This document shows positions 1-64,000 of a stretch of DNA of 64,000 bases, one piece after another. Each line of letters begins with the position of its first letter. Position 1 is the first letter of the stretch. A program made the position numbers and the translations under genes. The DNA is from Leptothoe kymatousa TAU-MAC 1615. Its GTDB lineage: Bacteria; Cyanobacteriota; Cyanobacteriia; Phormidesmidales; Phormidesmidaceae. The stretch lies in assembly GCF_018739865.1 (NCBI RefSeq), contig NZ_JADOER010000012.1:186001-250000 (forward strand), read 5' to 3'. Under the pieces are notes generated by a model that was given only the letters and a program-made list of their open reading frames with translations, did not search any database and was not told where the DNA came from.

Positions 1-141
1 GTTAGCACTGATATAAGCCGCCGCTTTAACCCGGTCGGTACCACTACCGAAATAAGCCTTCAAAGAATCAATGGCGTCGCGGTCGAGATAACGACCTGTG
101 ATGTCATAGGTGCTAATTAAACCCGTCACCGTATCCCGCAT
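1..141 (-). CDS. apcF: Allophycocyanin beta-18 subunit, partial (N-terminal 47 residues)
   Basis: The reverse strand reads 47 codons from an ATG at 141 and runs off the left edge without a stop. It begins MRDTVTGLISTYDITGRYLD and continues with the RDAIDSLKAYFGSGTDRV stretch. This matches the N-terminus of the allophycocyanin beta family, and best the beta-18 (ApcF) type as I remember it (start MRDAVTSL, then RNAIDSLKSYF). ApcF is a minor subunit of the phycobilisome core, next to the linker ApcE, and helps pass energy to photosystem II. The bilin-binding cysteine lies beyond the window. A GGGAG ribosome site sits 9 bases before the ATG. ApcB or ApcD is less likely because their N-termini differ. 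Confidence 0.82.
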   Translation of the reverse strand, partial: MRDTVTGLISTYDITGRYLDRDAIDSLKAYFGSGTDRVKAAAYISAN

Positions 142-613
142 GAAATCTTTCTCCCAGTGCGACTAATGTGCGACTCAACAAACAAATAGAAATTTATAAC
201 CAAGCTAGGGGGAAAGTTCCCATACAATCCGTGACCGACCATGGGTAGGTCACAAATATGAGAACAAGCGCAAGAGCGATCCTAATGCCTGTCTGGCATC
301 CATCCATAGTATTTTGCGATTGCCTTTGAAGCTTGAAACCCGTTCAGTGACAACGCTTACCAATACCCTGATGCCAAAATTTAGTCTACCACGGTGGATT
401 AAACAGCAGGCAACGCTCTAGAAAGAGAGCCGAATTGGTGCGGTTTTTTTAACAATCCGTAATCTTTTGCAATGATCTTCCATGCTTGCAGGGAGTCTTC
501 TGGCAGTGCAGTTATCTATTGCCCAAGGCCGATGCTCAGTGTGAACAAGTTTGGCCCCATGCCAGGTGCCCTATGTCGATTTTGCATAGGATTGCTAGAG
601 AAAACCTGAATTT

Positions 614-656
614 GTAACAAGAGATACAATTCCCAGGTATTCGTATTCCATAGGAT
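614..656 (+). promoter_or_regulatory. NtcA-activated promoter of glnA
   Basis: A perfect NtcA box, GTA-acaagaga-TAC, lies at 614-627. It is followed 23 bases later by TAGGAT (651-656), which fits the TAN3T -10 box. Established knowledge: class II NtcA activation uses an NtcA box in place of the -35 box, about 22 bases before the -10. The spacing therefore predicts activation of glnA under nitrogen shortage. Confidence 0.82.
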
Positions 657-878
657 TATCCAAGCTTTGCCCCCAGCAAACGCCACTGCTTTTAAAGCAT
701 GGCTGAGCTGTTAATTAAGTACTACGGTATTGCCCACCGTCGGATTTAAGGGTCCTAAGTTAAAGTGAGTGCTCGCTCTGCACATTTGTTTGTGTATGGA
801 GCAAGTTTGCTAAACATGCATTTTCCTGTTGCAAAATCTAGAAACTTTCTAACAGGCAGTACATTTTAGTCTGACTCA

Positions 879-908
879 TTGTTTAATCTTTTGGCCGTTA
901 AATAATGT
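879..908 (+). promoter_or_regulatory. Possible second, constitutive glnA promoter
   Basis: TTGTTT at 879-884 is followed after 17 bases by ATAATG (902-907). This fits a sigma-70-type promoter about 100 bases before the glnA start. Cyanobacterial glnA genes often have several promoters. The match is modest, and AT-rich sequence can give this by chance. Confidence 0.35.
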
Positions 909-1003
909 TGGCCTGTCCGTACTGCAAAGCCTACATTGTCTCAAATATATTGCAGGCAATATGTTGAAGACGGCTCTAGTGAATGCATAGAAAGGAGTAA
1001 TTC

Positions 1004-2425
1004 ATGGCTCAGACTGCCGCAGAAGTTTTGCAGATGATCAAAGATCAAGACATTCAAATGATTGATCTTAAGTTCATCGATTTGCCTGGTATATGGCAAC
1101 ACCTCACGGTGCATCGTAGCCAGATTGATGAGAGTAGCTTTACCGACGGTGTGGCATTTGATGGCTCCAGTATTCGGGGCTGGAAAGCCATTAACGAGTC
1201 GGACATGTCCATGGTGCCCGATCCAGCTACAGCTTGGATCGATCCTTTTATGAAGGAGCCCACCTTGAGCCTCGTTTGCTCCATTAAAGAGCCCCGTACC
1301 GGTGAATGGTACGAGCGTTGCCCCCGTGTGATTGCTCAAAAAGCTTTAGATTATTTGAAGTCTAGCGGTATCGGCGATACGGCTTATTTTGGTCCCGAAG
1401 CTGAGTTTTTCATCTTTGATGATGTTCGCTACGATTCTACGTCTAACTCCAGCTACTACTACGTAGATAGCGTGGAAGGCCGTTGGAACACTGGCCGCGA
1501 AGAAGAAGGTGGCAACCTGGGGTATAAGCCCAACTATAAAGGCGGTTATTTCCCCGTAGCGCCCACTGACACATCCCAGGATATGCGAACTGAGATGCTG
1601 TTGACTATGGCAGACTGTGGTGTGCCCATTGAGAAGCATCACCATGAAGTAGCAACCGGTGGTCAGTGTGAGCTGGGCTTTAAGTTCGGTGAGATGATCG
1701 AAGCTGCTGACTGGTTGATGACGTATAAGTACTGCATCAAGAACGTGGCTAAGAAGTACGGCAAGACCGTTACCTTTATGCCTAAGCCTCTGTTTGAGGA
1801 TAATGGTTCTGGTATGCACACCCACCAGTCTATTTGGAAGGGTGGCGACACTCTGATGGCGGGTGAGCGCTATGCAGGATTGAGTGACCTGGCCACTTAC
1901 TACATTGGCGGCATCCTCAAGCATGCCCCCGCTCTGTTGGCCTTTACAAACCCCAGTACTAACTCCTACAAGCGTCTGGTACCTGGTTTTGAGGCTCCTG
2001 TGAACCTGGTTTACTCCAACGGTAACCGTTCTGCGGCGGTGCGGATTCCCCTATCTGGTGACAATCCCAAGGCTAAGCGCCTTGAGTTTCGTTGTCCTGA
2101 TCCCACTGCTAATCCTTATCTGGCGTTTGCGGCAATGCTGTGTGCCGGTATTGATGGCATCAAGAACAAGATTGAGCCGCCTGCGCCTATTGACCAGGAT
2201 ATTTATGAACTTAGCCCCGAAGAGCTGGCTAAGATTGCGTCTACTCCTGGCTCTCTGAAGGAAGCATTATCTGCTTTAGAAAGCGACCATGAGTTCTTGA
2301 CGACTGGTGGTGTCTTCACTGAAGACTTCATTCAGAACTGGATTTCCTACAAGCTCGATACCGAGGTGATCCCCATGGATATCCGTCCCCATCCCTATGA
2401 GCTAGCGCTCTACTACGATTGCTAA
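1004..2425 (+). CDS. glnA: Glutamine synthetase type I
   Basis: This enzyme joins ammonium to glutamate using ATP and is the main entry of nitrogen into the cell through the GS-GOGAT cycle. The 473-residue length is normal for the dodecameric GSI class. Visible family motifs are the metal and glutamate site [11 protein letters not shown] (about residue 210), the ATP-region motif [13 protein letters not shown] (about 265), the stretch [13 protein letters not shown], and AVRIP. An AAGGAG ribosome site precedes the ATG by about 6 bases. NtcA is expected to activate it from 614. The next gene, gifA, encodes its inhibitor. Cyanobacterial GSI is controlled by inactivating factors rather than by adenylylation. 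A strong terminator follows at 2466. Confidence 0.97.
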
Positions 2426-2465
2426 TTTGTGGGTGAATTTTGAATAATTGGCCATTTTGGTCTAG

Positions 2466-2491
2466 CGCCAGCCTTCGGGCTGGCGTTTTTT
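2466..2491 (+). terminator. Rho-independent terminator of glnA
   Basis: An 8-bp perfect stem (CGCCAGCC / GGCTGGCG) closes a TTCG tetraloop and is followed by six T. It separates glnA from gifA, so the two are transcribed independently, as their opposite regulation requires. Confidence 0.93.
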
Positions 2492-2593
2492 GTTAGCAGT
2501 GACAATGGCTGGGGAGGTCAAGTCTGGGGAGAGGGGGCTGCTCTGATGGCAGGGGCGCTTCGGTTGCAATGGCAGGGGAATGGCTGCCACCTG

Positions 2594-2629
2594 TTTACAA
2601 AATTAAACCCAAAAAGTATCTATTTATAC
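2594..2629 (+). promoter_or_regulatory. gifA promoter overlapped by an NtcA repressor site
   Basis: A -35-like TTTACA (2594-2599) and a -10-like TATCTA (2617-2622) are 17 bases apart. A perfect NtcA box GTA-tctattta-TAC lies at 2616-2629, right on the -10. Known biology: NtcA represses gif genes by binding over their promoter. The geometry here is opposite to that at glnA, where the box sits upstream of the -10. Confidence 0.78.
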
Positions 2630-2711
2630 TGAATTTATGTCTACACTGTTAATGAAGCGATGATGACACTAATTAGTGTTGTGATTTTATTTCCGTAGGA
2701 GGTCTATGGAT

Positions 2712-2912
2712 ATGTCTGTACAAGAATCTGCTCGACTTCGGGCGGCGTTTAATCGCCATGCTGTAACCAATCGCCAGCGTTCTTTGCTCAGTCGAGCGGC
2801 TGTTGGTGTTGGGATGCCCATGGATGTGATTGGTGCTGGTAGCCGCGTACAGGGGAAGCCGAGGTACGACGTTCAGCATGCCTATGGTCGGAGTAATGCT
2901 GCTATGAGTTAA
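2712..2912 (+). CDS. gifA: Glutamine synthetase inactivating factor IF7
   Basis: This small basic protein of 66 residues binds glutamine synthetase directly and shuts it off when nitrogen is plentiful. It matches the IF7 pattern as I remember it: an MS-x-Q-x-x-AR start, then NRQxSxLSRAA (here NRQRSLLSRAA), QGKP, and a C-terminal Y-x-RSNAAMS. Many arginines are present, in line with the known role of arginines in GS binding. I chose ATG 2712 over ATG 2706: the strong AGGAGGT at 2697-2703 is 8 bases from 2712 but only 2 from 2706, and the 2712 start matches the family N-terminus. It lies directly downstream of glnA, an arrangement also known in Anabaena. Confidence 0.85.
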   Translation: MSVQESARLRAAFNRHAVTNRQRSLLSRAAVGVGMPMDVIGAGSRVQGKPRYDVQHAYGRSNAAMS

Positions 2913-2951
2913 CGGCTGTATCAATTGGTTTTGAATAGTGAATAATGTTAG

Positions 2952-2979
2952 CCCGAGGTGCGATCGCACCTCGGGTTTT
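2952..2979 (+). terminator. Terminator of gifA built on a HIP1 palindrome
   Basis: A 24-base perfect inverted repeat (CCCGAGGTGCGA and its complement) is centred on the HIP1 octamer GCGATCGC (2960-2967) and followed by TTTTG. The centre bases would have to open to form a loop. Its position just after gifA and the T run support termination. Confidence 0.75.
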
Positions 2980-3136
2980 GCTATAAGAAGGGGCCTGATT
3001 TTCGATAGGCAGTATGAAGAATTGAAAATGAGTTGTGCAAAATGTTAATTTGCAGGAGACTCAAGGTTAAGAAATTTGTCATTCCATCTAGCGTCTGCTT
3101 TTTCATTGCTCCGCTAATTCCATTCAAGGTTTTTCT

Positions 3137-3835
3137 ATGGCTGCCCTTGCTAATCGTGCTGCCGCGTCTGTCAGTGGTCCCGCCCAAGCAACCCATCCTA
3201 AAAAAGTTGTGATTGTGGGCGATAGTCTCGTCTATGGCTATGGCGATACCGAAGGGGGTGGATGGGTCGAACGTCTTCGCCGTCAGTGGATGGATCCCTC
3301 GCAGCCAGGGCCCATAATTTACAACCTGGGGGTGCGGGGGGATGGTGTGCAACGGGTTGCCGGTAGATTGGAGCGTGAGTTTAAGCTCCGAGGTGAACTG
3401 CGGCGTCAAGTGCCTGATTTACTAGTCCTGTCTGTGGGGCTGAATGACAGTGCGCGGCTAGGAAAAGCCAACGGTCGCCCCATGACTGATGAGGTCACGT
3501 TTACCCAAGAGCTGCACACTTTGCTCGACCAGGCAAAGGGCCTGTGCCCTGTCTTTTTTGTCGGCATGGTGCCCGTGAATGAAGCGGCCATGCCCTATGC
3601 CAATATCTTGCATTTTTCCAATGCCGATCAGGTGCGCTACAACCAAATGACTCGCCTTGCCTGTGAAGGGCGACACATTCCATATCTGGATCTCTTCCAG
3701 AGATGGCGTTCCCAGGGAGACGATTGGTGTCAGGCTCGGCTAAGCACCGATGGTCTGCATCCTAATGTTTTGGGATATCGCACTCTCATGGCCGATGTGA
3801 TGGCCTGGGAGCCATTGATGGACGCCCTGGGCTAG
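3137..3835 (+). CDS. SGNH/GDSL-family hydrolase
   Basis: A 232-residue esterase or lipase-like enzyme of the SGNH fold. The four family blocks are visible: block I VGDSLVYGYG with the catalytic Ser (about residue 30), block II NLGVRGDG with the Gly, block III VGLND with the Asn (about 100), and block V DGLHPN with the catalytic Asp and His (about 211). There is no signal peptide, so it is probably cytoplasmic. The substrate cannot be told; the family includes thioesterases, lipases and carbohydrate esterases. It stands alone between the glnA-gifA pair and the convergent LCP gene. Confidence 0.85.
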   Translation: MAALANRAAASVSGPAQATHPKKVVIVGDSLVYGYGDTEGGGWVERLRRQWMDPSQPGPIIYNLGVRGDGVQRVAGRLEREFKLRGELRRQVPDLLVLSVGLNDSARLGKANGRPMTDEVTFTQELHTLLDQAKGLCPVFFVGMVPVNEAAMPYANILHFSNADQVRYNQMTRLACEGRHIPYLDLFQRWRSQGDDWCQARLSTDGLHPNVLGYRTLMADVMAWEPLMDALG

Positions 3836-3928
3836 AACAGTATTATTCCTACTGTGCTGGTGTTGCTGCTAGCAACACCCAGGCCATAGCTAATATTATT
3901 GTGATGCCAAGGGATGACAGCATGGTGG

Positions 3929-5596
3929 CTAGAATGGATAGCTGCTCTGGCTATAGTCCGTTTCGTTTGATGTTGAGTCCGCTTCATATCTAGGGCCGGT
4001 CTCGAAAGAGGACTCGGCTTCATATCTAGAATCGGTCTCAAACGAAGATTCGGTTTCATATCTAGGGTCGGATTCAAACCTAGGGTCATTACCAAACCTA
4101 GAATCCGATTCAAACCTAGAATCCGATTCATATCTAGGGGCAGTTTCAAACCTAGAATCGGATTCAAACCTAGGGTCTGATTCAAACGTTGCTTCGGTGT
4201 CAAACGTTGACTCAGTTTCAAATCTCGAGGCGTCTGATGTGGATGATGACTGAAATAGTTGGTCTGTCCAATCATCACCAACGCGGATAGTAATATCTGA
4301 ATCCACATCACCCGTGGAGTCTGCGACGACTCTACCAACGCCCAGTACAGCTTCTAAAAACTCGGCTCTACTAATATCTCCTCGTTGGGCGATGACTGTG
4401 GTCTGGTGATTAAAATCAGGCCAGTCATCGATTAGATAGACATTGCGAAAGCCTTCTGTGCGCAGGTGATCAACCACCAACTGGGCCATATAGGGGTCCC
4501 TAGATGCATTTTGGACGGCTATATCTAGGCGACTGACGGAACGACGGGGACGATCTGCGGCGAGTAAGGTTGGGGCCGGTTCTGTGTCAAAGAAGCGCTG
4601 CATTACTTCATTGGCACTATTTTTGTCTGCAATCCAATAGCTGGCCTTATATTCTTCAGGATCGCTGAAATTGCCTGGCAGCATAACCATGTTCAGGGCT
4701 TCTCGGTCGAGCTGTAGACCAAAGCCAGCCAGGGCTAGAATTTCTTCCGTCGATAGATTGGTGTCGATGTGGGTTTGCAGGATGCGCACAATTTGTGGCA
4801 CTTGGGCAATCACGGTGGGGTTCAGCATGCGATCGCGCAAAGCTTTCAGCAACACCTGCTGTCGCTGTACGCGGCCAATATCACCCAAATTATCTTGACG
4901 AAAACGGGCAAACTGCTCAGCTTCTTCGCCACTTAAGGTTTGCCAACCCGGCTCTAAATCGATGACGAGGCCTTGGGTTTTGTCCTCGTATTGCATTGCT
5001 TTGGGGACAAGCACTTCCACCCCGCCGATTAAATCGACAATTTCACGAAATGCAGCTGTACTGACCCGAATATATCGGTCAATTTCTACTTCATTAAAGT
5101 TGTAGCTAACGGTTTGAGCGGCGAGTTCAGCGCCCCCTTCCACATTGGCTTGGTTGATTTTGTCGATGCCATACCCTGGGATTTCCACCCGTGTATCCCG
5201 TGGAATCGACATCACATTAATGGATTCCGTATCAGGATTGATTCGCGCTAGGAGCATTGTGTCGGTACGCCCCACTAAATCCGTGGGGGCTGCCCCTTCG
5301 ATATCGGTGGCTTCATCCAAACCCATGATCAAAAGGTTGACGGGTCGAGAAACCTGATAGCGAAAGCCTGATTGCCAAAGGTCGCTCAATGGTGGATTGG
5401 CGGTCGCTTCTCCCATGCCCTTGGGCAAAGGTACTGTCAAGATGAAGGCGGCACCAGCTGCGGCTGAAACCACTGCGGTTGTGCCGAAAATGCCAGCCCA
5501 GGCAAGAACTCGAACGATATTGCCTAGTAGGGAAGGGCGCTTTGGCATAGTGCTCGTGGCAGTAGAGTTTGCCTTAAGGAATAAACGAGGGATCAT
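3929..5596 (-). CDS. LytR-CpsA-Psr (LCP) family glycopolymer transferase with a hexapeptide-repeat tail
   Basis: LCP proteins move lipid-linked glycopolymers onto the cell wall. The 555 residues hold a short cytoplasmic N-terminus, one membrane segment (about 33-56), the LCP catalytic domain (about 85-250, with RTDTMLLARI, SIPRDTRVEIPG and DKINQANVEGG carrying the family Arg and Asp residues), and a LytR_C-like domain (about 350-440, DIAVQNASRDP...). The last part is unusual: residues 457-540 are 14 perfect-length six-residue repeats of the type S/P-R-F/Y-E-S/T-D/E, then a 15-residue end. No clear ribosome site supports the first ATG; Met17 (5548) is an alternative start. It is divergent from manC, which fits a surface-polysaccharide role. 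Confidence 0.88.
   Translation of the reverse strand: MIPRLFLKANSTATSTMPKRPSLLGNIVRVLAWAGIFGTTAVVSAAAGAAFILTVPLPKGMGEATANPPLSDLWQSGFRYQVSRPVNLLIMGLDEATDIEGAAPTDLVGRTDTMLLARINPDTESINVMSIPRDTRVEIPGYGIDKINQANVEGGAELAAQTVSYNFNEVEIDRYIRVSTAAFREIVDLIGGVEVLVPKAMQYEDKTQGLVIDLEPGWQTLSGEEAEQFARFRQDNLGDIGRVQRQQVLLKALRDRMLNPTVIAQVPQIVRILQTHIDTNLSTEEILALAGFGLQLDREALNMVMLPGNFSDPEEYKASYWIADKNSANEVMQRFFDTEPAPTLLAADRPRRSVSRLDIAVQNASRDPYMAQLVVDHLRTEGFRNVYLIDDWPDFNHQTTVIAQRGDISRAEFLEAVLGVGRVVADSTGDVDSDITIRVGDDWTDQLFQSSSTSDASRFETESTFDTEATFESDPRFESDSRFETAPRYESDSRFESDSRFGNDPRFESDPRYETESSFETDSRYEAESSFETGPRYEADSTSNETDYSQSSYPF
3977..4228 (-). repeat. 14 tandem hexapeptide (18-bp) repeats in the LCP gene
   Basis: Read on the reverse strand, these 252 bases encode fourteen consecutive six-residue units such as PRFESD, SRFETA, PRYESD and SRFESD. 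An aromatic residue (F or Y) stands at position 3 of every unit and acidic or hydroxyl residues fill positions 4-6. The DNA units are similar but not identical, so the array has diverged while keeping the amino-acid pattern. Confidence 0.93.
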
Positions 5597-5953
5597 GGAG
5601 CTTTTTTAAAGGGCCTGTTTGGGGTTTACCCAACTAGGCCAAGTTTTATGGTGATACCCACAGTCAACATACGTACCTATAGATGCAGGTCAGAATGTGA
5701 ACTGATTTAAATCGGGTGTTTGGGTGGTGGGGTATGGGAGGTGGTCAATATATAGACATGCTAGAACCGCAATTAAGTTTTTCCAACAGGGGAATTTTCT
5801 AGCTGTTTTGATATGTTCTACACATAGGTAATAAGTTAACCAATATTAAGCTGCATCTATGGCCTAAGGGTTGCGGAGTAGCTAATATTGCTCAGGACTA
5901 CCGTATAGAGACCCCTAATTTTAACGTTGTAATTTAACTTCATTAAGTAAACA
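5597..5953. other. Divergent intergenic region, LCP gene and manC
   Basis: This holds the promoters of two divergent genes. I see no strong -35/-10 pair, hairpin or known operator in it. Confidence 0.5.
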
Positions 5954-7033
5954 ATGACACAGACTATCAATCAAACTCCTAAATTAGTGCCAATTATTTT
6001 AGCGGGAGGGAAGGGAGAGCGCTTTTGGCCAGTGAGTCGCCTGAAGCATCCTAAGCAGTTTTTGTGTCTAGATGGTAGTGGCCGCAGTTTAATGCAGTCC
6101 ACGGCCGATCGTTTGTTGCCGTTGGCAGGGGGCTGGGATTCTATTTGGGTAATTACGGCGTCTCATTTGGCAGATGGCGTGAAAGATCAGTTGCCTGAAT
6201 TGCCCGATGAAAATATTTTGGTGGAGCCCCAGGGTCGCGATACGGCTCCTGCTGTGGCTTGGGCCACCTTAGAAGTGGCAAAACGTCATGGGGATGATGC
6301 GATCGCATGTTTCTTCCCCGCCGATCACTACATCACTGATGAGCCTAAGTTTCGGGCCACTATCCTCGCTGCCGCTGAGCTAGCCCAAAGCCAGGGGGCT
6401 ATTGCCACCCTCGGGATTCAACCCACATTCCCCTCCACGGGCTATGGCTACATTGAGCAGGGCGATGACGCTGGTCAATATGGCGAGCTAGCCGCTTATC
6501 GAGTGAGCCGCTTTACCGAAAAGCCCGAACGCAGCGTGGCCGAAGAGTTCCTAGCCAGCGGTCGCTACAGCTGGAACAGCGGCATGTTTATTTTCCCCGC
6601 TGGTTTGATGATTGACGAACTCAAGACCTATGCGCCTGAGTTGATGGGCCCCCTGCTGAGCAAAGGTGTGGATGCCTATGCCGAGCTAGAAAAGCTCAGC
6701 ATTGACTACGCGGTGATGGAAAAAACCCAGAAAGCCTATGTGATGCCCGCTAACTTTGGCTGGGACGACCTAGGAGACTGGAACGCCATCGAGCGTTTGA
6801 TGAAAGGCGACAAGGCTAATGTGGACATGTGTGAGCACCAGGCCCACGACACGAATGGCTGTATTGTTTACTCTTCGAATGAAGAGGAAGTGGTGGTCAC
6901 CATCGGTCTAGAAGATGTGGTCGTGGTTCGCGATGGTGATGCCACCCTGATTGTGAAAAAAGACCGTACCCAGGAAATCAAGAAAGCGGTCAAAGCCCTA
7001 GGCAAAGAAGATAAGTTTTTACATCTTCTGTAA
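5954..7033 (+). CDS. manC: Mannose-1-phosphate guanylyltransferase
   Basis: This enzyme makes GDP-mannose from mannose-1-phosphate and GTP, a precursor of fucose, rhamnose and mannose units in surface polysaccharide. The nucleotidyltransferase signature ILAGGKGERFWPVSR starts at about residue 15, KQF follows, and the later conserved EKPE, NSGMFIF and WDDLGDW motifs are present. The 359-residue length means a single-function enzyme: the C-terminal isomerase domain of bifunctional ManC-PMI proteins (about 470 residues) is absent. It ends 11 bases from the convergent DUF262 gene. Confidence 0.93.
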   Translation: MTQTINQTPKLVPIILAGGKGERFWPVSRLKHPKQFLCLDGSGRSLMQSTADRLLPLAGGWDSIWVITASHLADGVKDQLPELPDENILVEPQGRDTAPAVAWATLEVAKRHGDDAIACFFPADHYITDEPKFRATILAAAELAQSQGAIATLGIQPTFPSTGYGYIEQGDDAGQYGELAAYRVSRFTEKPERSVAEEFLASGRYSWNSGMFIFPAGLMIDELKTYAPELMGPLLSKGVDAYAELEKLSIDYAVMEKTQKAYVMPANFGWDDLGDWNAIERLMKGDKANVDMCEHQAHDTNGCIVYSSNEEEVVVTIGLEDVVVVRDGDATLIVKKDRTQEIKKAVKALGKEDKFLHLL

Positions 7034-7044
7034 TCCTGTGGACG

Positions 7045-8745
7045 TTAACTAGCAAAGCTACTGCGCCAAATATGGGTTGCCCTTTTAGCTAAGCGTCTTT
7101 GGCGCTTAGCTATAGCCTCTGTGTCCCAATCTGGAGTTGCAATATCCTGCGTGAGTGCATAAACGCTCTCTTGATAAACTTTTAACTTGTCGTGGTAATG
7201 TTCGTTTCCAATCTGCCTGTTTAATCGTGCTTCCAATAAAGTAAGGTTGCCAAGTCGATAAACCCACTCATCTATTTGATCATCTGAAAAGTCCTGATAC
7301 CATTTTTCATTGGGAGATTCGGGCAGGATGTGCTCAATTGAAAAGCTATCCATCTCATCGGAACGCTGAGCCGCATCTTCTTCTAGTTTTTGTAAGATAT
7401 ATCGAACTAATTTTTTCTGTCCCTTTGTAGGAATTGTGAGCAAGGCAAAATCTTGCTGGAACTTCTCATCTGGAACGTAGACTTTCTTGAGAACTTCGAA
7501 GACTTGACGGGGCGTTTTAATCCTTGCAGTCGCAACTTTCATTGCTACCTCGTTGTAAAGCTTTTCCAGCTCGTTTGGATTCCATCCACTGACAATCGAG
7601 TGCCTGAATGATAGAACAGATATAAGTTCAAGAGTCTTGATAAAATTATCGGATTCAAAGTGCTCGTATGTTGCGAATAATGTTGGATAAGCTTGCTTTA
7701 CCCTGAATAAATTAATTTCTCGAATAAAGGGTTGAGCTTCTGGCAGGTCTCGCCAAAAATCATCATTAGCATCGCCCAGGGCAATGAATAGAGAGCTGTA
7801 AGCTTCGAGTTCGTCTAGTAAACGAAATGCTTGCTCTGCATCCATTACATCTTTGCGAACAATTTTGAATAATTGTCCACTACGCACTCGTATATTACTC
7901 AGGCTGAGATAATAGCGTAGAAAATCAGGGAACTTTGGCATTGGAACCGTATTGACAATTCTACGCCATTGTCTTTGGGCGGCTTCGAGATCTGTAGATG
8001 TCTCAAATAGCGAAAATAAGTAATTTTTGAGTAAATCAGTAGTACTTAGTTCAATACCTCTTGCATTCAGCGTTTCAAAAACAGTGTACGCATTGATCTC
8101 ATCGTCTACATTGATCTGAATAAAGAGTAGTTTCCGAGCGACTGTGTCTGTAAGAAACTCTGCTAGCTTGAACCCATCAGTAGCTATGTCGGTTAGCTTG
8201 TCTAACTCTTCAGAGAAATATTGAAATGTTTTCCAAAGCAACTGATCTGATTTTTTTAGTGATCGTATGTTCTTCGGCGATTTGAAATTGATCAGATAGC
8301 TTTGATAAAAATCATTATTGTTTTCATTTAGAACAAGCTTACTAGAAGCCTTTAAAGAACGTGGGTCTTCATCACTTAAGTACGTTCGTCTCAGGATTTT
8401 CTGACGTTTTTCATTGTCGTCAATATCAATACCTTGTGCGACAAGCTGCTTAATTTTTTGGATCACTGCAATGCCCAATATGCTCAAAGTGGCTAATCGC
8501 TGCTGACCATCAATAACCGTAAAGTGTTTGTCGGTGGTGGAATGATTTTGTAAGACGATTGCTCCCATGTAGTGGCTAGTGCTTTTGCCTTCATATAGGC
8601 TAACGATGTCCTGCCACAGGTCCTCCCAGTTTTCTGGCCCCCAAGAATAGTCCCGTTGAAATATGGGGACTTGGTAAGTTTTACCATTGCCAATCAACTC
8701 CCCAAAGTTACTGGTTCGAGTATCGAGCAGGTTAATGCGAGCCAT
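7045..8745 (-). CDS. GmrSD-like DUF262/DUF1524 protein (candidate type IV restriction nuclease)
   Basis: A 566-residue single chain with both halves of the GmrSD family. The N-terminal DUF262 part carries QVPIFQRDYSW (about 25-35) and the ParB-like DGQQRLATL (79-87), linked to nucleotide use. The C-terminal DUF1524 part carries SIEHILPES (from 469, His at 472) and RLGNLTLLEARLN, an HNH-type nuclease core. Characterised GmrSD enzymes cut DNA with modified cytosines and protect against phage. The gene is alone, between manC and trpE, and looks more AT-rich than its neighbours, which hints at transfer. A role other than defence is possible because DUF262 is widespread. Confidence 0.82.
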   Translation of the reverse strand: MARINLLDTRTSNFGELIGNGKTYQVPIFQRDYSWGPENWEDLWQDIVSLYEGKSTSHYMGAIVLQNHSTTDKHFTVIDGQQRLATLSILGIAVIQKIKQLVAQGIDIDDNEKRQKILRRTYLSDEDPRSLKASSKLVLNENNNDFYQSYLINFKSPKNIRSLKKSDQLLWKTFQYFSEELDKLTDIATDGFKLAEFLTDTVARKLLFIQINVDDEINAYTVFETLNARGIELSTTDLLKNYLFSLFETSTDLEAAQRQWRRIVNTVPMPKFPDFLRYYLSLSNIRVRSGQLFKIVRKDVMDAEQAFRLLDELEAYSSLFIALGDANDDFWRDLPEAQPFIREINLFRVKQAYPTLFATYEHFESDNFIKTLELISVLSFRHSIVSGWNPNELEKLYNEVAMKVATARIKTPRQVFEVLKKVYVPDEKFQQDFALLTIPTKGQKKLVRYILQKLEEDAAQRSDEMDSFSIEHILPESPNEKWYQDFSDDQIDEWVYRLGNLTLLEARLNRQIGNEHYHDKLKVYQESVYALTQDIATPDWDTEAIAKRQRRLAKRATHIWRSSFAS

Positions 8746-8873
8746 GGTGTTCCTGACGATTTCCTGGGGCTAGTATAGCGATAAGCTTATCTATGAGTAG
8801 CTCTGCTGTTACAGGCCACTCACAATAGATCCGAAATTATGTACGGTGTCGCTCCTTCTGGTATATATCAGGA

Positions 8874-10409
8874 TCAATGGTTTTGTAGACATCTAACGGC
8901 TTCTAACATGCCTTTGGCTTTGTTGAGCGTTTCTTGATACTCACTTTCGGGGACTGAATCGGCCACCAGACCGGCCCCAGCCTGAACGCTAATGCGATGG
9001 CTGCCATCGTCTTTGCTTTCCACCACCATGGTGCGGATGGTAATGGCGCTATTTAGCTGCCCTTCGAAGTCGTAGTAGCCATAGACGCCGGAATAAGGAC
9101 CGCGGCGACAGGGTTCTAAGTCGTTAATAATCTGCATTGCCCGAATTTTGGGGGCACCGCTAACCGTGCCTGCGGGAAAGCATGCCTTGAGTAAATCCCA
9201 GGCGGTTTTATTTGGGGCCAGTTCGCCCACCACATTGCTAACAATGTGCATCACATGGGAATAGCGTTCGATGATCATCAGTTCATCCACGCTGACGGTG
9301 CCGCTGGTGCATACGCGGCCTAAGTCATTGCGGCCTAGATCCACTAGCATCACATGTTCAGCAATTTCCTTGGGGTCCGCCAGGAGTTCATCTGCGTAGG
9401 CATCATCTTCTGCTGGGGTCTTCCCGCGTGGTCGGGTGCCTGCAATTGGCCGCACAATGGCGGTTAGTTTTTCGTCGTCGCCTTCTAGGGTGGCTTTGAC
9501 CATCACTTCTGGGCTAGAGCCAATAATTTGCCAGTCCTGGAAGTTGAAGTAGGCCATGTAAGGCGAGGGATTCACCAGCCTTAAGGAGCGATATAAATCG
9601 AAGGGGTTGCCGCGATAGTCGGTGGTGAGTCGTTGGGAAATGACTACTTGGAAAATGTCACCGGCTTTGATGTGGGCCTTGGCGGTGTCTACGCTTTGGC
9701 AAAATTCGTCTTTGCTGCGATTACTGGTGTAATTGAGCTGGATGTCTGGGTTGCTGCCGGGTGGGGTCCAGGCTAGACGGCTGTCCTGGCTGGCTAGGGG
9801 CAGGTTGAGCTTATTGACTAGGGTGGTGATGCGATCGCAGCTTGCCTGATACGCTTGCTCCAAATCGACGTCAGGATCGCGTAGGTCCGCATAGCTGACG
9901 GCCCAAATTTTCCGCTTTACCTGGTCAAAAATCAACAAACTATCCACCTGCATCCATAGCCCATCCGGTAGTTCATCTTTCTGGGCGGGATAGGTCGTGA
10001 CAGTCGGTTCAATCCACTGAATTAGCTCATAGCCCCAAAAGCCAAAGAGTCCGCCGATGCCTGGTGGGAGTTCAGGGAGCTTCACCGGGTTATAGGGGGC
10101 GAGGCAGTCTGCCAAAATGTCAAACGGATTGCCTTTAAATACGTGCTCCTCACCGTTTCTAAAGCGTTGGGTGGTCAGTTCTCCCCGGGCTTCTAGGGTC
10201 CACAGTGGATCACATCCGAGTAAGCTATAGCGTCCTATATTTTCTCCACCTTCCACAGATTCTAGGAGAAAGCTATAGGGCTGACCTGCGCATACTTTGC
10301 ACCACGCCGATACAGGGGTATCTAGATCGGCGACCCATTCTTGGTAGACCGGAACAAAGTTACCCTGGGTGGCAAGTTGTCGAAACGTAGCTAAATCGGG
10401 AGCAATCAT
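8874..10409 (-). CDS. trpE: Anthranilate synthase component I
   Basis: The first enzyme of tryptophan synthesis; it makes anthranilate from chorismate with ammonia from TrpG. The N-terminal part holds the tryptophan feedback site motif LLESVE. The chorismate-binding half holds PIAGTRPRG, GRNDLGRVC, FPAGTVSGAPKIRAM and a C-terminal QAGAGLVADSVPESE. I place the start at 10409 (MIAPDLATFRQL), giving 511 residues, the usual size. The frame stays open to 10610, but that would run through the psaD terminator (10594-10621), so the longer start is unlikely. It lies downstream of psaD on the same strand. Confidence 0.93.
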   Translation of the reverse strand: MIAPDLATFRQLATQGNFVPVYQEWVADLDTPVSAWCKVCAGQPYSFLLESVEGGENIGRYSLLGCDPLWTLEARGELTTQRFRNGEEHVFKGNPFDILADCLAPYNPVKLPELPPGIGGLFGFWGYELIQWIEPTVTTYPAQKDELPDGLWMQVDSLLIFDQVKRKIWAVSYADLRDPDVDLEQAYQASCDRITTLVNKLNLPLASQDSRLAWTPPGSNPDIQLNYTSNRSKDEFCQSVDTAKAHIKAGDIFQVVISQRLTTDYRGNPFDLYRSLRLVNPSPYMAYFNFQDWQIIGSSPEVMVKATLEGDDEKLTAIVRPIAGTRPRGKTPAEDDAYADELLADPKEIAEHVMLVDLGRNDLGRVCTSGTVSVDELMIIERYSHVMHIVSNVVGELAPNKTAWDLLKACFPAGTVSGAPKIRAMQIINDLEPCRRGPYSGVYGYYDFEGQLNSAITIRTMVVESKDDGSHRISVQAGAGLVADSVPESEYQETLNKAKGMLEAVRCLQNH

Positions 10410-10593
10410 GAAGTGTGTGGGCGGTGTGCACAAATCATATCCAACTTTAATGCCTAGGGATGCTGCTAGGAAAAGGAGATTTGCCGCACCGGTGCTCTGG
10501 GCTAAATAGTTATCAGATTCGAGTACCCATGGTGGGACCCGATACAAAAGTAGCGGTCTTTGCGTTGGGGAGATTTGGCGAGGGCATCCCATT

Positions 10594-10621
10594 AAAAAGA
10601 GGCAGCCCAAGGGCTACCTCT
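10594..10621 (-). terminator. Rho-independent terminator of psaD
   Basis: On the reverse strand AGAGGTAGCC pairs with GGCTGCCTCT (one G-T pair) around a CTTG loop, followed by TTTTTAAT. It lies about 60 bases after the psaD stop and marks the end of that transcript before trpE. Confidence 0.85.
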
Positions 10622-10680
10622 TCCAAAAACCGTAGTGATTGATCTAAGCGATTACGATTGTCGTAACGCTGGGACAATCT

Positions 10681-11109
10681 CTAAACTTCGCAGGGATCTT
10701 TGCCACTGAACTTGATAGTTGCAGGGTTGGGGTTTTCGCCAATGCGACGATCCTTCTTGCCATTGAATGCACGGCCTTCGTTCACCTTCTCAGGTACGAC
10801 ACCGTCAGCGGGATGTAGGAAAGTAGTTTCACCGCTGGGTAAGACGCGGTAAATCTTATAGTCAGTAATTCTGGGCTTAAACTTAGTTTTTAGTTGACGG
10901 CTGAGAGCCAGGCATTGCTCTTTACGAGCTAGGTAAAGCAGATTCTCGCCAGAATTCATGATGGCTACGCCACCTGTGGGCATTTCAAAAGGTTGTTCCT
11001 TTTTACTGCTCCAGGTAATAGCGTACTTTTCTTCACGTTCAGCAGCGGATAGCAGGCCACCTGTGCTGCCACCAAAGATCGGAGTTTTGCCGGTAAGTTC
11101 TTCAGACAT
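10681..11109 (-). CDS. psaD: Photosystem I subunit II (ferredoxin-docking subunit)
   Basis: PsaD is an extrinsic protein on the cytoplasmic side of photosystem I that helps dock ferredoxin and stabilises PsaC. The 142-residue protein starts [18 protein letters not shown] and carries the typical [42 protein letters not shown] and [11 protein letters not shown] blocks, with no signal peptide or membrane segment. It has its own terminator (10594). A divergent ABC-2 permease gene begins about 180 bases upstream. High-light regulation through RpaB is known for psaD genes, but I could not confirm an HLR1 site here. Confidence 0.98.
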
Positions 11110-11288
11110 GAAAAATATTATCTCTCAACCTTATCGCTCACAAATCTATCACCGCGCATGACATTGTTTACATCGTTTGTGAGGAAGTGTAATAGTTCTT
11201 CAGAGTTTTCAGGCTAATTGACTAATTTCTTACCTTTATGTCGGATGAACTGTTCCAACACCACCGATAATAAAGATATATTTAACAA

Positions 11289-12098
11289 TTGCTTGACGTG
11301 AAAGCTTTAAAGATCCATACCTTACGAACGCTGCTGGCGGATAGTTTAACGATATTTTGGGGCGATTGGTTAGATTTGCGAGTGCGCATTCCTCAGGTGG
11401 CAGCGTCGGGTTTGGTCTCTCCTTTGATCTATATTTTGGCGTTTGGTTTAGGCCTGGGCAGTTCCATTGATCGGGTGGCGCCACCGGCCGTGGGAGATAG
11501 CTATCTAGAGTTTATTTTGCCTGGCATGGTGGCGCTGTCTTCCATGGTGATTAGTTTTGGGGGAACCACGTTCTCTATCTGTGGAGAGCGTCTATTTACG
11601 AAGAATTTTGAGGAAATGCTACTCTTCCCCATTCATCCGCTGTCGATGCATTTGGGCAAGATGATGGCGGGCATTGTGCGAGGTTTGCTGACGGCTGGTT
11701 CGGTGATTTTGGTGGCGGTTGTGGTGACCCGCGATCCGTGGAGTTTTCTGAATCCGTTGTTCTTGCTGCTGCTTGTGCTGAACTGTGCGGTGTTTGCCGG
11801 TCTAGGTGTGATTGTGGGGCTAAACGTTAAGTCTCTGGAGAGTGTGGGCTTATTCAATAATTTTTTGATTGTGCCGATGTCGTTTTTGGGTGGCACCTTT
11901 TTTGACCCGGCTACGTTGCCTACGTTGTTGAAGGGGATTGTTTATTTGCTGCCGCTGACTTATACGACTGTGGGTCTGCGGGCCGCAGCCTATCAGTCTT
12001 TAGATCAGTTTCCTTGGTATGCAATACCGGTGTTGCTAGCTGTTGCGATCGCACTTTCCATCAACGGTGCCTATCAGTTTGCTCGCCAGCAAGACTAA
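11289..12098 (+). CDS. ABC-2 type transporter permease
   Basis: A 269-residue membrane protein with about six hydrophobic segments and the ABC-2 family layout (DrrB/NodJ/TagG type): LVSPLIYILAFGLGLG near residue 45, LEFILPGMVALSSM, then PMSFLGGTFFDPATLP and LPLTYTTVGLRAA near the C-terminus. Such permeases export lipids, polysaccharides or drugs with a separate ATPase, and none is encoded nearby. No ATG is available: TTG 11289 or GTG 11298 could start it, and neither has a clear ribosome site. It is convergent with the next gene, overlapping by 4 bases. Confidence 0.82.
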   Translation: MLDVKALKIHTLRTLLADSLTIFWGDWLDLRVRIPQVAASGLVSPLIYILAFGLGLGSSIDRVAPPAVGDSYLEFILPGMVALSSMVISFGGTTFSICGERLFTKNFEEMLLFPIHPLSMHLGKMMAGIVRGLLTAGSVILVAVVVTRDPWSFLNPLFLLLLVLNCAVFAGLGVIVGLNVKSLESVGLFNNFLIVPMSFLGGTFFDPATLPTLLKGIVYLLPLTYTTVGLRAAAYQSLDQFPWYAIPVLLAVAIALSINGAYQFARQQD

Positions 12099-13468
12099 CT
12101 TGCGATCGCATCGTGCATGCTAGGGGCAAGCGGTTCAACATCGGGGGTATAGGGCTGAATTTCTACCGGTTCTTCCGATAAAAACCGGCGTTCCAACGTT
12201 TCCGCCACTTGCTCAAGATTCAGATGCTGCTGCCGTAGCTGGGAAAAGATTCGATACGTACTAAGCGAAGACGAATTTGGTTCGTTGGTGCCCACTTGCA
12301 CCAGATTGTACATCGTGCCGCTTGTATGGACGGCAAAGGTGATGCGAAAGACCTCAAAGAAATTAATGACCCAGCGGCAGTCTTCTTCTGAATAGATCTC
12401 GTAGTAGCGAATTAAGCTAGCAATGCGTAGTTCTAAATGGGCTTGAACCTTGGGGCAGAACAAGGCCACCTTGAGCAATAAAATAACCAGCACCAAAGGA
12501 TTGCCTTGGGCCAGAAACATACTAAAAAATTGAGACGGTTGTTCCCCGTCTTCGGTGGTGAGGGCATCAACGATGCGTTTGCACGTCCGCAACATCAGTG
12601 CCTCATTAATGGTTTCCTTATCGTTATGGCGATAAAGGTCTAAAACCGTATCGGGAAGCTTGTCTCGTAGAGAGTAAGTTATCGCTGTGTGTGGTAAGGC
12701 ATAGACCAGGTAGTGCAGGAGCGCCCGCTTGAAATTCCAATAGTCAATCTGGTCGCATTGCTTGTGCAATAGACTGGCCAGATTGTCGTAGCCAAACCGC
12801 CCAGGCTGTAGCAGCAGCATCTTAATCAGATTAATGGCCGTTTCTCCCAACACGGTTGGATTATCAATGGTGCTAGGGGGCGACTTCATTTGCGATTTGG
12901 CCGTATACATGGCCAAATCAAAGCGAAACTTAGACTTTAACTGCGCTGATAATGATCGGGCCGCTTCTCGTTGTTCTAAAGGATTATCTAGATTCAGGTA
13001 CTGGGGCGCTAACAAATAAGAGGTGTAGCGAGTGCTCCAGTGTTGCGTTTGATCATACCGAGCGGCAAAAAGCCGTAAATCTTGAAAATCTTGACTACAG
13101 ATAAAGTCTTGCATCCAGGACCGCAGCCGCTTCAGAATTAGAGCCACTCCGGGGCGCTGGATCGCACTGTCGTCAAACATTTCGATGAGCGTTTTGATCG
13201 CATCTGGCCGTCGCTGAATGCCCCAGTTATTGATCAAAATGTAGCAAACACGCTTCAGGGTAAATAGAAACTGCCGTTCGCTATTGGCAATGACGATGGA
13301 ATATAGTGCTACAGGCAGATCTGATTCGGTGGACGATTCGGTATAGTCCACAAACAGACGACGGAAGGTCGCTAAAACCATATCGACAGGTTCCGTCTGA
13401 ACACTGTAGAGAAAAAAGTCGTATAGGACTTGTTGGGCGTTCTGGATATCTTTACGGACCATAGTCAC
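12095..13468 (-). CDS. Conserved-looking helical protein of unknown function
   Basis: A 457-residue protein I do not recognise. It has no signal peptide and no obvious membrane segment. It looks almost wholly alpha-helical, with many Leu, Arg and Tyr, and resembles helical-repeat scaffolds in texture, but I could not define a repeat. The C-terminal 35 residues are acidic and Pro-rich. Codon use resembles its neighbours and the frame is intact, so it is a real gene. Its stop overlaps that of the convergent permease. No function can be given. Confidence 0.75.
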   Translation of the reverse strand: MTMVRKDIQNAQQVLYDFFLYSVQTEPVDMVLATFRRLFVDYTESSTESDLPVALYSIVIANSERQFLFTLKRVCYILINNWGIQRRPDAIKTLIEMFDDSAIQRPGVALILKRLRSWMQDFICSQDFQDLRLFAARYDQTQHWSTRYTSYLLAPQYLNLDNPLEQREAARSLSAQLKSKFRFDLAMYTAKSQMKSPPSTIDNPTVLGETAINLIKMLLLQPGRFGYDNLASLLHKQCDQIDYWNFKRALLHYLVYALPHTAITYSLRDKLPDTVLDLYRHNDKETINEALMLRTCKRIVDALTTEDGEQPSQFFSMFLAQGNPLVLVILLLKVALFCPKVQAHLELRIASLIRYYEIYSEEDCRWVINFFEVFRITFAVHTSGTMYNLVQVGTNEPNSSSLSTYRIFSQLRQQHLNLEQVAETLERRFLSEEPVEIQPYTPDVEPLAPSMHDAIAS

Positions 13469-14038
13469 TAGGACTTAATCAGGAACTGGTAGATAATCAG
13501 CTAAGTCTATATCAGGCGTCAGCTAAGTCTACTCAAAAGAATGAACGATTTTCGGATGTCATGGCACCCGTGCCCCCACGGAAGCAAAATTTGATTCGTT
13601 TTCAAGATACAGCCAGTATAAAATCGCACATCGATTTTTATGCTGCTGCGGTTGATTTTATATATCTAATTTACGTGAAACTACGGAGCTTCTATCCATT
13701 GCTCCTCATCTCTTCATCGGATGCTCGTAAACTTTTACTAACCCTGATCTGAGGAATTTTCTCAAAACAAATCAGAAACTAAGAGTTTAGCGCTATAGAT
13801 CCTGTCTGGCTATCTATTTTAAGTTGGAATGCCCGTAGGTTGCCACTTAGAACATCGTACGACGCTCTGATATGACCACCTGCTAATGGGGAGAACGCGG
13901 GTGATCATATCAGAGCGTCTTGATGGTTGGAGCGGTTAGATGATACAGAAAGTGTCGGTAAATATTCTCACTTAGAGGAATTTCCTGGGCTAGGTGAGGA
14001 TATGTAGACTAATGTCTGTACAGAACTGTTGGTTAAGT
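13469..14038. other. Intergenic region with a large hairpin
   Basis: 570 bases with no supported gene. A short open frame at 13561-13752 lacks a ribosome site and family features. The notable content is the long inverted repeat at 13861-13919. Confidence 0.55.
13861..13919. repeat. Long inverted repeat (hairpin) between ispH and the unknown gene
   Basis: Fifteen bases (GACGCTCTGATATGA) at 13861-13875 are repeated in perfect inverse at 13905-13919. After one mismatch the stem goes on for four more pairs, leaving a 19-base loop. No T run follows on either strand, so it is not a classical terminator. It could be a small RNA, an mRNA-stability element downstream of ispH, or a remnant mobile-element end. 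Confidence 0.75.
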
Positions 14039-15283
14039 CTAAACAGCAGCGGCAGCAGGGGTTGCTGCTTTTAGCTCAAAAATTCGCTGAATGACTTGTG
14101 CGACGGATTTATCTGGCGTAGATGCGCCGGATGTCACGCCGATGACAATTTTGCCCGCTGGTAGCCAGCCCTCGGTGGTGGTGATTGCCTCGTGCAGTGG
14201 CTGATGCTCAATCTGATTGTCAGGGGCAATGCGATCGGGACCATCAATGTGATACGACGGGATGCCCCGTTCGATGGCAATTTCTTGTAAATGGGTGGTG
14301 TTAGATGAGTTAAAGCCGCCGATGACCACCATTAGATCCATGTTCATGTCCACCAGTTCAAACATGGCATCTTGCCGTTCTTGGGTGGCATCGCAAATGG
14401 TGTTAAAGCTAGAAAAATGGTCGTTAATGGCTTGGGGGCCATATTTTTTGAGCATGGTTCGCTCTAACAATTTACCAATTTGCTCGGTTTCTCCCTTGAG
14501 CATGGTGGTTTGATTGGCAATGCCGACGGCGTCAAGGTCTCGGTCGGGGTCAAAGCCTTCGGAATAGGCATGCTCAAATTTGGTGAGAAATTCGTTGCGC
14601 TGCCGTAGCCTCTCCTCTGGAGAATCGCCACTATTCAAAATATAGTTGGCCACATATTGGGCTTCGTCTAGATTGAGTAGGACTAAATAGGTATCGGCAA
14701 ACGACTTAGTGGCAACGGTTTCTTCGTGTTTATATTTGCCATGGATGATGGATGTGAAGGCGCGTTTTTTGTGCTTTTCCACGGTCGTCCATACCTTGGA
14801 AACCCAGGGGCAGGTGGTGTCCACGATGGTGCAGTCTCGGTCGCTCAGCAGTTTCATCTCTTCAACACTGGCACCAAAGGCGGGCAAAATCACTACGTCC
14901 CCGTCACCGACCACGGTAAAGTCCTTAGTTCCGTCGATCACCTGGATAAAGCCAACGTTCATTTCTTTCAAACGTTGATTGACGCCAGGGTTGTGGATGA
15001 TTTCGTTGGTGATCCAAATACGTTGGCTGGGAAAATGTTGTCTGGCTTCATAGGCCATGGCGATGGCTCGTTCCACCCCCCAACAAAAGCCAAAGTCTTT
15101 AGCTAATTTGATGGTGACGTCTCCCTGGGTGTAGGTATAGCCCTGGTCCCGAATGGTTTGCACTAGATCGCTTTGGTACTCTTCGCCCATTTGAGTGGCG
15201 ATCTGTTCTTTTTCGCCAAAACCCTGATTGCGGTAGTAGTTATCGGATTTATTGAGGCTACGGCGAAAAGCTCTGGTATCCAT
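14039..15283 (-). CDS. ispH: 4-hydroxy-3-methylbut-2-enyl diphosphate reductase
   Basis: The last step of the MEP isoprenoid pathway: an iron-sulfur enzyme turns HMBPP into IPP and DMAPP, feeding carotenoid and chlorophyll side chains. Three iron-sulfur ligand cysteines are visible at 67 ([11 protein letters not shown]), 158 ([12 protein letters not shown]) and 297 ([12 protein letters not shown]). The 414-residue length, with an N-terminal extension and insertions, fits the plant/cyanobacterial class, which is longer than the roughly 310-residue E. coli enzyme. In cyanobacteria it takes electrons from ferredoxin. Confidence 0.95.
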
Positions 15284-15389
15284 TGGTTTTATGAAGAGGC
15301 ACAGAAGATATATCTAGTCTACCGAAAAGCGGTGAGCGGTCGGACTGGGGTGCTTGTGACGGTTTGGCAGAGCTGGGTTGTGGCCGAAA

Positions 15390-16238
15390 TTAGAGTTCTA
15401 GCTGGCTGTAAAGGGAAATGGCCGCTCGCCAGACTAAATAGCCTTCGCGGTTGAGGTGTAGGCCATCGGTGGTGAGATCCGGCCTGAGGTTACCTTCTCC
15501 GTTGGAGAAAATTGGATACAGTTCTAGGTAATGGGCGTCGTAGTCTTTTGCGATCGCTTGCAGCGATTGATTCATGGTGCGAATGCGCTCGTTCGGCAGT
15601 TCCAGCAGCAGGTGGCGACTTTCCCAGGTGGCCGTCTCGGCACCGTGGGGCAAAATTGATTGGACTACCACGTTGGTCTGGGGGTGTTGGCTGTCCAAAT
15701 AGTCCATAATTTCTCGATAATTTTTTAGCACTTGCTGGTCGCTCTGGCCCCAGATCAAGTCATTGATGCCAATCATCAGAAAAACGGTGTCCACTTCAGC
15801 CACATCTAATAGATGTAAGCGCGATAGCAACGTATGGGTTTTTTCTCCAGAAATGCCCTGGTTCATCCACACCCGACGCCCCGGCAGCAGCTCCGCTGGA
15901 AACCACAGACTTAAGGAATCCCCTAGCAAAATGGTCAGGTGTTCAGGATGTTTGTTGGCCATTTCATTCAGTTCTTGGCCTAACAATGTGACCCACTGTT
16001 CATAGGTCAGCTTCTTGCGAGTGGGTGGGGCGGCGGCGGGAGCGGGGTCGGTGGGGGCGATAGTGCTTTGCTCAGCATGGGCCGCACTTGCCTGGGGTAA
16101 GACAGAGGGGTCACTACCATCAGATGCTTCTTGCCAAACCATTAAAAGCGCGACAAAAAGTATGCCGTTCATCATCAAAGAGAGGATGGCCCAGGCGGGA
16201 ATAGTGAACGGGAGTTTGAGAAACCGATTAGCCACCAC
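15390..16238 (-). CDS. Membrane-anchored SGNH/GDSL hydrolase
   Basis: A 282-residue protein with an N-terminal hydrophobic segment (about 14-34) that would anchor it, an Ala/Pro-rich linker (to about 70), then an SGNH domain. Catalytic blocks are ILLGDSLSLW (Ser, about 105), NQGISGEKT (Gly), MIGINDLIWG (Asn) and TTDGLHLNREGY (Asp and His, about 258). It is probably periplasmic and could remove acyl groups from lipid or polysaccharide. It is only distantly like the SGNH protein at 3137, which has no anchor. Confidence 0.85.
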   Translation of the reverse strand: MVANRFLKLPFTIPAWAILSLMMNGILFVALLMVWQEASDGSDPSVLPQASAAHAEQSTIAPTDPAPAAAPPTRKKLTYEQWVTLLGQELNEMANKHPEHLTILLGDSLSLWFPAELLPGRRVWMNQGISGEKTHTLLSRLHLLDVAEVDTVFLMIGINDLIWGQSDQQVLKNYREIMDYLDSQHPQTNVVVQSILPHGAETATWESRHLLLELPNERIRTMNQSLQAIAKDYDAHYLELYPIFSNGEGNLRPDLTTDGLHLNREGYLVWRAAISLYSQLEL

Positions 16239-16417
16239 GTGTCCCAGCTAGTTGAGAATAGCGTTTGGACAGATTCTAATCGGATCTGCCTTGGATAGGT
16301 AGTCTCTGGGGGCATATATCCATAAAAAGATTATGGAAAACAGCTGTAACCACCTATGCCGAAGGCGTTGAGGGGCTAATGTTTCACTTCGTAACGTTAC
16401 GGTTTAACGTTGAGGCA

Positions 16418-17509
16418 TTACACGTTGAATCTGAACAACATCACATCTCCTTCTTGAACGGTGTAGTCTTTGCCTTCGCTGCGGAGTAAGCCTTTTTCCT
16501 TCGCTGCGTTCATAGAGCCATACTCCACTAAATCGGCATAGGAGATGGTCTCGGCTCGAATAAAGCCCCGTTCGAAGTCGGTGTGGATGACGCCTGCTGC
16601 TTGGGGGGCAGACATGCCGGCAATAATGGTCCAAGCGCGACTCTCTTGGGGGCCAGTGGTGAAGTAGGTGCGTAGCCCCAATAGGTTGTAGGTGGCTCGA
16701 ATCAGGGATTTTAAGCCCCCTTCTTCTACGCCCAGGGCTTCTAAAAAGTCTGCTCGCTCATCTGCGGGGAGTTCTAGCAGTTCGGCTTCCACCTGGGCAG
16801 AAATGATCACCACTTGGGCATCTTCTTCTGCGGCCAAGCCTTTGACTTTTTCCACCCAGGCGTTGCCTTCGGCTAGTTCATCTTCAGATACGTTGGCGGC
16901 GTAGATAATGGGTTTACGGGTCAAAAATCCGAGGGACTTGATCAGCTTTTCTTCGTCCTCTTCGAGTTCAACGGTGCGGGCAGATTTTCCATCGGCGAGC
17001 ACGGGGTGAATTTTTTCGAGAACAGTGAGTTCAGCTTTGGCATCAGCATCTTTGCGTGCTTGCTTGCGCACGCGATCCATGCGGCGTTCAATTTGGTCGA
17101 GGTCTGCCAGGGCCAGCTCTAGGTTGATGATTTCTGCATCCCGCAGTGGATCAATAGAGCCGTCCACGTGGATGATGTCGTCGTTTTCAAAACAGCGCAC
17201 GACGTGGACGATGGCATCGACCTCTCGGATGTTCGCCAAAAACTGGTTGCCCAGCCCTTCGCCTTTGCTCGCCCCTTTGACTAGACCGGCAATATCGACG
17301 AATTCCATACGAGCGGGTACGGTGTTCTCTGATTTGGAGATTTCCGTGAGGACATTCAGACGTTGATCGGGGACGGCAACCACGCCCACGTTGGGCTCAA
17401 TGGTGCAGAACGGGAAGTTAGCGGCTTGGGCTTTGGCGTTTTCAACCAGCGCGTTAAAAAGGGTGGATTTGCCTACATTGGGGAGCCCGACGATTCCAGC
17501 TCTGAGCAT
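16418..17509 (-). CDS. ychF: Ribosome-associated ATPase YchF (Obg family)
   Basis: A 363-residue P-loop NTPase of the OBG/YchF class; known members bind ribosomes and prefer ATP to GTP. Visible are G1 GLPNVGKST (8-16), G3 [20 protein letters not shown] (from about 73), a coiled-coil insert (about 130-170), and a C-terminal TGS domain ending [13 protein letters not shown]. Length and order are standard. It is a single gene, with a terminator not obvious. Confidence 0.96.
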
Positions 17510-17707
17510 GGCCTCTAATTTTTATGAAGAAATTTCCATAGTCCAGCATAGGCTAAAGTCCTCAGGATGCGGTAAACGTTTCGGCCGATTGGGGTAAATG
17601 GTGAGTTGAAATCTTGCGGTTGTGGAGGTTTTTCTGAAATAGCGTTCTTAATAAAGGGACGAAGGCTATAAAATGCCAGCAATTGTTTTGGATCTGGGAT
17701 AAGTTCC

Positions 17708-18331
17708 ATGGATTTTCAGCTTGGACTGCCGAGAAAACCTCTGATGGTTCCTAAGGGTGCAATTATTCTTTCTGCTTGTTTACTTTTGGGCCTATCGGGT
17801 TGTAATCGCTTTGGTGAACGGACGAAAGACGTTATCAATGCCATTTCCATTCAAAACCTATCGACGGGGGAAAAGTTACTCAAGAATGAAGTGAGTAATG
17901 TGCAGCTCACTCTTCCCCAGGGATGGAGCGATGTGCGCGATAATCTGCGCCCCGATGCGGATCTTTATGCGGCGCGGGAAGATCGGACCATGTATGTTTT
18001 GGTGCTAGCCGATCAAAAGCGCACCGAAGCCAATGGTGTGATTAGTGGCTTTGACTTATCGGATAATGCGTCTCAATATTTGAGCTATTTGGATTGGGGC
18101 TTGGCTCAGGAACAGCCAGAAGTGGTCACTGGGTTAACGTCTTTGAATGGTCTGAATGCTAAGCAGTACGAAGTGCGCGGCCGCATTGATAGTCAGCCGG
18201 TGGTGTATTTACACACCACCATTGAGGGGGCTGAGCACTACTATCAGGTGGTTGCTTGGACTGCGGCGGAAGATTATGCCAATGCAAAAGCAGAGTTGCA
18301 GACAGTGATCGGCAGTTTTCGGGGGACATAA
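17708..18331 (+). CDS. Predicted lipoprotein of unknown function
   Basis: A 207-residue protein with a lipoprotein signal: a hydrophobic stretch IILSACLLLGLSGC ends in a lipobox (LSG-C), so the mature protein would start at the Cys and be lipid-anchored. Met13 (17744) could equally be the start. The rest (LTLPQGWSDVRDNLRPDADL..., then alternating beta-type segments) looks like a small alpha/beta domain of a kind seen in cyanobacterial hypotheticals. I do not recognise a catalytic motif. It may share a transcript with the next gene 110 bases on. Confidence 0.7.
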   Translation: MDFQLGLPRKPLMVPKGAIILSACLLLGLSGCNRFGERTKDVINAISIQNLSTGEKLLKNEVSNVQLTLPQGWSDVRDNLRPDADLYAAREDRTMYVLVLADQKRTEANGVISGFDLSDNASQYLSYLDWGLAQEQPEVVTGLTSLNGLNAKQYEVRGRIDSQPVVYLHTTIEGAEHYYQVVAWTAAEDYANAKAELQTVIGSFRGT

Positions 18332-18440
18332 TTCAGCCTTCCTCGCGTCCCTTTAGAGCCTTTGGTCGTAGGGAGTGCCCGTTCTATGGCGTAATGGTAA
18401 GGGTGTGATCGGGTAAACCAAAAGGTATTTACATTTAATA

Positions 18441-19058
18441 ATGGGCGATATGGTCAAGTGTGGAGTGAAGCTGCTAGGTGGAGCCTTGTCTTTCCAGGCA
18501 GCCCTACGTCGGCTAACGGTGGTTTGCGCGATCGCAATGGTGCTAATTCCTATTCTTTGCGTTCCGGGGCAGGCGTTGGCCAGCCTCACTGACGATCGGT
18601 ATGACGGTAATATCTTTGCGCTCTATGCCGGTAACGGCGCGATTGTGCCCCCGCGAGTAACGTTGGCCCAGTCCCTCAAGCAGGAAAAACCCACGCTTCT
18701 GTTTTTCTATGTGGACGATAGTCGCGACTGCAAAGAATACTCATTTGTGATTTCCCAGCTGCAGGCCCCCTATGGTCGAGTGGCGAATTTTGTGCCGGTG
18801 ATGGCTGATGCTATTCCACTAAAAGAGTCGTTTACCCCTGATGAACCAGGGTATTACTTCACAGGTTCAGTCCCTCAAACCTTGGTCCTAGATGGCAGCG
18901 GCAAGGTGAAGTTTGATCAAACCGGTGCCCTGGAGTACGAAGTGGTAGACGATGTGTTCCGTGATGTTTTCAACTTGCTGCCCCGTACAGAATCCGAAGA
19001 ACTCCGCCGTCGCCCAGTGAATGAGCTGAATATTGAGCTAGTTCCTAGCGGCTCATAG
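18441..19058 (+). CDS. Thioredoxin-fold thylakoid protein, photosystem I accumulation factor-like
   Basis: A 205-residue protein with a signal or anchor segment (about 25-47, ending at an AxA-type site) followed by a thioredoxin-like domain. The stretches DDRYDGNIFALYAGNGAIVPP, PTLLFFYVDDSRDCKEYSF and GSVPQTLVLDGSGKV match a cyanobacterial and plastid family that I recall being named thylakoid membrane photosystem I accumulation factor. In place of the CxxC of classical thioredoxins there is DDSRDC with one cysteine, so it is unlikely to be a normal disulfide reductase. The family call is from memory. Confidence 0.62.
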   Translation: MGDMVKCGVKLLGGALSFQAALRRLTVVCAIAMVLIPILCVPGQALASLTDDRYDGNIFALYAGNGAIVPPRVTLAQSLKQEKPTLLFFYVDDSRDCKEYSFVISQLQAPYGRVANFVPVMADAIPLKESFTPDEPGYYFTGSVPQTLVLDGSGKVKFDQTGALEYEVVDDVFRDVFNLLPRTESEELRRRPVNELNIELVPSGS

Positions 19059-19068
19059 CCTGCTTGCC

Positions 19069-19551
19069 TTGGGAGTTTGTACCGACGTGCAGGAATCGGT
19101 TCCCCGTCTAACGGTATGTGCCTCGTTAGTTGAAAAAATTGCCAACCAAGCAGCCCTGTGTCGAACCTGTGAGGTGCTAGGTGTGGAGCGATTGATTTTG
19201 CCCGCGCCCACCATCTCTGCGTGGGAGTTTCGTAAAATAGCGGCGTCAGCTCAGCAATGGCAGACTGTGGATTATTGTCCCCCTGAGGAGCTGGGAGTTT
19301 GGCTTGGCCAACAGACTGACTGTCGGCGGGTGGCCTTGACTGTACATCCCCATGGCCAGTCTTTGGGGCACTATCGATTTGCGGCTAATACGCTCTTGAT
19401 TTTAGGGCGAGAACTGACGGGAATCCCTGATGATGTGGTGTCCCGATGCGATGAGGCGTTGACTATTCCCCAATATGGCCAAGTAGAATCGCTCAATGTG
19501 CAAACGGCAGGTGCGATCGCGATCTACGAATACAATCGCCAGTGGCGATGA
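19069..19551 (+). CDS. SpoU-family RNA methyltransferase
   Basis: A 160-residue SpoU/TrmH-type enzyme of the SPOUT fold, which 2'-O-methylates tRNA or rRNA. Motifs 1-3 are visible: NQAALCRTCEVLGVERLIL (N-terminal), LILGRELTGIPDD (about 110) and IPQYGQVESLNVQTAGAIAIYE (C-terminal, with the SLNV knot signature). Members like this often modify tRNA-Gly or tRNA-Leu. The start is uncertain: no ATG is available; TTG 19069 and GTG 19084 are candidates, and a stop at 19039 limits extension. It lies 10 bases after the preceding gene. Confidence 0.83.
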   Translation: MGVCTDVQESVPRLTVCASLVEKIANQAALCRTCEVLGVERLILPAPTISAWEFRKIAASAQQWQTVDYCPPEELGVWLGQQTDCRRVALTVHPHGQSLGHYRFAANTLLILGRELTGIPDDVVSRCDEALTIPQYGQVESLNVQTAGAIAIYEYNRQWR

Positions 19552-19642
19552 CCTGGGTCCCGTAACCATGTCCTGTGGGTCTGCATGGCGCTGTTTTCGC
19601 AAGGCTGTATAGAACAGACAGCAGACAGCCAATTTTTCAGGC

Positions 19643-20032
19643 TTAATCCATGGGGATATCGGCGGTTTCGGAGACTTCTTCGACGACGTCGTCGAGGTCA
19701 ATATCCACTTCGTCCAATTCCAGCTGCTGGACTTCCGCCTCTTCTACGGGCGTATCCGGCTCTAATGGGTTGGTCCGCACTCGTCGAATGGGCAGGTTGG
19801 CCATTAAGGCCGTCGTTCGCTGATCCGATTCAAACGAAAACTCCAGGCTCTCGGTGTCTATTTCCACGTAGCGCACAACCACGTCCAATATTTCCTGGCG
19901 CATCTTTTCCAAAATCTGGGGAGAAAGATCCGCACGGTCATGGGCTAGCACCAGGCGCAGCCGCTGCTTTGCTGTTTCACGGCTTACCGTTTCACGGGTG
20001 CCAAAAAGTCTTTCGAGAAAATCGCTAATCAT
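19643..20032 (-). CDS. minE: Cell division topological specificity factor
   Basis: MinE drives the pole-to-pole movement of MinD by stimulating its ATPase, keeping the FtsZ ring at mid-cell. The 129 residues begin with the membrane-targeting [11 protein letters not shown], followed by the MinD-binding helix ([19 protein letters not shown]) and the dimerisation domain. A long acidic tail (about 95-129, [13 protein letters not shown]) exceeds the E. coli protein (88 residues), as is common in cyanobacteria. Last gene of minC-minD-minE. Confidence 0.95.
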
Positions 20033-20096
20033 GGTCGTCTTTGATTAGGCGGGGCGTAAGCGCAACGGTCGCCGCCCGTCGACCGTCTGGGTAAAA

Positions 20097-20897
20097 TTAT
20101 GTAAATAGTTGACGTAATTTTTTAAAAAAGCTTTCCTTCGGTGCACTCAGATCCATCAGGGGGACTTTTTCCCCTTGTAGCCGTCGGGTAATGTTGGAAA
20201 TGGCGATGCCTGCTTTGGTGAGTTCTTTGCCTAAAATTAGCGGTTCTCCATTGTTGGTGGATACAACTACCTGTTCATCGTCAGGAATAACGCCCAGGAG
20301 AGGCACCGCTAAGATATCTTGCACATCTTTGACCGACATCATTTGTTCGGCCTCCACCATGGCTGGTTTGAGCCGGTTGATGATCAATCGCATTGCCTTA
20401 ACGTCATTCGCTTCTAGCAGGCCAATGACCCGGTCAGCGTCCCGCACCGCAGAGATTTCTGGGGTGGTGACGATGATGGCTTCGCGGGCGGCTGAAATGG
20501 CATTGCGAAAACCCATTTCGATGCCAGCGGGGCTGTCGATTAAGACAAAGTTATACGCTTTGGACAGGGCCCGCACCAGTTTTTTCATCTGTTCCGGAGT
20601 AATGGACTCCTTCGAGCGATTTTGGGCGGCGGGCAGCAGGGCCAAATTTGGCTGCCGCTTATCCTTGACGAGGGCTTGGTCAAGGCGACATTCACCAGCC
20701 AGCACATCTAGGGCTGTGTAGACGATACGATTTTCTAGACCTAGGAGCAGGTCTAAATTTCGTAATCCAAAGTCGGCATCAATGACAACAACGCGTTTGC
20801 CTGCCTTGGCGAGGGCCATTCCCAGGTTGGCTGTGCATGTAGTTTTCCCAACACCTCCCTTGCCGGAGGTAACAACGATAATGCGGTTCATAGCCAT
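20097..20897 (-). CDS. minD: Septum site-determining ATPase
   Basis: MinD is the membrane-bound ATPase that recruits MinC and MinE. Visible are the deviant Walker A KGGVGKTT (about residues 13-20, with the signature Lys), DADFGLRNLD, the switch DSPAGIEMGF, and a C-terminal amphipathic tail (PKESFFKKLRQLF) for membrane binding. The 266-residue length is standard. It sits between minC and minE on the same strand, 64 bases before minE. Confidence 0.97.
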   Translation of the reverse strand: MAMNRIIVVTSGKGGVGKTTCTANLGMALAKAGKRVVVIDADFGLRNLDLLLGLENRIVYTALDVLAGECRLDQALVKDKRQPNLALLPAAQNRSKESITPEQMKKLVRALSKAYNFVLIDSPAGIEMGFRNAISAAREAIIVTTPEISAVRDADRVIGLLEANDVKAMRLIINRLKPAMVEAEQMMSVKDVQDILAVPLLGVIPDDEQVVVSTNNGEPLILGKELTKAGIAISNITRRLQGEKVPLMDLSAPKESFFKKLRQLFT

Positions 20898-20982
20898 GGA
20901 TTCAATGGGCGATTGAGGACGTTATTCGTGGGGGATTGGGCTCAAGTAGGGCAATAATCGCACGTTGTGGCAAATTTTATAG

Positions 20983-21002
20983 AAAATTCCTTTAGGAATT
21001 TT
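20983..21002 (-). terminator. Hairpin between minC and minD
   Basis: A perfect 8-bp stem (AAAATTCC / GGAATTTT) with a 4-base loop lies in the 152-base gap between minC and minD. Another weak stem (AAAAGG/CCTTTT, about 21025-21052) is next to the minC stop. They could lower read-through and set different minC and minD levels, or stabilise processed mRNA. Confidence 0.4.
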
Positions 21003-21049
21003 GAGGTTCGTCTCGCTGCACGATAAAAGGTTTGCCATCGAGCCTTTTT

Positions 21050-22069
21050 TTAAGGGGTGTCTACGGGGAGCTGGGCAAAATCAGCTGCGATCGCAATCCG
21101 GATGCTTCCCTGGCTGATATAAGCCACCTCCGGTTGATAGTGAGCGGGTGGTTTTTCCGGCGCGCGGGCAACCTTATCGGCAATGCGGAGCTGGGTGGGT
21201 TCCATCTGTAGGGCCATGATGCGGCAATCGGCATTGCCCTCGGACCCGGCATGGGCCACCCCCCGGAGACGCCCCCACACAAAGATGTCTCCCGCTGCCA
21301 CCAGGGAGCCGCCAGGATTTAAATCGCCGAGGACTACAATTGACCCTGGATGACGAATTTCAGTGCCAGAACGCACGGTAGCTTGCAGATAGAGAGGCGC
21401 ATCTAACGCTTCTCCCGCATCTGGACTCTGGTTGAAATGGTCTAGTTTGGTATTTTGCTCCACCGAATATCCGGCAGTAACAGCAGCAACGGCCGTTTGT
21501 CTACGCTGGGTATAAACCCGTTTCATATGTAGCTGAGCGGCACTTAAAAGCTCATCAATTTCCTGTAATTGGCGACCATCCAGCAAACGGTCTCGGGCAA
21601 TTAAATGAACTGTGGTGTTGGGTTGGAGAAATCGGTCACCAGAATTTAACCGCAGCGTGAGCTGCTGACATAGCTCCTCCCATTCTGATGGCGCAAAGCT
21701 CGTAGTCGAGGACGACGGTAGCAGCAGCAATAGCCTTCCCTGCTCACTTTTTAACGTGATTTGCTGCTTTGGCTGGCTATCCGCCGTATCCACATCTAAA
21801 TCAATGGTGGATACATCGACGAGGGGGGACGTGTTCTCGTCTCCTTGGTCGGTCTCATCAAACACGAAAAGTTCGACATCTTTCGATCGTTTTAATCGTG
21901 CTGATAGGGCCGCACGACTACTTTTGCTGGCGTTTTTTGGCGATGCTTTGACCGATTTTCTAGGTGGGGAGGCTGATGCAGAGGTATTAGCTTCAACCCG
22001 ATCTCTTTCGATATCGCCAGGATTGTCGGAGGAATTTGAATTAATTGGTTGATCGTTTCCGTTACCCAT
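21050..22069 (-). CDS. minC: Septum site-determining inhibitor MinC
   Basis: MinC blocks FtsZ polymerisation away from mid-cell. Of 339 residues, about the first 105 are a low-complexity, Ser/Asp/Lys-rich region with no match to E. coli MinC. Next comes the N-terminal FtsZ-inhibiting domain, then the C-terminal beta-helix domain with the classic VVLGDLNPGGSLVAAGDIFV and WGRLRGVAHAG turns that bind MinD. Cyanobacterial MinC often has such an N-terminal extension. First gene of the min cluster. Confidence 0.94.
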   Translation of the reverse strand: MGNGNDQPINSNSSDNPGDIERDRVEANTSASASPPRKSVKASPKNASKSSRAALSARLKRSKDVELFVFDETDQGDENTSPLVDVSTIDLDVDTADSQPKQQITLKSEQGRLLLLLPSSSTTSFAPSEWEELCQQLTLRLNSGDRFLQPNTTVHLIARDRLLDGRQLQEIDELLSAAQLHMKRVYTQRRQTAVAAVTAGYSVEQNTKLDHFNQSPDAGEALDAPLYLQATVRSGTEIRHPGSIVVLGDLNPGGSLVAAGDIFVWGRLRGVAHAGSEGNADCRIMALQMEPTQLRIADKVARAPEKPPAHYQPEVAYISQGSIRIAIAADFAQLPVDTP

Positions 22070-22781
22070 GTTCGATTTGGCTCAGGCCTCCTTTAGGACA
22101 CCCGTCGCTACATATAAAACACGCTGACCACCATGGAGTGTGACCGCAGAGCATACACAACTATATAGCCGGACTCGATTTTTGAGAGGGCATCGATTTT
22201 GATGTCATCAGTCTTTAGAATTTTTATTTTTGCCGAGGTTACCGCCGTAGGAACTCGTCGTTATCAGGTTATATGGGCAAGATTTTGGCTTGATCCGCAA
22301 TTTGGCAATAAAGCTTTACGAGATCCCAGTGGGTAAATAAAAAAAAACTGAAGTTATTTCTTGCTTACTGAGTCAGGGGCATACGGTTAAAAACGATACA
22401 TTCCAACCCATGTCTTGAATGAAAGACAAAATGTCTTTTTCTAAAGACATTAGGCTACTTTTTCCGCCACATGTCGCTGGGTAATCAGGGCAAATGCAGC
22501 AGGAAATGTTGTCTAGTTATTTTTTATACTTGGTTTGGTTGGATAGCTTTTTAGCCTATAAGACCCAATTCTCAGTGTGAATTAGGATCAAAATGCTGTA
22601 TTTCACCTTGGTTACTTAAGGTATCTAGGTTTTTGTAGGGTTTTCCGGACATCTCAAGGTAAATTATTTTTCCTTGGGGCGATAAAATTGCTGATAGTTC
22701 TGTAATCTGCTGATTCAGGTTTCAGGTTGGGTCCTATGGAGTTTCGGTTTACACAGCTCTTGTTAATACGAGGTTTTCGAC
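22070..22781. other. Intergenic region upstream of the PstS-like repeat protein
   Basis: 712 bases, AT-rich. A perfect 9-bp hairpin AATGTCTTT-TTCT-AAAGACATT is at 22431-22452. A 44-codon open frame (22202-22336) has no ribosome site or recognisable product and is not called. The region holds the divergent promoters of minC and the 22782 gene. Confidence 0.5.
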
Positions 22782-25058
22782 ATGCTTAAGCCCCGCTCTG
22801 CATTCTCCTTGGCGGCTACGGTTGCACTACTCACAGTTATTGCACCTAGTCAGCCATTTTCTCGGTTTACTGCCGTAGCTACAGCGGCGACCTTTGAGGT
22901 GCCTGCTAACGTGCCCACTGGTACTACAGTTCAGGTCAGCAGTGGCTCTGATGCCATGACCGTAATCAGTGATGCCCTTAAAACTGGTTTTGAAGATAAG
23001 TTCACGGGCTCTGATATCAGTATTGATACGGTGGGTGCCGACCAAGCCATTGAGTCCGTACTTAGCGGCGACGTAGATTTGGCCGCCATTAGCCGTCCCC
23101 TGAGTGACGCTGAACTTGGCCAAGGTCTAGCGTCGGAAGATGTGAAGCGTGTCAAGATTGCAATTATTGTCGGTGCTGACAATCCCTTCGACGGCAGTTT
23201 AACTAGCGAGCAGTTTGCTCAGATTTTCCGCGGTGAAATCCAGGATTGGTCCGAAGTCGGTGGCCCCAGTGGTGCCATTCGTTTAGTCGATCGTCCTGAT
23301 GTCAGCGAGACCCGTACGTCTTTGTCGGCCTACCCTGTGTTCAAGGCGGCTGAGTTTGCGACTGGTTCCAATGCCACTCAGTTGGGTGCCGATAGTACGT
23401 CAGATATTGTTGAGCAACTGGGTACAGACGGTATTAGCTACGCCTTGGTTGAGGAAGTAGATGCCATGGATGGCGTGCGTACGCTGCCCATGCATAAAAC
23501 CATGCCCACCGATGCGCGCTATCCGTTCTCTCAGCCGTTTGCCTTTGTTTACAAGGGTGAGCCTTCTGTGGGTAGTGCAGCCTTTTTGGGCTACGCCACC
23601 GGTGCCCCTGGTCAGACCGCATTGAAATCGGTGAATCCCTTGGCGGGCTTAGCGAATGCTGCGGGGGATGCCGCCGGTGCCGCCGGTGATGCTGTGAAAG
23701 GGGCAACGGATGCTGCGGGTAACGTCGTTGGGGCCGCTGGCAATGCTATTCAAGGGGCTGCTGGCGCGGCCGGTGATGCTGTGAAAGGTGCCGGTGATGC
23801 GGCCGGGAATGTGGCTGGTGCCGCCGGTGATGCTGTGAAAGGTGCCGCTGGTGCTGCTGGCGATGCGGTGCAAGGCACAGCCGATGCTGTGGACCAGGCT
23901 GTGAGCGATCGCAACCCTAAAGCGCAGACGCGCCTCAATCTGTGGTGGCTAATGTTAGTCCCAGCCGGTTGTTTGGCGTTAGTTGCTTGGGGTGAGCGCC
24001 GTCGCAAGCGGGGTGATGATCCTGCTTATGTTGCCGCTGCCGATTCCACGTATGCCGCTAAGACTCCAGGACCCAAGGGTTCCATCGGTTTGGGTAAAGC
24101 TGGTGCTGCTGCGGGCGGTGCTGCCGCTGCGGCCGGTGGCGCTGCTTGGGCCGCTACTCGTAAAACGGGTGATGCTGCTAAAGGTGGCTTAAATGCCGTT
24201 GGTGATACTGCCAAGGGTGGCCTCGGTGCCGTTAAAGGTGGCCTTGGTAATGTCGGCGATGCTGCCAAGGGCGGTGTGCGCAATGTGAAAGGTGGCCTTG
24301 GTAATGTCGGCGATGCTGCCAAGGGTGGCCTTGGTAATGTGAAAGGTGGCCTTGGTAATGTTGGCGATGCTGCCAAGGGCGGTGTGCGCAATGTGGGCAA
24401 CACTGCCAAAGGTGGTCTGGGCGCTGTTAAGGGCGGTCTAGGCAATCTGGGTGATGCCGCTAAAGGTGGCGTCAAGAATGCTGGGAATGCAGCCAAAGGC
24501 GGTCTCGGCGCTGTGAAAGGTGGCCTTGAGAATGCGGGTGATGCCGCGCAAGGTGGCATCGGTAATCTCCACGGTGCTGCTCAGCAAGGTGTTGATGGCA
24601 TTAAGGGTGGTCTCGGCAACGCTGGCAATGCCGTCCAAGGCGGCGTTGGTGCCATGGGTTCTGGCCTGAAGGGCGGTTTGGATAGCGCCGGTAATGCCGT
24701 CCAAGGCGGTGTTGGTGCCATGGGTTCTGGCCTGAAGGGCGGTTTAGATGGCGCTGGTAACAGCTTGCGCGATGGTGCGGATGCTGTTACCGGTGGTGTG
24801 GGCGATATGGCCAACAAAGCAGGCGATGCCCTTAAGGGTGGAGCCGGTGCGGCTAAGGATGCCCCTCGTTCCCTATGGGATCGGGTGCGTGACGGCGTCA
24901 ATAATGCAACTAACACTGTTGCTGGTAAAGCCGATGACATGGCCAATCAAACTAAGAACCAAGCTGGCAATCTAAAGGACCAGGCTGAAAACCTAGGTCA
25001 GCAGGGTATGGATAAGGCGTCTGAAATTACTGATAAGCTAACTAACTCAGATAGCTAA
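22782..25058 (+). CDS. Chimeric protein: PstS-like binding domain, membrane helix, long Gly/Ala repeat tail
   Basis: A 758-residue protein. Residues 1-37 are a signal peptide ending at TAATA. About 40-280 form a phosphate-binding-protein-like (PBP) domain: SSGSDAMTVISDALKTGFE, LSGDVDLAAISRPLSD, LTSEQFAQIFRGEIQDWSEV. About 285-375 are Ala/Gly-rich repeats (GAAGDAVKGA). A membrane helix (about 384-400, WWLMLVPAGCLALVAW) with ERRRKR after it places the tail inside. Residues 468-663 are 20 repeats of 11 or 7 residues, then a charged helical end like LEA proteins. The binding domain would sit in the periplasm and the repeats in the cytoplasm. It is not a normal PstS, and no pst genes are near. tilS follows after 17 bases. 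Confidence 0.85.
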   Translation: MLKPRSAFSLAATVALLTVIAPSQPFSRFTAVATAATFEVPANVPTGTTVQVSSGSDAMTVISDALKTGFEDKFTGSDISIDTVGADQAIESVLSGDVDLAAISRPLSDAELGQGLASEDVKRVKIAIIVGADNPFDGSLTSEQFAQIFRGEIQDWSEVGGPSGAIRLVDRPDVSETRTSLSAYPVFKAAEFATGSNATQLGADSTSDIVEQLGTDGISYALVEEVDAMDGVRTLPMHKTMPTDARYPFSQPFAFVYKGEPSVGSAAFLGYATGAPGQTALKSVNPLAGLANAAGDAAGAAGDAVKGATDAAGNVVGAAGNAIQGAAGAAGDAVKGAGDAAGNVAGAAGDAVKGAAGAAGDAVQGTADAVDQAVSDRNPKAQTRLNLWWLMLVPAGCLALVAWGERRRKRGDDPAYVAAADSTYAAKTPGPKGSIGLGKAGAAAGGAAAAAGGAAWAATRKTGDAAKGGLNAVGDTAKGGLGAVKGGLGNVGDAAKGGVRNVKGGLGNVGDAAKGGLGNVKGGLGNVGDAAKGGVRNVGNTAKGGLGAVKGGLGNLGDAAKGGVKNAGNAAKGGLGAVKGGLENAGDAAQGGIGNLHGAAQQGVDGIKGGLGNAGNAVQGGVGAMGSGLKGGLDSAGNAVQGGVGAMGSGLKGGLDGAGNSLRDGADAVTGGVGDMANKAGDALKGGAGAAKDAPRSLWDRVRDGVNNATNTVAGKADDMANQTKNQAGNLKDQAENLGQQGMDKASEITDKLTNSDS
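24183..24770 (+). repeat. Twenty tandem 11- and 7-residue repeats in the PstS-like gene
   Basis: The 588 bases encode 14 units of 11 residues (type GGLGNVGDAAK) and 6 units of 7 residues (type GGLGAVK), mixed in register; every unit begins GG (or QG) and ends in K, Q or R. The two unit lengths are both three- or two-turn helix periods. The DNA copies are close, for example gctgccaagggtggc recurs. Confidence 0.94.
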
Positions 25059-25075
25059 CCCACTAATTTCATGTA

Positions 25076-26074
25076 ATGCCTTGGACTCAGCTCCACGCGC
25101 AGATTCATACCTTACTTAAGGCAAAATTCCTGCTTCCCCCAGATTCCTCCATCTTGATGGCGGTGTCGGGGGGGCAGGATTCTTTGTGTATGGCTCAGTT
25201 ACTGATGGATCTGCAGCCAAAATGGAACTGGCGGTTGGGTCTGCTCCACTGCGACCATGGCTGGCGCGATGATTCATCAGACAATGCGGCCCATGTGGCA
25301 CGGTTGGCCCAGCAATGGCAGTTGCCATTTTTTCTTGAGACAGCCGTCGACTTGGTTCCAACGGAAGCCGCAGCCCGCACTTGGCGGTATGAAAAATTTG
25401 CAGACATTGCCCAGACCCATGGCTATGCCTATGTGGTGACCGGCCACACAGCCACCGATCGCGCTGAAACAGTCCTGTTTAACCTATTGCGAGGCAGTGG
25501 GGCAGATGGTATTCAAGCTTTGAGCTGGCAGCGGCCTCTCGGCGCGGAAGGCTTAGCTGGTTTGGTGACCCGACCTTTGTTGGCCATAACCCGTCAGCAG
25601 ACTGGGGAATTTTGCCAAGACCGAGATTTGCCGATATGGCAGGATGCCTCTAATGATGACTGGCGCTATCGACGCAATCGCATTCGGCAAGAATTGATGC
25701 CTTATTTGCGATCGCACTTTAACCCAAGCGTAGAAGCCACATTAGCTCAAACCGCTGAGATCTTTACCGCTGAAGTCACCTATTTAGAAAATCAAGCTGC
25801 CCAACTCCATAGCGATGTCGTTGAAACATCACCAGGTGTCTGCCGCATCCGTCGCTTCCCATTGCGGGAGGCCCCTTTGGCTTTGCAGCGTCGAGTTGTC
25901 CGGCGTGTTTTACAAGCAGTCCTCGACCAGCAACCCAGCTTTGATCACATTGAAAAACTTGTCTGTTTAGCCACGGCACCCAATCGCAGTCAGACAGATC
26001 CATTTCCAGGGGGCGTCATTGCCTACGTAGACGCAGACTGGATCAAAATTTCGAAGCCTCCCCTGGTGTCATAG
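25076..26074 (+). CDS. tilS: tRNA(Ile)-lysidine synthetase
   Basis: TilS changes the wobble C of the tRNA-Ile(CAU) anticodon to lysidine so that it reads AUA. The 332 residues contain the PP-loop AVSGGQDSLCM (about 28-38) and the family stretches HCDHGWRDDS, VVTGHTATDRAET and RPLLAI, with DASNDDWRYRRNRIR. The C-terminal TilS substrate domain of the E. coli type is absent, which is normal for cyanobacteria. It is 17 bases after the preceding gene and may be cotranscribed. Confidence 0.94.
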   Translation: MPWTQLHAQIHTLLKAKFLLPPDSSILMAVSGGQDSLCMAQLLMDLQPKWNWRLGLLHCDHGWRDDSSDNAAHVARLAQQWQLPFFLETAVDLVPTEAAARTWRYEKFADIAQTHGYAYVVTGHTATDRAETVLFNLLRGSGADGIQALSWQRPLGAEGLAGLVTRPLLAITRQQTGEFCQDRDLPIWQDASNDDWRYRRNRIRQELMPYLRSHFNPSVEATLAQTAEIFTAEVTYLENQAAQLHSDVVETSPGVCRIRRFPLREAPLALQRRVVRRVLQAVLDQQPSFDHIEKLVCLATAPNRSQTDPFPGGVIAYVDADWIKISKPPLVS

Positions 26075-26130
26075 CTATGGACAAACTAAATTTCGCTTTA
26101 GACTAAGAATGAAAACGTAATGTCTCTGCT

Positions 26131-26937
26131 ATGCGCTGGTTATTGACGGTTGTTTTGAGTTTATGGCTACTCGTTGGCACCCTCGGTGCGGCCGTGTTTG
26201 CCCCTGCGGTGGCGGCGGCGCCAGCAGATATCCCAGCCGGAGATATTGCCACACTGCGGAAGCAGGCCTTTGACCTCACCCGTAGCGGTAAATTTGATTT
26301 AGCCGAGGTGGTGTGGACTCAGCTGATCGACGCATTGCCCGATGAACCTGCTGTTTGGAGTAACCGTGGCAACGTGCGGGTCAGTCAAAATAAAATTGAT
26401 GCAGCCGTGCAAGACTATACCCATGCCATTGCCCTGGATGGATTACAGCCAGATCCTTATCTCAACCGAGGTGCTGCCTATGAAGCCGCTGGTGAATGGC
26501 AGGCCGCCATTGATGATTACAATCGCGTGCTGAAGCTATCCCCCGATGATCCAGCCGCCTACAACAATCGAGGCAATGCCCAAGGAGGCCAAGGCGATTG
26601 GGATGCAGCCCTACAGGACTATGAGCACTCAATTACCCTGCAACCGAGTTTTTCTCTCGGCTATGCTAATTACGGAATTGCCCTCTTTGAGGTCGGCGAC
26701 CAAGCAAAATCTCTACAAGTATTAAAAAGTCTGGCCCGTAAGTATCCCAACTATGCAGACGTACGAGCGGCATTAACCGCCGTTCTTTGGGAAACGGGCC
26801 ATCGGGGAGAAGCGGAAAGTCAGTGGGCTGCGGCCCGTGGTCTAGATCGCCGCTACAGCGATTTGGACTGGGTGAAAAATGTTCGGCGTTGGCCACCTTC
26901 TTTGGTCAAAGGGTTAGACAACTTTCTTAAGCTTTAG
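26131..26937 (+). CDS. Secreted TPR-repeat protein
   Basis: 268 residues: a signal peptide or anchor (1-30, ending VAAAPA), then about four to five tetratricopeptide repeats from residue 35, with repeated WSNRGN, PYLNRGAAYEAAGEW and AYNNRGNAQGGQGDW cores. TPRs bind other proteins, so it is probably a periplasmic or lumenal scaffold. Similar cyanobacterial TPR proteins assist photosystem assembly, but nothing here shows that directly. Partner unknown. Confidence 0.85.
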   Translation: MRWLLTVVLSLWLLVGTLGAAVFAPAVAAAPADIPAGDIATLRKQAFDLTRSGKFDLAEVVWTQLIDALPDEPAVWSNRGNVRVSQNKIDAAVQDYTHAIALDGLQPDPYLNRGAAYEAAGEWQAAIDDYNRVLKLSPDDPAAYNNRGNAQGGQGDWDAALQDYEHSITLQPSFSLGYANYGIALFEVGDQAKSLQVLKSLARKYPNYADVRAALTAVLWETGHRGEAESQWAAARGLDRRYSDLDWVKNVRRWPPSLVKGLDNFLKL

Positions 26938-27893
26938 CAGCCTATGGATGGTTGAGGTCAGGTACTGGTCTGCTTGACCGTATGACCTAGATGTTTGCAA
27001 CTCTATAAATCCTCTTTTAAATGTAGCCTAAGCTACCAAAAAAAACTTTCCATCAGTAGGAATTACTGTCAGCTTTGGCCTTCACTATTGAGTCCTGACT
27101 GTACATTTTTGGAGTCAGATTTTTGGGCGACAATTTCTATCTGCATCCCTAGGGATTTTTCCATGGGTTGGAAATAGTGACAGCGCGGGGCTCAATAAAA
27201 TCCCATCCGAATGTCTGTTGTTGCGAATGTTAGTGACTGAAAGTCATTTGAGCCGCTGACATTGTCATATTTCTAAATATTAGACACATGGGTTATTGAT
27301 TATAGAAAAAATATTTTTTGGTTAAAAACCCTCTTGCATCAATGTTTTGAGTGCCTTATGGGTGCTAATTGTTACGAAGAAAAAATAATTTCAGTCTTTC
27401 TACGATAGAAGTTAATAGAACTGTATTGAATACTGGAATTCAAATCCGTTTGTTAGGGTGTTGAGGGCAATTGTTTTTTGTACTAAGGGTGTGTGCGAAA
27501 AATAATTTTCCTACCTTGTAGAGAATTTCACAGCTATTTATTCTGAATTTTTGGTGTTCCTGGTGTCTACTCAAGACTTGTAGATGTAGGTTTATGTGGT
27601 TTTGAGTTTTTAGCAATGTCAGCCACAAATAACATGGCCAATTCTTATTCGTTGATTGATTTTTGGCGTCTATTTGTATAGAGCCTGTTGCAGTTAACTA
27701 TGCCTGGATTTTTTGATGATCTTAGGGATAGTACAGACAGGTGCACAAGATTTTAAGTGCAAAAAATACGCTGATTTGAATCGTCTTAAGCATGTCTTAG
27801 GCGCTGTCGGTTTGTGGTGCCTATGGGCTACAAAGATCGGTCAACATTTATGGATACTGTCACTGCTTATATTGCTTTCTGTATGGGCATCCT
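26938..27893. other. Long AT-rich intergenic region
   Basis: About 950 bases, noticeably AT-rich, with no supported gene, hairpin terminator or repeat. Two short open frames (27440-27628 reverse; 27713-27919 forward) have neither ribosome sites nor family features. The forward one could be a degenerate remnant. Confidence 0.5.
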
Positions 27894-29237
27894 ATGTATC
27901 AAATTCTCTCTATTTATAAATTAACCCAACTGCAATCTTGGGTTGCGGGATTGAAATCATTTTTGCGTGGTCAATTAGACAACTTTCAGTTTTCGAATCC
28001 GCGTGCTGTTTGCATGAGGCAGTCTCATCAAATTCTCGAACCTACTCCTAGGATGTCCTATTGCCCTGATTCTGAAGAATCCTTGGCCTGTGTGCTCCAG
28101 CAGCAGTTGCAGCGGCATATTAATTTAAGGAATGTCATTCGGCGTATTCACCGCAGCTTAGCGATCGATGAACTTCAGCACACGATTGTGAATGATTTTT
28201 TGCAGTTTTTTCAGGCAGATTGGGTTTTTCTTTTAGAAAAGAAACATGGTCGCTGGCAACCGATTTATCGGCCAGCTTGTTTATCCGAACCCGACCATTT
28301 AGATGCGTTAAGTGATTACCTCGCCTTAGAGCAGGTAAACGCAAAACTTTCCCATTGTGATGGGATGACCGTGCCTAATCAGGCATTCCATCACAATGGC
28401 GAACAGCAGTGCCCGCCAGACCTGGCTGGATCTTGGTTATTGATGCCAATGCATTTACCGCGAGCCTCTGGTCAAAATTCGTCGCCTTGTAGATTAGTGG
28501 CGATTGGCTCAAAGCGGAGGGCTCATCTATGGACTGTGGAGCACCAGGAGCAGGCGAGCCTGCTAGTGGATGAGGTGGGTGTGGCCCTGGACCATAGTCG
28601 CCACTATGAAGCTCTCAAACTACATAATCGCGAGTTGAAGTCCCTGGCGTTGACAGATAGTTTGACTGGCTTAGCAAATCGTCGTCAGTTTGATACTTAT
28701 TTCAAGACGGAATGGCAACGCCTAGCTAGGGAAAATCAGCCGCTGACGTTAATTTTGTGTGATATCGATTATTTCAAGCTTTATAACGACTACTATGGCC
28801 ACCCCACAGGTGATGTTTGTCTGACTCAGGTGAGTCAGGTGCTTGCCCGTTGCATTCGTCGCCCTGCCGATTTGGTGACTCGCTATGGGGGGGAAGAATT
28901 TGCAGTGGTTTTGCCCAATACGGATACGTCAGGGGGGCACAACGTGGCCTTGACGATTCAAGAGCAGTTGGCAAAAGCTGCCATCCCCCATGAGACGTCT
29001 GAGGTATCGGAAAACATTACCTTAACTATGGGGATTGCAACGGTGATTCCCAAGCACCACCTTTGTCCCCAAGATCTTTTGCAGGCGGCAGATTTGGCCC
29101 TTTACCATGCTAAGCAGCAAGGGCGCGATCGCATCTATGTCCACGCTCACTATTATCTACATAGCGACGAGGCATCGCCAGAAAATAGCCAGCTCAATGG
29201 TCAAAAGCTTGATGCTAATCAGGGGCTCGATAGTTAA
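27894..29237 (+). CDS. Diguanylate cyclase with an N-terminal GAF-like domain
   Basis: A 447-residue enzyme that makes cyclic di-GMP. A GAF-like sensory domain spans about 70-235 (LAIDELQHTIVNDFLQFFQADW). The GGDEF domain spans about 250-415 with LTGLANRR, the metal site DIDYFKLYND, and the active-site motif GGEEF. RPAD stands five residues before GGEEF, so the RxxD inhibitory I-site is intact and product feedback is expected. No EAL domain is present. The start is uncertain: several Met codons lie in the first 50 residues. It converges with tpiA. Confidence 0.92.
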   Translation: MYQILSIYKLTQLQSWVAGLKSFLRGQLDNFQFSNPRAVCMRQSHQILEPTPRMSYCPDSEESLACVLQQQLQRHINLRNVIRRIHRSLAIDELQHTIVNDFLQFFQADWVFLLEKKHGRWQPIYRPACLSEPDHLDALSDYLALEQVNAKLSHCDGMTVPNQAFHHNGEQQCPPDLAGSWLLMPMHLPRASGQNSSPCRLVAIGSKRRAHLWTVEHQEQASLLVDEVGVALDHSRHYEALKLHNRELKSLALTDSLTGLANRRQFDTYFKTEWQRLARENQPLTLILCDIDYFKLYNDYYGHPTGDVCLTQVSQVLARCIRRPADLVTRYGGEEFAVVLPNTDTSGGHNVALTIQEQLAKAAIPHETSEVSENITLTMGIATVIPKHHLCPQDLLQAADLALYHAKQQGRDRIYVHAHYYLHSDEASPENSQLNGQKLDANQGLDS

Positions 29238-29287
29238 ATCAGCCCCCCGGCTAAATCAGCCCCCTAGGCTAGGTTAGCCCCCCAGGC
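29235..29287. repeat. Three degenerate 17-18 bp C-rich repeats between two convergent genes
   Basis: The gap of only 49 bases between the diguanylate cyclase stop and the tpiA stop is made of three near-copies of TAAATCAGCCCCCCGGC. The part GGCTA-GGT-TAGCC can form a short hairpin. It may serve as a two-way termination or pause site. Confidence 0.6.
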
Positions 29288-30015
29288 TAGCTGACGTAAT
29301 TCACAATGCGAGCAAACGTCTCAGCTTCTAAGCTAGCGCCCCCTACCAGGGCACCATCAATGTCTGGTTGAGCCATAATTTCGTCCACATTACCCGGCTT
29401 AACCGAGCCACCATACTGGATGGGGACATCCTTGTTGGCGAGCTGAGAGCGAATGAGCCAACAAACACGATTCGCTTCATCAGATGCGCAAGTATCACCG
29501 GTGCCAATGGCCCAGATCGGTTCATAGGCAATGATCAACTTACTTTGATCAACACCGGCTAATGCTTTTTCAATTTGGCCAACGACATGGGTTTCGGTTT
29601 CACCGGCATCCCGTTGTTCCTTGGTTTCACCGACGCAGAGAATAGGCGTTAACCCTGAGGCTTGTGCCGCTTTTAGACGCAAATTTACCGTTTTATCCGT
29701 TTCCCCAAAATATTGGCGACGTTCGCTATGGCCAACAATTACATAACGAACCCCAAGCTCAGTCAACATTTCTCCGGAGACTTCCCCCGTATATGCGCCC
29801 GATGTTTCCCAATGAATATTTTGTGCACCTACCATAGCCCGAGAGCCATGGAGTGTTTTAGACAGGGAGGTTAACGCTGTAAAAGGGCTACACAAAATAA
29901 CCTCGCGCTGTTCAGGAGTGGTTTCTAGCTGGGGTAGAAATCCATTCAAAAACGCCAAGCTGTCCGCTTGGGTTTTGTGCATCTTCCAGTTACCAGCGAT
30001 AACAATTCTTCGCAC
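29287..30015 (-). CDS. tpiA: Triose-phosphate isomerase
   Basis: Interconverts DHAP and glyceraldehyde-3-phosphate in glycolysis and the Calvin cycle. 242 residues with the Lys site (AGNWKMHKT, about 7-15), the catalytic His [10 protein letters not shown] (about 95) and the catalytic Glu in [11 protein letters not shown] (about 163), plus the phosphate-loop motifs YGGSVKPGN and GALVGGASL. Standard length. pnp lies upstream on the same strand, about 150 bases away, with a hairpin between. Confidence 0.97.
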
Positions 30016-30088
30016 GGATGTATAACTTAGCTCTCAATATTGCATCCAGCATCGTACCGAGAAACCTGAACCGAACGCAACTAAAGAA

Positions 30089-30133
30089 CCCCGTTTTAGA
30101 CGCTACTGTTGTCCAACGACGTCTAAAACGGGG
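30089..30133 (-). terminator. Long hairpin after pnp
   Basis: A perfect 14-bp stem (CCCCGTTTTAGACG and its inverse) with a 17-base loop lies between the pnp stop and the tpiA start. On the reverse strand it is followed by TTCTTT, a weak T run. It probably ends or stabilises the pnp transcript. In form it resembles the hairpin at 13861 (15-bp stem, 19-base loop), but the sequences differ. Confidence 0.65.
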
Positions 30134-30167
30134 CGTTACAGAGGAGTGAAACTTAACCGTTGGTTAC

Positions 30168-32330
30168 TTAATCCTCATCCTCCGATCCAGCGGCGGCGGC
30201 CCTTGCTTTCGCGGCTTCATCAGGGTGAATGTTCAAGCGGGTAAGGTTAACTCGACCACGATTATCGATTTCACGAATCTTGATCAAGACTTCCTCTCCC
30301 AAGGTGACTTCATCTTCAACTTTGTTGACTCGATAATCGGCAAGTTGAGAAATATGAATCATGCCTTCTTTGCCAGGGCGGTATTCCACAAACGCACCGA
30401 TGGGAATAATACGGGTTACTTTACCCATATAAACGTCCCCTGCCGATGGTTTGAAGGTAATCCCTTCGATTAGGGCCTGCGCCCGTTCAGCGGCAGCGCC
30501 ATCTAGGGACGAGACCGTAATGGTGCCATCATCCTGAATATCTACCTTGGCACCGGTTTCGTCAGTAATGCTCTTGATTTGCTTACCGCCGGGGCCAATC
30601 ACCATGCCGATCATCTCAGGATCAATCTTGAAGGTGAGTAGTCTGGGGGCGTAGGGCGAAAGCTCGGCTCTAGGCGCATTAATGGCTTCCAGCATCTTGG
30701 ACAGAATATGGAGCCTGGCAGGTTTTGCCTGGTTGATGGCCTCGGCAATGGTCTCCATTGGGAGACCAGTGATTTTCATATCCATCTGGAGGGCTGTGAT
30801 GCCGGTGTCGGTGCCTGCAACCTTAAAGTCCATATCCCCAAGGAAATCCTCAATCCCTTGGATATCGGTCAGGATACGTACTTCGTCCCCTTCTTTGATC
30901 AGACCCATCGCTGCACCACTGACGGGTTTCGCCAAGGGAACGCCTGCATCCATCAAGGAGAGGGTGGAGCCGCAGACGGAACCCATGGAGGTGGAACCAT
31001 TTGAGGACAGTACCTCAGACACCACACGAATGACATAGGGGAAGGTGTCCATCGCAGGTAGGACGGGCATGAGCGCCCGTTCCGCTAATGCGCCGTGGCC
31101 AATTTCCCGGCGACCGGGGGAACGCATGGGGCGAGTTTCACCCACGGAATAGGGAGGGAAATTGTAATGGTGGAGATAGCGTTTATTTTCATCTGGGTGC
31201 AGGTCGTCGGTCATCTGGGCATCCCCAGGGGTACCTAGGGTGACCACGGACATTACCTGGGTGAGACCCCGTTTAAAGAGACCGGTGCCGTGAACACGAT
31301 TGGGGAGTACTTGGGTGCGACAACTAATGGGACGAACCTCGTCCAGTTTACGGCCGTCCACCCGGACGCTTTCGTCTAGGATTTGAGACCGCATTAGCTT
31401 TTTAGTCAGAGACTTATAGGCATTGCCAAAGGCTTTGCCGTTTTCTGCGATCGCAACGCAAATAGGATCGTCTTCCGATAGCTCGGCTACTTGTTCCTTA
31501 ATGTCAGCTTTGAGGGCATCCAGTTTGTCATCCCGTTCCGGCTTCGAGAGTTCAAACTCCTTCAAAATATCTTTGATGCCAGCCGTGGCCTTATCGGCTA
31601 AAAAGTCTGCCAGGGTAGGATCGGTCTCTGGTGTGGGCAATGTGACTTGTTCAATGCCCAACTCAGCCAGGATTTCTTTTTGCGCTGCAATGATGTCGCG
31701 GACGACCTCATAGCCAAAGTCAATCGCTTCAATTACATCCTGTTCAGGCAGCTGGTTAGCACCTGCTTCCACCATGATGACGCCGTCGGGGGAACCGGCA
31801 ACAATCAAATCCAAATCCCCATCTGCAATTTCTTTGTAGGTGGGATTAATGATAAAGTCATCACCGATGAGGCCCACCCGCACAGCGGCCATGGGACCAT
31901 AAAATGGAATCTGTGCCAGCAAAGTGGCGATAGATGCTCCAGTGGCTGCCAGCACATCGGGCGGCACGTCATGATCCATGGACACGGTGGTGGCCACAAT
32001 TTGAATATCGTCCCGCATCCAGGATGGGAACAGGGGCCGCATGGGGCGGTCAATGAGACGGCTGACTAAGGTAGCTCTTTCCGGGGGCCGACCTTCTCTC
32101 CTAAGGAAGCCTCCGGGAATTCGACCGGCAGCATAGAGCCGCTCTTCATAGTCCACGAGTAGTGGTAAAAAATCGATTCCTTCCCGTGGGCTCGACTGTG
32201 TAGCGGTTACGAGTACAGCGGTTTCCCCAGATTCGATCAGGACTGAACCGCCTGCTTGGGGGGCAAACAGACCCACCTTAAGTCGAATATCCCGTCCATC
32301 AAAGGATATTGACTTGTCAATTTCTTGCAT
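30168..32330 (-). CDS. pnp: Polyribonucleotide nucleotidyltransferase
   Basis: PNPase degrades RNA 3' to 5' with phosphate and can add tails in reverse; in cyanobacteria it is the main polyadenylating enzyme. The 720 residues show two RNase PH domains (the second with [14 protein letters not shown]-like [15 protein letters not shown], about 440), a KH domain ([12 protein letters not shown]-type [17 protein letters not shown], about 570) and an S1 domain ([20 protein letters not shown], from about 630). Ends in an acidic tail GSEDED. Single gene, with a hairpin after it. Confidence 0.97.
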
Positions 32331-32842
32331 TTACTACTACGTCCTTCTTACGTCTTTCACATTTGTTCTCTGGCAATCCTAGCACTGATGTAGAACAGTT
32401 GTTTCCTCCTCTAAAAAAAGATTTGATGCTAGTTAGACAGAATTTTTGAACTGCACTTAAGTACATTTCTTTATCAGGAAAAATCGTGTGAAAGGTATTT
32501 GGTGAAAACCTTTGAGTGTTTTGGGATTAGTCATGATTAACCAACAAATAGTTTGGATGGCGATAAGCTCATGGCAAAAATGCTTAGATCAATCATCTGG
32601 CAATTAGTGAGTAGTTGGTTGTGTCAAATTGCTTTTTGAAGGGCAAATTATTCTAAGGCTTTGTCAAATTTTGAGAAGTGATTCTATGTTTTGTGTGGCG
32701 ATGGGTAGGGGGATCTATCCACGGTTCATCAGCTACCGTTTACGATGTAGTACTTGCGTAGCTTAGATCGGGTGTGGAAAAGATACCCTGTAGAAGCCGC
32801 TCAGACGGGAAGCTTAGTTATAAAGGAATTTTTTAGTTATAT
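32331..32842. other. Divergent intergenic region, pnp and epimerase gene
   Basis: 512 AT-rich bases with two copies of TGTCAAATT (near 32620 and 32660) but no other structure. I see nothing else in it that I can support. Confidence 0.45.
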
Positions 32843-33835
32843 ATGAATGTCTTAGTAACCGGTGTCGCTGGTTTTATTGGTTTCTTTGTAGCTCAGCGCC
32901 TCTTGGCCGATGGGGATACGGTTTACGGTATTGATAATCTTAACGACTACTACAGTGTTGATTTAAAAAAGGATCGTCTGGCCCAGCTGCTGCCCCATCC
33001 ATCCTTTGGGTTTGAACCGATCGATTTAGCCGATCGTGGAGCCATGGATGGGCTATTTCAGAATCATAGGTTTGATCGGGTGATTCATTTAGCCGCTCAG
33101 GCCGGTGTGCGGTATTCGCTCAAAAACCCCTATGCCTATGCCGATAGTAATTTAACTGGGTTTATCCATGTTTTGGAGGGGTGTCGCCACCATGGTGTGG
33201 AGCATTTGGTCTATGCTTCTTCCAGCTCGGTGTACGGTGCTAATCGCCAGGTGCCTTTTGCCACAACTGACAATGTGGATCATCCTGTGTCTTTGTATGC
33301 GGCTACGAAGAAAGCGAATGAGCTGATGGCCCATTCCTATAGCCATCTATATGATTTACCCACTACAGGTCTGCGGTTTTTTACGGTGTATGGTCCCTGG
33401 GGACGACCGGATATGGCGTATTTTAAGTTTGTGGATGCGATCGCAAACGACCGACCTATCCAGGTTTACAACCACGGCAAAATGCAGCGCGATTTCACCT
33501 ATATAGATGACGTAGTGGAAGGCGTGGTTAGAGCAATGCGCCATTTACCCAAGCCCCTGGCCGAAGATGCCTTTAATACGGCGGCTCCCTACAAGCTTTA
33601 CAACATCGGTAACCATAGCCCTGTAGAGCTGATGCGCTTTATCGAGATTATTGAACAGGCCCTGGGTAAAACAGCGGCTAAAGAAATGATGCCTATGCAG
33701 CCGGGGGACGTAAAAGCCACCTATGCTGACGTGGCCGATCTATCCGCCGATGTCGGCTTTGCACCGAGTACGGCGTTAGAAGTTGGCATGGATAAATTTG
33801 TTGCTTGGTATCAGGACTATTACGCCCGTGCCTAG
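32843..33835 (+). CDS. NAD-dependent epimerase, UDP-glucuronate 4-epimerase-like
   Basis: A 330-residue short-chain dehydrogenase of the extended type. The NAD site GVAGFIGFFVA (7-17), GIDNLNDYYSVDLKKDRL (33-50), the catalytic YxxxK in SLYAATKKANELMA (about 153) and FTVYGPWGRPDMA match CapI/LpsL-type UDP-glucuronate 4-epimerases, which make UDP-galacturonate for surface polysaccharide. UDP-glucose 4-epimerases lack the DYY and GRPDMA motifs in this form. It stands apart from other sugar genes; a GC-rich hairpin follows at 33838. Confidence 0.85.
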   Translation: MNVLVTGVAGFIGFFVAQRLLADGDTVYGIDNLNDYYSVDLKKDRLAQLLPHPSFGFEPIDLADRGAMDGLFQNHRFDRVIHLAAQAGVRYSLKNPYAYADSNLTGFIHVLEGCRHHGVEHLVYASSSSVYGANRQVPFATTDNVDHPVSLYAATKKANELMAHSYSHLYDLPTTGLRFFTVYGPWGRPDMAYFKFVDAIANDRPIQVYNHGKMQRDFTYIDDVVEGVVRAMRHLPKPLAEDAFNTAAPYKLYNIGNHSPVELMRFIEIIEQALGKTAAKEMMPMQPGDVKATYADVADLSADVGFAPSTALEVGMDKFVAWYQDYYARA

Positions 33836-33837
33836 AA

Positions 33838-33865
33838 CCCCCCGGTTCGATCTAGATGCGGGGGG
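33838..33865 (+). terminator. GC-rich hairpin after the epimerase gene
   Basis: CCCCCCG and CGGGGGG form a 7-bp stem around a 14-base loop. There is no T run, so it may be a weak or factor-dependent terminator between two convergent genes. Confidence 0.45.
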
Positions 33866-33889
33866 CGGCCATGGGCAGCTGGGGCCGCT

Positions 33890-34816
33890 TTATGCACTAG
33901 GCCGTCTTCGCAATGTTCGGTAGCCAACGGCACCCGCAATGGCAATCACCAATAGGTAAGGGCTATAGGCCAATAACCACAGTCCCAGTTGCATCAATCC
34001 GACAGTGAGTTCACCCACCGACTGGGTTGCGTCCTGCCAAGTACTACCGATGGTTTCACCCAGGGGGCGACCGATGGGCTGTGGCGCAACGGCGGCAGCT
34101 AGGGTGAGGTCAATCGTAGAGTAGCGGACCTGGGTTTGTAGATTTTGCACCCGTGCATCAATCTGTTCAATCTGTTCCCGCACGCGACTGAGCTCCCGAG
34201 ATACGTCCAACACATGGGAGATTTCGCCGGATCGTTCCATAATTTTGAGCAGCGACTCCTCGGATTTTTGTAGATTACGTAGACGCGCTTGGGCATCGAC
34301 GAGTTGTGTCGAAACATCCTCGGCACTTAAGCCCTGTTGCTGGATGCTGCCTAAAGCCGCGAGCTCTGCCAGCAGTTGGTCTAACTTAGCCTGGGGGACT
34401 CGAATGCGGAGGTAGGCAGTGCGCTGAACATCCTCTATATGGTTATCTTGCAGGTCTAAAATGTCGCCCTGGTGAGTGCGAATCTGTTGGGACGCTTTTT
34501 TTAAGCTGTCATCCACTGAGTCCACCAATAGATTGAGCTGGGCCTGTTTAATTAATTGCGGTTGCCCCGCTATGACCGCCGGATCTTGAGGTGGGGCGGC
34601 GGGGCTGCTGGCATCGGCTTCCATTGCGACCAGTTCATTGGGCTGATCGGTCAAAATGTTGGCGGATTCAGCCGCTGATTCCACCGAACTCCCTGCTTTG
34701 GTGCTGATGTCGCCGCTGCTGAACTCATGGGTCGCACCACAGCTCACCAGGCTGACCACGGCTACTATTACGGCTAGTTTGGATCTCATGAACGTTGCCA
34801 TCGTTGTTTCCTTCAT
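33890..34816 (-). CDS. DUF4349-family lipoprotein
   Basis: 308 residues. A hydrophobic stretch ending in LVSC (about residue 26) is a lipobox, so the protein is probably lipid-anchored. The family domain DUF4349 spans about 85-285: a beta part (LIKQAQLNLLVDSVDDSL), a long coiled-coil (about 160-225, LVDAQARLRNLQKSEESLLKIM) and a C-terminal membrane helix (about 275-298) followed by RTLRRRPSA. Role unknown. Of the early Met codons, MATFMRSK or MRSKLAV may be the true start. Confidence 0.82.
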   Translation of the reverse strand: MKETTMATFMRSKLAVIVAVVSLVSCGATHEFSSGDISTKAGSSVESAAESANILTDQPNELVAMEADASSPAAPPQDPAVIAGQPQLIKQAQLNLLVDSVDDSLKKASQQIRTHQGDILDLQDNHIEDVQRTAYLRIRVPQAKLDQLLAELAALGSIQQQGLSAEDVSTQLVDAQARLRNLQKSEESLLKIMERSGEISHVLDVSRELSRVREQIEQIDARVQNLQTQVRYSTIDLTLAAAVAPQPIGRPLGETIGSTWQDATQSVGELTVGLMQLGLWLLAYSPYLLVIAIAGAVGYRTLRRRPSA

Positions 34817-34975
34817 CCCATGTGCTTACTTGAATCCAGTATGGGTTGGGATTTTTCCCTCGGGAAACGGGTTACGAAAACTGCAACCGCCTGGCCAGCT
34901 GCTTTTGGCCGCTAGTTCGTTGCTTGGCGCTGATCAATAAAATCCTTTGACGAATTACCAGGGTCTAAAATACTT

Positions 34976-35008
34976 AAAAACCTCGGCTTTCACTTGAAAA
35001 CCGAGGTT
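34976..35008 (-). terminator. Terminator of the tRNA-Leu gene
   Basis: AACCTCGG and CCGAGGTT form an 8-bp stem, continued inside by TTTC/GAAA. On the reverse strand it is followed by TTTTT. It lies directly after the tRNA. Confidence 0.85.
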
Positions 35009-35011
35009 TGA

Positions 35012-35094
35012 TGCGGATGAAAGGACTTGAACCTTCACGTCACGAAGACACTAGAACCTAAACCTAGCGCGTCTACCAATTCCGCCACATCCGC
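35012..35094 (-). tRNA. tRNA-Leu (anticodon UAG)
   Basis: The reverse strand folds into a class II tRNA of 83 nt. The acceptor stem is GCGGATG/CATCCGC with discriminator A, the D-arm has GGTAGAC, the anticodon loop is TTTAGGT (anticodon TAG, reading CUA and other CUN codons), the variable arm is long as in Leu tRNAs, and the T-loop is TTCAAGT. CCA is not encoded. It has its own terminator. Confidence 0.95.
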
Positions 35095-35511
35095 TTGTGT
35101 GTAATCTATCTTATCAGAGAATTCCAACCAGTTATAGCTAAGTTGGTTGAAATGACTGATTTTATTATGCTCACATTCCTGCAGGGCAATTTATTCATAG
35201 ATTGGCTAGATCGGTCTGTCGTTGGGGCAAAATTTACGCTCTTTGAATTCAACGATTGAATTAGGCGTGCCTATCGAGGAGCATCAATCGCAGCTAGATG
35301 ATGTGCATGAAATCCGACGCTTGATCGAAAATCAATAGACGGTTCTCTGGAATAGACAATGTTGTCCTAACCAGACCATTATGGTGATGTGTACATGCAG
35401 TTAAGCTGTGGTGCAATAGTGGCTTAGACTACTAAGCGACTACTATATATATGATTAATTGTGTAGACGGCGGTGATCGCTACTACAGCCATAGTGGGAG
35501 AAACCTAGCGG
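35095..35511. other. Intergenic region upstream of the long dnaK
   Basis: About 415 bases with no supported gene. A 31-codon open frame (35243-35338, ending in ...RRLIENQ) looks protein-like but has no ATG or ribosome site; it may be a remnant. I see no CIRCE heat-shock operator. Confidence 0.45.
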
Positions 35512-38500
35512 ATGGGAAAGGTCGTCGGTATTGACCTCGGTACTACCAATTCAGTCGTCTCAGTCATCGAAGGTGGCAAGCCGGTGGTCATTGCCAATGC
35601 TGAAGGCATGCGCACCACCCCTTCGGTTGTTGCCTTTAGTAAGGAAGGGGAGCGTTTGGTGGGGCAAATGGCCCGGCGGCAAACGGTGCTCAACCCTCAA
35701 AATACGTTCTACAACGTCAAGCGTTATTTGGGTCGTAAATATACAGAGCTCAGCTCTGACTCAAAACGGGTGCCCTACACCGTACGCAAGGACGAAGCTG
35801 GCAATGTGAAGGTGCGTTGCCCTCGTTTAGATAAGGACTTTGCCCCGGAAGAAATATCGGCCATGGTGCTGCGTAAGCTGGCGGAGGAAGCCAGTCGCTA
35901 CATGGGCCAGCCGGTGACGGGGGCTGTGATTACGGTGCCCGCCTATTTTAACGATGCCCAACGGCAAGCTACTCGAGATGCGGGCCGCATTGCGGGTTTA
36001 GAAGTTAAACGCATTATTAATGAGCCGACGGCAGCGGCTCTTGCCTATGGGTTAGATCAGCAATTTAACCAAACCATTTTGGTATTTGACCTGGGCGGGG
36101 GCACCTTTGATGTCTCTATCTTAGATGTGCGCAATGGCGTGTTTGAGGTGCGATCGACCAGCGGTGATACCCAGCTAGGCGGGGTCAATTTTGATAAGAA
36201 AATTGTTGACTGGCTGGCGGATGAATTTTTAGAAACCGAAGGGGTGGATTTGCGGCGGGACCGTCAGGCGTTGCAGCGATTGACCGAGGCTGCCGAAAAG
36301 GCAAAGGTGGAGCTGTCTGGGCTACCCACGGCTGAAATTAACCTGCCGTTTATCACAGCCACCGCCGATGGCCCCAAGCACATTGAGAAAAAGTTTTCGC
36401 GATCGCAGTTTGAATCCCTCTGTGCCGATTTAATCAGTCGCCTACGGGCTCCGGTGCAGCAGGCCATGACGGATGCCCGTGTGTCCCCGTCTCAAATTGA
36501 CGAAGTGGTGCTGGTGGGGGGCTCCAGCCGCATGCCCATGGTTCAGCATCTGGTGCGCTCCCTGCTGAGCAAAGAGCCTAACCAGAACGTCAACCCCGAT
36601 GAGGCGGTGGCCGTTGGTGCGGCGATCCAGGCCGGTATCCTCACCGAAGAGGTGAAGGACATCATGCTGTTGGATGTCACCCCGCTGTCCCTAGGTTTAG
36701 AGACCATTGGCGGTGTGATGAAGCGGGTAATTCCCCGAAATACCACTATCCCCGTACGGCGTTCGGATGTATTTTCCACCTCTGAAAATAACCAGACCGT
36801 GGTGGAGGTGCACGTGGTGCAAGGGGAACGGGAAATGGCCATGGATAATAAGTCCCTGGGCCGCTTTAAGCTGATGGGGATTCCACCCGCTCCACGGGGG
36901 ATTGCCCAGGTTCAGGTGTCTTTTGACATTGATGCCAACGGCATTTTGCAAGTGTCCGCCATGGATAAGACCACCGGGCGGGAGCAGAGCATCACGGTGC
37001 AGGAGGCGTCCAACCTGTCCGATGACGATATCCAGCGCATGCTCAAGGAAGCTGAAGAGTTTGCCGATGTGGACCGTGGCCAGCGGGAGCGCATTGAGAA
37101 GCGCAACCGGGCTGAAACGCTGACATTCCAGGCAGAGCGCGCTATGCGTAGCGTATCTATTGACTTTGGTTTGCAGTTTGCGCGCGATCGCAAACGCCGC
37201 ATCGATAACCTGGTGCAAGATTTGCGCGATGCCCTGAAACGCGAAGACGAACGCATGGTGGATATGATTCAGTCTGAGCTGCAGGATGAATTGTACGAAC
37301 TCAATCGCGAAGCCTATCTCTACGACGCCGATAACGACGACGGCAATCTCTTTAGCCAGATTGGCGACACCATCAAAAAAGCGTTTGAAGATGACGACGA
37401 CTTTTATCGTCGAGACTACGACTGGAATGGCCAAAGCCAGTGGGATAGCCCGAGTTGGTCGGCTGGTCGCCAAGACAATCGCAGTGGTTGGGATGATTGG
37501 GATGATAGTTGGAATCGTCCCGCTGCGCGTCAGGGCGGTTACAATGCGCCTCCTCCCCGCGGTGGCTACGACAATCCTGCCGCCGGTGGTGGCTACAATA
37601 ATCCTGCTGCCGGTGGCTACAACAATGGCCAAAATAACAGCCAAGGTTACGACAATCGTGGCTACGACCGCCGGAACTATGACGCGTCTGCCGACCAACA
37701 CGGGGCGGGCAATAATAATTATGGGCAGGATGCCTATGGTCAGCAGCGCTATGACCAAGGGCAATCCTACGATCGCGGCTACGGTCAAAATCCAAGTCAG
37801 TCCGATCAATCAAGTCAATCAGATCGCTACAGTGCTGGTGGCTATGGCTCCCAGCCCCGCGATCGCTATGACCAGCATCAGGGCCGTCCACCTCAAGATA
37901 CCTATGGTCAGGCGGGGAATAGCGCCTATGGCCAAGACGCTTACACGCCTCCAAATCAAGATCGTTACCCAGATCGCAATTTGGGGCCAAACTATAACGA
38001 GGGCCAAAGCTACAGCGGCTCCAATAACTATGATGCTTTTTCGGGCGATCGCAACCAGGGGCGCGACAGCCAGGGGCGCGACAGCCAGGGGCGCGATGGT
38101 CAGAGCGATAATCTAGGGTCTGCCAGACAACAGCCTAATTACGATAGGTGGCAAGGGTCTGGCAATAATTCCTACGGTCAGGATGCCTATAACCAGTCCG
38201 GTGGTCCACGAGACGATAGTGCCTATCCCCCCTACGATCGTGGTGGCCAGCCTAGCCAAATTCCAGACCCGCGAGGGGCTGCTGGTGCCCCGCCTGCACC
38301 TTCGGGCTATGGTTCGCCCGGTGCTGGTGGTGGATATCCCCCGGCTGACTATCCCTCTGTTGGTAGAGATCGTCCCAATGCCGATACCTCAGTAGAGGAT
38401 GATCCTTGGGCCGATAAACCCACCGATCGACCATCGCCGCGCCCACCTGCCAATCCCCGTCCAGGAGGCTATTCCGCTAACTCCGGTTCAGCGGGTTCGC

Positions 38501-38544
38501 AGCGTTACGATGACGAATGGGGTGACCAGGATGAGGTCTGGTAA
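35512..38544 (+). CDS. dnaK: DnaK (Hsp70), DnaK3-like, with a very long low-complexity C-terminal tail
   Basis: The first about 600 residues are a complete Hsp70: [17 protein letters not shown] (5-21), [42 protein letters not shown] and a substrate-binding domain with [15 protein letters not shown]. Normal DnaK ends near 630; this protein is 1010 residues. The extra 375 or so are rich in Gly, Tyr, Asn, Gln, Asp and Arg ([32 protein letters not shown]), resembling disordered prion-like domains. The typical DnaK end (EEVD-like) is absent. dnaJ follows after 11 bases. In Synechocystis the dnaK3 and dnaJ3 genes are likewise paired and DnaK3 is tied to thylakoids. Confidence 0.93.
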
Positions 38545-38555
38545 CGTCTCCAGCT

Positions 38556-39443
38556 ATGCAAAACTTTCGAGACTATTACGAGATTCTCGGCATTGATCCG
38601 GGGGCCGATGCCCAAACGATTAAGCATACATATCGCCGGTTAGCCCGTCAGTTTCATCCAGATCTAAATCCAGGCGACCAAGAAGCAGAGGATCGCTTTA
38701 AATCTCTAGGTGAAGCCTATGAAATTCTGTCGGATGTAGAGCGCAGAGCTCAGTACGATGACTATCGCCGCTATTGGCTAAAGCAAAAGTCTGAAGCCGA
38801 CTATCGCGATCTTGAGGATTTTGATCGCTTTGTCGATCAGTTGCTCAATCGTCAAGGAGTCCCCCAGGTCCCCACCGTGCCTACCCCAGCGGCGCCTAAA
38901 AAATCGAGTAGCCCCAACACAAGTAGTCTCCGACGACGAGATGCTGAAGCTTCCCTAGAGATTCCTTTAGAACGTGCTTTCCATGGTGGTTCTGAGCGAG
39001 TGCGGCTAGAGGATGGTCGGGCATTAGAGGTGGATATGCCCCCACGTATGGTGACGGGTCAGCGTTTGCGCCTCCGCGGTCAGGGGATTAAGGGTGGGGA
39101 TCTTTACCTGAATATTGTGGTGGAAACTCACCGCTTTTTGACGATTCAAGGGCGAGATGTGGTTTGTTATTTACCCTTGACGCCCGTAGAAGCTGTTTTG
39201 GGGGGGCAGGTCACGATCCCCACCCTGGATGGTCCAGTCGCCATGACCATTCCCGCCGGTATTCAACCTGGGCGGAAACTGCGTTTAGCTGGGAAAGGCT
39301 ATGGTCGGTTGTCGGAGGAACGCGGAGACCAAATTGTTGAAATTGGTATAGCCATTCCCCAGGTGCTGGGCGAGCAAGAAGCCGAGCTATATGAAAAGCT
39401 TAGACTTGTGGAAGCCCATAATCCGCGTTCCCATATGTTCTAG
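38556..39443 (+). CDS. dnaJ: DnaJ-family co-chaperone (DnaJ3-like)
   Basis: 295 residues: an N-terminal J domain with the HPD motif (about 29-31, RQFHPDLNP), a short linker (about 95-125), then a C-terminal substrate domain (about 130-280, SLEIPLERAFHGGSERVRLEDGR, GDLYLNIVVETHRFL, GQVTIPTLDGPVAM, KGYGRLSEERGD). The zinc-finger of type I DnaJ is absent, so it is type II, like CbpA. It would stimulate the ATPase of the DnaK encoded 11 bases upstream, and the two are clearly one operon. Confidence 0.94.
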   Translation: MQNFRDYYEILGIDPGADAQTIKHTYRRLARQFHPDLNPGDQEAEDRFKSLGEAYEILSDVERRAQYDDYRRYWLKQKSEADYRDLEDFDRFVDQLLNRQGVPQVPTVPTPAAPKKSSSPNTSSLRRRDAEASLEIPLERAFHGGSERVRLEDGRALEVDMPPRMVTGQRLRLRGQGIKGGDLYLNIVVETHRFLTIQGRDVVCYLPLTPVEAVLGGQVTIPTLDGPVAMTIPAGIQPGRKLRLAGKGYGRLSEERGDQIVEIGIAIPQVLGEQEAELYEKLRLVEAHNPRSHMF

Positions 39444-39472
39444 ACCGTGTAGCTACTTTATCTTCCGTCCGC

Positions 39473-40063
39473 TTAGGCACCAAAGTAAGACGGTGCTTGG
39501 CCAGGGGCCCACTTAATGTTGCAGCCCACGCTGGGAATCTGTTGGTCAGAAAGCGTTTGTCCAGCTAGTGCCTGGTCAATGGCTGCCCTTAGGTCTTTCC
39601 CGGTGACGGGTTTGCCATTGCTCGGGCGACTATCGTCTAGCTGCCCTCGATAGACGAGTGTTTTGTCTGCGTCGAATAGAAAAAAGTCGGGGGTGCAGGC
39701 GGCCGTGTAAGCTTTGGCAACAGTCTGGTGCTCATCGAAGCAATAGGGAAAGGTAAACCCTTGCTGCTGGGCCTGGGTTTTCATGTGCTCAGGGGCATCC
39801 TGGGGATGAGTTTGCAGGCTATTGGCACTGATGGCAAGGATACCTAGGCCTTTGGTACTGTAGTCTTGACCAATTTTTGCTAGCTCTTGCTCGATATGTT
39901 TAACGAAAGGGCAGTGCACGCAGATAAACATCACCAGCAGAGCACGGCTATCGGCAAAGGTGTCGAGGGTAATTGTCTTGCCAGAAACAGCATCTGCTAA
40001 GGAAAATGCTGGAGCTTTGGTGCCCAATGCCAGCATGGTGGATTCCACCATCACCATGGTCAA
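39473..40063 (-). CDS. Thioredoxin-family (AhpC/TSA-like) protein
   Basis: 196 residues of thioredoxin fold related to peroxiredoxins and ResA. FICVHCPFVKHIEQELAKIG (about 47-66) carries a CxxxxxC-less arrangement: one Cys at CVHCPF with two cysteines spaced by two residues, so a CxxC motif is present (CVHC). The cis-Pro comes at AACTPDFFLFD. The C-terminal GQLDDSRPSNG and SVGCNIKWAPG stretches match a bacterial family of unknown substrate. Redox function is expected; the partner is unknown. The true start is probably MLALGTKAPAF or the earlier Met. Confidence 0.8.
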   Translation of the reverse strand: MTMVMVESTMLALGTKAPAFSLADAVSGKTITLDTFADSRALLVMFICVHCPFVKHIEQELAKIGQDYSTKGLGILAISANSLQTHPQDAPEHMKTQAQQQGFTFPYCFDEHQTVAKAYTAACTPDFFLFDADKTLVYRGQLDDSRPSNGKPVTGKDLRAAIDQALAGQTLSDQQIPSVGCNIKWAPGQAPSYFGA

Positions 40064-40394
40064 TACCTCAAAAATTTGATTTACAAGAAAACTGTAGCGT
40101 TTGCCTTGGAATTAACCACCAAGAATTAGCCACCAAAGGCCATGGCTGACATTACTAGGGCAGATAGCAGCAGACCGGGGCTGAGGAGCAGAATGAGGGT
40201 AAAGAGTTCATGCATTTCCATGGTGTGGGATGTCTCCAAGTAGGTACGTGGCTAATGGTTCTATCCTGAACGATGAATGGAAGGAGTTGGGGGAATTTTT
40301 ATCAAAAAGATCGGTTCCCCTTGACAACTGACGATATCCCCTTAATCTTGAAGCGTATTCTTTTGATAGTCTGCTGCCCTGTTTGGGCTGAGGG
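40064..40394. other. Intergenic region with a possible small gene
   Basis: The gap of about 330 bases holds the 31-codon reverse frame at 40126-40221 and otherwise no clear signal. It contains the divergent promoters of the thioredoxin-like gene and the AMIN gene. Confidence 0.5.
40126..40221 (-). CDS. Possible 31-residue single-helix membrane protein
   Basis: The reverse strand reads MEMHELFTLILLLSPGLLLS then ALVMSAMAFGG and stops. The frame is short, uninterrupted and very hydrophobic, as in the small subunits of photosystems, cytochrome b6f and NDH. It does not match any of the small subunits I can recall. A GGAG lies 12 bases before the first ATG, somewhat far. Met3 (40213-40215) is another start. 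It could be a chance frame. Confidence 0.4.
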   Translation of the reverse strand: MEMHELFTLILLLSPGLLLSALVMSAMAFGG

Positions 40395-41645
40395 ATGATT
40401 ATGGGGCTCAAGCACTTGGTTTATCGGTCGTGGGGGTGCAGTTTGTTCGCGATCGCAATGGCGACGACCCCTGCTATGGCGGAAGAATTACAAAATTGGT
40501 CGTTTGATTCAGCGACCAATGAGCTCACCTTTTCTTTGCCAGATACGGTTTTGCCAGAATTTTTTCTCTTAGCAGAGCCTCCTCGACTGGTGCTGGATAT
40601 CCCTGAAACACAGGTGGGTGAGGTGTCCGCTGAACAGCGCTACGACGGTTCTGTCCAGACGATTCGTGTGGCTCAACAGGCCGATGACCAAGTGAGGGTC
40701 GTGATTGAATTATCGCCCGATATCGTCCTTTCTCCTGAGCAAGCAGATATTCAATTTGACGATCAAGATGGTCAGCGCCAGTGGCGTTTTCGGCCCCTGA
40801 TTTCCGGGGAGGTGGAGACTGCCGATTTATCTGAGCGCGATCGGTCTGCCAGTGCGCCAACGCTGAATGTGGAGCCTGGCGTTAGTGTGGCTGCCGAGAA
40901 CTTAATACCCCAGCAGTCTTCCCAGGCGGTGTTGCCCATTGACCCCTATGAGTCTGGGACGAGTCAGGTGGTGAGTGTGCCACCGCTAGACAACGACGCT
41001 GGGGGCAGTGATGGCGCTGGGATCACACCTGAGCTGCCACCCATGACCGTGCCTGTTTTAGAGGCGGACACTGCAGCGGTGGCTGCTACCAACCCAGCGC
41101 CTGATCAATCGGCTCCAGTGGTGCCCGCTCTGCCTGACTTGCAGAACGAGCCGCCGCCGGCGGTACAGGTCGATGACGATGATGAAATGCAGGCACCTGG
41201 AGCCGATGAGTTATTGGCAGAGACAGCGGGCGATCAAGTGTCGGTTGCGCAGCCAGCCGAGGTGCCGTCTGACTCACCGGTAGCAGCTGAGCCCATGGAG
41301 GCGGCGCCCATTGATGAACCGGTAGTGGCTGAGCCCATGGACGCACCGGTAGCAGCTGCTGAGCCCGTGGAGGCGGCGCCCATTGATGTGGCTGCTATCT
41401 CGCCTGCTGCAGATGTTGGTGAACCTGTGGCGGCGGTATCTGAAGTGACGCCCCCTGAAATAGAGCCTGTAGAACCTCAGGTTGCTTTAGTGGAAGAGTC
41501 GGTAGAACCGGCATTGGTTGCTGAGCCCAATGCGCCTCAATCTTGGGAGACAATTCAACAACCTGCGGCGGAACGGACCATTGTACAAACCGTGACGCCA
41601 ACACCGATCACCTTTGGTCAACCTTTGCCCGATAGGACGCCATGA
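40395..41645 (+). CDS. AMIN-domain protein with a long Ala/Pro/Glu-rich tail
   Basis: 416 residues: a signal peptide (about 1-28, ending AMA), an AMIN domain (about 30-120, LQNWSFDSATNELTFSLPDT, RLVLDIPETQVG, VRVAQQ... and VRVVIELSPDI), then about 280 residues of low complexity rich in Ala, Pro, Glu, Val and Asp, with repeats such as VAAEPMEAAPIDEPVVAEPM. AMIN domains bind peptidoglycan or target proteins to the division site and usually precede an amidase domain, which is missing here. So it is probably a periplasmic structural or targeting protein. The frame ends at TFGQPLPDRTP with no sign of truncation. Confidence 0.8.
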   Translation: MIMGLKHLVYRSWGCSLFAIAMATTPAMAEELQNWSFDSATNELTFSLPDTVLPEFFLLAEPPRLVLDIPETQVGEVSAEQRYDGSVQTIRVAQQADDQVRVVIELSPDIVLSPEQADIQFDDQDGQRQWRFRPLISGEVETADLSERDRSASAPTLNVEPGVSVAAENLIPQQSSQAVLPIDPYESGTSQVVSVPPLDNDAGGSDGAGITPELPPMTVPVLEADTAAVAATNPAPDQSAPVVPALPDLQNEPPPAVQVDDDDEMQAPGADELLAETAGDQVSVAQPAEVPSDSPVAAEPMEAAPIDEPVVAEPMDAPVAAAEPVEAAPIDVAAISPAADVGEPVAAVSEVTPPEIEPVEPQVALVEESVEPALVAEPNAPQSWETIQQPAAERTIVQTVTPTPITFGQPLPDRTP

Positions 41646-41654
41646 TGCCTGGGG

Positions 41655-43682
41655 TTAGACCGAAATTTTGACTGACTTTGACGATGTTCGTCCTTTGGTC
41701 TGACCCGGTGTTTTAGCGGATGATGATTGGGTGGCTATGGGGAGGGTGAAGTTAATTTGTGTCCCTTGATCTTTCCCTTTAGAGATGGCCCAAATTTTCC
41801 CGCCCTGAGCTTCGATAATCTGGCGACAAATGGCGAGACCTAAGCCTGTGCCACCCACTGAGCGACGCAGTGCGCCTTCTTCTTGATAGAAACGCTCAAA
41901 TACGGTTTCTAGACGTTCGGGTTCAATGCCACGGCCGGTGTCATTGACAGATACCTTGACCAGGGTCTCGTCTTGGACAGTGGCGTCGATGGAAATGCTG
42001 TCGTTGCTAGAGGTAAATTTGCAGGCATTATCCAGCACCTTTGTGAGGACTTCCACAATCCATTCCCCATCGCCCCGGATGAGCGGCAAGTTGTCAGGGC
42101 AATTGACCGCAATATTTGAGCAGTGATGGGCCGTTTTACGGCTACTCAACGCTAGGGCAATGCACTCACTGAGAGAGAGAGATTCTAAATTCCATTCGAT
42201 ACGACCACTTTCTAGACGGGAAAGGGTGAGAAAGTCTTGAACTAGACTTTGCATCCGTTCCGAGTCTTCTAGGGCTGTTTGCAACATGACATTCCGCATT
42301 TCTAGGGGCATGTCGGGTTCTGTAAAAATGCTTTCTAAGCACACTCGAATGGTGGATAGGGGGGTGCGTAGTTCGTGGCCGGTGATGGCAATTAGGTTGC
42401 TGCGGGTGCGGTCGAGGGCTTCTAGTTGCTGGTTGAGGTTTTCTAGGTTGGCGTAAGCTTCTGCTTGGATAACGGCCACACTGAGTTGAGCGGCAACGGC
42501 TTCGACCAGGCGAATATCGTTTTTATTCCATGGTTGAGGGAGCGTTTGACATTGGTGTAGTTCGATTACTCCCAGTAGGCGGTCTTGATAAATTAAGGGC
42601 ACTAATAGGCAGGCTCTGATATCCCACTTTTGAAACAGGGTGTGGATGGGTGAGTTATCGCTCAGTTTCTTGCTTTTGGACGGGGTGGGGGGCGTTACGA
42701 TATGGGTGATCGATTCGCGGTCGTTTTTTACCTGTTGGAAGAGGGGATTGTCTAGTAGAGGCCATGTTTGGCCTTTGAGGGGATCTACGTTGGGCTGGCG
42801 AAACTCGTGGTGAATGTCAACACTGGTGGACCGGCGGCTACTGCGATAGATGATGCATCGGCAGGCGTTGATTTGTTGGCCGAGTTCGTGGGTTGCGATC
42901 GCAAATACTTCAGTTGGATTTAACGATTGACGGATGGCCGCCGTAATGGAATTAATTAACCGCTCTCGACTTTCCTGCGCGGCCATAGTCTTATAGGCCT
43001 TCAGCAGCTTGTACTGACTCGCCTGAACATAGGTCACCAGTCGCTGCGCAAACGGAGACGCTTCTGCCACTTCATCGTCAGGAGATGAATCTTCTAATAG
43101 GCCCGTGGGCAAAAACTGCGCTTGGGCCGCCGAAACTTTCTGTGCCAGATCAGACCGATAGCTACCAATGCGCTGGAGCAAAATCTGGGCGGCCCGCTCA
43201 CAAACATGACGATCTAGCGTCCAAATACCCTCGAATCGACGACTCTGGTCTAGGGCCGGTGCACCGCTTAAGATTTTTGGCTGCTTGGCACTGCTTTGAT
43301 GGTGTTCCCTACAGATTAAACACGCTGTATATTCTTGGCCTAGAACCACCAAATGCCATTCGTGCACTAAAGCATCATCTGAGTTAAAGGCAATGGTTTC
43401 ATGGGCCGCAGCGCCGTGACTATCGGCAAATTGAGTATCCGCTGCTGCCAGCACATAAACTTGAGGCGTAATCTCAGCTAGACGTAAATATCTATGGGCC
43501 TCTTGGCGATAAAAGCGTTCCTGCTGAAAACTCGCAATCATCAAAGGCTGCTCGTTTCCTGCCAACACCTGATCTTCCATCGCATGGGAAAGAGCCGTCA
43601 GCGATGTTTTGAAGTACATTTGAGGCCTTAACGAGGGTAGGACCTCAAGCAACTCATCTAGAACTGACGACGGATTGCCCAT
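41655..43682 (-). CDS. Sensor histidine kinase with DICT and GAF domains
   Basis: 675 residues. The N-terminal DICT domain (about 15-150, PQMYFKTSLTALSHAMEDQV, LICREHH) is a sensory module linked to light or redox signals in cyanobacteria. A GAF domain follows (about 240-400, YRSSRRSTSVDIH). HisKA has the phosphorylated His in ITGHELRTPLS (about 433). HATPase_c has LTKVLDNACKFTS, NDTGRGIEP and GGTGLGLAICRQI. No membrane helix is seen, so it is cytoplasmic. No response regulator is adjacent, so it is an orphan kinase. The ligand cannot be told. Confidence 0.92.
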   Translation of the reverse strand: MGNPSSVLDELLEVLPSLRPQMYFKTSLTALSHAMEDQVLAGNEQPLMIASFQQERFYRQEAHRYLRLAEITPQVYVLAAADTQFADSHGAAAHETIAFNSDDALVHEWHLVVLGQEYTACLICREHHQSSAKQPKILSGAPALDQSRRFEGIWTLDRHVCERAAQILLQRIGSYRSDLAQKVSAAQAQFLPTGLLEDSSPDDEVAEASPFAQRLVTYVQASQYKLLKAYKTMAAQESRERLINSITAAIRQSLNPTEVFAIATHELGQQINACRCIIYRSSRRSTSVDIHHEFRQPNVDPLKGQTWPLLDNPLFQQVKNDRESITHIVTPPTPSKSKKLSDNSPIHTLFQKWDIRACLLVPLIYQDRLLGVIELHQCQTLPQPWNKNDIRLVEAVAAQLSVAVIQAEAYANLENLNQQLEALDRTRSNLIAITGHELRTPLSTIRVCLESIFTEPDMPLEMRNVMLQTALEDSERMQSLVQDFLTLSRLESGRIEWNLESLSLSECIALALSSRKTAHHCSNIAVNCPDNLPLIRGDGEWIVEVLTKVLDNACKFTSSNDSISIDATVQDETLVKVSVNDTGRGIEPERLETVFERFYQEEGALRRSVGGTGLGLAICRQIIEAQGGKIWAISKGKDQGTQINFTLPIATQSSSAKTPGQTKGRTSSKSVKISV

Positions 43683-43860
43683 TCACTCTACGCTTGAATT
43701 AATGCTAGTAGTAATGACCTTAACTTCACCAACATTATCAGCGCCGATTCAAGCCGTGGTGGAATTGTAACTAAGCTTAGGGGAAGCTATCACTATGCAC
43801 ACCCCTAAGCATCCATCACTAAAGGTCAAACGTCCTTTCTCTGTTGGTGTAGACCCCATA

Positions 43861-43899
43861 AAAAATGCGTAGCTTCTGCAAAAAGAAGCTACGCATTTT
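43861..43899 (-). terminator. Terminator of amt, possibly bidirectional
   Basis: AAAATGCGTAGCTTCT (43862-43877) and its inverse (43884-43899) form a perfect 16-bp stem around a 6-base loop. On the reverse strand it ends with TTTTT, so it terminates amt. The forward side also has a T run (TTTT), so it may work both ways. Confidence 0.88.
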
Positions 43900-43961
43900 G
43901 AGGAAATCGCTTTCAAATAGCGCTTAATCAGCTGTACAAACGTCAGCGATTAAAGTTTTTC

Positions 43962-45452
43962 CTATGCAACACCGCCCATATCGCTAGTGTCCTTTAGGAA
44001 ACCGCTATATGCTTCCATGCCGTGCTCACCGATATCCAAACCCTTGAGTTCTTCTTCTGCAGAAACACGTAGACCAAAGGCAGACTTAAGAATAGTCCAA
44101 ACGATGGAGCTGAATACAACGGTAAAGAGGCCAATGGCAACAATACCGATAACTTGAGAAATCAGCTGACCGATGCCACCGCCGTAGAAAAGACCAGCGG
44201 ATGTGTCGAATAGACCAACGGCTAGAGTTCCCCACATACCACATACAAGGTGGACGGAGACAGCACCAACGGGGTCATCAATCTTGATGCTGTCGAAGAA
44301 GCCAACGGAGAAGACAACTAATACGCCAGAAATCAGACCGATGATAACGGCACCAAAGAAGCCAACACCTGCACAACCAGCGGTAATACCCACAAGACCA
44401 GCGAGGATACCGTTGATAATCATGGACAGGTCAGGCTTACCGCTCATCATCCAAGCGGTAAATGTGGCAGCAACACCACCAGCAGCAGCAGACAGGTTAG
44501 TAGTTACTGCAATGTAAGGTACAGCCGCATCAGCCGCTAATTCAGAACCAGGGTTGAAACCAAACCAGCCAATCCAAAGAATCAAACAGCCAAGAGTAGC
44601 AATACTCATGTTGTGGCCAGGGATGGCATTGATTTGACCGTCTTGGTATTTACCAATCCGAGGACCAAGAATGGCGGCACCACATAGAGCGGCCCAGCCA
44701 CCAACGGAGTGCACAACTGTGGAACCAGCAAAGTCAGAGAAACCACCAGTAGGTAGAGCACCCAGCCAGCCATTTCCAGACCATACCCAGTGACCAGTGA
44801 TGGGGTAAGAAATTGCGGTTAGCAGAATGCTAAAGATGATGAAGTCTACAAACTTAATACGCTCAGCAACTGCACCAGAAACGATGGTTGCTGCAGTACC
44901 TGCAAAGGCAGCCTGGAATAGGAAGAATACAGGTGCGGTTAAGTTCCCTGCATAGGGTTCGTCAGCAGACAAACCGGACAAGAAGAAGTTGCCCAAACCT
45001 AAAACAGGAGTTGCCTCATTGAACATGAGGCCAAAACCAATTGCCCAGAAGGACAATGTGGCTAGAGCAAAAACAATTAAGTTTTTGGAAAGGATATTAA
45101 CAGCGTTCTTCTGGCGACAGAAGCCGGTTTCTAACATGCCGAAACCAGCGTTCATGAAAATTACCAGGATGGCTGCTATCAGCACCCAGATATTGTCTAA
45201 AACAAACTGAACATTCTCAGGGGTAATTGCGTCTTCCTGAGCATGGGCTGCGGTGTTCCAAGTGGCAACAATAACGAGAGCCAATGGAATACAAGCTAAC
45301 CAAGCCCAAGAAAAGCTTCTACCGAAAAAGCGCTTCGCCATTTGATCAAATGGTGGCGCGTAACTATCCCAGACAGACGATTTACGCCGTCTTGCCTTGC
45401 GGCTGAAATTTAGACTAGACATCTCAACAGACGTTCCTACAACACAATCCAA
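43962..45452 (-). CDS. amt: Ammonium transporter
   Basis: Amt moves ammonium into the cell. The 496 residues include an N-terminal extension, a signal peptide (about 38-71, [10 protein letters not shown]...AAHA), then about 11 membrane helices with [76 protein letters not shown]-like [15 protein letters not shown], and the pore-lining twin-His motif regions. The 45452 start is not backed by a ribosome site; Met11 or Met38 may be used. A perfect NtcA site lies upstream (45729), so nitrogen control is expected. A terminator follows. Confidence 0.95.
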
Positions 45453-45841
45453 TCAACAAAATCTACTGTTAGAGAATAAATCTTAAACAGCAGAGCTTTC
45501 GTGTGAGGGGACCTTGACAGTTCAAGATACTCAATGACCGACGAAAGGTCTGAGCTCATGATATGGACTCACTAATTCTTGGGAACACTTAACAAAGAAA
45601 TTAAAAATGTTCACACTTCAAGAAAGCAAAATCCAAATCACACACGGCTAACAACATAGGTATGCTCGTGCAGATGCATCGCACGTATCTATGTAGATAG
45701 ATTCCACCAATTTCGGCCAAGTCATTCTGTATCAGAGAATACACTAAGCTGGTGTGGGTGGAATATTAGGGGATTTCAGGCCTGCTTATTTGGGGTTGGT
45801 TACAAAAGTTTATGGAAATAAGCTTGTCTGGCTGTGTGGAT
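45453..45841. other. Intergenic region with the amt promoter
   Basis: 389 bases holding the NtcA site for amt (45729-45742) and an AT-rich leader of about 250 bases after it. Nothing else stands out. Confidence 0.6.
45694..45742 (-). promoter_or_regulatory. NtcA site upstream of amt
   Basis: A perfect NtcA box GTA-tcagagaa-TAC lies at 45729-45742. On the reverse strand a -10-like TATCTA occurs at 45699-45694, 29 bases downstream rather than the usual 22-23, so the exact promoter is uncertain. NtcA activation of amt genes is established in cyanobacteria. Confidence 0.65.
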
Positions 45842-46390
45842 TTAGCGATTTGCCTCTTGGCTGTCGGCCGGAAACATGGTCTTGAGATAAGTGTGTGGAC
45901 CTAGTTCTTCTAGTCGCTGCTGTTTTTTGAGGACAGTTTGCTCGAGTTCTTGTCGATAGGCCTGGACCCGATGCAAGAGTTTTAGGTCACAGGTCCCTAA
46001 AATTTGTACCGCTAGCAATCCTGCGTTTTTGGCATTGCCAATGGCCACCGTGGCGACGGGAATACCCCCGGGCATTTGCACAATGGAATATAGCGAGTCG
46101 ATACCTTGAAGGGTGCGGCTTTTGACGGGGACCCCAATCACGGGTAAAGGCGTTAGGGCTGCAACCATGCCGGGTAAGTGGGCGGCGCCTCCGGCTCCGG
46201 CGATGATTACTTTTAAGCCTCGTTCAACGGCAGTTTGGGCGTATTTCACCATGCGGTTGGGGGTGCGGTGAGCCGATACAATCGCGACTTCGTGGGGGAT
46301 GTCAAAGTTTTCACAGACGTTAATAGCAGCCTCCATGGTGGGTAGATCGGAGTCACTGCCCATGACGATGCCGATGAGGGGAGAAGTCAT
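45842..46390 (-). CDS. purE: N5-carboxyaminoimidazole ribonucleotide mutase
   Basis: Catalyses the carboxylate shift of N5-CAIR to CAIR in purine synthesis, with PurK making N5-CAIR. Class I PurE motifs are [13 protein letters not shown] (from about residue 5), [11 protein letters not shown] (about 38), [14 protein letters not shown] and [21 protein letters not shown] chose ATG 46390 ([10 protein letters not shown]) because it fits the family N-terminus; the frame is open to ATG 46411. A C-terminal extension (about 160-182) is present. purK is not in the window. Confidence 0.93.
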
Positions 46391-46496
46391 AGGGGGAAAG
46401 ACTAACAACATCCTTCCAACTTTAGCTGGGAGGATGTTGTTAGCCTACCGGGTTACTGTGGGATGATTTTGACAAAGATTTGCGCTTCAAGAATCT

Positions 46497-47636
46497 ATGG
46501 CAATTTTGCTCAATGTGCGTCTTCCACAGAGGCTAGGTCTCTATTGTTTGGAGATTGTGGACCATCAGCTACGGTCTATTTTGCCCATGGCAAAGGTGGC
46601 TGCTAATGCTGTTCAAGCGATTGACCTTGCAGGAGATTGGGTGTCCCTCGGTGGGGTGGATTTGCAAATTAATGGTGCGTTGGGGTTAGCGTTTCCAGAC
46701 CTTGCAACGCCCGAGGAGTTGGGGAAAGCGGCTGATTTTTTGTGGCATCAGGGGGTAGATGCATTTGCGCCGACGATTGTGACGGCTGATGGGGCTAAAA
46801 TTCGGCGGAGTCTCTCGGTGATTCAGGCCTACCAGGCGATGGGGGAACGTCCCGAGTCTGCGACGGTTTTGGGGGCGCATTTGGAGGGGCCATTTTTGAA
46901 TCCAGTGAAGCGGGGCGCTCACCCTGGCGAACATTTGCAACCCCTGGCCATGGAGACTGTCCAGGCTTTGTTGGCCGATTATGTGGATGTGGTCAAGATT
47001 ATGACGTTAGCCCCTGAGCTGGAGTCAGAGTCTGGGGTTATTCCTTGGTTGCGATCGCACAATATCACCGTCAGTCTTGGCCATTCCTTGGCGACGGCAG
47101 CCCAAGCCCAAACGGCCTTTGCCCAGGGGGCGTCGATGGTCACCCACGCCTTTAATGCCATGCCTGGGTTACACCATCGAGAACCCGGTTTGTTGGGGGC
47201 TGCCCTGACGCAGCCGCAGATTTTTGCTGGGGTGATTGCCGATGGCCAACACGTGTGCCCGACGATGTTGGACCTCTTGCTACGGGCAGGACGAGGCACC
47301 CCTGCCCAGGGTGAGGGCGGTCTTTTTCTGGTGAGCGACGCCCTGTCTCCGTTGGGTTTGCCCGATGGCACCTACCCCTGGGATAGTCGTGAAATTGAGG
47401 TCCAACAGGGTACGGCACGGCTGCCCGATGGCACCTTGTCGGGCACCACGCGCCCCCTGCTGGATGGGGTGAAAAATTTGGTGCAATGGGGCCTTTGCAG
47501 TGTTGAGGAAGCCATTGTTCTAGCGACAGAGCGGCCGCGCCAGGCTCTAGGAATGCCCACCTTGGCTCCGCGCCAGGTTACCCATTTATTGCGTTGGCAT
47601 CATGATGGTGCAGCCTTGAGCTGGCAACGGATTTAG
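46497..47636 (+). CDS. nagA: N-acetylglucosamine-6-phosphate deacetylase
   Basis: Removes the acetyl group from GlcNAc-6-P in amino-sugar recycling. The 379 residues have amidohydrolase motifs: GGVDLQINGALG (about 54, in place of the HxH motif seen in other members), HLEGPFLNPVKRGAH (metal-binding Glu, about 128), SLGHSLATAAQ (His), THAFNAMPGLHHREPGLLG (His, about 215) and the catalytic Asp in LVSDALSPLG (about 280). No nagB is adjacent. It is divergent from purE, 106 bases away. Confidence 0.92.
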   Translation: MAILLNVRLPQRLGLYCLEIVDHQLRSILPMAKVAANAVQAIDLAGDWVSLGGVDLQINGALGLAFPDLATPEELGKAADFLWHQGVDAFAPTIVTADGAKIRRSLSVIQAYQAMGERPESATVLGAHLEGPFLNPVKRGAHPGEHLQPLAMETVQALLADYVDVVKIMTLAPELESESGVIPWLRSHNITVSLGHSLATAAQAQTAFAQGASMVTHAFNAMPGLHHREPGLLGAALTQPQIFAGVIADGQHVCPTMLDLLLRAGRGTPAQGEGGLFLVSDALSPLGLPDGTYPWDSREIEVQQGTARLPDGTLSGTTRPLLDGVKNLVQWGLCSVEEAIVLATERPRQALGMPTLAPRQVTHLLRWHHDGAALSWQRI

Positions 47637-47777
47637 GGGCGTCCGCCACACCCGATGGATCGGCCCACCTCAGCCTAGGGGCGATGGGCTGTTGGCCGCT
47701 GCCGTAATCGGTTTAGTTAATAAGGGGCAAAACGTAATAGGATCTGACCGTAGAGAAATACCCCGCCGACCGTTCCT

Positions 47778-48473
47778 ATGACGAGTGCAACTGACGATAA
47801 AACGATCGTTCGCAATTACTTCAATGCCCAAGGTTTCGATCGTTGGAGCCGCATCTACGGAGATGGTCAGGTCAATAAAGTTCAGCGTGATATTCGAGAC
47901 GGCCATCAAAAAACCGTGGATTATGTTCTCTACTGGTTTAAGCAGGATGGTAATGCTGACGGTTTGACGGTTTGTGATGCTGGCTGTGGTGTCGGTAGCC
48001 TCAGCATTCCCCTGGCGGCTATGGGGGCCCAGGTGTCTGCCAGCGATATTTCTGAGAAAATGGTAGAGGAAGCCAGCTATCGGGCCAAGGAATGGTTGTC
48101 TGAGGGGGCTCAGCCCACATTTGATGCCCAGGACTTAGAAACCTTGGAGGGCAGCTACCACACCGTGGTCTGCTTAGACGTGCTCATTCACTACCCTCAG
48201 GAAAAGGCGCGGGATATGATTGCGCATTTAAGTTCTCTGGCGGAAGAACGGTTAATTCTGAGTTTTGCACCCAAAAATCCCTTTTACACTGTGCTGAAGC
48301 GCATTGGTGAATTTTTCCCTGGGCCTAGTAAGGCAACCCGTGCGTATCTCCATCGCGAAGCGGATGTGCGTGCCGCACTGGAGGCCAATGGTTGGCAAAT
48401 TAAGCGCAAGGAATTTACGGCAACTCAGTTTTACTTTTCCCGTTTGGTAGAAGCTGTTAAGGTCTCTGATTAG
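47778..48473 (+). CDS. chlM: Magnesium protoporphyrin IX methyltransferase
   Basis: An early chlorophyll step: SAM-dependent methylation of Mg-protoporphyrin IX. 231 residues. The SAM site is VCDAGCGVGSLSIPLAAMG (about 65-83) with the acidic residue in ASDISEKMVEEA. The N-terminal KTIVRNYFNAQGFDRWSRIY and C-terminal RAYLHREADVRAALEANGW stretches match ChlM/BchM, the latter being the porphyrin-binding part. It leads a run of forward genes through egtD, but gaps suggest separate transcripts. Confidence 0.95.
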   Translation: MTSATDDKTIVRNYFNAQGFDRWSRIYGDGQVNKVQRDIRDGHQKTVDYVLYWFKQDGNADGLTVCDAGCGVGSLSIPLAAMGAQVSASDISEKMVEEASYRAKEWLSEGAQPTFDAQDLETLEGSYHTVVCLDVLIHYPQEKARDMIAHLSSLAEERLILSFAPKNPFYTVLKRIGEFFPGPSKATRAYLHREADVRAALEANGWQIKRKEFTATQFYFSRLVEAVKVSD

Positions 48474-48494
48474 GCTGTATTTGGTGTAGCGTTT

Positions 48495-48875
48495 ATGACC
48501 CCACGTTTGTGTCTTGCGATCGCATCCATTTTCGGGGGCTTGTCTGTGGCGGGTGGAGCCTTTGGTGCCCATGCACTCAAAGCTCAACTGACCGAAAAAT
48601 CCCTATCCACCTTTGAGTTAGGCACCCGCTATCAGATGTATCACGCATTGGTGTTGCTTTTGGTGGGCCTGCTGTGGCTTCAGCAGCCAGATAGCCCCTG
48701 GTTTAGCTATGCCAGTTGGGCATTTATAGTCGGCATCGTGCTTTTTTCCGGCAGCTTATATGGTCTGAGCTTATCGGGCATCAAAATTTTAGGCATTATC
48801 ACTCCCCTCGGCGGTGTTGCTTTGATTTTCGGCTGGGCACTGTTAGCCATCGCTGCATTCTCTCTGACAAACTAA
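48495..48875 (+). CDS. DUF423-family small membrane protein
   Basis: 126 residues with four predicted membrane helices. The family signature AIASIFGGLSVAGGAFGAHA (8-27) and TYELGTRYQMYHALVLL-like FELGTRYQMYHALVLLL (about 40-56) is clear, as is LFSGSLYGLSLSG. Family members (YgdD in E. coli) have no settled function. It lies 21 bases after chlM and 25 before egtC. Confidence 0.9.
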   Translation: MTPRLCLAIASIFGGLSVAGGAFGAHALKAQLTEKSLSTFELGTRYQMYHALVLLLVGLLWLQQPDSPWFSYASWAFIVGIVLFSGSLYGLSLSGIKILGIITPLGGVALIFGWALLAIAAFSLTN

Positions 48876-48900
48876 GGAATCCCTGTTGTTTGCCTTTGAT

Positions 48901-49695
48901 ATGTGCCGCTTACTTGCTTACTTAGGACAGCCAATTCCCTTAGAAGATCTCATTTTTGCCCCCGAGCATTCACTGGTAACCCAAAGTTATCAACCCAAGG
49001 AGTTAGAAGTTGCGCTATTGAATGCGGATGGTTTTGGCCTGGGCTGGCATCACCCCGATGATCGAACGGTTGATCCCTTTGTTTATCGCAACGTATTGCC
49101 CATTTGGAATGATGCCAATCTTCCCCATCTTTGCCGGTATATAAAAGCGCGTTCCTTTGTCTCTAACATTCGCAGCGCTACGCCGGGACTGCCGCTAGAT
49201 TTTAGTAACTGCCAACCGTTTCGCCATGGCCAGTTGCTATTTGTGCATAACGGTTATATCGATCAATTTCGACAGACGTTGTATCGTCCCATGCGTGACC
49301 TCATTGGCGATGCAGCCTATCAAAACATTTATGGCCTGACCGACTCCGAGCACATTTTTGCATTAATTACCCATCTCATGGAGGCAAATCCCCAGCTCCT
49401 ATTGCACCATGCTTTAGAAAAAGCCATTGATATGATTCAGTCGTTGGCCAATGACTACGGGGTCAGGGTTAGCGGTGTCATCATCATGGGGGATGGGCAA
49501 AAACTCGTGGCTGCTCGTTTCGATAACCAAGCAAAAGCACCTTCGTTTTATATGCTGCGCCAGCCCGAGGGGATTATTCTTGCCTCTGAACCTTTGTTTG
49601 ACGGCAATTGGCAGCCAGTGGCCCAAGCCCACAGTTTGGCAGTATCAATGAGTGATTTGACTCCACACATTTATGGTTTTTCCCACGTCTCTTGA
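48901..49695 (+). CDS. egtC: Ergothioneine pathway glutamine amidotransferase
   Basis: EgtC cleaves gamma-glutamyl from hercynylcysteine sulfoxide in ergothioneine synthesis. The start is set by the N-terminal nucleophile: MCRLLAYLGQP, so Cys2 becomes Cys1 after Met removal. This ATG (48901) is 15 bases inside the frame that opens at 48886. Other motifs are FGLGWH, IRSATPG, and NCQPFRHGQLLFVHNG, as in class II amidotransferases. The end overlaps egtB by 23 bases, which suggests linked translation. Confidence 0.9.
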   Translation: MCRLLAYLGQPIPLEDLIFAPEHSLVTQSYQPKELEVALLNADGFGLGWHHPDDRTVDPFVYRNVLPIWNDANLPHLCRYIKARSFVSNIRSATPGLPLDFSNCQPFRHGQLLFVHNGYIDQFRQTLYRPMRDLIGDAAYQNIYGLTDSEHIFALITHLMEANPQLLLHHALEKAIDMIQSLANDYGVRVSGVIIMGDGQKLVAARFDNQAKAPSFYMLRQPEGIILASEPLFDGNWQPVAQAHSLAVSMSDLTPHIYGFSHVS

Positions 49696-50947
49696 TGGCG
49701 CAGTGGCTCCGGAGGAGCTGTTGCGAAGCGACATATACAAAGCTTTTCAACGCTGTCGTCAAGGCACTTTAGACCTCATTGCCGGCATTAGTCCCACGGT
49801 GTTGCAAGCACAAGCGCACCCCGACTTTAGCCCCGTGGGATGGCATTTAGGGCACATCGCCTTTACCGAATCTCTCTGGATTTTGGAGCATTTGGCCCAA
49901 CAGCCCTGTCCCTATCCAGACTATCGCATCCTTTTTGCTGCCGATGGTTTGCCTAAGGCCCAACGTCAGCACTTGCCTGATGTAGACACATTGCTCAATT
50001 TCTTAGCCGACATTCGTCAGCGGACCCTAGCGTATTTAGAAACAGTTTCACTAGAGGGGCAAACCCGTCTGTGGTACTGGTTGATTCAACATGAAAGTCA
50101 GCACAGTGAAACCATGTCTTTGGTGATGGCGCTGCATCAGCATCATGGGCAAGTGACGCCTCTAAAGCAGCCCGTCCCTATGCAATGTGCAACGGTTCCG
50201 ACCGGTATGGTGCATGTATCTGCCAGTTCGGTGGGTCTAGGGTTAGACGGGCGTTTAACACCACTTGCAGCGGATATTGCCATGGATAATGAGCAGCCGT
50301 GCCATTGGGTGGACGTGGACGCTTTTCAGATCGATCCCACCCCTGTGACCTGTGGGCAATATGTCCAGTTTATAGAGTCTGGGGGCTACCAAGCGCGGCA
50401 ATGGTGGTGCGACGATGGCTGGCGGTGGCTGCAGTCAACAGCCCCGACGATTCAACAGCCCCTTTATTGGCCTGAAGCACGCTGGCAAGATTTTCGGCAT
50501 CACCCAGTCTGTGGTGTGAACTGGTATGAAGCGAGTGCCTACGCCCGCTTTGTCCATAAGCGCTTACCCACAGAAGCGGAGTGGGCTCTGGCGAGCAAGG
50601 GGCTCGCTCACAAATTACCTAGCTTATTACAGGCTCATCAGCTCAATTGCGATCATCGTTTGGGCCATACCAGTCCGGTGGGCGTTTATCCAGATGCAAG
50701 CAGCGACTATGGCTGCTACGACATGTTGGGCAATGTGTGGGAATGGACCGCTAGCTGGTTTCGCCCGTACCCTGGTTTTCAGCCATATCCCTATAAGGGG
50801 TACTCAGCTACCTATTTTGATGATCGTCATCGAGTCTTGCGTGGGGGCAGTTGGGCAACTCGTCCCTGGGGGTTGCGGCCAAGTTTTCGTAATTGGTACG
50901 AACCCCATGTGCGGGAGTTATTCATGGGGTTTCGCTGTGCTTCCTAA
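49673..50947 (+). CDS. egtB: Ergothioneine sulfoxide synthase
   Basis: EgtB is an iron enzyme that joins hercynine to gamma-glutamylcysteine (or cysteine) with oxygen. The 424 residues have a DinB-like N-terminal domain with the His ligands (GWHLGHIAFTE, about 55; and IQHESQHSET, about 143, the HxxxHxE motif) and an FGE-sulfatase C-terminal domain (VNWYEASAYARFVHKRLPTE, LGNVWEWTASWFRPYPGF, GGSWATRPWGLRPSFRNWY). It starts inside egtC; GTG 49703 is a possible second start. Part of egtC-egtB-egtD. Confidence 0.93.
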   Translation: MVFPTSLDGAVAPEELLRSDIYKAFQRCRQGTLDLIAGISPTVLQAQAHPDFSPVGWHLGHIAFTESLWILEHLAQQPCPYPDYRILFAADGLPKAQRQHLPDVDTLLNFLADIRQRTLAYLETVSLEGQTRLWYWLIQHESQHSETMSLVMALHQHHGQVTPLKQPVPMQCATVPTGMVHVSASSVGLGLDGRLTPLAADIAMDNEQPCHWVDVDAFQIDPTPVTCGQYVQFIESGGYQARQWWCDDGWRWLQSTAPTIQQPLYWPEARWQDFRHHPVCGVNWYEASAYARFVHKRLPTEAEWALASKGLAHKLPSLLQAHQLNCDHRLGHTSPVGVYPDASSDYGCYDMLGNVWEWTASWFRPYPGFQPYPYKGYSATYFDDRHRVLRGGSWATRPWGLRPSFRNWYEPHVRELFMGFRCAS

Positions 50948-51019
50948 GGTGCTGTGGCCCACCTGGCCTACGAAGGCCATATTCCCAAGCTACACTGGCC
51001 CTGTTGATCCCCGTTTTTT

Positions 51020-52057
51020 ATGGCTTCTTCTACCATTTTCAACAGTTCCAGTTCTGCGTCTACTGCCAAAAATTCCATTGACCGCCTTGACCTTTTCAAT
51101 TTAAGCAATCCCTCGACAGCTGTGGGCGTCCCCGATGGGCAAGATGTTATTCATGGCCTAACCCAGCAGCCAAAATCCTTACCCCCTAAATATTTTTACG
51201 ATCAGCAGGGGTCAGAACTCTTTGAGCAAATTTGCATGTTGCCAGAGTACTATCCCACCCGTACTGAGGCATCCATTTTTCAGACCTATGCTGAGCAGAT
51301 AACCCAGCTCACAGGTCCGTGTGAGCTTGTGGAGTTAGGCAGTGGTAGTGCTACAAAAACCCGAATTCTACTCAGTGCTTATGCCGCTAGGGACTGGCCT
51401 TTACGGTATGTTCCCATCGATGTCAGTGGCAGTATTCTCCAGGAAAGCTCTGTCGCCTTGCTAGAGGACTACCCTAGTCTGGGTATTCATGGCTTGATCG
51501 GCACCTATGAGCCGGCCCTCAATGCCTTGCCCAGTTTACAGTTGCCAACTCGTATGGTCATGTTTATTGGCAGTACTTTAGGAAATTTACCGCCCCTGCA
51601 AAGTAGCCAATTTTTGCAGCGGGTGGGGGCTGCCTTAGCGCCGGGGCAGTTTTTTTTATTGGGGTTGGATCTGCAAAAAGAACTTGACGTCATAGAAGCG
51701 GCCTATAACGATGCCCAGGGGGTGACAGCTGCGTTTAACCTCAATATGCTGCGGCACTTAAACTATCGCTATGATGGCGATTTTTGTTTGGATGCTTTTC
51801 GCCATGTGGCCCTTTATAACGAGCATGAGCACCAAATTGAAATGTATTTAGAAAGCCAGTGTGATCAGTCCGTGTCTTTGAAACAGCTAGATTTGACGGT
51901 GCAATTTGGTGCCGGTGAACGATTGCTGACGGAAATTTCCCGTAAATTTTCCCCTGCTGAACTGGAACAGCAGTTAGCTAGCCATGGCTTAAAAACCCTT
52001 CATACTTTTACGGATGAGCGTAACTGGTTTGGGTTGATGTTGGCTCAAAAGGTTTAA
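51020..52057 (+). CDS. egtD: L-histidine N-alpha-methyltransferase
   Basis: EgtD trimethylates histidine to hercynine with SAM, the first step of ergothioneine synthesis. 345 residues: PKYFYDQQGSELFEQICMLP (about 55-75, substrate side), the SAM site ELVELGSGSATKTRILL (about 98-114), MFIGSTLGNLPPLQS and DLQKELDVIEAAYND. A Ser-rich N-terminus of about 30 residues precedes the domain. It is the last gene of the egt set. The forward frame begins 72 bases after egtB ends. egtA and egtE are not in the window. Confidence 0.93.
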   Translation: MASSTIFNSSSSASTAKNSIDRLDLFNLSNPSTAVGVPDGQDVIHGLTQQPKSLPPKYFYDQQGSELFEQICMLPEYYPTRTEASIFQTYAEQITQLTGPCELVELGSGSATKTRILLSAYAARDWPLRYVPIDVSGSILQESSVALLEDYPSLGIHGLIGTYEPALNALPSLQLPTRMVMFIGSTLGNLPPLQSSQFLQRVGAALAPGQFFLLGLDLQKELDVIEAAYNDAQGVTAAFNLNMLRHLNYRYDGDFCLDAFRHVALYNEHEHQIEMYLESQCDQSVSLKQLDLTVQFGAGERLLTEISRKFSPAELEQQLASHGLKTLHTFTDERNWFGLMLAQKV

Positions 52058-52059
52058 GG

Positions 52060-53967
52060 TCAAATCCCGGGTAAACCCATAGGCCAATAGAGGACAGTTA
52101 CCGATACTTGTTCTTGACGGAGATAGGCCATCATTTGGCGATGGGTTTTACCTAGGAATTCTCTGGCATCCAAGGTTTTAAGATGAGCCCAGGAGAGGAG
52201 TGTGTCGGTTTCCGCACGGGCCTGTTCAGGGGTAACCGTCCTCAGCCAGCTTTGGATGCCGTCGGGTAAGGTTTGGGTCATGCGTAGGGGAAGTGTGCCA
52301 GTGGAGAACTGCTGGGCATAGGCGGGCTGGAGGAAGGCTTGGTAGATTTCTGCTTCCGCGCCTTGTTGCATAGCGACGCTGAGGGTTAAGGCTTTGAGAT
52401 ATTGCCGCAGTTGTGCCGTTTCTACCCCCGAGAGTTCTGGCATAAATGGAATCTGGGTGAGCGCTGCGTTGACGTTATTTGGGTCGCCAACGCTGAGGTG
52501 GGTGCCGCCAATGACCGCTACTAGATGGTGATTGTCTCCTTGGAGTTGATTAAAGGGGCCCAGTTGCTGCGCTAGGGTAGGTGTGACGCCATCTTTGGTC
52601 CCAGTCAAGATAATGCTGGGGACGGTGACATCGCTGAGGCCTTTCCGTCCGAATAGGCGGCCAATCAACGGGTTCATGGCAATGACCTGCACAATGCGCG
52701 AATCACTTAAATCGGCGCTGACGACCGGCAGTTCTACGGCCGCACACTGTAGCCAATCCGCTGGTGAGAGGCCCACGGGGGTAAGGCTGTCGCAAAAGGG
52801 CGGTAACGCTGATAGGTCTAGCTGGGCACCCGCTAAGGCAAAGCCGGTATAGCCCCCGAGGGAATGGCCAATGAGAATGACTTGTTCCGTATCAAACTTG
52901 TTCGCCAGCATGGGGGAGACTTGCTCCATCCATGCCAATCGATCTAAGACGTAGGAGATATCGCGGGGACGGTCTAGAAATTCGCTGGCGGGCAAAATTC
53001 GACTGGGTTCTTCGACAGCTGCTGGATCTAAGGGGGTGTTGTTGAGGGCGTCTACATTGCTGCCTACGTGTTCCACTGCGACCACCGTGAAGCCATGGGA
53101 GGCAAGGTGTTCGCCAATGTAGGTGAGGAAGCGTCGATCGGCGGCAAAGCCATGGGAAAGTACGATTAGTGGCGCGTCTTCAATTTTGGCCTGTTCTGGT
53201 ACGTATAGGTCTACGGGGACGGTGCGATCGCGCTCTCGATCCACAAACTTAAAAGAACGCTGGGTAATTTCCACGGAGCCAGCGTCCGTTGGCTGAATAT
53301 CGTCAGGAATATTCAGCCCATCTCCGACCAATAGTTCCTGCTCTAGTACGCTACTGAGAGCGTCTCCTTCGAGTCGGGAAAGATTCAGCTGTGAAATTAA
53401 TGCCAGTGCCGCTGTTAAATCAACATCCAAGGTTTCTTGGGGGACAGCTTTTAGAACCCCGAGCATATTCAGCCCGTTGGTTTGCTTGGCGGCTACATGG
53501 ATAGCTAAGCGGATTTGTTCCACGCTCAGATCAGGGGCGATGCGGGCCAAGGAAGTGAGTAAGAGTTCACCGTTCGGAGAGGCCAAAATATCCGAAACCA
53601 TGCGATCGGCCATGACCGGATCTAACAGTAGCCGATTATTTAAGACGGCTTGAATGTCGGGGGTGAGGAAGCCCGCATACAGGCGCAAGCGAGGGGGAAC
53701 CTGCCCGGTTTTGGCAAATTCTTCTAAATCGCTGACATAAAGAGCTTGCTTAATGGGGCCTACCTGGATATTAATCCGTTCCGCAGCCTGGGCCGGTAAC
53801 CCTAAGGTCATACCTAGGGCCATCGCACCACTCCAGAGCATTGATCGCCATTTTTTAGTGGGTATATCCAGCCTGAAATGCTGGATATGCCGAAACGGTG
53901 AATAGGATGCTGCACGAGCAGAATGGGTCATGGCTGAGCGAAACATGGTAAACGGACGATTTTGCAC
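52060..53967 (-). CDS. DUF1400 alpha/beta hydrolase
   Basis: 635 residues. After a signal peptide (about 30-60, ending PAQA), a DUF1400 domain (about 62-185, INIQVGPIKQALYVSDLEEF) precedes an alpha/beta hydrolase fold (about 235-540) with the oxyanion HGFAADR, and the nucleophile elbow IGHSLGGYTG carrying the catalytic Ser (about 385). A later HLS motif in AVIGGTHLSVGD supplies the likely catalytic His. DUF1400 is a cyanobacterial family. The hydrolase resembles PAF-acetylhydrolase types and probably acts on lipid in the periplasm or cell wall. Substrate unknown. The start is uncertain (Met8 or Met13 possible). Confidence 0.85.
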   Translation of the reverse strand: MQNRPFTMFRSAMTHSARAASYSPFRHIQHFRLDIPTKKWRSMLWSGAMALGMTLGLPAQAAERINIQVGPIKQALYVSDLEEFAKTGQVPPRLRLYAGFLTPDIQAVLNNRLLLDPVMADRMVSDILASPNGELLLTSLARIAPDLSVEQIRLAIHVAAKQTNGLNMLGVLKAVPQETLDVDLTAALALISQLNLSRLEGDALSSVLEQELLVGDGLNIPDDIQPTDAGSVEITQRSFKFVDRERDRTVPVDLYVPEQAKIEDAPLIVLSHGFAADRRFLTYIGEHLASHGFTVVAVEHVGSNVDALNNTPLDPAAVEEPSRILPASEFLDRPRDISYVLDRLAWMEQVSPMLANKFDTEQVILIGHSLGGYTGFALAGAQLDLSALPPFCDSLTPVGLSPADWLQCAAVELPVVSADLSDSRIVQVIAMNPLIGRLFGRKGLSDVTVPSIILTGTKDGVTPTLAQQLGPFNQLQGDNHHLVAVIGGTHLSVGDPNNVNAALTQIPFMPELSGVETAQLRQYLKALTLSVAMQQGAEAEIYQAFLQPAYAQQFSTGTLPLRMTQTLPDGIQSWLRTVTPEQARAETDTLLSWAHLKTLDAREFLGKTHRQMMAYLRQEQVSVTVLYWPMGLPGI

Positions 53968-54353
53968 TAAGCCTCTGGGTTACATCAACAATGCCCACAG
54001 ACCATTTAAAAACGTCGGAGTATCCCTAACATAGCAATCAAAATTAATTCTTACTGGTTGCTAGCGTCGAGGTTTATGGAGATTGATGTACCGGACTCTA
54101 CTACCTTCCTTCATGGCAAATGATCGTAATGCCGGACACCTTTAAATAGCGTCTAGCAATGGCTCTACTGGTCTACCGGCTTTGCGAGGTTCCTTCGTCT
54201 GTCACCCATGGCCTTATTGTTTGCCATGGACTCGAAAAATTGTGATGCAGCGGGTAAACGTGGCCCCCACTTGCACTACCCCACTGGCAGCATATTAATT
54301 TTATCGAGCGACATCCATGCCGTGTCTAAATCCATGGGTGGATTTGCAGACTG
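53968..54353. other. Intergenic region between two reverse-strand genes
   Basis: 386 bases with no supported gene. A CCATGGC / GCCATGG inverted repeat with a 20-base gap lies at 54206-54239. An open forward frame at 54208 overlaps the next gene and is a shadow. Confidence 0.4.
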
Positions 54354-55412
54354 CTATCGGTTTCGATTTAAATCGGTTTGGAACCCTTGCCGTTGGAGCA
54401 ACCGTCTGCGACGTTGGCGCGCTAGGGCTTGGAGATCGACGTTGCGGTCTGTCTCATCAACAATTTCACCAATTAAAACCTCCAGTACATCTTCTAGGGT
54501 GACCACACCGGAGACGCCACCGTATTCATCCACAACGATCATCAAGTGCTCGCGGGCGGTTTGAAATGTTTTGAGCAATTTATCGGACCGTTCTGTGGCC
54601 GGAATATAGCGCGCCTGGCGCATACAGCTATTCACAGGATCTTGGCCCCGTCCTTGGACTAGGGCTGCCAGCAACTCGGCTTTGAGGGCGACCCCCAGGA
54701 CGTCATCCAGCTCCTCTCCGGTGACGATAATCCGGCTATGCTGGGACTGCATAATTTCTTGCTGGGCCGATTCTAAGGATTGGTGTCCTTCGATATAGGT
54801 GATGGCTACCCGCGGCGTCATGATGTCCTTGGCCGCGATATCGTTCATGCGAAAGACCTTTTGGATCATTTCCGCTTCATCGTCTTCGATCAGGCCTTCT
54901 TGGTAGCCGAGCATGGCTAGCAGCTTAATTTCCGCCTCGTTAGTGACTGGCCGATGATTGCCTTTTACCAGCGGTGCGGTTAGTTTTTCTAGGACCAGAA
55001 TTATTGGGGTCATTAACCAGGTGAGGCTGCGCACGGGGACTGCGACCAACAATCCAAATTGTTCTGCGTAGCGTTCCCCAATGGTTTTGGGTACGATTTC
55101 GGCAAACAGGATGATGAGAAAGGTCAAAATTCCTGAAAAAATTCCCAGCATCAGATTGCCGAATATTTCTGCGGCAATGCGGCTAACGATAAAGCTGCCA
55201 ACGATGTTGAAAATGTTATTGAGAATGACGATACTGGCAATTGGTCGACTGACTTTTTCCCGGATGGCGAGGAGTGCTAAGGTTGCTGGATTACGATTTT
55301 GGGCAAGCTGTCTGGCTTTGAGAAGGGGGAGCGATAGTAACGCCACTTCAGTACCTGAGCAGATAGCGGAACCGATAATAACGATCAAAACTGCGATCGC
55401 AAGTTGGGCCAT
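54354..55412 (-). CDS. CNNM/CorC-family membrane protein
   Basis: 352 residues. The CNNM domain (DUF21, about 1-165) has four membrane segments, starting MAQLAIAVLIVIIGSAICSGTE with the ion-site SGTE motif, and EIVPKTIGERYAEQFG. Two CBS domains follow (about 195-320: DIMTPRVAITYI, IIVTGEELDDVLGV, MIVVDEYGGVSGVVTLEDVL). Such proteins move magnesium or cobalt out or in, or act as sensors; the hlyC/corC label is historical. The C-terminal transporter-associated domain is very short here (RNVDLQALARQRRRR), which is unusual. Confidence 0.9.
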   Translation of the reverse strand: MAQLAIAVLIVIIGSAICSGTEVALLSLPLLKARQLAQNRNPATLALLAIREKVSRPIASIVILNNIFNIVGSFIVSRIAAEIFGNLMLGIFSGILTFLIILFAEIVPKTIGERYAEQFGLLVAVPVRSLTWLMTPIILVLEKLTAPLVKGNHRPVTNEAEIKLLAMLGYQEGLIEDDEAEMIQKVFRMNDIAAKDIMTPRVAITYIEGHQSLESAQQEIMQSQHSRIIVTGEELDDVLGVALKAELLAALVQGRGQDPVNSCMRQARYIPATERSDKLLKTFQTAREHLMIVVDEYGGVSGVVTLEDVLEVLIGEIVDETDRNVDLQALARQRRRRLLQRQGFQTDLNRNR

Positions 55413-55887
55413 GGTGGGAGAAAAGACAACACATTTAGAGAGTCGTCGTTGCTAATTGTCGTTAGGATTTCTATCTGAAAGATACTGCGATAACGCCTAT
55501 CTTATGCAGACTGCCGCATCCTCTAAATTAGTAACGACAAAACATCAACGGCGAAGGATTGCTATGATTTTGGCTAAATAACCATATGCGATCGCCTGAT
55601 ATCGGTTTTACCCAAATACTATGGGTACTTTCGTGAGGGTAATGGATATTTCAACATACCGATCCGACGTACCGTTACGCCAGGGCAGATTCGCCGAAGT
55701 TACAATGTCTACCTCTAAATATAGTTGTCTAGTTGAAATGTAGATACAAAAGTCACCATTGGTTTTCTGCCATCATGGATCATGCATTCTTGATGCTGTG
55801 TTTGGTTTAGTTAGTAAAAGTGGCTGTTCCAGTCAGTATTTCTGCTTTTCGCCTTAGCTTTTGAGTCCTTAGTAGTATCTGCCATCC
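55413..55887. other. Divergent intergenic region
   Basis: 475 AT-rich bases with the promoters of the CNNM gene and the transporter ATPase. No clear motif. Confidence 0.45.
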
Positions 55888-57786
55888 ATGAGCGACCCCA
55901 TTCTCGATGTACGTAACCTCAAGGTTGAATTTGACACTGCCAATGGTGTGATTAAAGCCGTCGATGGTATTTCCTTTCAGGTACAACGGGGGCGAACCCT
56001 AGGGATTGTGGGCGAGTCAGGTTCAGGTAAATCGGTGACATCCTTAGCCGTAATGGGGTTGGTTCCCACGCCTCCTGGGCGGATTACCCAGGGAGAAATT
56101 TTGTTTTCAGACCAAGCTGCTAACTCAACGGTGGATCTGCGTCAGGTGGCGCAAAAACAAATGCAGGCCTATCGGGGTGAGCAGATCTCGATGATTTTTC
56201 AGGAGCCGATGAGTTCCTTGAATCCGGTCTATACCTGTGGGTTTCAGCTTATCGAAGCGATTCAACAGCACAATCCGGTGTCTAAAACCGAAGCTACCAA
56301 GCTGGTGATTGAGGCATTGCAGGAAGTTAAATTATTGCAAAGCGATGAAGAACTAGCGGAACTAGTTGCCCAAGAGCAGCAGCTTAGCGATCGCAATGCC
56401 ATTGCCCGGGCGGTACAGCAACGGAAAAAAGCCATACTCAATCGCTATCCCCATCAGCTTTCCGGTGGACAGCTACAGCGGGTCATGATTGCCATGGCGA
56501 TCGCGTGTAATCCGGCTTTGCTGATTGCCGATGAACCGACGACGGCCTTAGATGTGACCGTCCAGTCGCGCATTCTCGATCTGCTACGGGATCTGCGCGA
56601 TCGACGGTCTATGTCGATGATTTTTATCACCCACGATCTCGGCACCATTGCTGAAATCGCTGATGATGTTGCCGTGATGTATCGCGGCAAAATTGTGGAA
56701 TATGGGCCAGTCCATCAAATGTTTGCCAACCCAAAGCATCCCTACACGAAAGGGCTATTAGCCTGTCGCCCTCGACCTGAACAGCGACTGCGTAAGCTGC
56801 CCACCGTCGCTGACTACATGCAGGTGCAAGATGAACCTAACGGCGAAGTGAAAATTTTTGCGCGTCATTTTGATGCGGATGCCGCCTCAGCCCTGACCGC
56901 AGAGGTAACTGCCGCAGAAACAGCCAGTCGTTTAGAGCAAATTACCGGTGAATCCCCCTTGGTAACGGTGCAAAACCTTCAGGTGGGCTATCCCGTTAAA
57001 GGGGTGTTTGGCCAAACGACCCGTATGTTTAAGGCCGTAGATGATGTGTCATTTGATGTGTATCGGGGGGAGACCTTTGGGCTGGTGGGAGAATCTGGCT
57101 GTGGTAAAACCACGTTAGGTCGCGCCCTATTACGTCTGGTGGAAGCGACGGCAGGCAATATTTTCTTCGAAGGACGTAATATTCGTCAGTTGCCCAAGGG
57201 CGAAATGCGCAAGCTCCGGCGTGAGATGCAGGTGATTTTTCAAGATCCCTTTAGCTCCCTCGATCCTCGGATGAGTATTGGCCAGGCCATCGCCGAACCG
57301 CTCAAAATTCATAAAGTGATTCGCAGCCGGCGCAACCTGAATGAGCGGGTGGCTTACTTGCTAGAGCGGGTGGACATTGACCCTGGCTGTGTTAATCGCT
57401 TTCCCCATGAGTTTTCGGGTGGACAGCGGCAGCGGATTTGTATTGCCCGGGCCTTGGCGCTCAATCCGAAATTTATTATCTGTGATGAATCTGTGTCTGC
57501 CCTCGATGTCTCTGTGCAGGCCCAGGTCCTCAACCTGCTAAAGGAACTGCAGGCGGAGTTTGGGCTGACCTATGTGTTTATTTCCCACGATTTGGGTGTG
57601 GTGAAATTTATGAGCGATCGCATCATGGTCATGAACCAAGGCAAACTCGAAGAACTAGGCCCAGCGGATGAGATCTACAACAATCCCCAGCAGGACTATA
57701 CAAAACAACTAATCTCTGCGATTCCTGCCGGCACCTTAGAGCGTATTCAAGAGTTGCAAACCGCTCGAGGTGCAATGGTTTCCTAA
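55888..57786 (+). CDS. Fused dual ATPase of a peptide/oligopeptide ABC transporter
   Basis: 632 residues holding two complete ATPase domains in one chain, as in GsiA, equivalent to DppD plus DppF. The first has GESGSGKS (about 41-48), [16 protein letters not shown] and [16 protein letters not shown]. The second (from about 380) has [25 protein letters not shown] and [16 protein letters not shown]. The C-terminal halves have the oligopeptide/dipeptide domain. It should energise peptide or glutathione uptake, but no permease or binding protein is nearby, so the partner must be elsewhere. Confidence 0.92.
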
Positions 57787-58464
57787 GTTGCCTCGCTTAA
57801 AACTCTATATGGCTACTTAACAACTGCGGGAAGATAACGCAAAAATCTCCTTTTTAATGAGTCTTTGATGCAAGCCCCAGCGTCATTACTGAGGTCTCTT
57901 CTTTTTTAAGAAGTAGATGGGGGTATACGGTTAAACCTTAATTGAGTGTCAAGATGAGGCTTGAAAAGCCTGTCCTAAAAGGGTTTCGTGGTTTTGTGTA
58001 ATACTTCTTAATCATCAGTTTACTGTTTGATTAAGCCTTCGTGATTCCACTCAATGCTATCGGGATACAGCCAATATGGCCCGAAAGGCTAAGTAGTTTC
58101 CTGGAGTGGAGAAAAAGAGAGATAAGCGTAAAGCCTTATGGCGTAATTAATAGCGTCTTTTTTCGAGACTTTTTCTAGCCCCGGAACTTTCAATAAAACA
58201 TTCTTGTCCAAACACGTAAGTGCCTAGGTAAATGCTTTACAAAGCGATCTCTTGGAATATATGCGCTGAAAGTTAAGCATTTCGAACAAAGTTTTTTGAA
58301 AATTTTGCATACCTACTTACATGCAAGCCAGCCCCGTCGCTTGTGGGTTACATGCTGGCTTCAAATCTTGGCAAGGATGAATAACAAGCCACTTATGCAT
58401 CACCTGGCGCTCATTTCGAACACCTATTAACTGTTCACTTAAACAACTAGAAAACAAAAATACT
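57787..58464. other. Intergenic region upstream of the DUF4114 gene
   Basis: 678 bases with no gene. It contains a possible structured element at 58046-58110 and an AAGCCAGC/GCTGGCTT inverted pair near 58325-58362. Confidence 0.45.
58046..58110 (+). ncRNA. Unassigned structured element upstream of the DUF4114 gene
   Basis: TCCACTC (58046-58052) and GAGTGGA (58104-58110) form a 7-bp closing stem. Inside are CGGG...CCCG and AGCC...GGCT pairs that cross, suggesting a pseudoknot. It could be a riboswitch-like leader, but I match it to no known family, and it lies about 350 bases before the gene. Confidence 0.3.
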
Positions 58465-60297
58465 ATGCCTGCAGCTATCAATAGAGTTTCCGTACGTGAT
58501 GAAAATCCGGATGGTGGTCTAGAGTTTCGTGTTATTTTATCTGGCCCGACCGACGCTAATACTGTTCCTTCCGTTGATGTCACAGACTTACAAGTCCTTG
58601 GAGGAAGCACCGCACAGGTTACCAGTATTATTCCTGTCAATGCTGACACAGATCGCTTTAACGTAAGGGTTACTGGTGGCGATTTGGCTAGCTTCACCGG
58701 TAATGTGACCCTGGGTCTTGCTCCTGGTGCCCAAATTACGTCCGGTGATGGACAAAACATCCTTTCAGAGGCCCCCAGAACCCTAGATGCGGTACGCCTT
58801 GGCGACGGTGCGCCCACCGTTGTAACCGTCAACTCCGATGACGTCAGTGCCCCCCCTGTAATCGAAGATCCCACTGAAGAAGAGGGCGCTGGAGAAGAGG
58901 GCGCTGGAGAAGAAGGTGCTGGAGAAGAAGGCGCTGGAGAAGAAGGCGCTGGAGAAGAAGGCGCTGGAGAAGAAGGCGCTGGAGAAGAGACCGTTGTAGA
59001 TTCCACAGGTAATGAGTCTGACACCCTGCGGTTAGATCGAGTTACGCTGCTTGGTGATAGTGAAACCGCCGATGATTCTTTGCGGTTCCGTGTTGTGTTC
59101 AATGAATCCGCTGACAATGTCAGCGTTGAGGATTGGATTCCCACTGGTGACGGCACTAACGTCACGACGGCTACAATCACTGACGTGTTTAGAGTCAATG
59201 TGGAAGATGTTGCCGCCCAAGGCACTCTGTATGACATTACTGTGTCTGGTGGTGATTTAGCAGACTTCAATGGCTCAGTCGGAATTGCCCTCTCCGATAG
59301 CCAAAATATTGTTGATGCCACTGGAGATGAGCTGCCAACGGCAGCACCTCTTGGCAGAAACGTATCCTATGTCGTCACTAACGATGGCACAACGACTCCC
59401 ACGACTACAACCACGACCACGACCACGACTACGACCACTCCTACAACTACGACCACGCCTGGTATTTCTCCCCAAGCAACTGCGGATGGAGATACCCTGT
59501 CGTTTGATCTTGGCAATGCAGCCGGTCTAGGTTTCACACTGGATCTCTCCAGCGTTGTGAGTTCCGCTGCGTTGAGCATCTTTAATGGTGCAACGGGTCA
59601 GCTGCTTGACTCCTTTTCTGTCGTGGAGAATCAGGGCAATGCTCTGCCTAGCTTTAAGCCCACGTTTAATCTTCTCGCCGGTGCCTTAACTAATGTCTCT
59701 GACATTACGGTGCAACTGGAAGAGAAAGGTGTCACCAGTGTTGGTTCCTTTACCGCTCTTGACGATGGCACATTCTCCCTCGCCTTTGACGATGGTACTC
59801 AGTTCAGTACGGCTTTTGCCACAGCTCCAGAGACTGATTTCTTGACTGATGATGCCACTGCCATTGACCTTAGCGGTTTAACGGGCACCGTCACCATTAG
59901 CGGCTCTATCTATCGTGAAGCTGCGGAAGACAACGTCCTCGGCTTCTACGAAGTAGGCGCTAACGGAGCTGTTACCGATGTGAATGGGAACGTATTGCTG
60001 CCAGGCGATTCGGGATACGACGCAGCGGTTCTTGCTAACAGTCTGGATATTAATTTGAGTGGTACCAATGGTCAGGTTGAGACCTTTAATGCCACACTCA
60101 CTGCTGGTATGCAGGTTGGTGTCTATGTCATGATTGACGGTTCTACTGACAACGTTGAAGTTAGCTTCAGCGGTGCCAATACTAATGGTTTGGATCGCTT
60201 TGAGCAGCTTGGTGTCAATACCTTTGGCTTTGAAGATCAAGCGGGTCTTGGTGATAGAGACTTTAATGACATTGTGATTAGCTATGACATTGCATAG
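58465..60297 (+). CDS. Repetitive DUF4114 protein, probably secreted
   Basis: 610 residues. Two related beta-rich domains (about 3-130 and 183-305, sharing patterns such as VTGGDLASFTGNVTLGL and VSGGDLADFNGSVGIAL) are linked by 7 copies of GAGEE (from about 141). A Thr-rich linker (about 310-331) leads to a C-terminal DUF4114 domain (about 485-610; FGFEDQAGLGDRDFNDIVI). DUF4114 is common in large cyanobacterial cell-surface proteins. No N-terminal signal peptide is seen, so type I secretion or a C-terminal signal is possible. A hairpin follows the stop. Confidence 0.85.
   Translation: MPAAINRVSVRDENPDGGLEFRVILSGPTDANTVPSVDVTDLQVLGGSTAQVTSIIPVNADTDRFNVRVTGGDLASFTGNVTLGLAPGAQITSGDGQNILSEAPRTLDAVRLGDGAPTVVTVNSDDVSAPPVIEDPTEEEGAGEEGAGEEGAGEEGAGEEGAGEEGAGEEGAGEETVVDSTGNESDTLRLDRVTLLGDSETADDSLRFRVVFNESADNVSVEDWIPTGDGTNVTTATITDVFRVNVEDVAAQGTLYDITVSGGDLADFNGSVGIALSDSQNIVDATGDELPTAAPLGRNVSYVVTNDGTTTPTTTTTTTTTTTTTPTTTTTPGISPQATADGDTLSFDLGNAAGLGFTLDLSSVVSSAALSIFNGATGQLLDSFSVVENQGNALPSFKPTFNLLAGALTNVSDITVQLEEKGVTSVGSFTALDDGTFSLAFDDGTQFSTAFATAPETDFLTDDATAIDLSGLTGTVTISGSIYREAAEDNVLGFYEVGANGAVTDVNGNVLLPGDSGYDAAVLANSLDINLSGTNGQVETFNATLTAGMQVGVYVMIDGSTDNVEVSFSGANTNGLDRFEQLGVNTFGFEDQAGLGDRDFNDIVISYDIA
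58885..58989 (+). repeat. Seven 15-bp repeats encoding GAGEE
   Basis: Seven near-identical units of ggcgctggagaagaa encode GAGEE. Because the unit is a multiple of three, slippage would change the length without breaking the frame. The linker is very acidic and flexible. Confidence 0.95.
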
Positions 60298-60403
60298 GGA
60301 GTTATTCAGATAGATCCGACCTATGTGAATGCTGCTCTTGAGCAGCCATAGGCTTTTGGCGAAGTCGCTGCGTTAACCGTGGCGTTTCCCTCGTTAATCA
60401 TCT

Positions 60404-60442
60404 CAAAGTCTGCTGCAAAGAATTTCTTTGCAGCAGACTTTG
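60404..60442 (+). terminator. Perfect hairpin after the DUF4114 gene
   Basis: A 17-bp perfect stem (CAAAGTCTGCTGCAAAG and its inverse) closes a 5-base loop about 110 bases after the DUF4114 stop. It is followed by a weak T run (TATTTCT). It lies inside the earlier extended frame of the next gene and argues for the later ATG at 60532. Confidence 0.75.
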
Positions 60443-60531
60443 TATTTCTAGGCAATGTCCCTCAAGGGTACTATGGCCAATTTCAAGGACACGATAAACT
60501 GGTTCACAATAGTTTTTTGTCTTCGTGTCCC

Positions 60532-62007
60532 ATGCGACTAGACCTCAGAGAACTTAATTTAGGATCAGACTCTGCTGAGCGTGATATTAACCTCGGTCTG
60601 GCCGAATATTTCTATGAGAACGTTACGTACCAAAAGTTTCTCAGTGGTCGTAAGACGATTTTGGTGGGTAATCGAGGTACGGGTAAAAGTGCCATTTTTA
60701 AGTACATTGCGGCCACTGAAACCCGCAAGGGGCATTTAGTCCTTGAACTATCCCCTGAAGAATATTCCTATGAGCTACTGTCGGATCATCTGTCTAGTGA
60801 AGAGGATGGTTTTTGGCGTAAGCAAAGTGCCTACTCGGTAGCTTGGCAATATTTGCTCTATACACTAATTTTTAAAAAAATTGCCCAAACTAAGCGTGGT
60901 TTGCTTTTGGGGCCAACAAAAAATATTTACGATTATGCGTCGAGTCATCAGCTCTTTCAGCAAAATAGTTCCATCATTATTTTGGTGGACTATCTCAAGC
61001 GGATTGAGCAGGTAAAAACAGGTACCTATGCGGGGGGGCTGCGCAGTCAAGATCTACAGGCCCTCTATAGTCTTGAGGAAATTAAAACCTTGCTGCCCAG
61101 TTTGCAGGCGGTTCTCAACAATACCAAAATCAAAATTTTGATTGATGAGTTGGATAAGGGGTGGGATAACTCGGAAGATGCCAAGTTTTTTCTTGCTGGT
61201 CTATTTCAGGCAACTCAGAAGCTGAATCTAATTAGTCCAAACCTTAGGGTTTATATCTCTATTCGTCAGGAGCTGTTTGATAATATTCCTCAGATTTATG
61301 AGGATGCTCAGAAAATTCGTGAGGATGTGGAGGTGATTCGGTGGGGGAGAAATGAGCTGCTGGAGTTGATTGGGCGGCGGATCGTGCATTCGTTTCCCCA
61401 GGCCGCTCGCTTAGATGCCCCCAAGCTCTGGCAATCTGTTTTTGTAGCGCAGATGCAGTCTAGCTGTACGGAAACGTTGGATTACATTATTGATCGCACA
61501 CAGTTGCGACCTCGGGAGTTGCTCCAGTTTTGTAAGCTCTGTGCTGAACATATTGAGTATTCGTTGGCGGGGCGTCGCATTGATGAAGGTGCGATCGCAG
61601 CCGCAGAAGAATACTATTCTGAACAAAAGACACGGGACCTAGCCTCAGAATACCGGTTTCAATATCCCCATCTACTAGACGTATTTGAAATTTTTCGAGG
61701 CAAGCGCAGCCACTACGACAAAGAAGATCTAGACTACCTCCTGCTAGCAACGGTCTGTGGTGAGTACGACGTAGAACTGGCCAGTGGCTGGATTCTCGAT
61801 ATGGACTATCTAGAACTTAAGCAAATTCTGTGGAAAATTGGCTTTTTAAAGGCCTGGGTACCCAGACGTACCAACCGCCGCACCAGCTTGTCTGGCGCAT
61901 ACCTAGGACACTATGAAGTGCCCACTATTAACCTAGAAAACATCGAACGCTTTCGCATTCATCCAGCCTGTACCAGCTTTCTCCATCTCAAAGATATGTC
62001 CGTCTAG
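60532..62007 (+). CDS. P-loop ATPase, Sll1717 family
   Basis: 491 residues from the ATG at 60532 (MRLDLRELNLGSDSAERD). The frame is open to 60379, but that stretch holds a perfect hairpin (60404-60442), so I prefer the later start. Visible are Walker A LVGNRGTGKSAI (about 42-53), Walker B ILIDELDKGWDN (about 203-214) and a sensor-type Arg stretch (YISIRQELFDNI). The C-terminal helical region is family-specific. The family is widespread in cyanobacteria without settled function; related STAND-like ATPases often take part in signalling or phage defence. It is not part of an obvious operon. Confidence 0.8.
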   Translation: MRLDLRELNLGSDSAERDINLGLAEYFYENVTYQKFLSGRKTILVGNRGTGKSAIFKYIAATETRKGHLVLELSPEEYSYELLSDHLSSEEDGFWRKQSAYSVAWQYLLYTLIFKKIAQTKRGLLLGPTKNIYDYASSHQLFQQNSSIIILVDYLKRIEQVKTGTYAGGLRSQDLQALYSLEEIKTLLPSLQAVLNNTKIKILIDELDKGWDNSEDAKFFLAGLFQATQKLNLISPNLRVYISIRQELFDNIPQIYEDAQKIREDVEVIRWGRNELLELIGRRIVHSFPQAARLDAPKLWQSVFVAQMQSSCTETLDYIIDRTQLRPRELLQFCKLCAEHIEYSLAGRRIDEGAIAAAEEYYSEQKTRDLASEYRFQYPHLLDVFEIFRGKRSHYDKEDLDYLLLATVCGEYDVELASGWILDMDYLELKQILWKIGFLKAWVPRRTNRRTSLSGAYLGHYEVPTINLENIERFRIHPACTSFLHLKDMSV

Positions 62008-62189
62008 ACAATGTCTGCCTAAACCACTGCTGTAGCCTATCGGTCGATGTATGGGAGCATATGATACCGCTATATGTGGTGAATCCAATCATTCTGGAGC
62101 ACAATGCGGCCTGTCTTTGAATTGAGTTGGTTGTTCTCCCCTGTATGATTGCATCGGCATCATGTGGCTAACCTTGTAAAATCTACCCT

Positions 62190-62963
62190 ATGAGATGGAG
62201 AGCAACGCGTCCGAGCCACCCCATTGAACGTTGGATGCAATCAGTGCCTACATGGCTGGTTGTAACCCTAGCTGTGGTTTTGTTGCTAGCCCTCAAGATC
62301 CTAGCTGAGGCGCCCGAAATTCAGCAAATCATTGCACCCAAAATACAAGACCACCACTGGCAGCTAATTAGCACCCTGTTGAGCGATGTAGAGTCGATTG
62401 CAGCCGTCACCGCCGTCATTCTCTACATTAAGGGGGCACCCGAGCGGCGAGCTCAACGACATTATGAAGCTTGGCAAGTGATCGATATGGCCGCTGCCGC
62501 CAAAATGGAGGTGAGCTATGCACGGTATCAAGCCCTAGAAGCTCTTCATCGGGATGGCCTCTCGCTACAGCGCTTAGAAGCACCTAATGCCAACCTGGCC
62601 AGTATTTCATTGCCTAATGCAGAGCTCAGCCATTGCAATTTGTGTATGGCGAATTTGCAGCAGGCGAATCTGAGTGGGGCCAATCTGCAAGGGGCTAACT
62701 TGCAAGCGGCTGATCTCCAAAATGCTAACCTGAAAGGCGCCAACCTTCAAGGCTGTAATTTGCAAGGGGCAAATTTGCGCAATGCAGAATTATGGCAGGT
62801 GAAGTGGTGGGACGCTGATCTGACTGAAGCCGAATTGTGGTGGGCAGAGTTGCACATTGAGGACTTGGAAGGGGCGCGATTGTGTGGCACCATCATGCCC
62901 GATGGTCAGCAACTGGATCGTGACTGTTCTGACCATGCTCCCCATGGTGAACCTTACGCCTAG
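62190..62963 (+). CDS. Membrane-anchored pentapeptide-repeat protein
   Basis: 257 residues: two hydrophobic segments (about 18-36 and 60-80), a short charged linker, and from about 130 a run of pentapeptide repeats A-(D/N)-L-x-x (ANLQQANLSGANLQGANLQ, then ADLQNANLKGANLQGCNL) forming a right-handed beta-helix of about 3-4 coils. The role is unknown: the fold is used for protein binding and, in some, DNA mimicry. Its last bases overlap the convergent DUF2811 gene. Confidence 0.85.
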   Translation: MRWRATRPSHPIERWMQSVPTWLVVTLAVVLLLALKILAEAPEIQQIIAPKIQDHHWQLISTLLSDVESIAAVTAVILYIKGAPERRAQRHYEAWQVIDMAAAAKMEVSYARYQALEALHRDGLSLQRLEAPNANLASISLPNAELSHCNLCMANLQQANLSGANLQGANLQAADLQNANLKGANLQGCNLQGANLRNAELWQVKWWDADLTEAELWWAELHIEDLEGARLCGTIMPDGQQLDRDCSDHAPHGEPYA

Positions 62964-63169
62964 GCAGGATAACTAAACAGACTATCCAGATAGAGACTGT
63001 TTACCCGGGGATGATTCACCCCATTCTGCAACAAGAATAAAGACAGAGCAGCTTGCATCATGCGTTCCTGGCTCCACATTTCATGGGTCTTGAGATAATC
63101 CTGAATGGATGTGTATAGGTCTTCAGGAATTTCCACCATGAGACTGACAGTAACTGCACCTGGAGTCAT
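62960..63169 (-). CDS. DUF2811-family small protein
   Basis: About 69 residues from ATG 63169 (frame open to 63190). TVSLMVEIPEDLYTSIQDYL (about 8-27), then SQERMMQAALSLFLLQNG match the cyanobacterial DUF2811 family. The pattern, a short beta segment followed by helices, resembles ribbon-helix-helix DNA-binding proteins such as CopG, but that is an inference. The last bases overlap the pentapeptide gene. It sits next to the candidate replication origin. Confidence 0.75.
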   Translation of the reverse strand: MTPGAVTVSLMVEIPEDLYTSIQDYLKTHEMWSQERMMQAALSLFLLQNGVNHPRVNSLYLDSLFSYPA

Positions 63170-63190
63170 AAGCGATAGCGCCCCTTGCAT

Positions 63191-64000
63191 ACAAAATTTG
63201 AGTGCTTCATACTTTTCTCCCCCCTCGCAAGGGCATTGGCAAACATGCTAGGAATCGCTGAAAGCCCTTGCTGGCAGGAAGATTGAAGGTATGTGAAGCA
63301 GTGGAGCTTCATTGTGCAGGACCCCAACAAAATTAGCAATGGCCCTCAGCCCCCCATTTCTGTCTAAGAAATAAAAAAGACTAACGAAGTCAAGCGGGCT
63401 AGAAGCGTATTTTTGTTGTGAAAGTTTACAAAATGAGAAGGGTACTGCAGCACTTTGAGTTTTCCACAGAATCTTTCAACTTGCCTGGTTCAAAGGTTGG
63501 GTTGTGGAAAACTTGCGATTAAATGTGGAAAACCTGAGGAAAATTCTGGGGAAATTAGGGCTGTTTATTAAAAAAAATGATTTTGTGAATTTGTAGTAAT
63601 GCTTTGGGTATTGGACGTTGTCTAACCGTGCTTTTTAAGCAGATTAAAACCCTTCTCTTATAAGGGGTATGGTGATTTTTATGCGAATCTTCTTCAGTAT
63701 GTCTGCACTATAAAAATGTAAAAATATTGCATAAAGATTGGCTGATTGTAGGTGACACCCCGGAGGTCGATGTGAGCACAATCAGGTCTATGGCGTTGCT
63801 GCTCCTTAGGATGCTTCTGCTGCCCACATCTGAGTGATTTACTCCATTGGGTTGATTGCGGCATCCTATGCATCAGGAAAGGAAAGGCCGTACGGCTTTC
63901 TTTGCTGCTAAAAATATCGCCTTAAAATCTAAAGGCGTTGGTAAGTGTTATGGCTGATGGTTGGGGGAATGCCTCAATAGCTCATTCAACAAAGCAATAT
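63191..64000. other. Non-coding region with a candidate replication origin
   Basis: 810 bases with no supported gene. Three perfect DnaA boxes (63460, 63503, 63524) stand beside an AT-rich stretch (63561-63600). Two hairpins follow near the right edge: GAAAGG..CTTTC around CCGTACGG (about 63882-63900) and CGCCTT/AAGGCG (63918-63937). Confidence 0.6.
63460..63600. other. Candidate chromosomal replication origin (oriC)
   Basis: Three perfect copies of TTTTCCACA, the cyanobacterial DnaA box, lie within 73 bases: forward at 63460-63468, reverse at 63503-63511 and 63524-63532. Degenerate copies may be near 63414 and 63547. An AT-rich tract (63561-63600, with a run of A at 63571-63577) could be the unwinding element. 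Cyanobacterial origins carry clusters of this box in non-coding DNA, often near dnaN; I cannot see dnaN here, which may lie beyond 64000. Confidence 0.55.

Follow-up and report, generated by a model that had tools for sequence, protein, structure and literature searches.

Giant amphipathic helices built from sequence repeats have been studied best in animals, in the perilipins, synuclein and the apolipoproteins. A period of 11 residues is also typical of LEA proteins, LEA group 3 being composed of 11-residue amphipathic repeats. In a different class of proteins, the PstS-type binding domains, the SGT loop of E. coli PstS contacts phosphate. In the literature, we found neither a description of the domain architecture analyzed here, an absence that is not proof, nor a study of the cyanobacterial group of proteins with a PBP domain, a membrane helix and a cytoplasmic part to which it belongs.

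The available excerpts of a study of perilipin 4 describe a Plin4 helix with hydrophobic, aromatic and charged fractions of 0.35, 0.002 and 0.15, respectively, the repeats of which are unfolded in solution, can turn helical on lipid and bind through many weak contacts along their length (PMC5889406). In the same excerpts, the Plin4 signal at the yeast cell periphery is related by the authors to positive charge, and the purified helix is said to interact poorly with bilayer membranes (PMC5889406). The latter makes the comparison drawn below weaker for an untethered tail.

Here, we report a computational analysis of a gene of Leptothoe kymatousa TAU-MAC 1615 that lies in a stretch of 64,000 nucleotides, referred to below as the window. 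We consider the product to be, with a probability of about 0.55, a bitopic receptor-like protein in which a long tail would form a weak amphipathic helix at the membrane surface.

The open reading frame (ORF) at 22782-25058 of the + strand starts with ATG and encodes 758 amino acids without internal stops; its features and neighbors are collected in Table 1. Many residues of the signal peptide are invariant across two aligned orthologues, as are NLWWL and RR of the membrane-helix region, and the hydropathy peaks of the membrane helix reach 1.67-1.78 in three same-genus orthologues. The PBP_like_2 domain scores 98.6 bits against a gathering cut-off of 27, and the only other Pfam match in the protein at E up to 1 is a sub-threshold one to LysR_substrate. 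With a signal peptide recognized by eye, this domain, a membrane helix and a long cytoplasmic part, the protein has the composition of the cyanobacterial PBP-TM-cytoplasmic group. The full domain order recurs in three other genomes of the genus, where the best-matching stretches are 67, 65 and 63% identical, and these orthologues, along with the conserved gene order, rule out an assembly or private artefact. The ORF, the Pfam match, the unit count and this recurrence bear out the PstS-like domain, membrane helix and twenty-unit tail noticed in an earlier, sequence-only reading.

Table 1. Coordinates of the ORF features and neighboring genes in the window
Feature	Positions	Strand	Basis and remarks
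minC, divergent upstream neighbor, then minD and minE	21050..22069	-	Gene names by eye; order conserved
Signal peptide, residues 1-35	22782..22886	+	By eye: MLKPRSAFSLAATVALLTVIAPSQ...ATA
PBP_like_2 (PstS-type) extracytoplasmic domain, residues 45-273	22914..23600	+	Pfam PF12849, E 6.9e-28
Loop R171-PDV-S175-E176-T177-R178	23292..23315	+	Aligned with RPSESGTQ of Sll0540
Pre-membrane Ala/Gly repeats, residues 288-373, amphipathic, 7/11 spacing	23643..23900	+	Motif spacing and moment
Membrane helix NLWWLMLVPAGCLALVAW, residues 386-403, then GERRRKRG (positive-inside)	23937..23990	+	Sequence, by eye
Ala/Gly-rich segment, weakly hydrophobic, one Trp, residues 440-460	24099..24161	+	Sequence
20 GG-started units (11/7/18/15 aa), residues 468-685, phase-locked amphipathic repeat	24183..24836	+	Unit count, moment
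C-terminal amphipathic segment SLWDRVRDGVNN..., residues 696-758	24867..25055	+	Coherent moment 0.383 at 98.8 degrees
tilS, downstream neighbor	25076..26074	+	Gene name by eye; order conserved

The tail is more regular than the earlier description of strict 11- and 7-residue units implied in some respects and less strict in others. All 20 units start with GG and 17 are exactly 11 (12 units) or 7 (five units) residues long; two units of 18 residues and one of 15 depart from the rule. In an alpha-helix, 7 residues make two turns, 11 make three and 18 make five. The hydrophobic moment of the repeat is in phase end to end: calculated over all 218 residues, it is 0.365 at 99.2 degrees, compared with a local mean over 18 residues of 0.371. 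For residues 458-670, the moment at 98-102 degrees is 0.352, against a shuffle mean of 0.074, and none of 2000 shuffles reached the observed value. When columns were permuted within the 11-mers and 7-mers, with GG and the periodicity retained, the observed moment was reached in 5 of 3000 trials. The unit lengths themselves matter: when the 7-mers alone were changed to 6, 8, 9 or 10 residues, or the 11-mers alone to 10, 12 or 13, the moment fell from 0.360 to within 0.11-0.22, and 11-mers changed to 14 gave 0.28.

On a helical wheel, the repeat has an apolar face free of charges, made up of V, L, A, I and M with a few G; Lys lies mainly on one flank, and Asn and Asp lie opposite. In the 11-mers, the apolar positions are 3, 6 and 10. 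The Gly/Ala repeats reported ahead of the membrane helix are likewise real. They carry AAG[DN] motifs spaced by 7, 11, 7, 11, 11, 7 and 11 residues, with a coherent moment of 0.312 at 99.6 degrees; they thus use the 7/11 spacing of the tail, a feature absent from the earlier description.

As a yardstick, moments were computed for the open frames of 300 codons or more in the window and in 92 loci, 265 in all with antisense frames included, a sample rich in PBP-TM proteins rather than a genome. The six highest values (0.335-0.386) belong to the window protein, its three orthologues, a protein from G045, a genome of another family, and an antisense frame of the G045 gene; the seventh, at 0.245, is the orthologue from G031, a genome of another genus, and the median is 0.142. 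Moment coherence, helical wheel, permutation controls and frame scan all back the earlier proposal of an amphipathic helix with an 11-residue period, of the apolipoprotein or perilipin type. By its phase coherence over a long repeat and its low aromatic content, the tail would fall among giant 11-mer amphipathic helices of the Plin4 kind, as a matter of likeness, not descent. The fractions of hydrophobic (0.36), aromatic (0.000) and charged (0.16) residues in the repeat, of which 34% is glycine, are close to those given for Plin4 in the excerpts available, and the moment of 0.371 compares with 0.257 for Plin4, by methods that are similar but not identical (PMC5889406).

Sequence conservation can be followed among the four proteins of the genus. 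Synonymous differences per site are near saturation (0.54-0.82 over four parts of the gene), and nonsynonymous differences per site, compared pairwise, amount to 0.11-0.18 for the PBP domain, 0.14-0.22 for the repeats ahead of the membrane helix, 0.17-0.28 for the tail and 0.15-0.31 for the C-terminal segment. Of the 24 indels that separate the three orthologues from the window protein in the helical regions, 22 shift the phase by no more than 45 degrees, as would 24% of lengths from 1 to 50; this count is tied to the way in which repeats change, because unit-wise duplication or slippage alone preserves phase, and a binomial test on it overstates the independence of the events. Five indels fall in linkers, with lengths of 10, 10, 2, 5 and 1. 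The GG spacing is looser in two of the orthologues (G001 and G006) and in the G045 protein than in the window protein. The G006 tail has a net charge of -6, and positive charge of the tail is therefore not conserved.

A search of 59 genomes gave a match at E <= 1e-10 in 39, the own genome included. The tail described here is present in four of the eight genomes of the genus, counting the window, and the part after the PBP domain is matched at E <= 1e-6 in five of 63 family genomes, counting the own one, with G031 as a marginal fifth; the tail of the G031 orthologue gives a sub-threshold Apolipoprotein match (19.9 bits, cut-off 90). The architecture with this tail is real and conserved in a small clade.

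The domain order itself is less isolated than the sequence-only reading, which knew of no described system with it, had supposed. PBP_like_2-TM-cytoplasmic proteins form a widespread cyanobacterial group: in a phylum sample with at most two candidates scored per genome, 92 of 386 genomes gave matches at E <= 1e-20 (own included). The 30 rows with loci, that of the window among them, are frames of 763-1588 codons, and many of the lower-ranked rows are short, solitary PBP proteins of about 300-340 codons. Among 17 representative PBP-bearing relatives, Pfam recognizes PBP_like_2 in all, DUF4912 in 10, TPR in four, WD40 in four and part of an AMP-binding enzyme in one; four have no domain above the cut-off beyond the PBP. 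The own genome encodes two PBP-TM paralogues in tandem, one of the TPR type and one of the DUF4912 type. DUF4912, TPR and WD40 are all absent from the window protein (Pfam, E up to 1). Plasmid records contain matches to the PBP domain only, covering at most 34% of the query among the matches listed. Tails in the group change fast.

A tree was built from 81 PBP rows, that is, the 86 of the loop census described below less five distant or cut rows. The four rows of the window clade and three orthologues from another genus (g13) form one set of seven with support of 100/99; its sister, with modest support (91/82), consists of proteins of family f28, the tails of which contain DUF4912-like motifs by motif count rather than by Pfam. 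The window protein is nested among fused proteins. It seems, then, to be a variant, with an amphipathic tail, of a widespread kind of protein that is known to databases and seemingly uncharacterized.

By sequence, the closest PDB relative of the binding domain is Sll0540 (9l8j, E 2.3e-49, the best of nine distinct chains listed). Against the TIGR02136 (PstS) model the protein scores 79 bits, the curated cut-off being 206.6, and in place of the SGT-type phosphate loop of PstS, found in both Sll0540 and the Clostridium-type PstS 4q8r, it has S175-E176-T177. The loop census comprised 86 PBP rows (domain longer than 200 residues, E <= 1e-12, window included), 76 of them continuing for over 150 residues beyond it. 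In these 76 fused proteins, position 176 is Asp in 64, Glu in five, Ser in four, Gly in two and Ala in one, and Arg178 and Tyr184 are present throughout; Arg178 is also found in 4q8r. Only eight rows are short-tailed PBP proteins, two of them at contig ends, which is too few for comparison. Orthophosphate is uncertain as the ligand because an acidic side chain replaces the loop glycine, and backbone contacts could remain. Given the change from Gly to Glu in the loop, the PstS score below the cut-off and the presence of only two poor Pho-box-like matches upstream, phosphate sensing, to which the earlier reading pointed, is doubtful.

These two matches are the only ones in the gap between minC and the ORF; they overlap, consist of poly-T, carry three mismatches and lie on the opposite strand, and phosphate regulation was rejected as a candidate. 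Window-wide, the Pho-box-like tandem pattern used for the scan gave 52 matches where 38.7 were expected, and three of 100 shuffles reached 52. The promoter scan of 22070-26200 returned no promoters and the terminator scan of the same interval two terminators, both counts being under the shuffle means; an Rfam scan of 21500-26500 returned no matches. No transporter gene was recognized by eye in 19000-30000.

G003 and G006 share the order minE-minD-minC, ORF, tilS, as do the other-genus genomes G019, G026 and G031; in G001, a short contig carries tilS and the genes that follow, and minC is on a separate contig. The orthologues in G019, G026 and G031 have a different tail, rich in D, G and S, with a similar C-terminus, and the helix phase is weak in G031 (0.245) and places G019 and G026 outside the 25 highest frames. 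G035, a genome of the same genus as these three, encodes between tilS and minC a protein with a signal peptide, a membrane helix, a tail and a similar C-terminus but no PBP domain; the W..R start of the C-terminal segment is similar in this protein and in the orthologues. At the same place, G011 encodes a PBP-less protein of 258 amino acids with a membrane helix. G004 has no gene of this kind between minC and tilS, and in it and at least 13 other family genomes, judged by coordinates, the two genes are less than 1 kb apart, which leaves no room for one. Beside minC in the remaining loci examined, no such gene was found by frame ends and hydropathy only. With minC and tilS adjacent and the gene missing in many genomes, its place says little, and we claim no link to Min or cell division.

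A second case comes from G045, which belongs to another family. Its frame of 884 codons encodes a PBP domain, pre-membrane repeats, a membrane helix and a tail in which the motifs are mostly 4, 7, 11 or 18 residues apart, with some longer gaps; the coherent moment over 360 residues is 0.315, equal to the local mean. The next gene of this genome encodes a PBP protein with an acetyl-CoA-synthetase-like part, and the two PBP domains are sisters, with support of 100/100. The PBP tree and an AU test (p 0.001, a value weakened because the test group was picked after a quick tree) reject a common origin of the G045 protein and the window clade. Given this placement and rejection, a similar amphipathic tail was most likely gained independently in the G045 clade, so that it arose at least twice on the PBP-TM chassis. 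When the part of the G045 protein after the PBP was used as the query, with at most three candidates scored per genome, matches at E <= 1e-5 came from four genomes among 386, the own genome and three with weak matches.

Compared with the described systems, the window protein resembles perilipin 4, alpha-synuclein and the apolipoproteins in having a long, repeat-built, nearly aromatic-free stretch of weak amphipathy with 11-residue units, and differs from them in its mixture of 7- and 11-residue units, its 34% Gly, the tether provided by the membrane helix and its bacterial host; the likeness lies in sequence features, with no homology shown. With the cyanobacterial PBP_like_2-TM-DUF4912 proteins it shares the PstS-type domain, the membrane helix and the presence of a cytoplasmic part, which in the window protein, unlike in these, is mostly amphipathic repeat. 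PstS and Sll0540 belong to the domain family of its binding domain and have R, S and T at the corresponding places of the loop, whereas the Glu for Gly in the loop and the membrane anchor set the window protein apart. LEA group 3 proteins have in common with it the 11-residue amphipathic repeats, but the mixed 7/11 units and the membrane tether are unlike LEA, and the 758-residue protein gave no match to a LEA profile in Pfam at E up to 1.

In the reading that we prefer, a PstS-like domain outside would be joined via one membrane helix to a cytoplasmic part of the kind that varies across the group, here a putative giant, weak amphipathic helix of 7- and 11-residue units with L, V, I, M and A on one face. 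This tail would be mostly unfolded in solution and kept beside the membrane by the membrane helix; held there in advance, it would need weaker contacts than a free tail. By analogy with the repeats of perilipin 4 and alpha-synuclein, it may fold along the plasma or thylakoid membrane, on the cytoplasmic leaflet, and, once folded, coat the membrane or sense its packing. Residues 440-460 are a possible membrane-dipping stretch, to judge from their composition; segments resembling this one recur, by eye, in the tails of relatives. A second stretch of the 7/11 grammar would lie just outside the membrane, where its net charge of -6 would not favor anionic lipids. The glycine content of the repeat disfavors a stable helix. 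Coating of the cytoplasmic leaflet is proposed on the strength of the repeat sequence; in a presumed signaling step, a ligand on the outer domain may alter clustering or tail occupancy, and that the outer domain tunes the coating of the membrane by the tail is a guess.

The same composition, with 45% Gly+Ala over the tail, nearly no aromatic residues and a period that is also LEA-typical, might point to a Gly-rich, hydrated, disordered chain at the membrane anchor, acting as a LEA-like protectant or entropic spacer without membrane contact. Such a spacer needs no helix phase, yet the phase is kept across indels and is common to the four same-genus proteins and the independently arisen tail of G045; since a match to LEA is also lacking in Pfam at E up to 1, we hold this alternative to be unlikely. 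In another alternative, the 3-4-4 pattern of L, V and A would form a small-residue hendecad coiled coil that oligomerizes the receptor, in keeping with the apolar positions of the 11-mer and with a best angle that falls between 98.2 (11/3) and 100 degrees. However, a coiled coil is unlikely to be stable with GG heading every unit and 34% Gly, and the polar face is mostly Gly, Asn and Asp with Lys on one flank, without rows of Glu/Lys salt bridges, which makes this account quite improbable.

It is more improbable still that the tail reflects low-complexity drift, that is, easily expanding Ala/Gly-rich linker repeats with no specific role. Fast change of tails across the PBP-TM group, the restriction of this tail to half of the genus and the D/G/S-rich tails at the same place in the g13 genus are what drift would leave; nonsynonymous differences in the tail that are well below the synonymous ones, phase coherence far above that of the other long frames scanned and the appearance of 7/11/4 spacings in the independent G045 origin argue against it. 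A similarly small chance attaches to a different topology, in which residues 440-460 form a second membrane pass and the repeats lie outside, beside the pre-membrane repeats written in the same grammar. In its favor, the segment contains Trp and basic residues, is weakly hydrophobic and has counterparts in relatives; that of the G031 orthologue peaks at a hydropathy of 1.67, exceeding the 1.6 line, and more peaks follow the first helix in several further relatives. Against this, the three same-genus orthologues have no second peak above 1.6, and the TPR, DUF4912 or AMP-binding parts beyond the first helix in relatives suggest the cytoplasmic side.

The bitopic protein with a tail at the membrane surface thus remains our preferred reading. 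Its fullest form is more tentative and, in our estimate, clearly short of even odds: in at least two cyanobacterial origins, a receptor would have acquired as its output, instead of a catalytic or docking domain, a giant 7/11 helix on both sides of the membrane, and an outer binding protein with a remodeled anion loop would control the coating or shape of the membrane from inside. If true, this would provide a simple bacterial system in which to study the influence of tail length, phase and weak hydrophobicity on contact with the membrane. The analysis also outlines a large cyanobacterial group of PBP-membrane-cytoplasm proteins, with DUF4912, TPR, WD40 or an acetyl-CoA-synthetase-like part and an altered ligand loop.

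Contig C14 of the TAU-MAC 1615 genome encodes a tandem pair of paralogues with a PstS-like PBP_like_2 domain and a membrane helix, one of the TPR type and the other of the DUF4912 type with seven-fold DUF4912. A C-terminal domain to which the Pfam scan assigned no name is common to the two, at 42% identity over 132 columns (E 2e-28). In a single ORF of contig C4, we recognized by eye a Ser/Thr-kinase-like domain, a membrane helix and a C-terminal PstS-like domain, an order that mirrors that of a PBP receptor. A second 11-mer protein of this genome is also encoded on C4, by a lipoprotein-like ORF of 144 codons that is built of 11-mers of the AVDAAGDAAGG type, displays the same amphipathic phase as the window protein (0.313 at 99.2 degrees) and contains a lipobox-like VAACGG, read by eye.

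Coordinates of the features discussed
Source	Position	Feature
C14	L007:4750-8322	PBP-TM paralogue
C14	L007:8894-13654	PBP-TM paralogue
C4	L005:1177-3249	kinase-like ORF
C4	L006:1438-1872	11-mer ORF
window	24099-24161	Ala/Gly-rich segment
G058	L046:1386-4961	DUF4912 relative
G045	L050:9299-13087	enzyme fusion
G035	L204:770-1876	syntenic gene

Among the cyanobacterial relatives, the DUF4912 protein of G058 contains a long run of short SGVGMSGVGMYTMSGVG-type repeats. In four others (L047, L053, L063 and L088), WD40 repeats follow the PBP domain and precede the next hydropathy peak, a position that is probably on the outer side of the membrane. Hydrophobic, Ala/Gly-rich segments of about 20 residues, similar to GGAALAGGAAMAAGAGAAAW, were seen by eye to recur in the cytoplasmic linkers of the group, including the tails of L190, L192, L195 and L201 and the window protein, and are possibly membrane-dipping elements. 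Adjoining the amphipathic-tail gene of G045, a single frame encodes PBP_like_2 and a membrane helix together with Ala/Gly segments and a part that resembles acetyl-CoA synthetase (ACAS_N, AMP-binding and AMP-binding_C).

The G035 gene that, like the window gene, lies between minC and tilS encodes a signal peptide, a membrane helix and a tail, without the PBP domain, which has been gained or lost at one locus.
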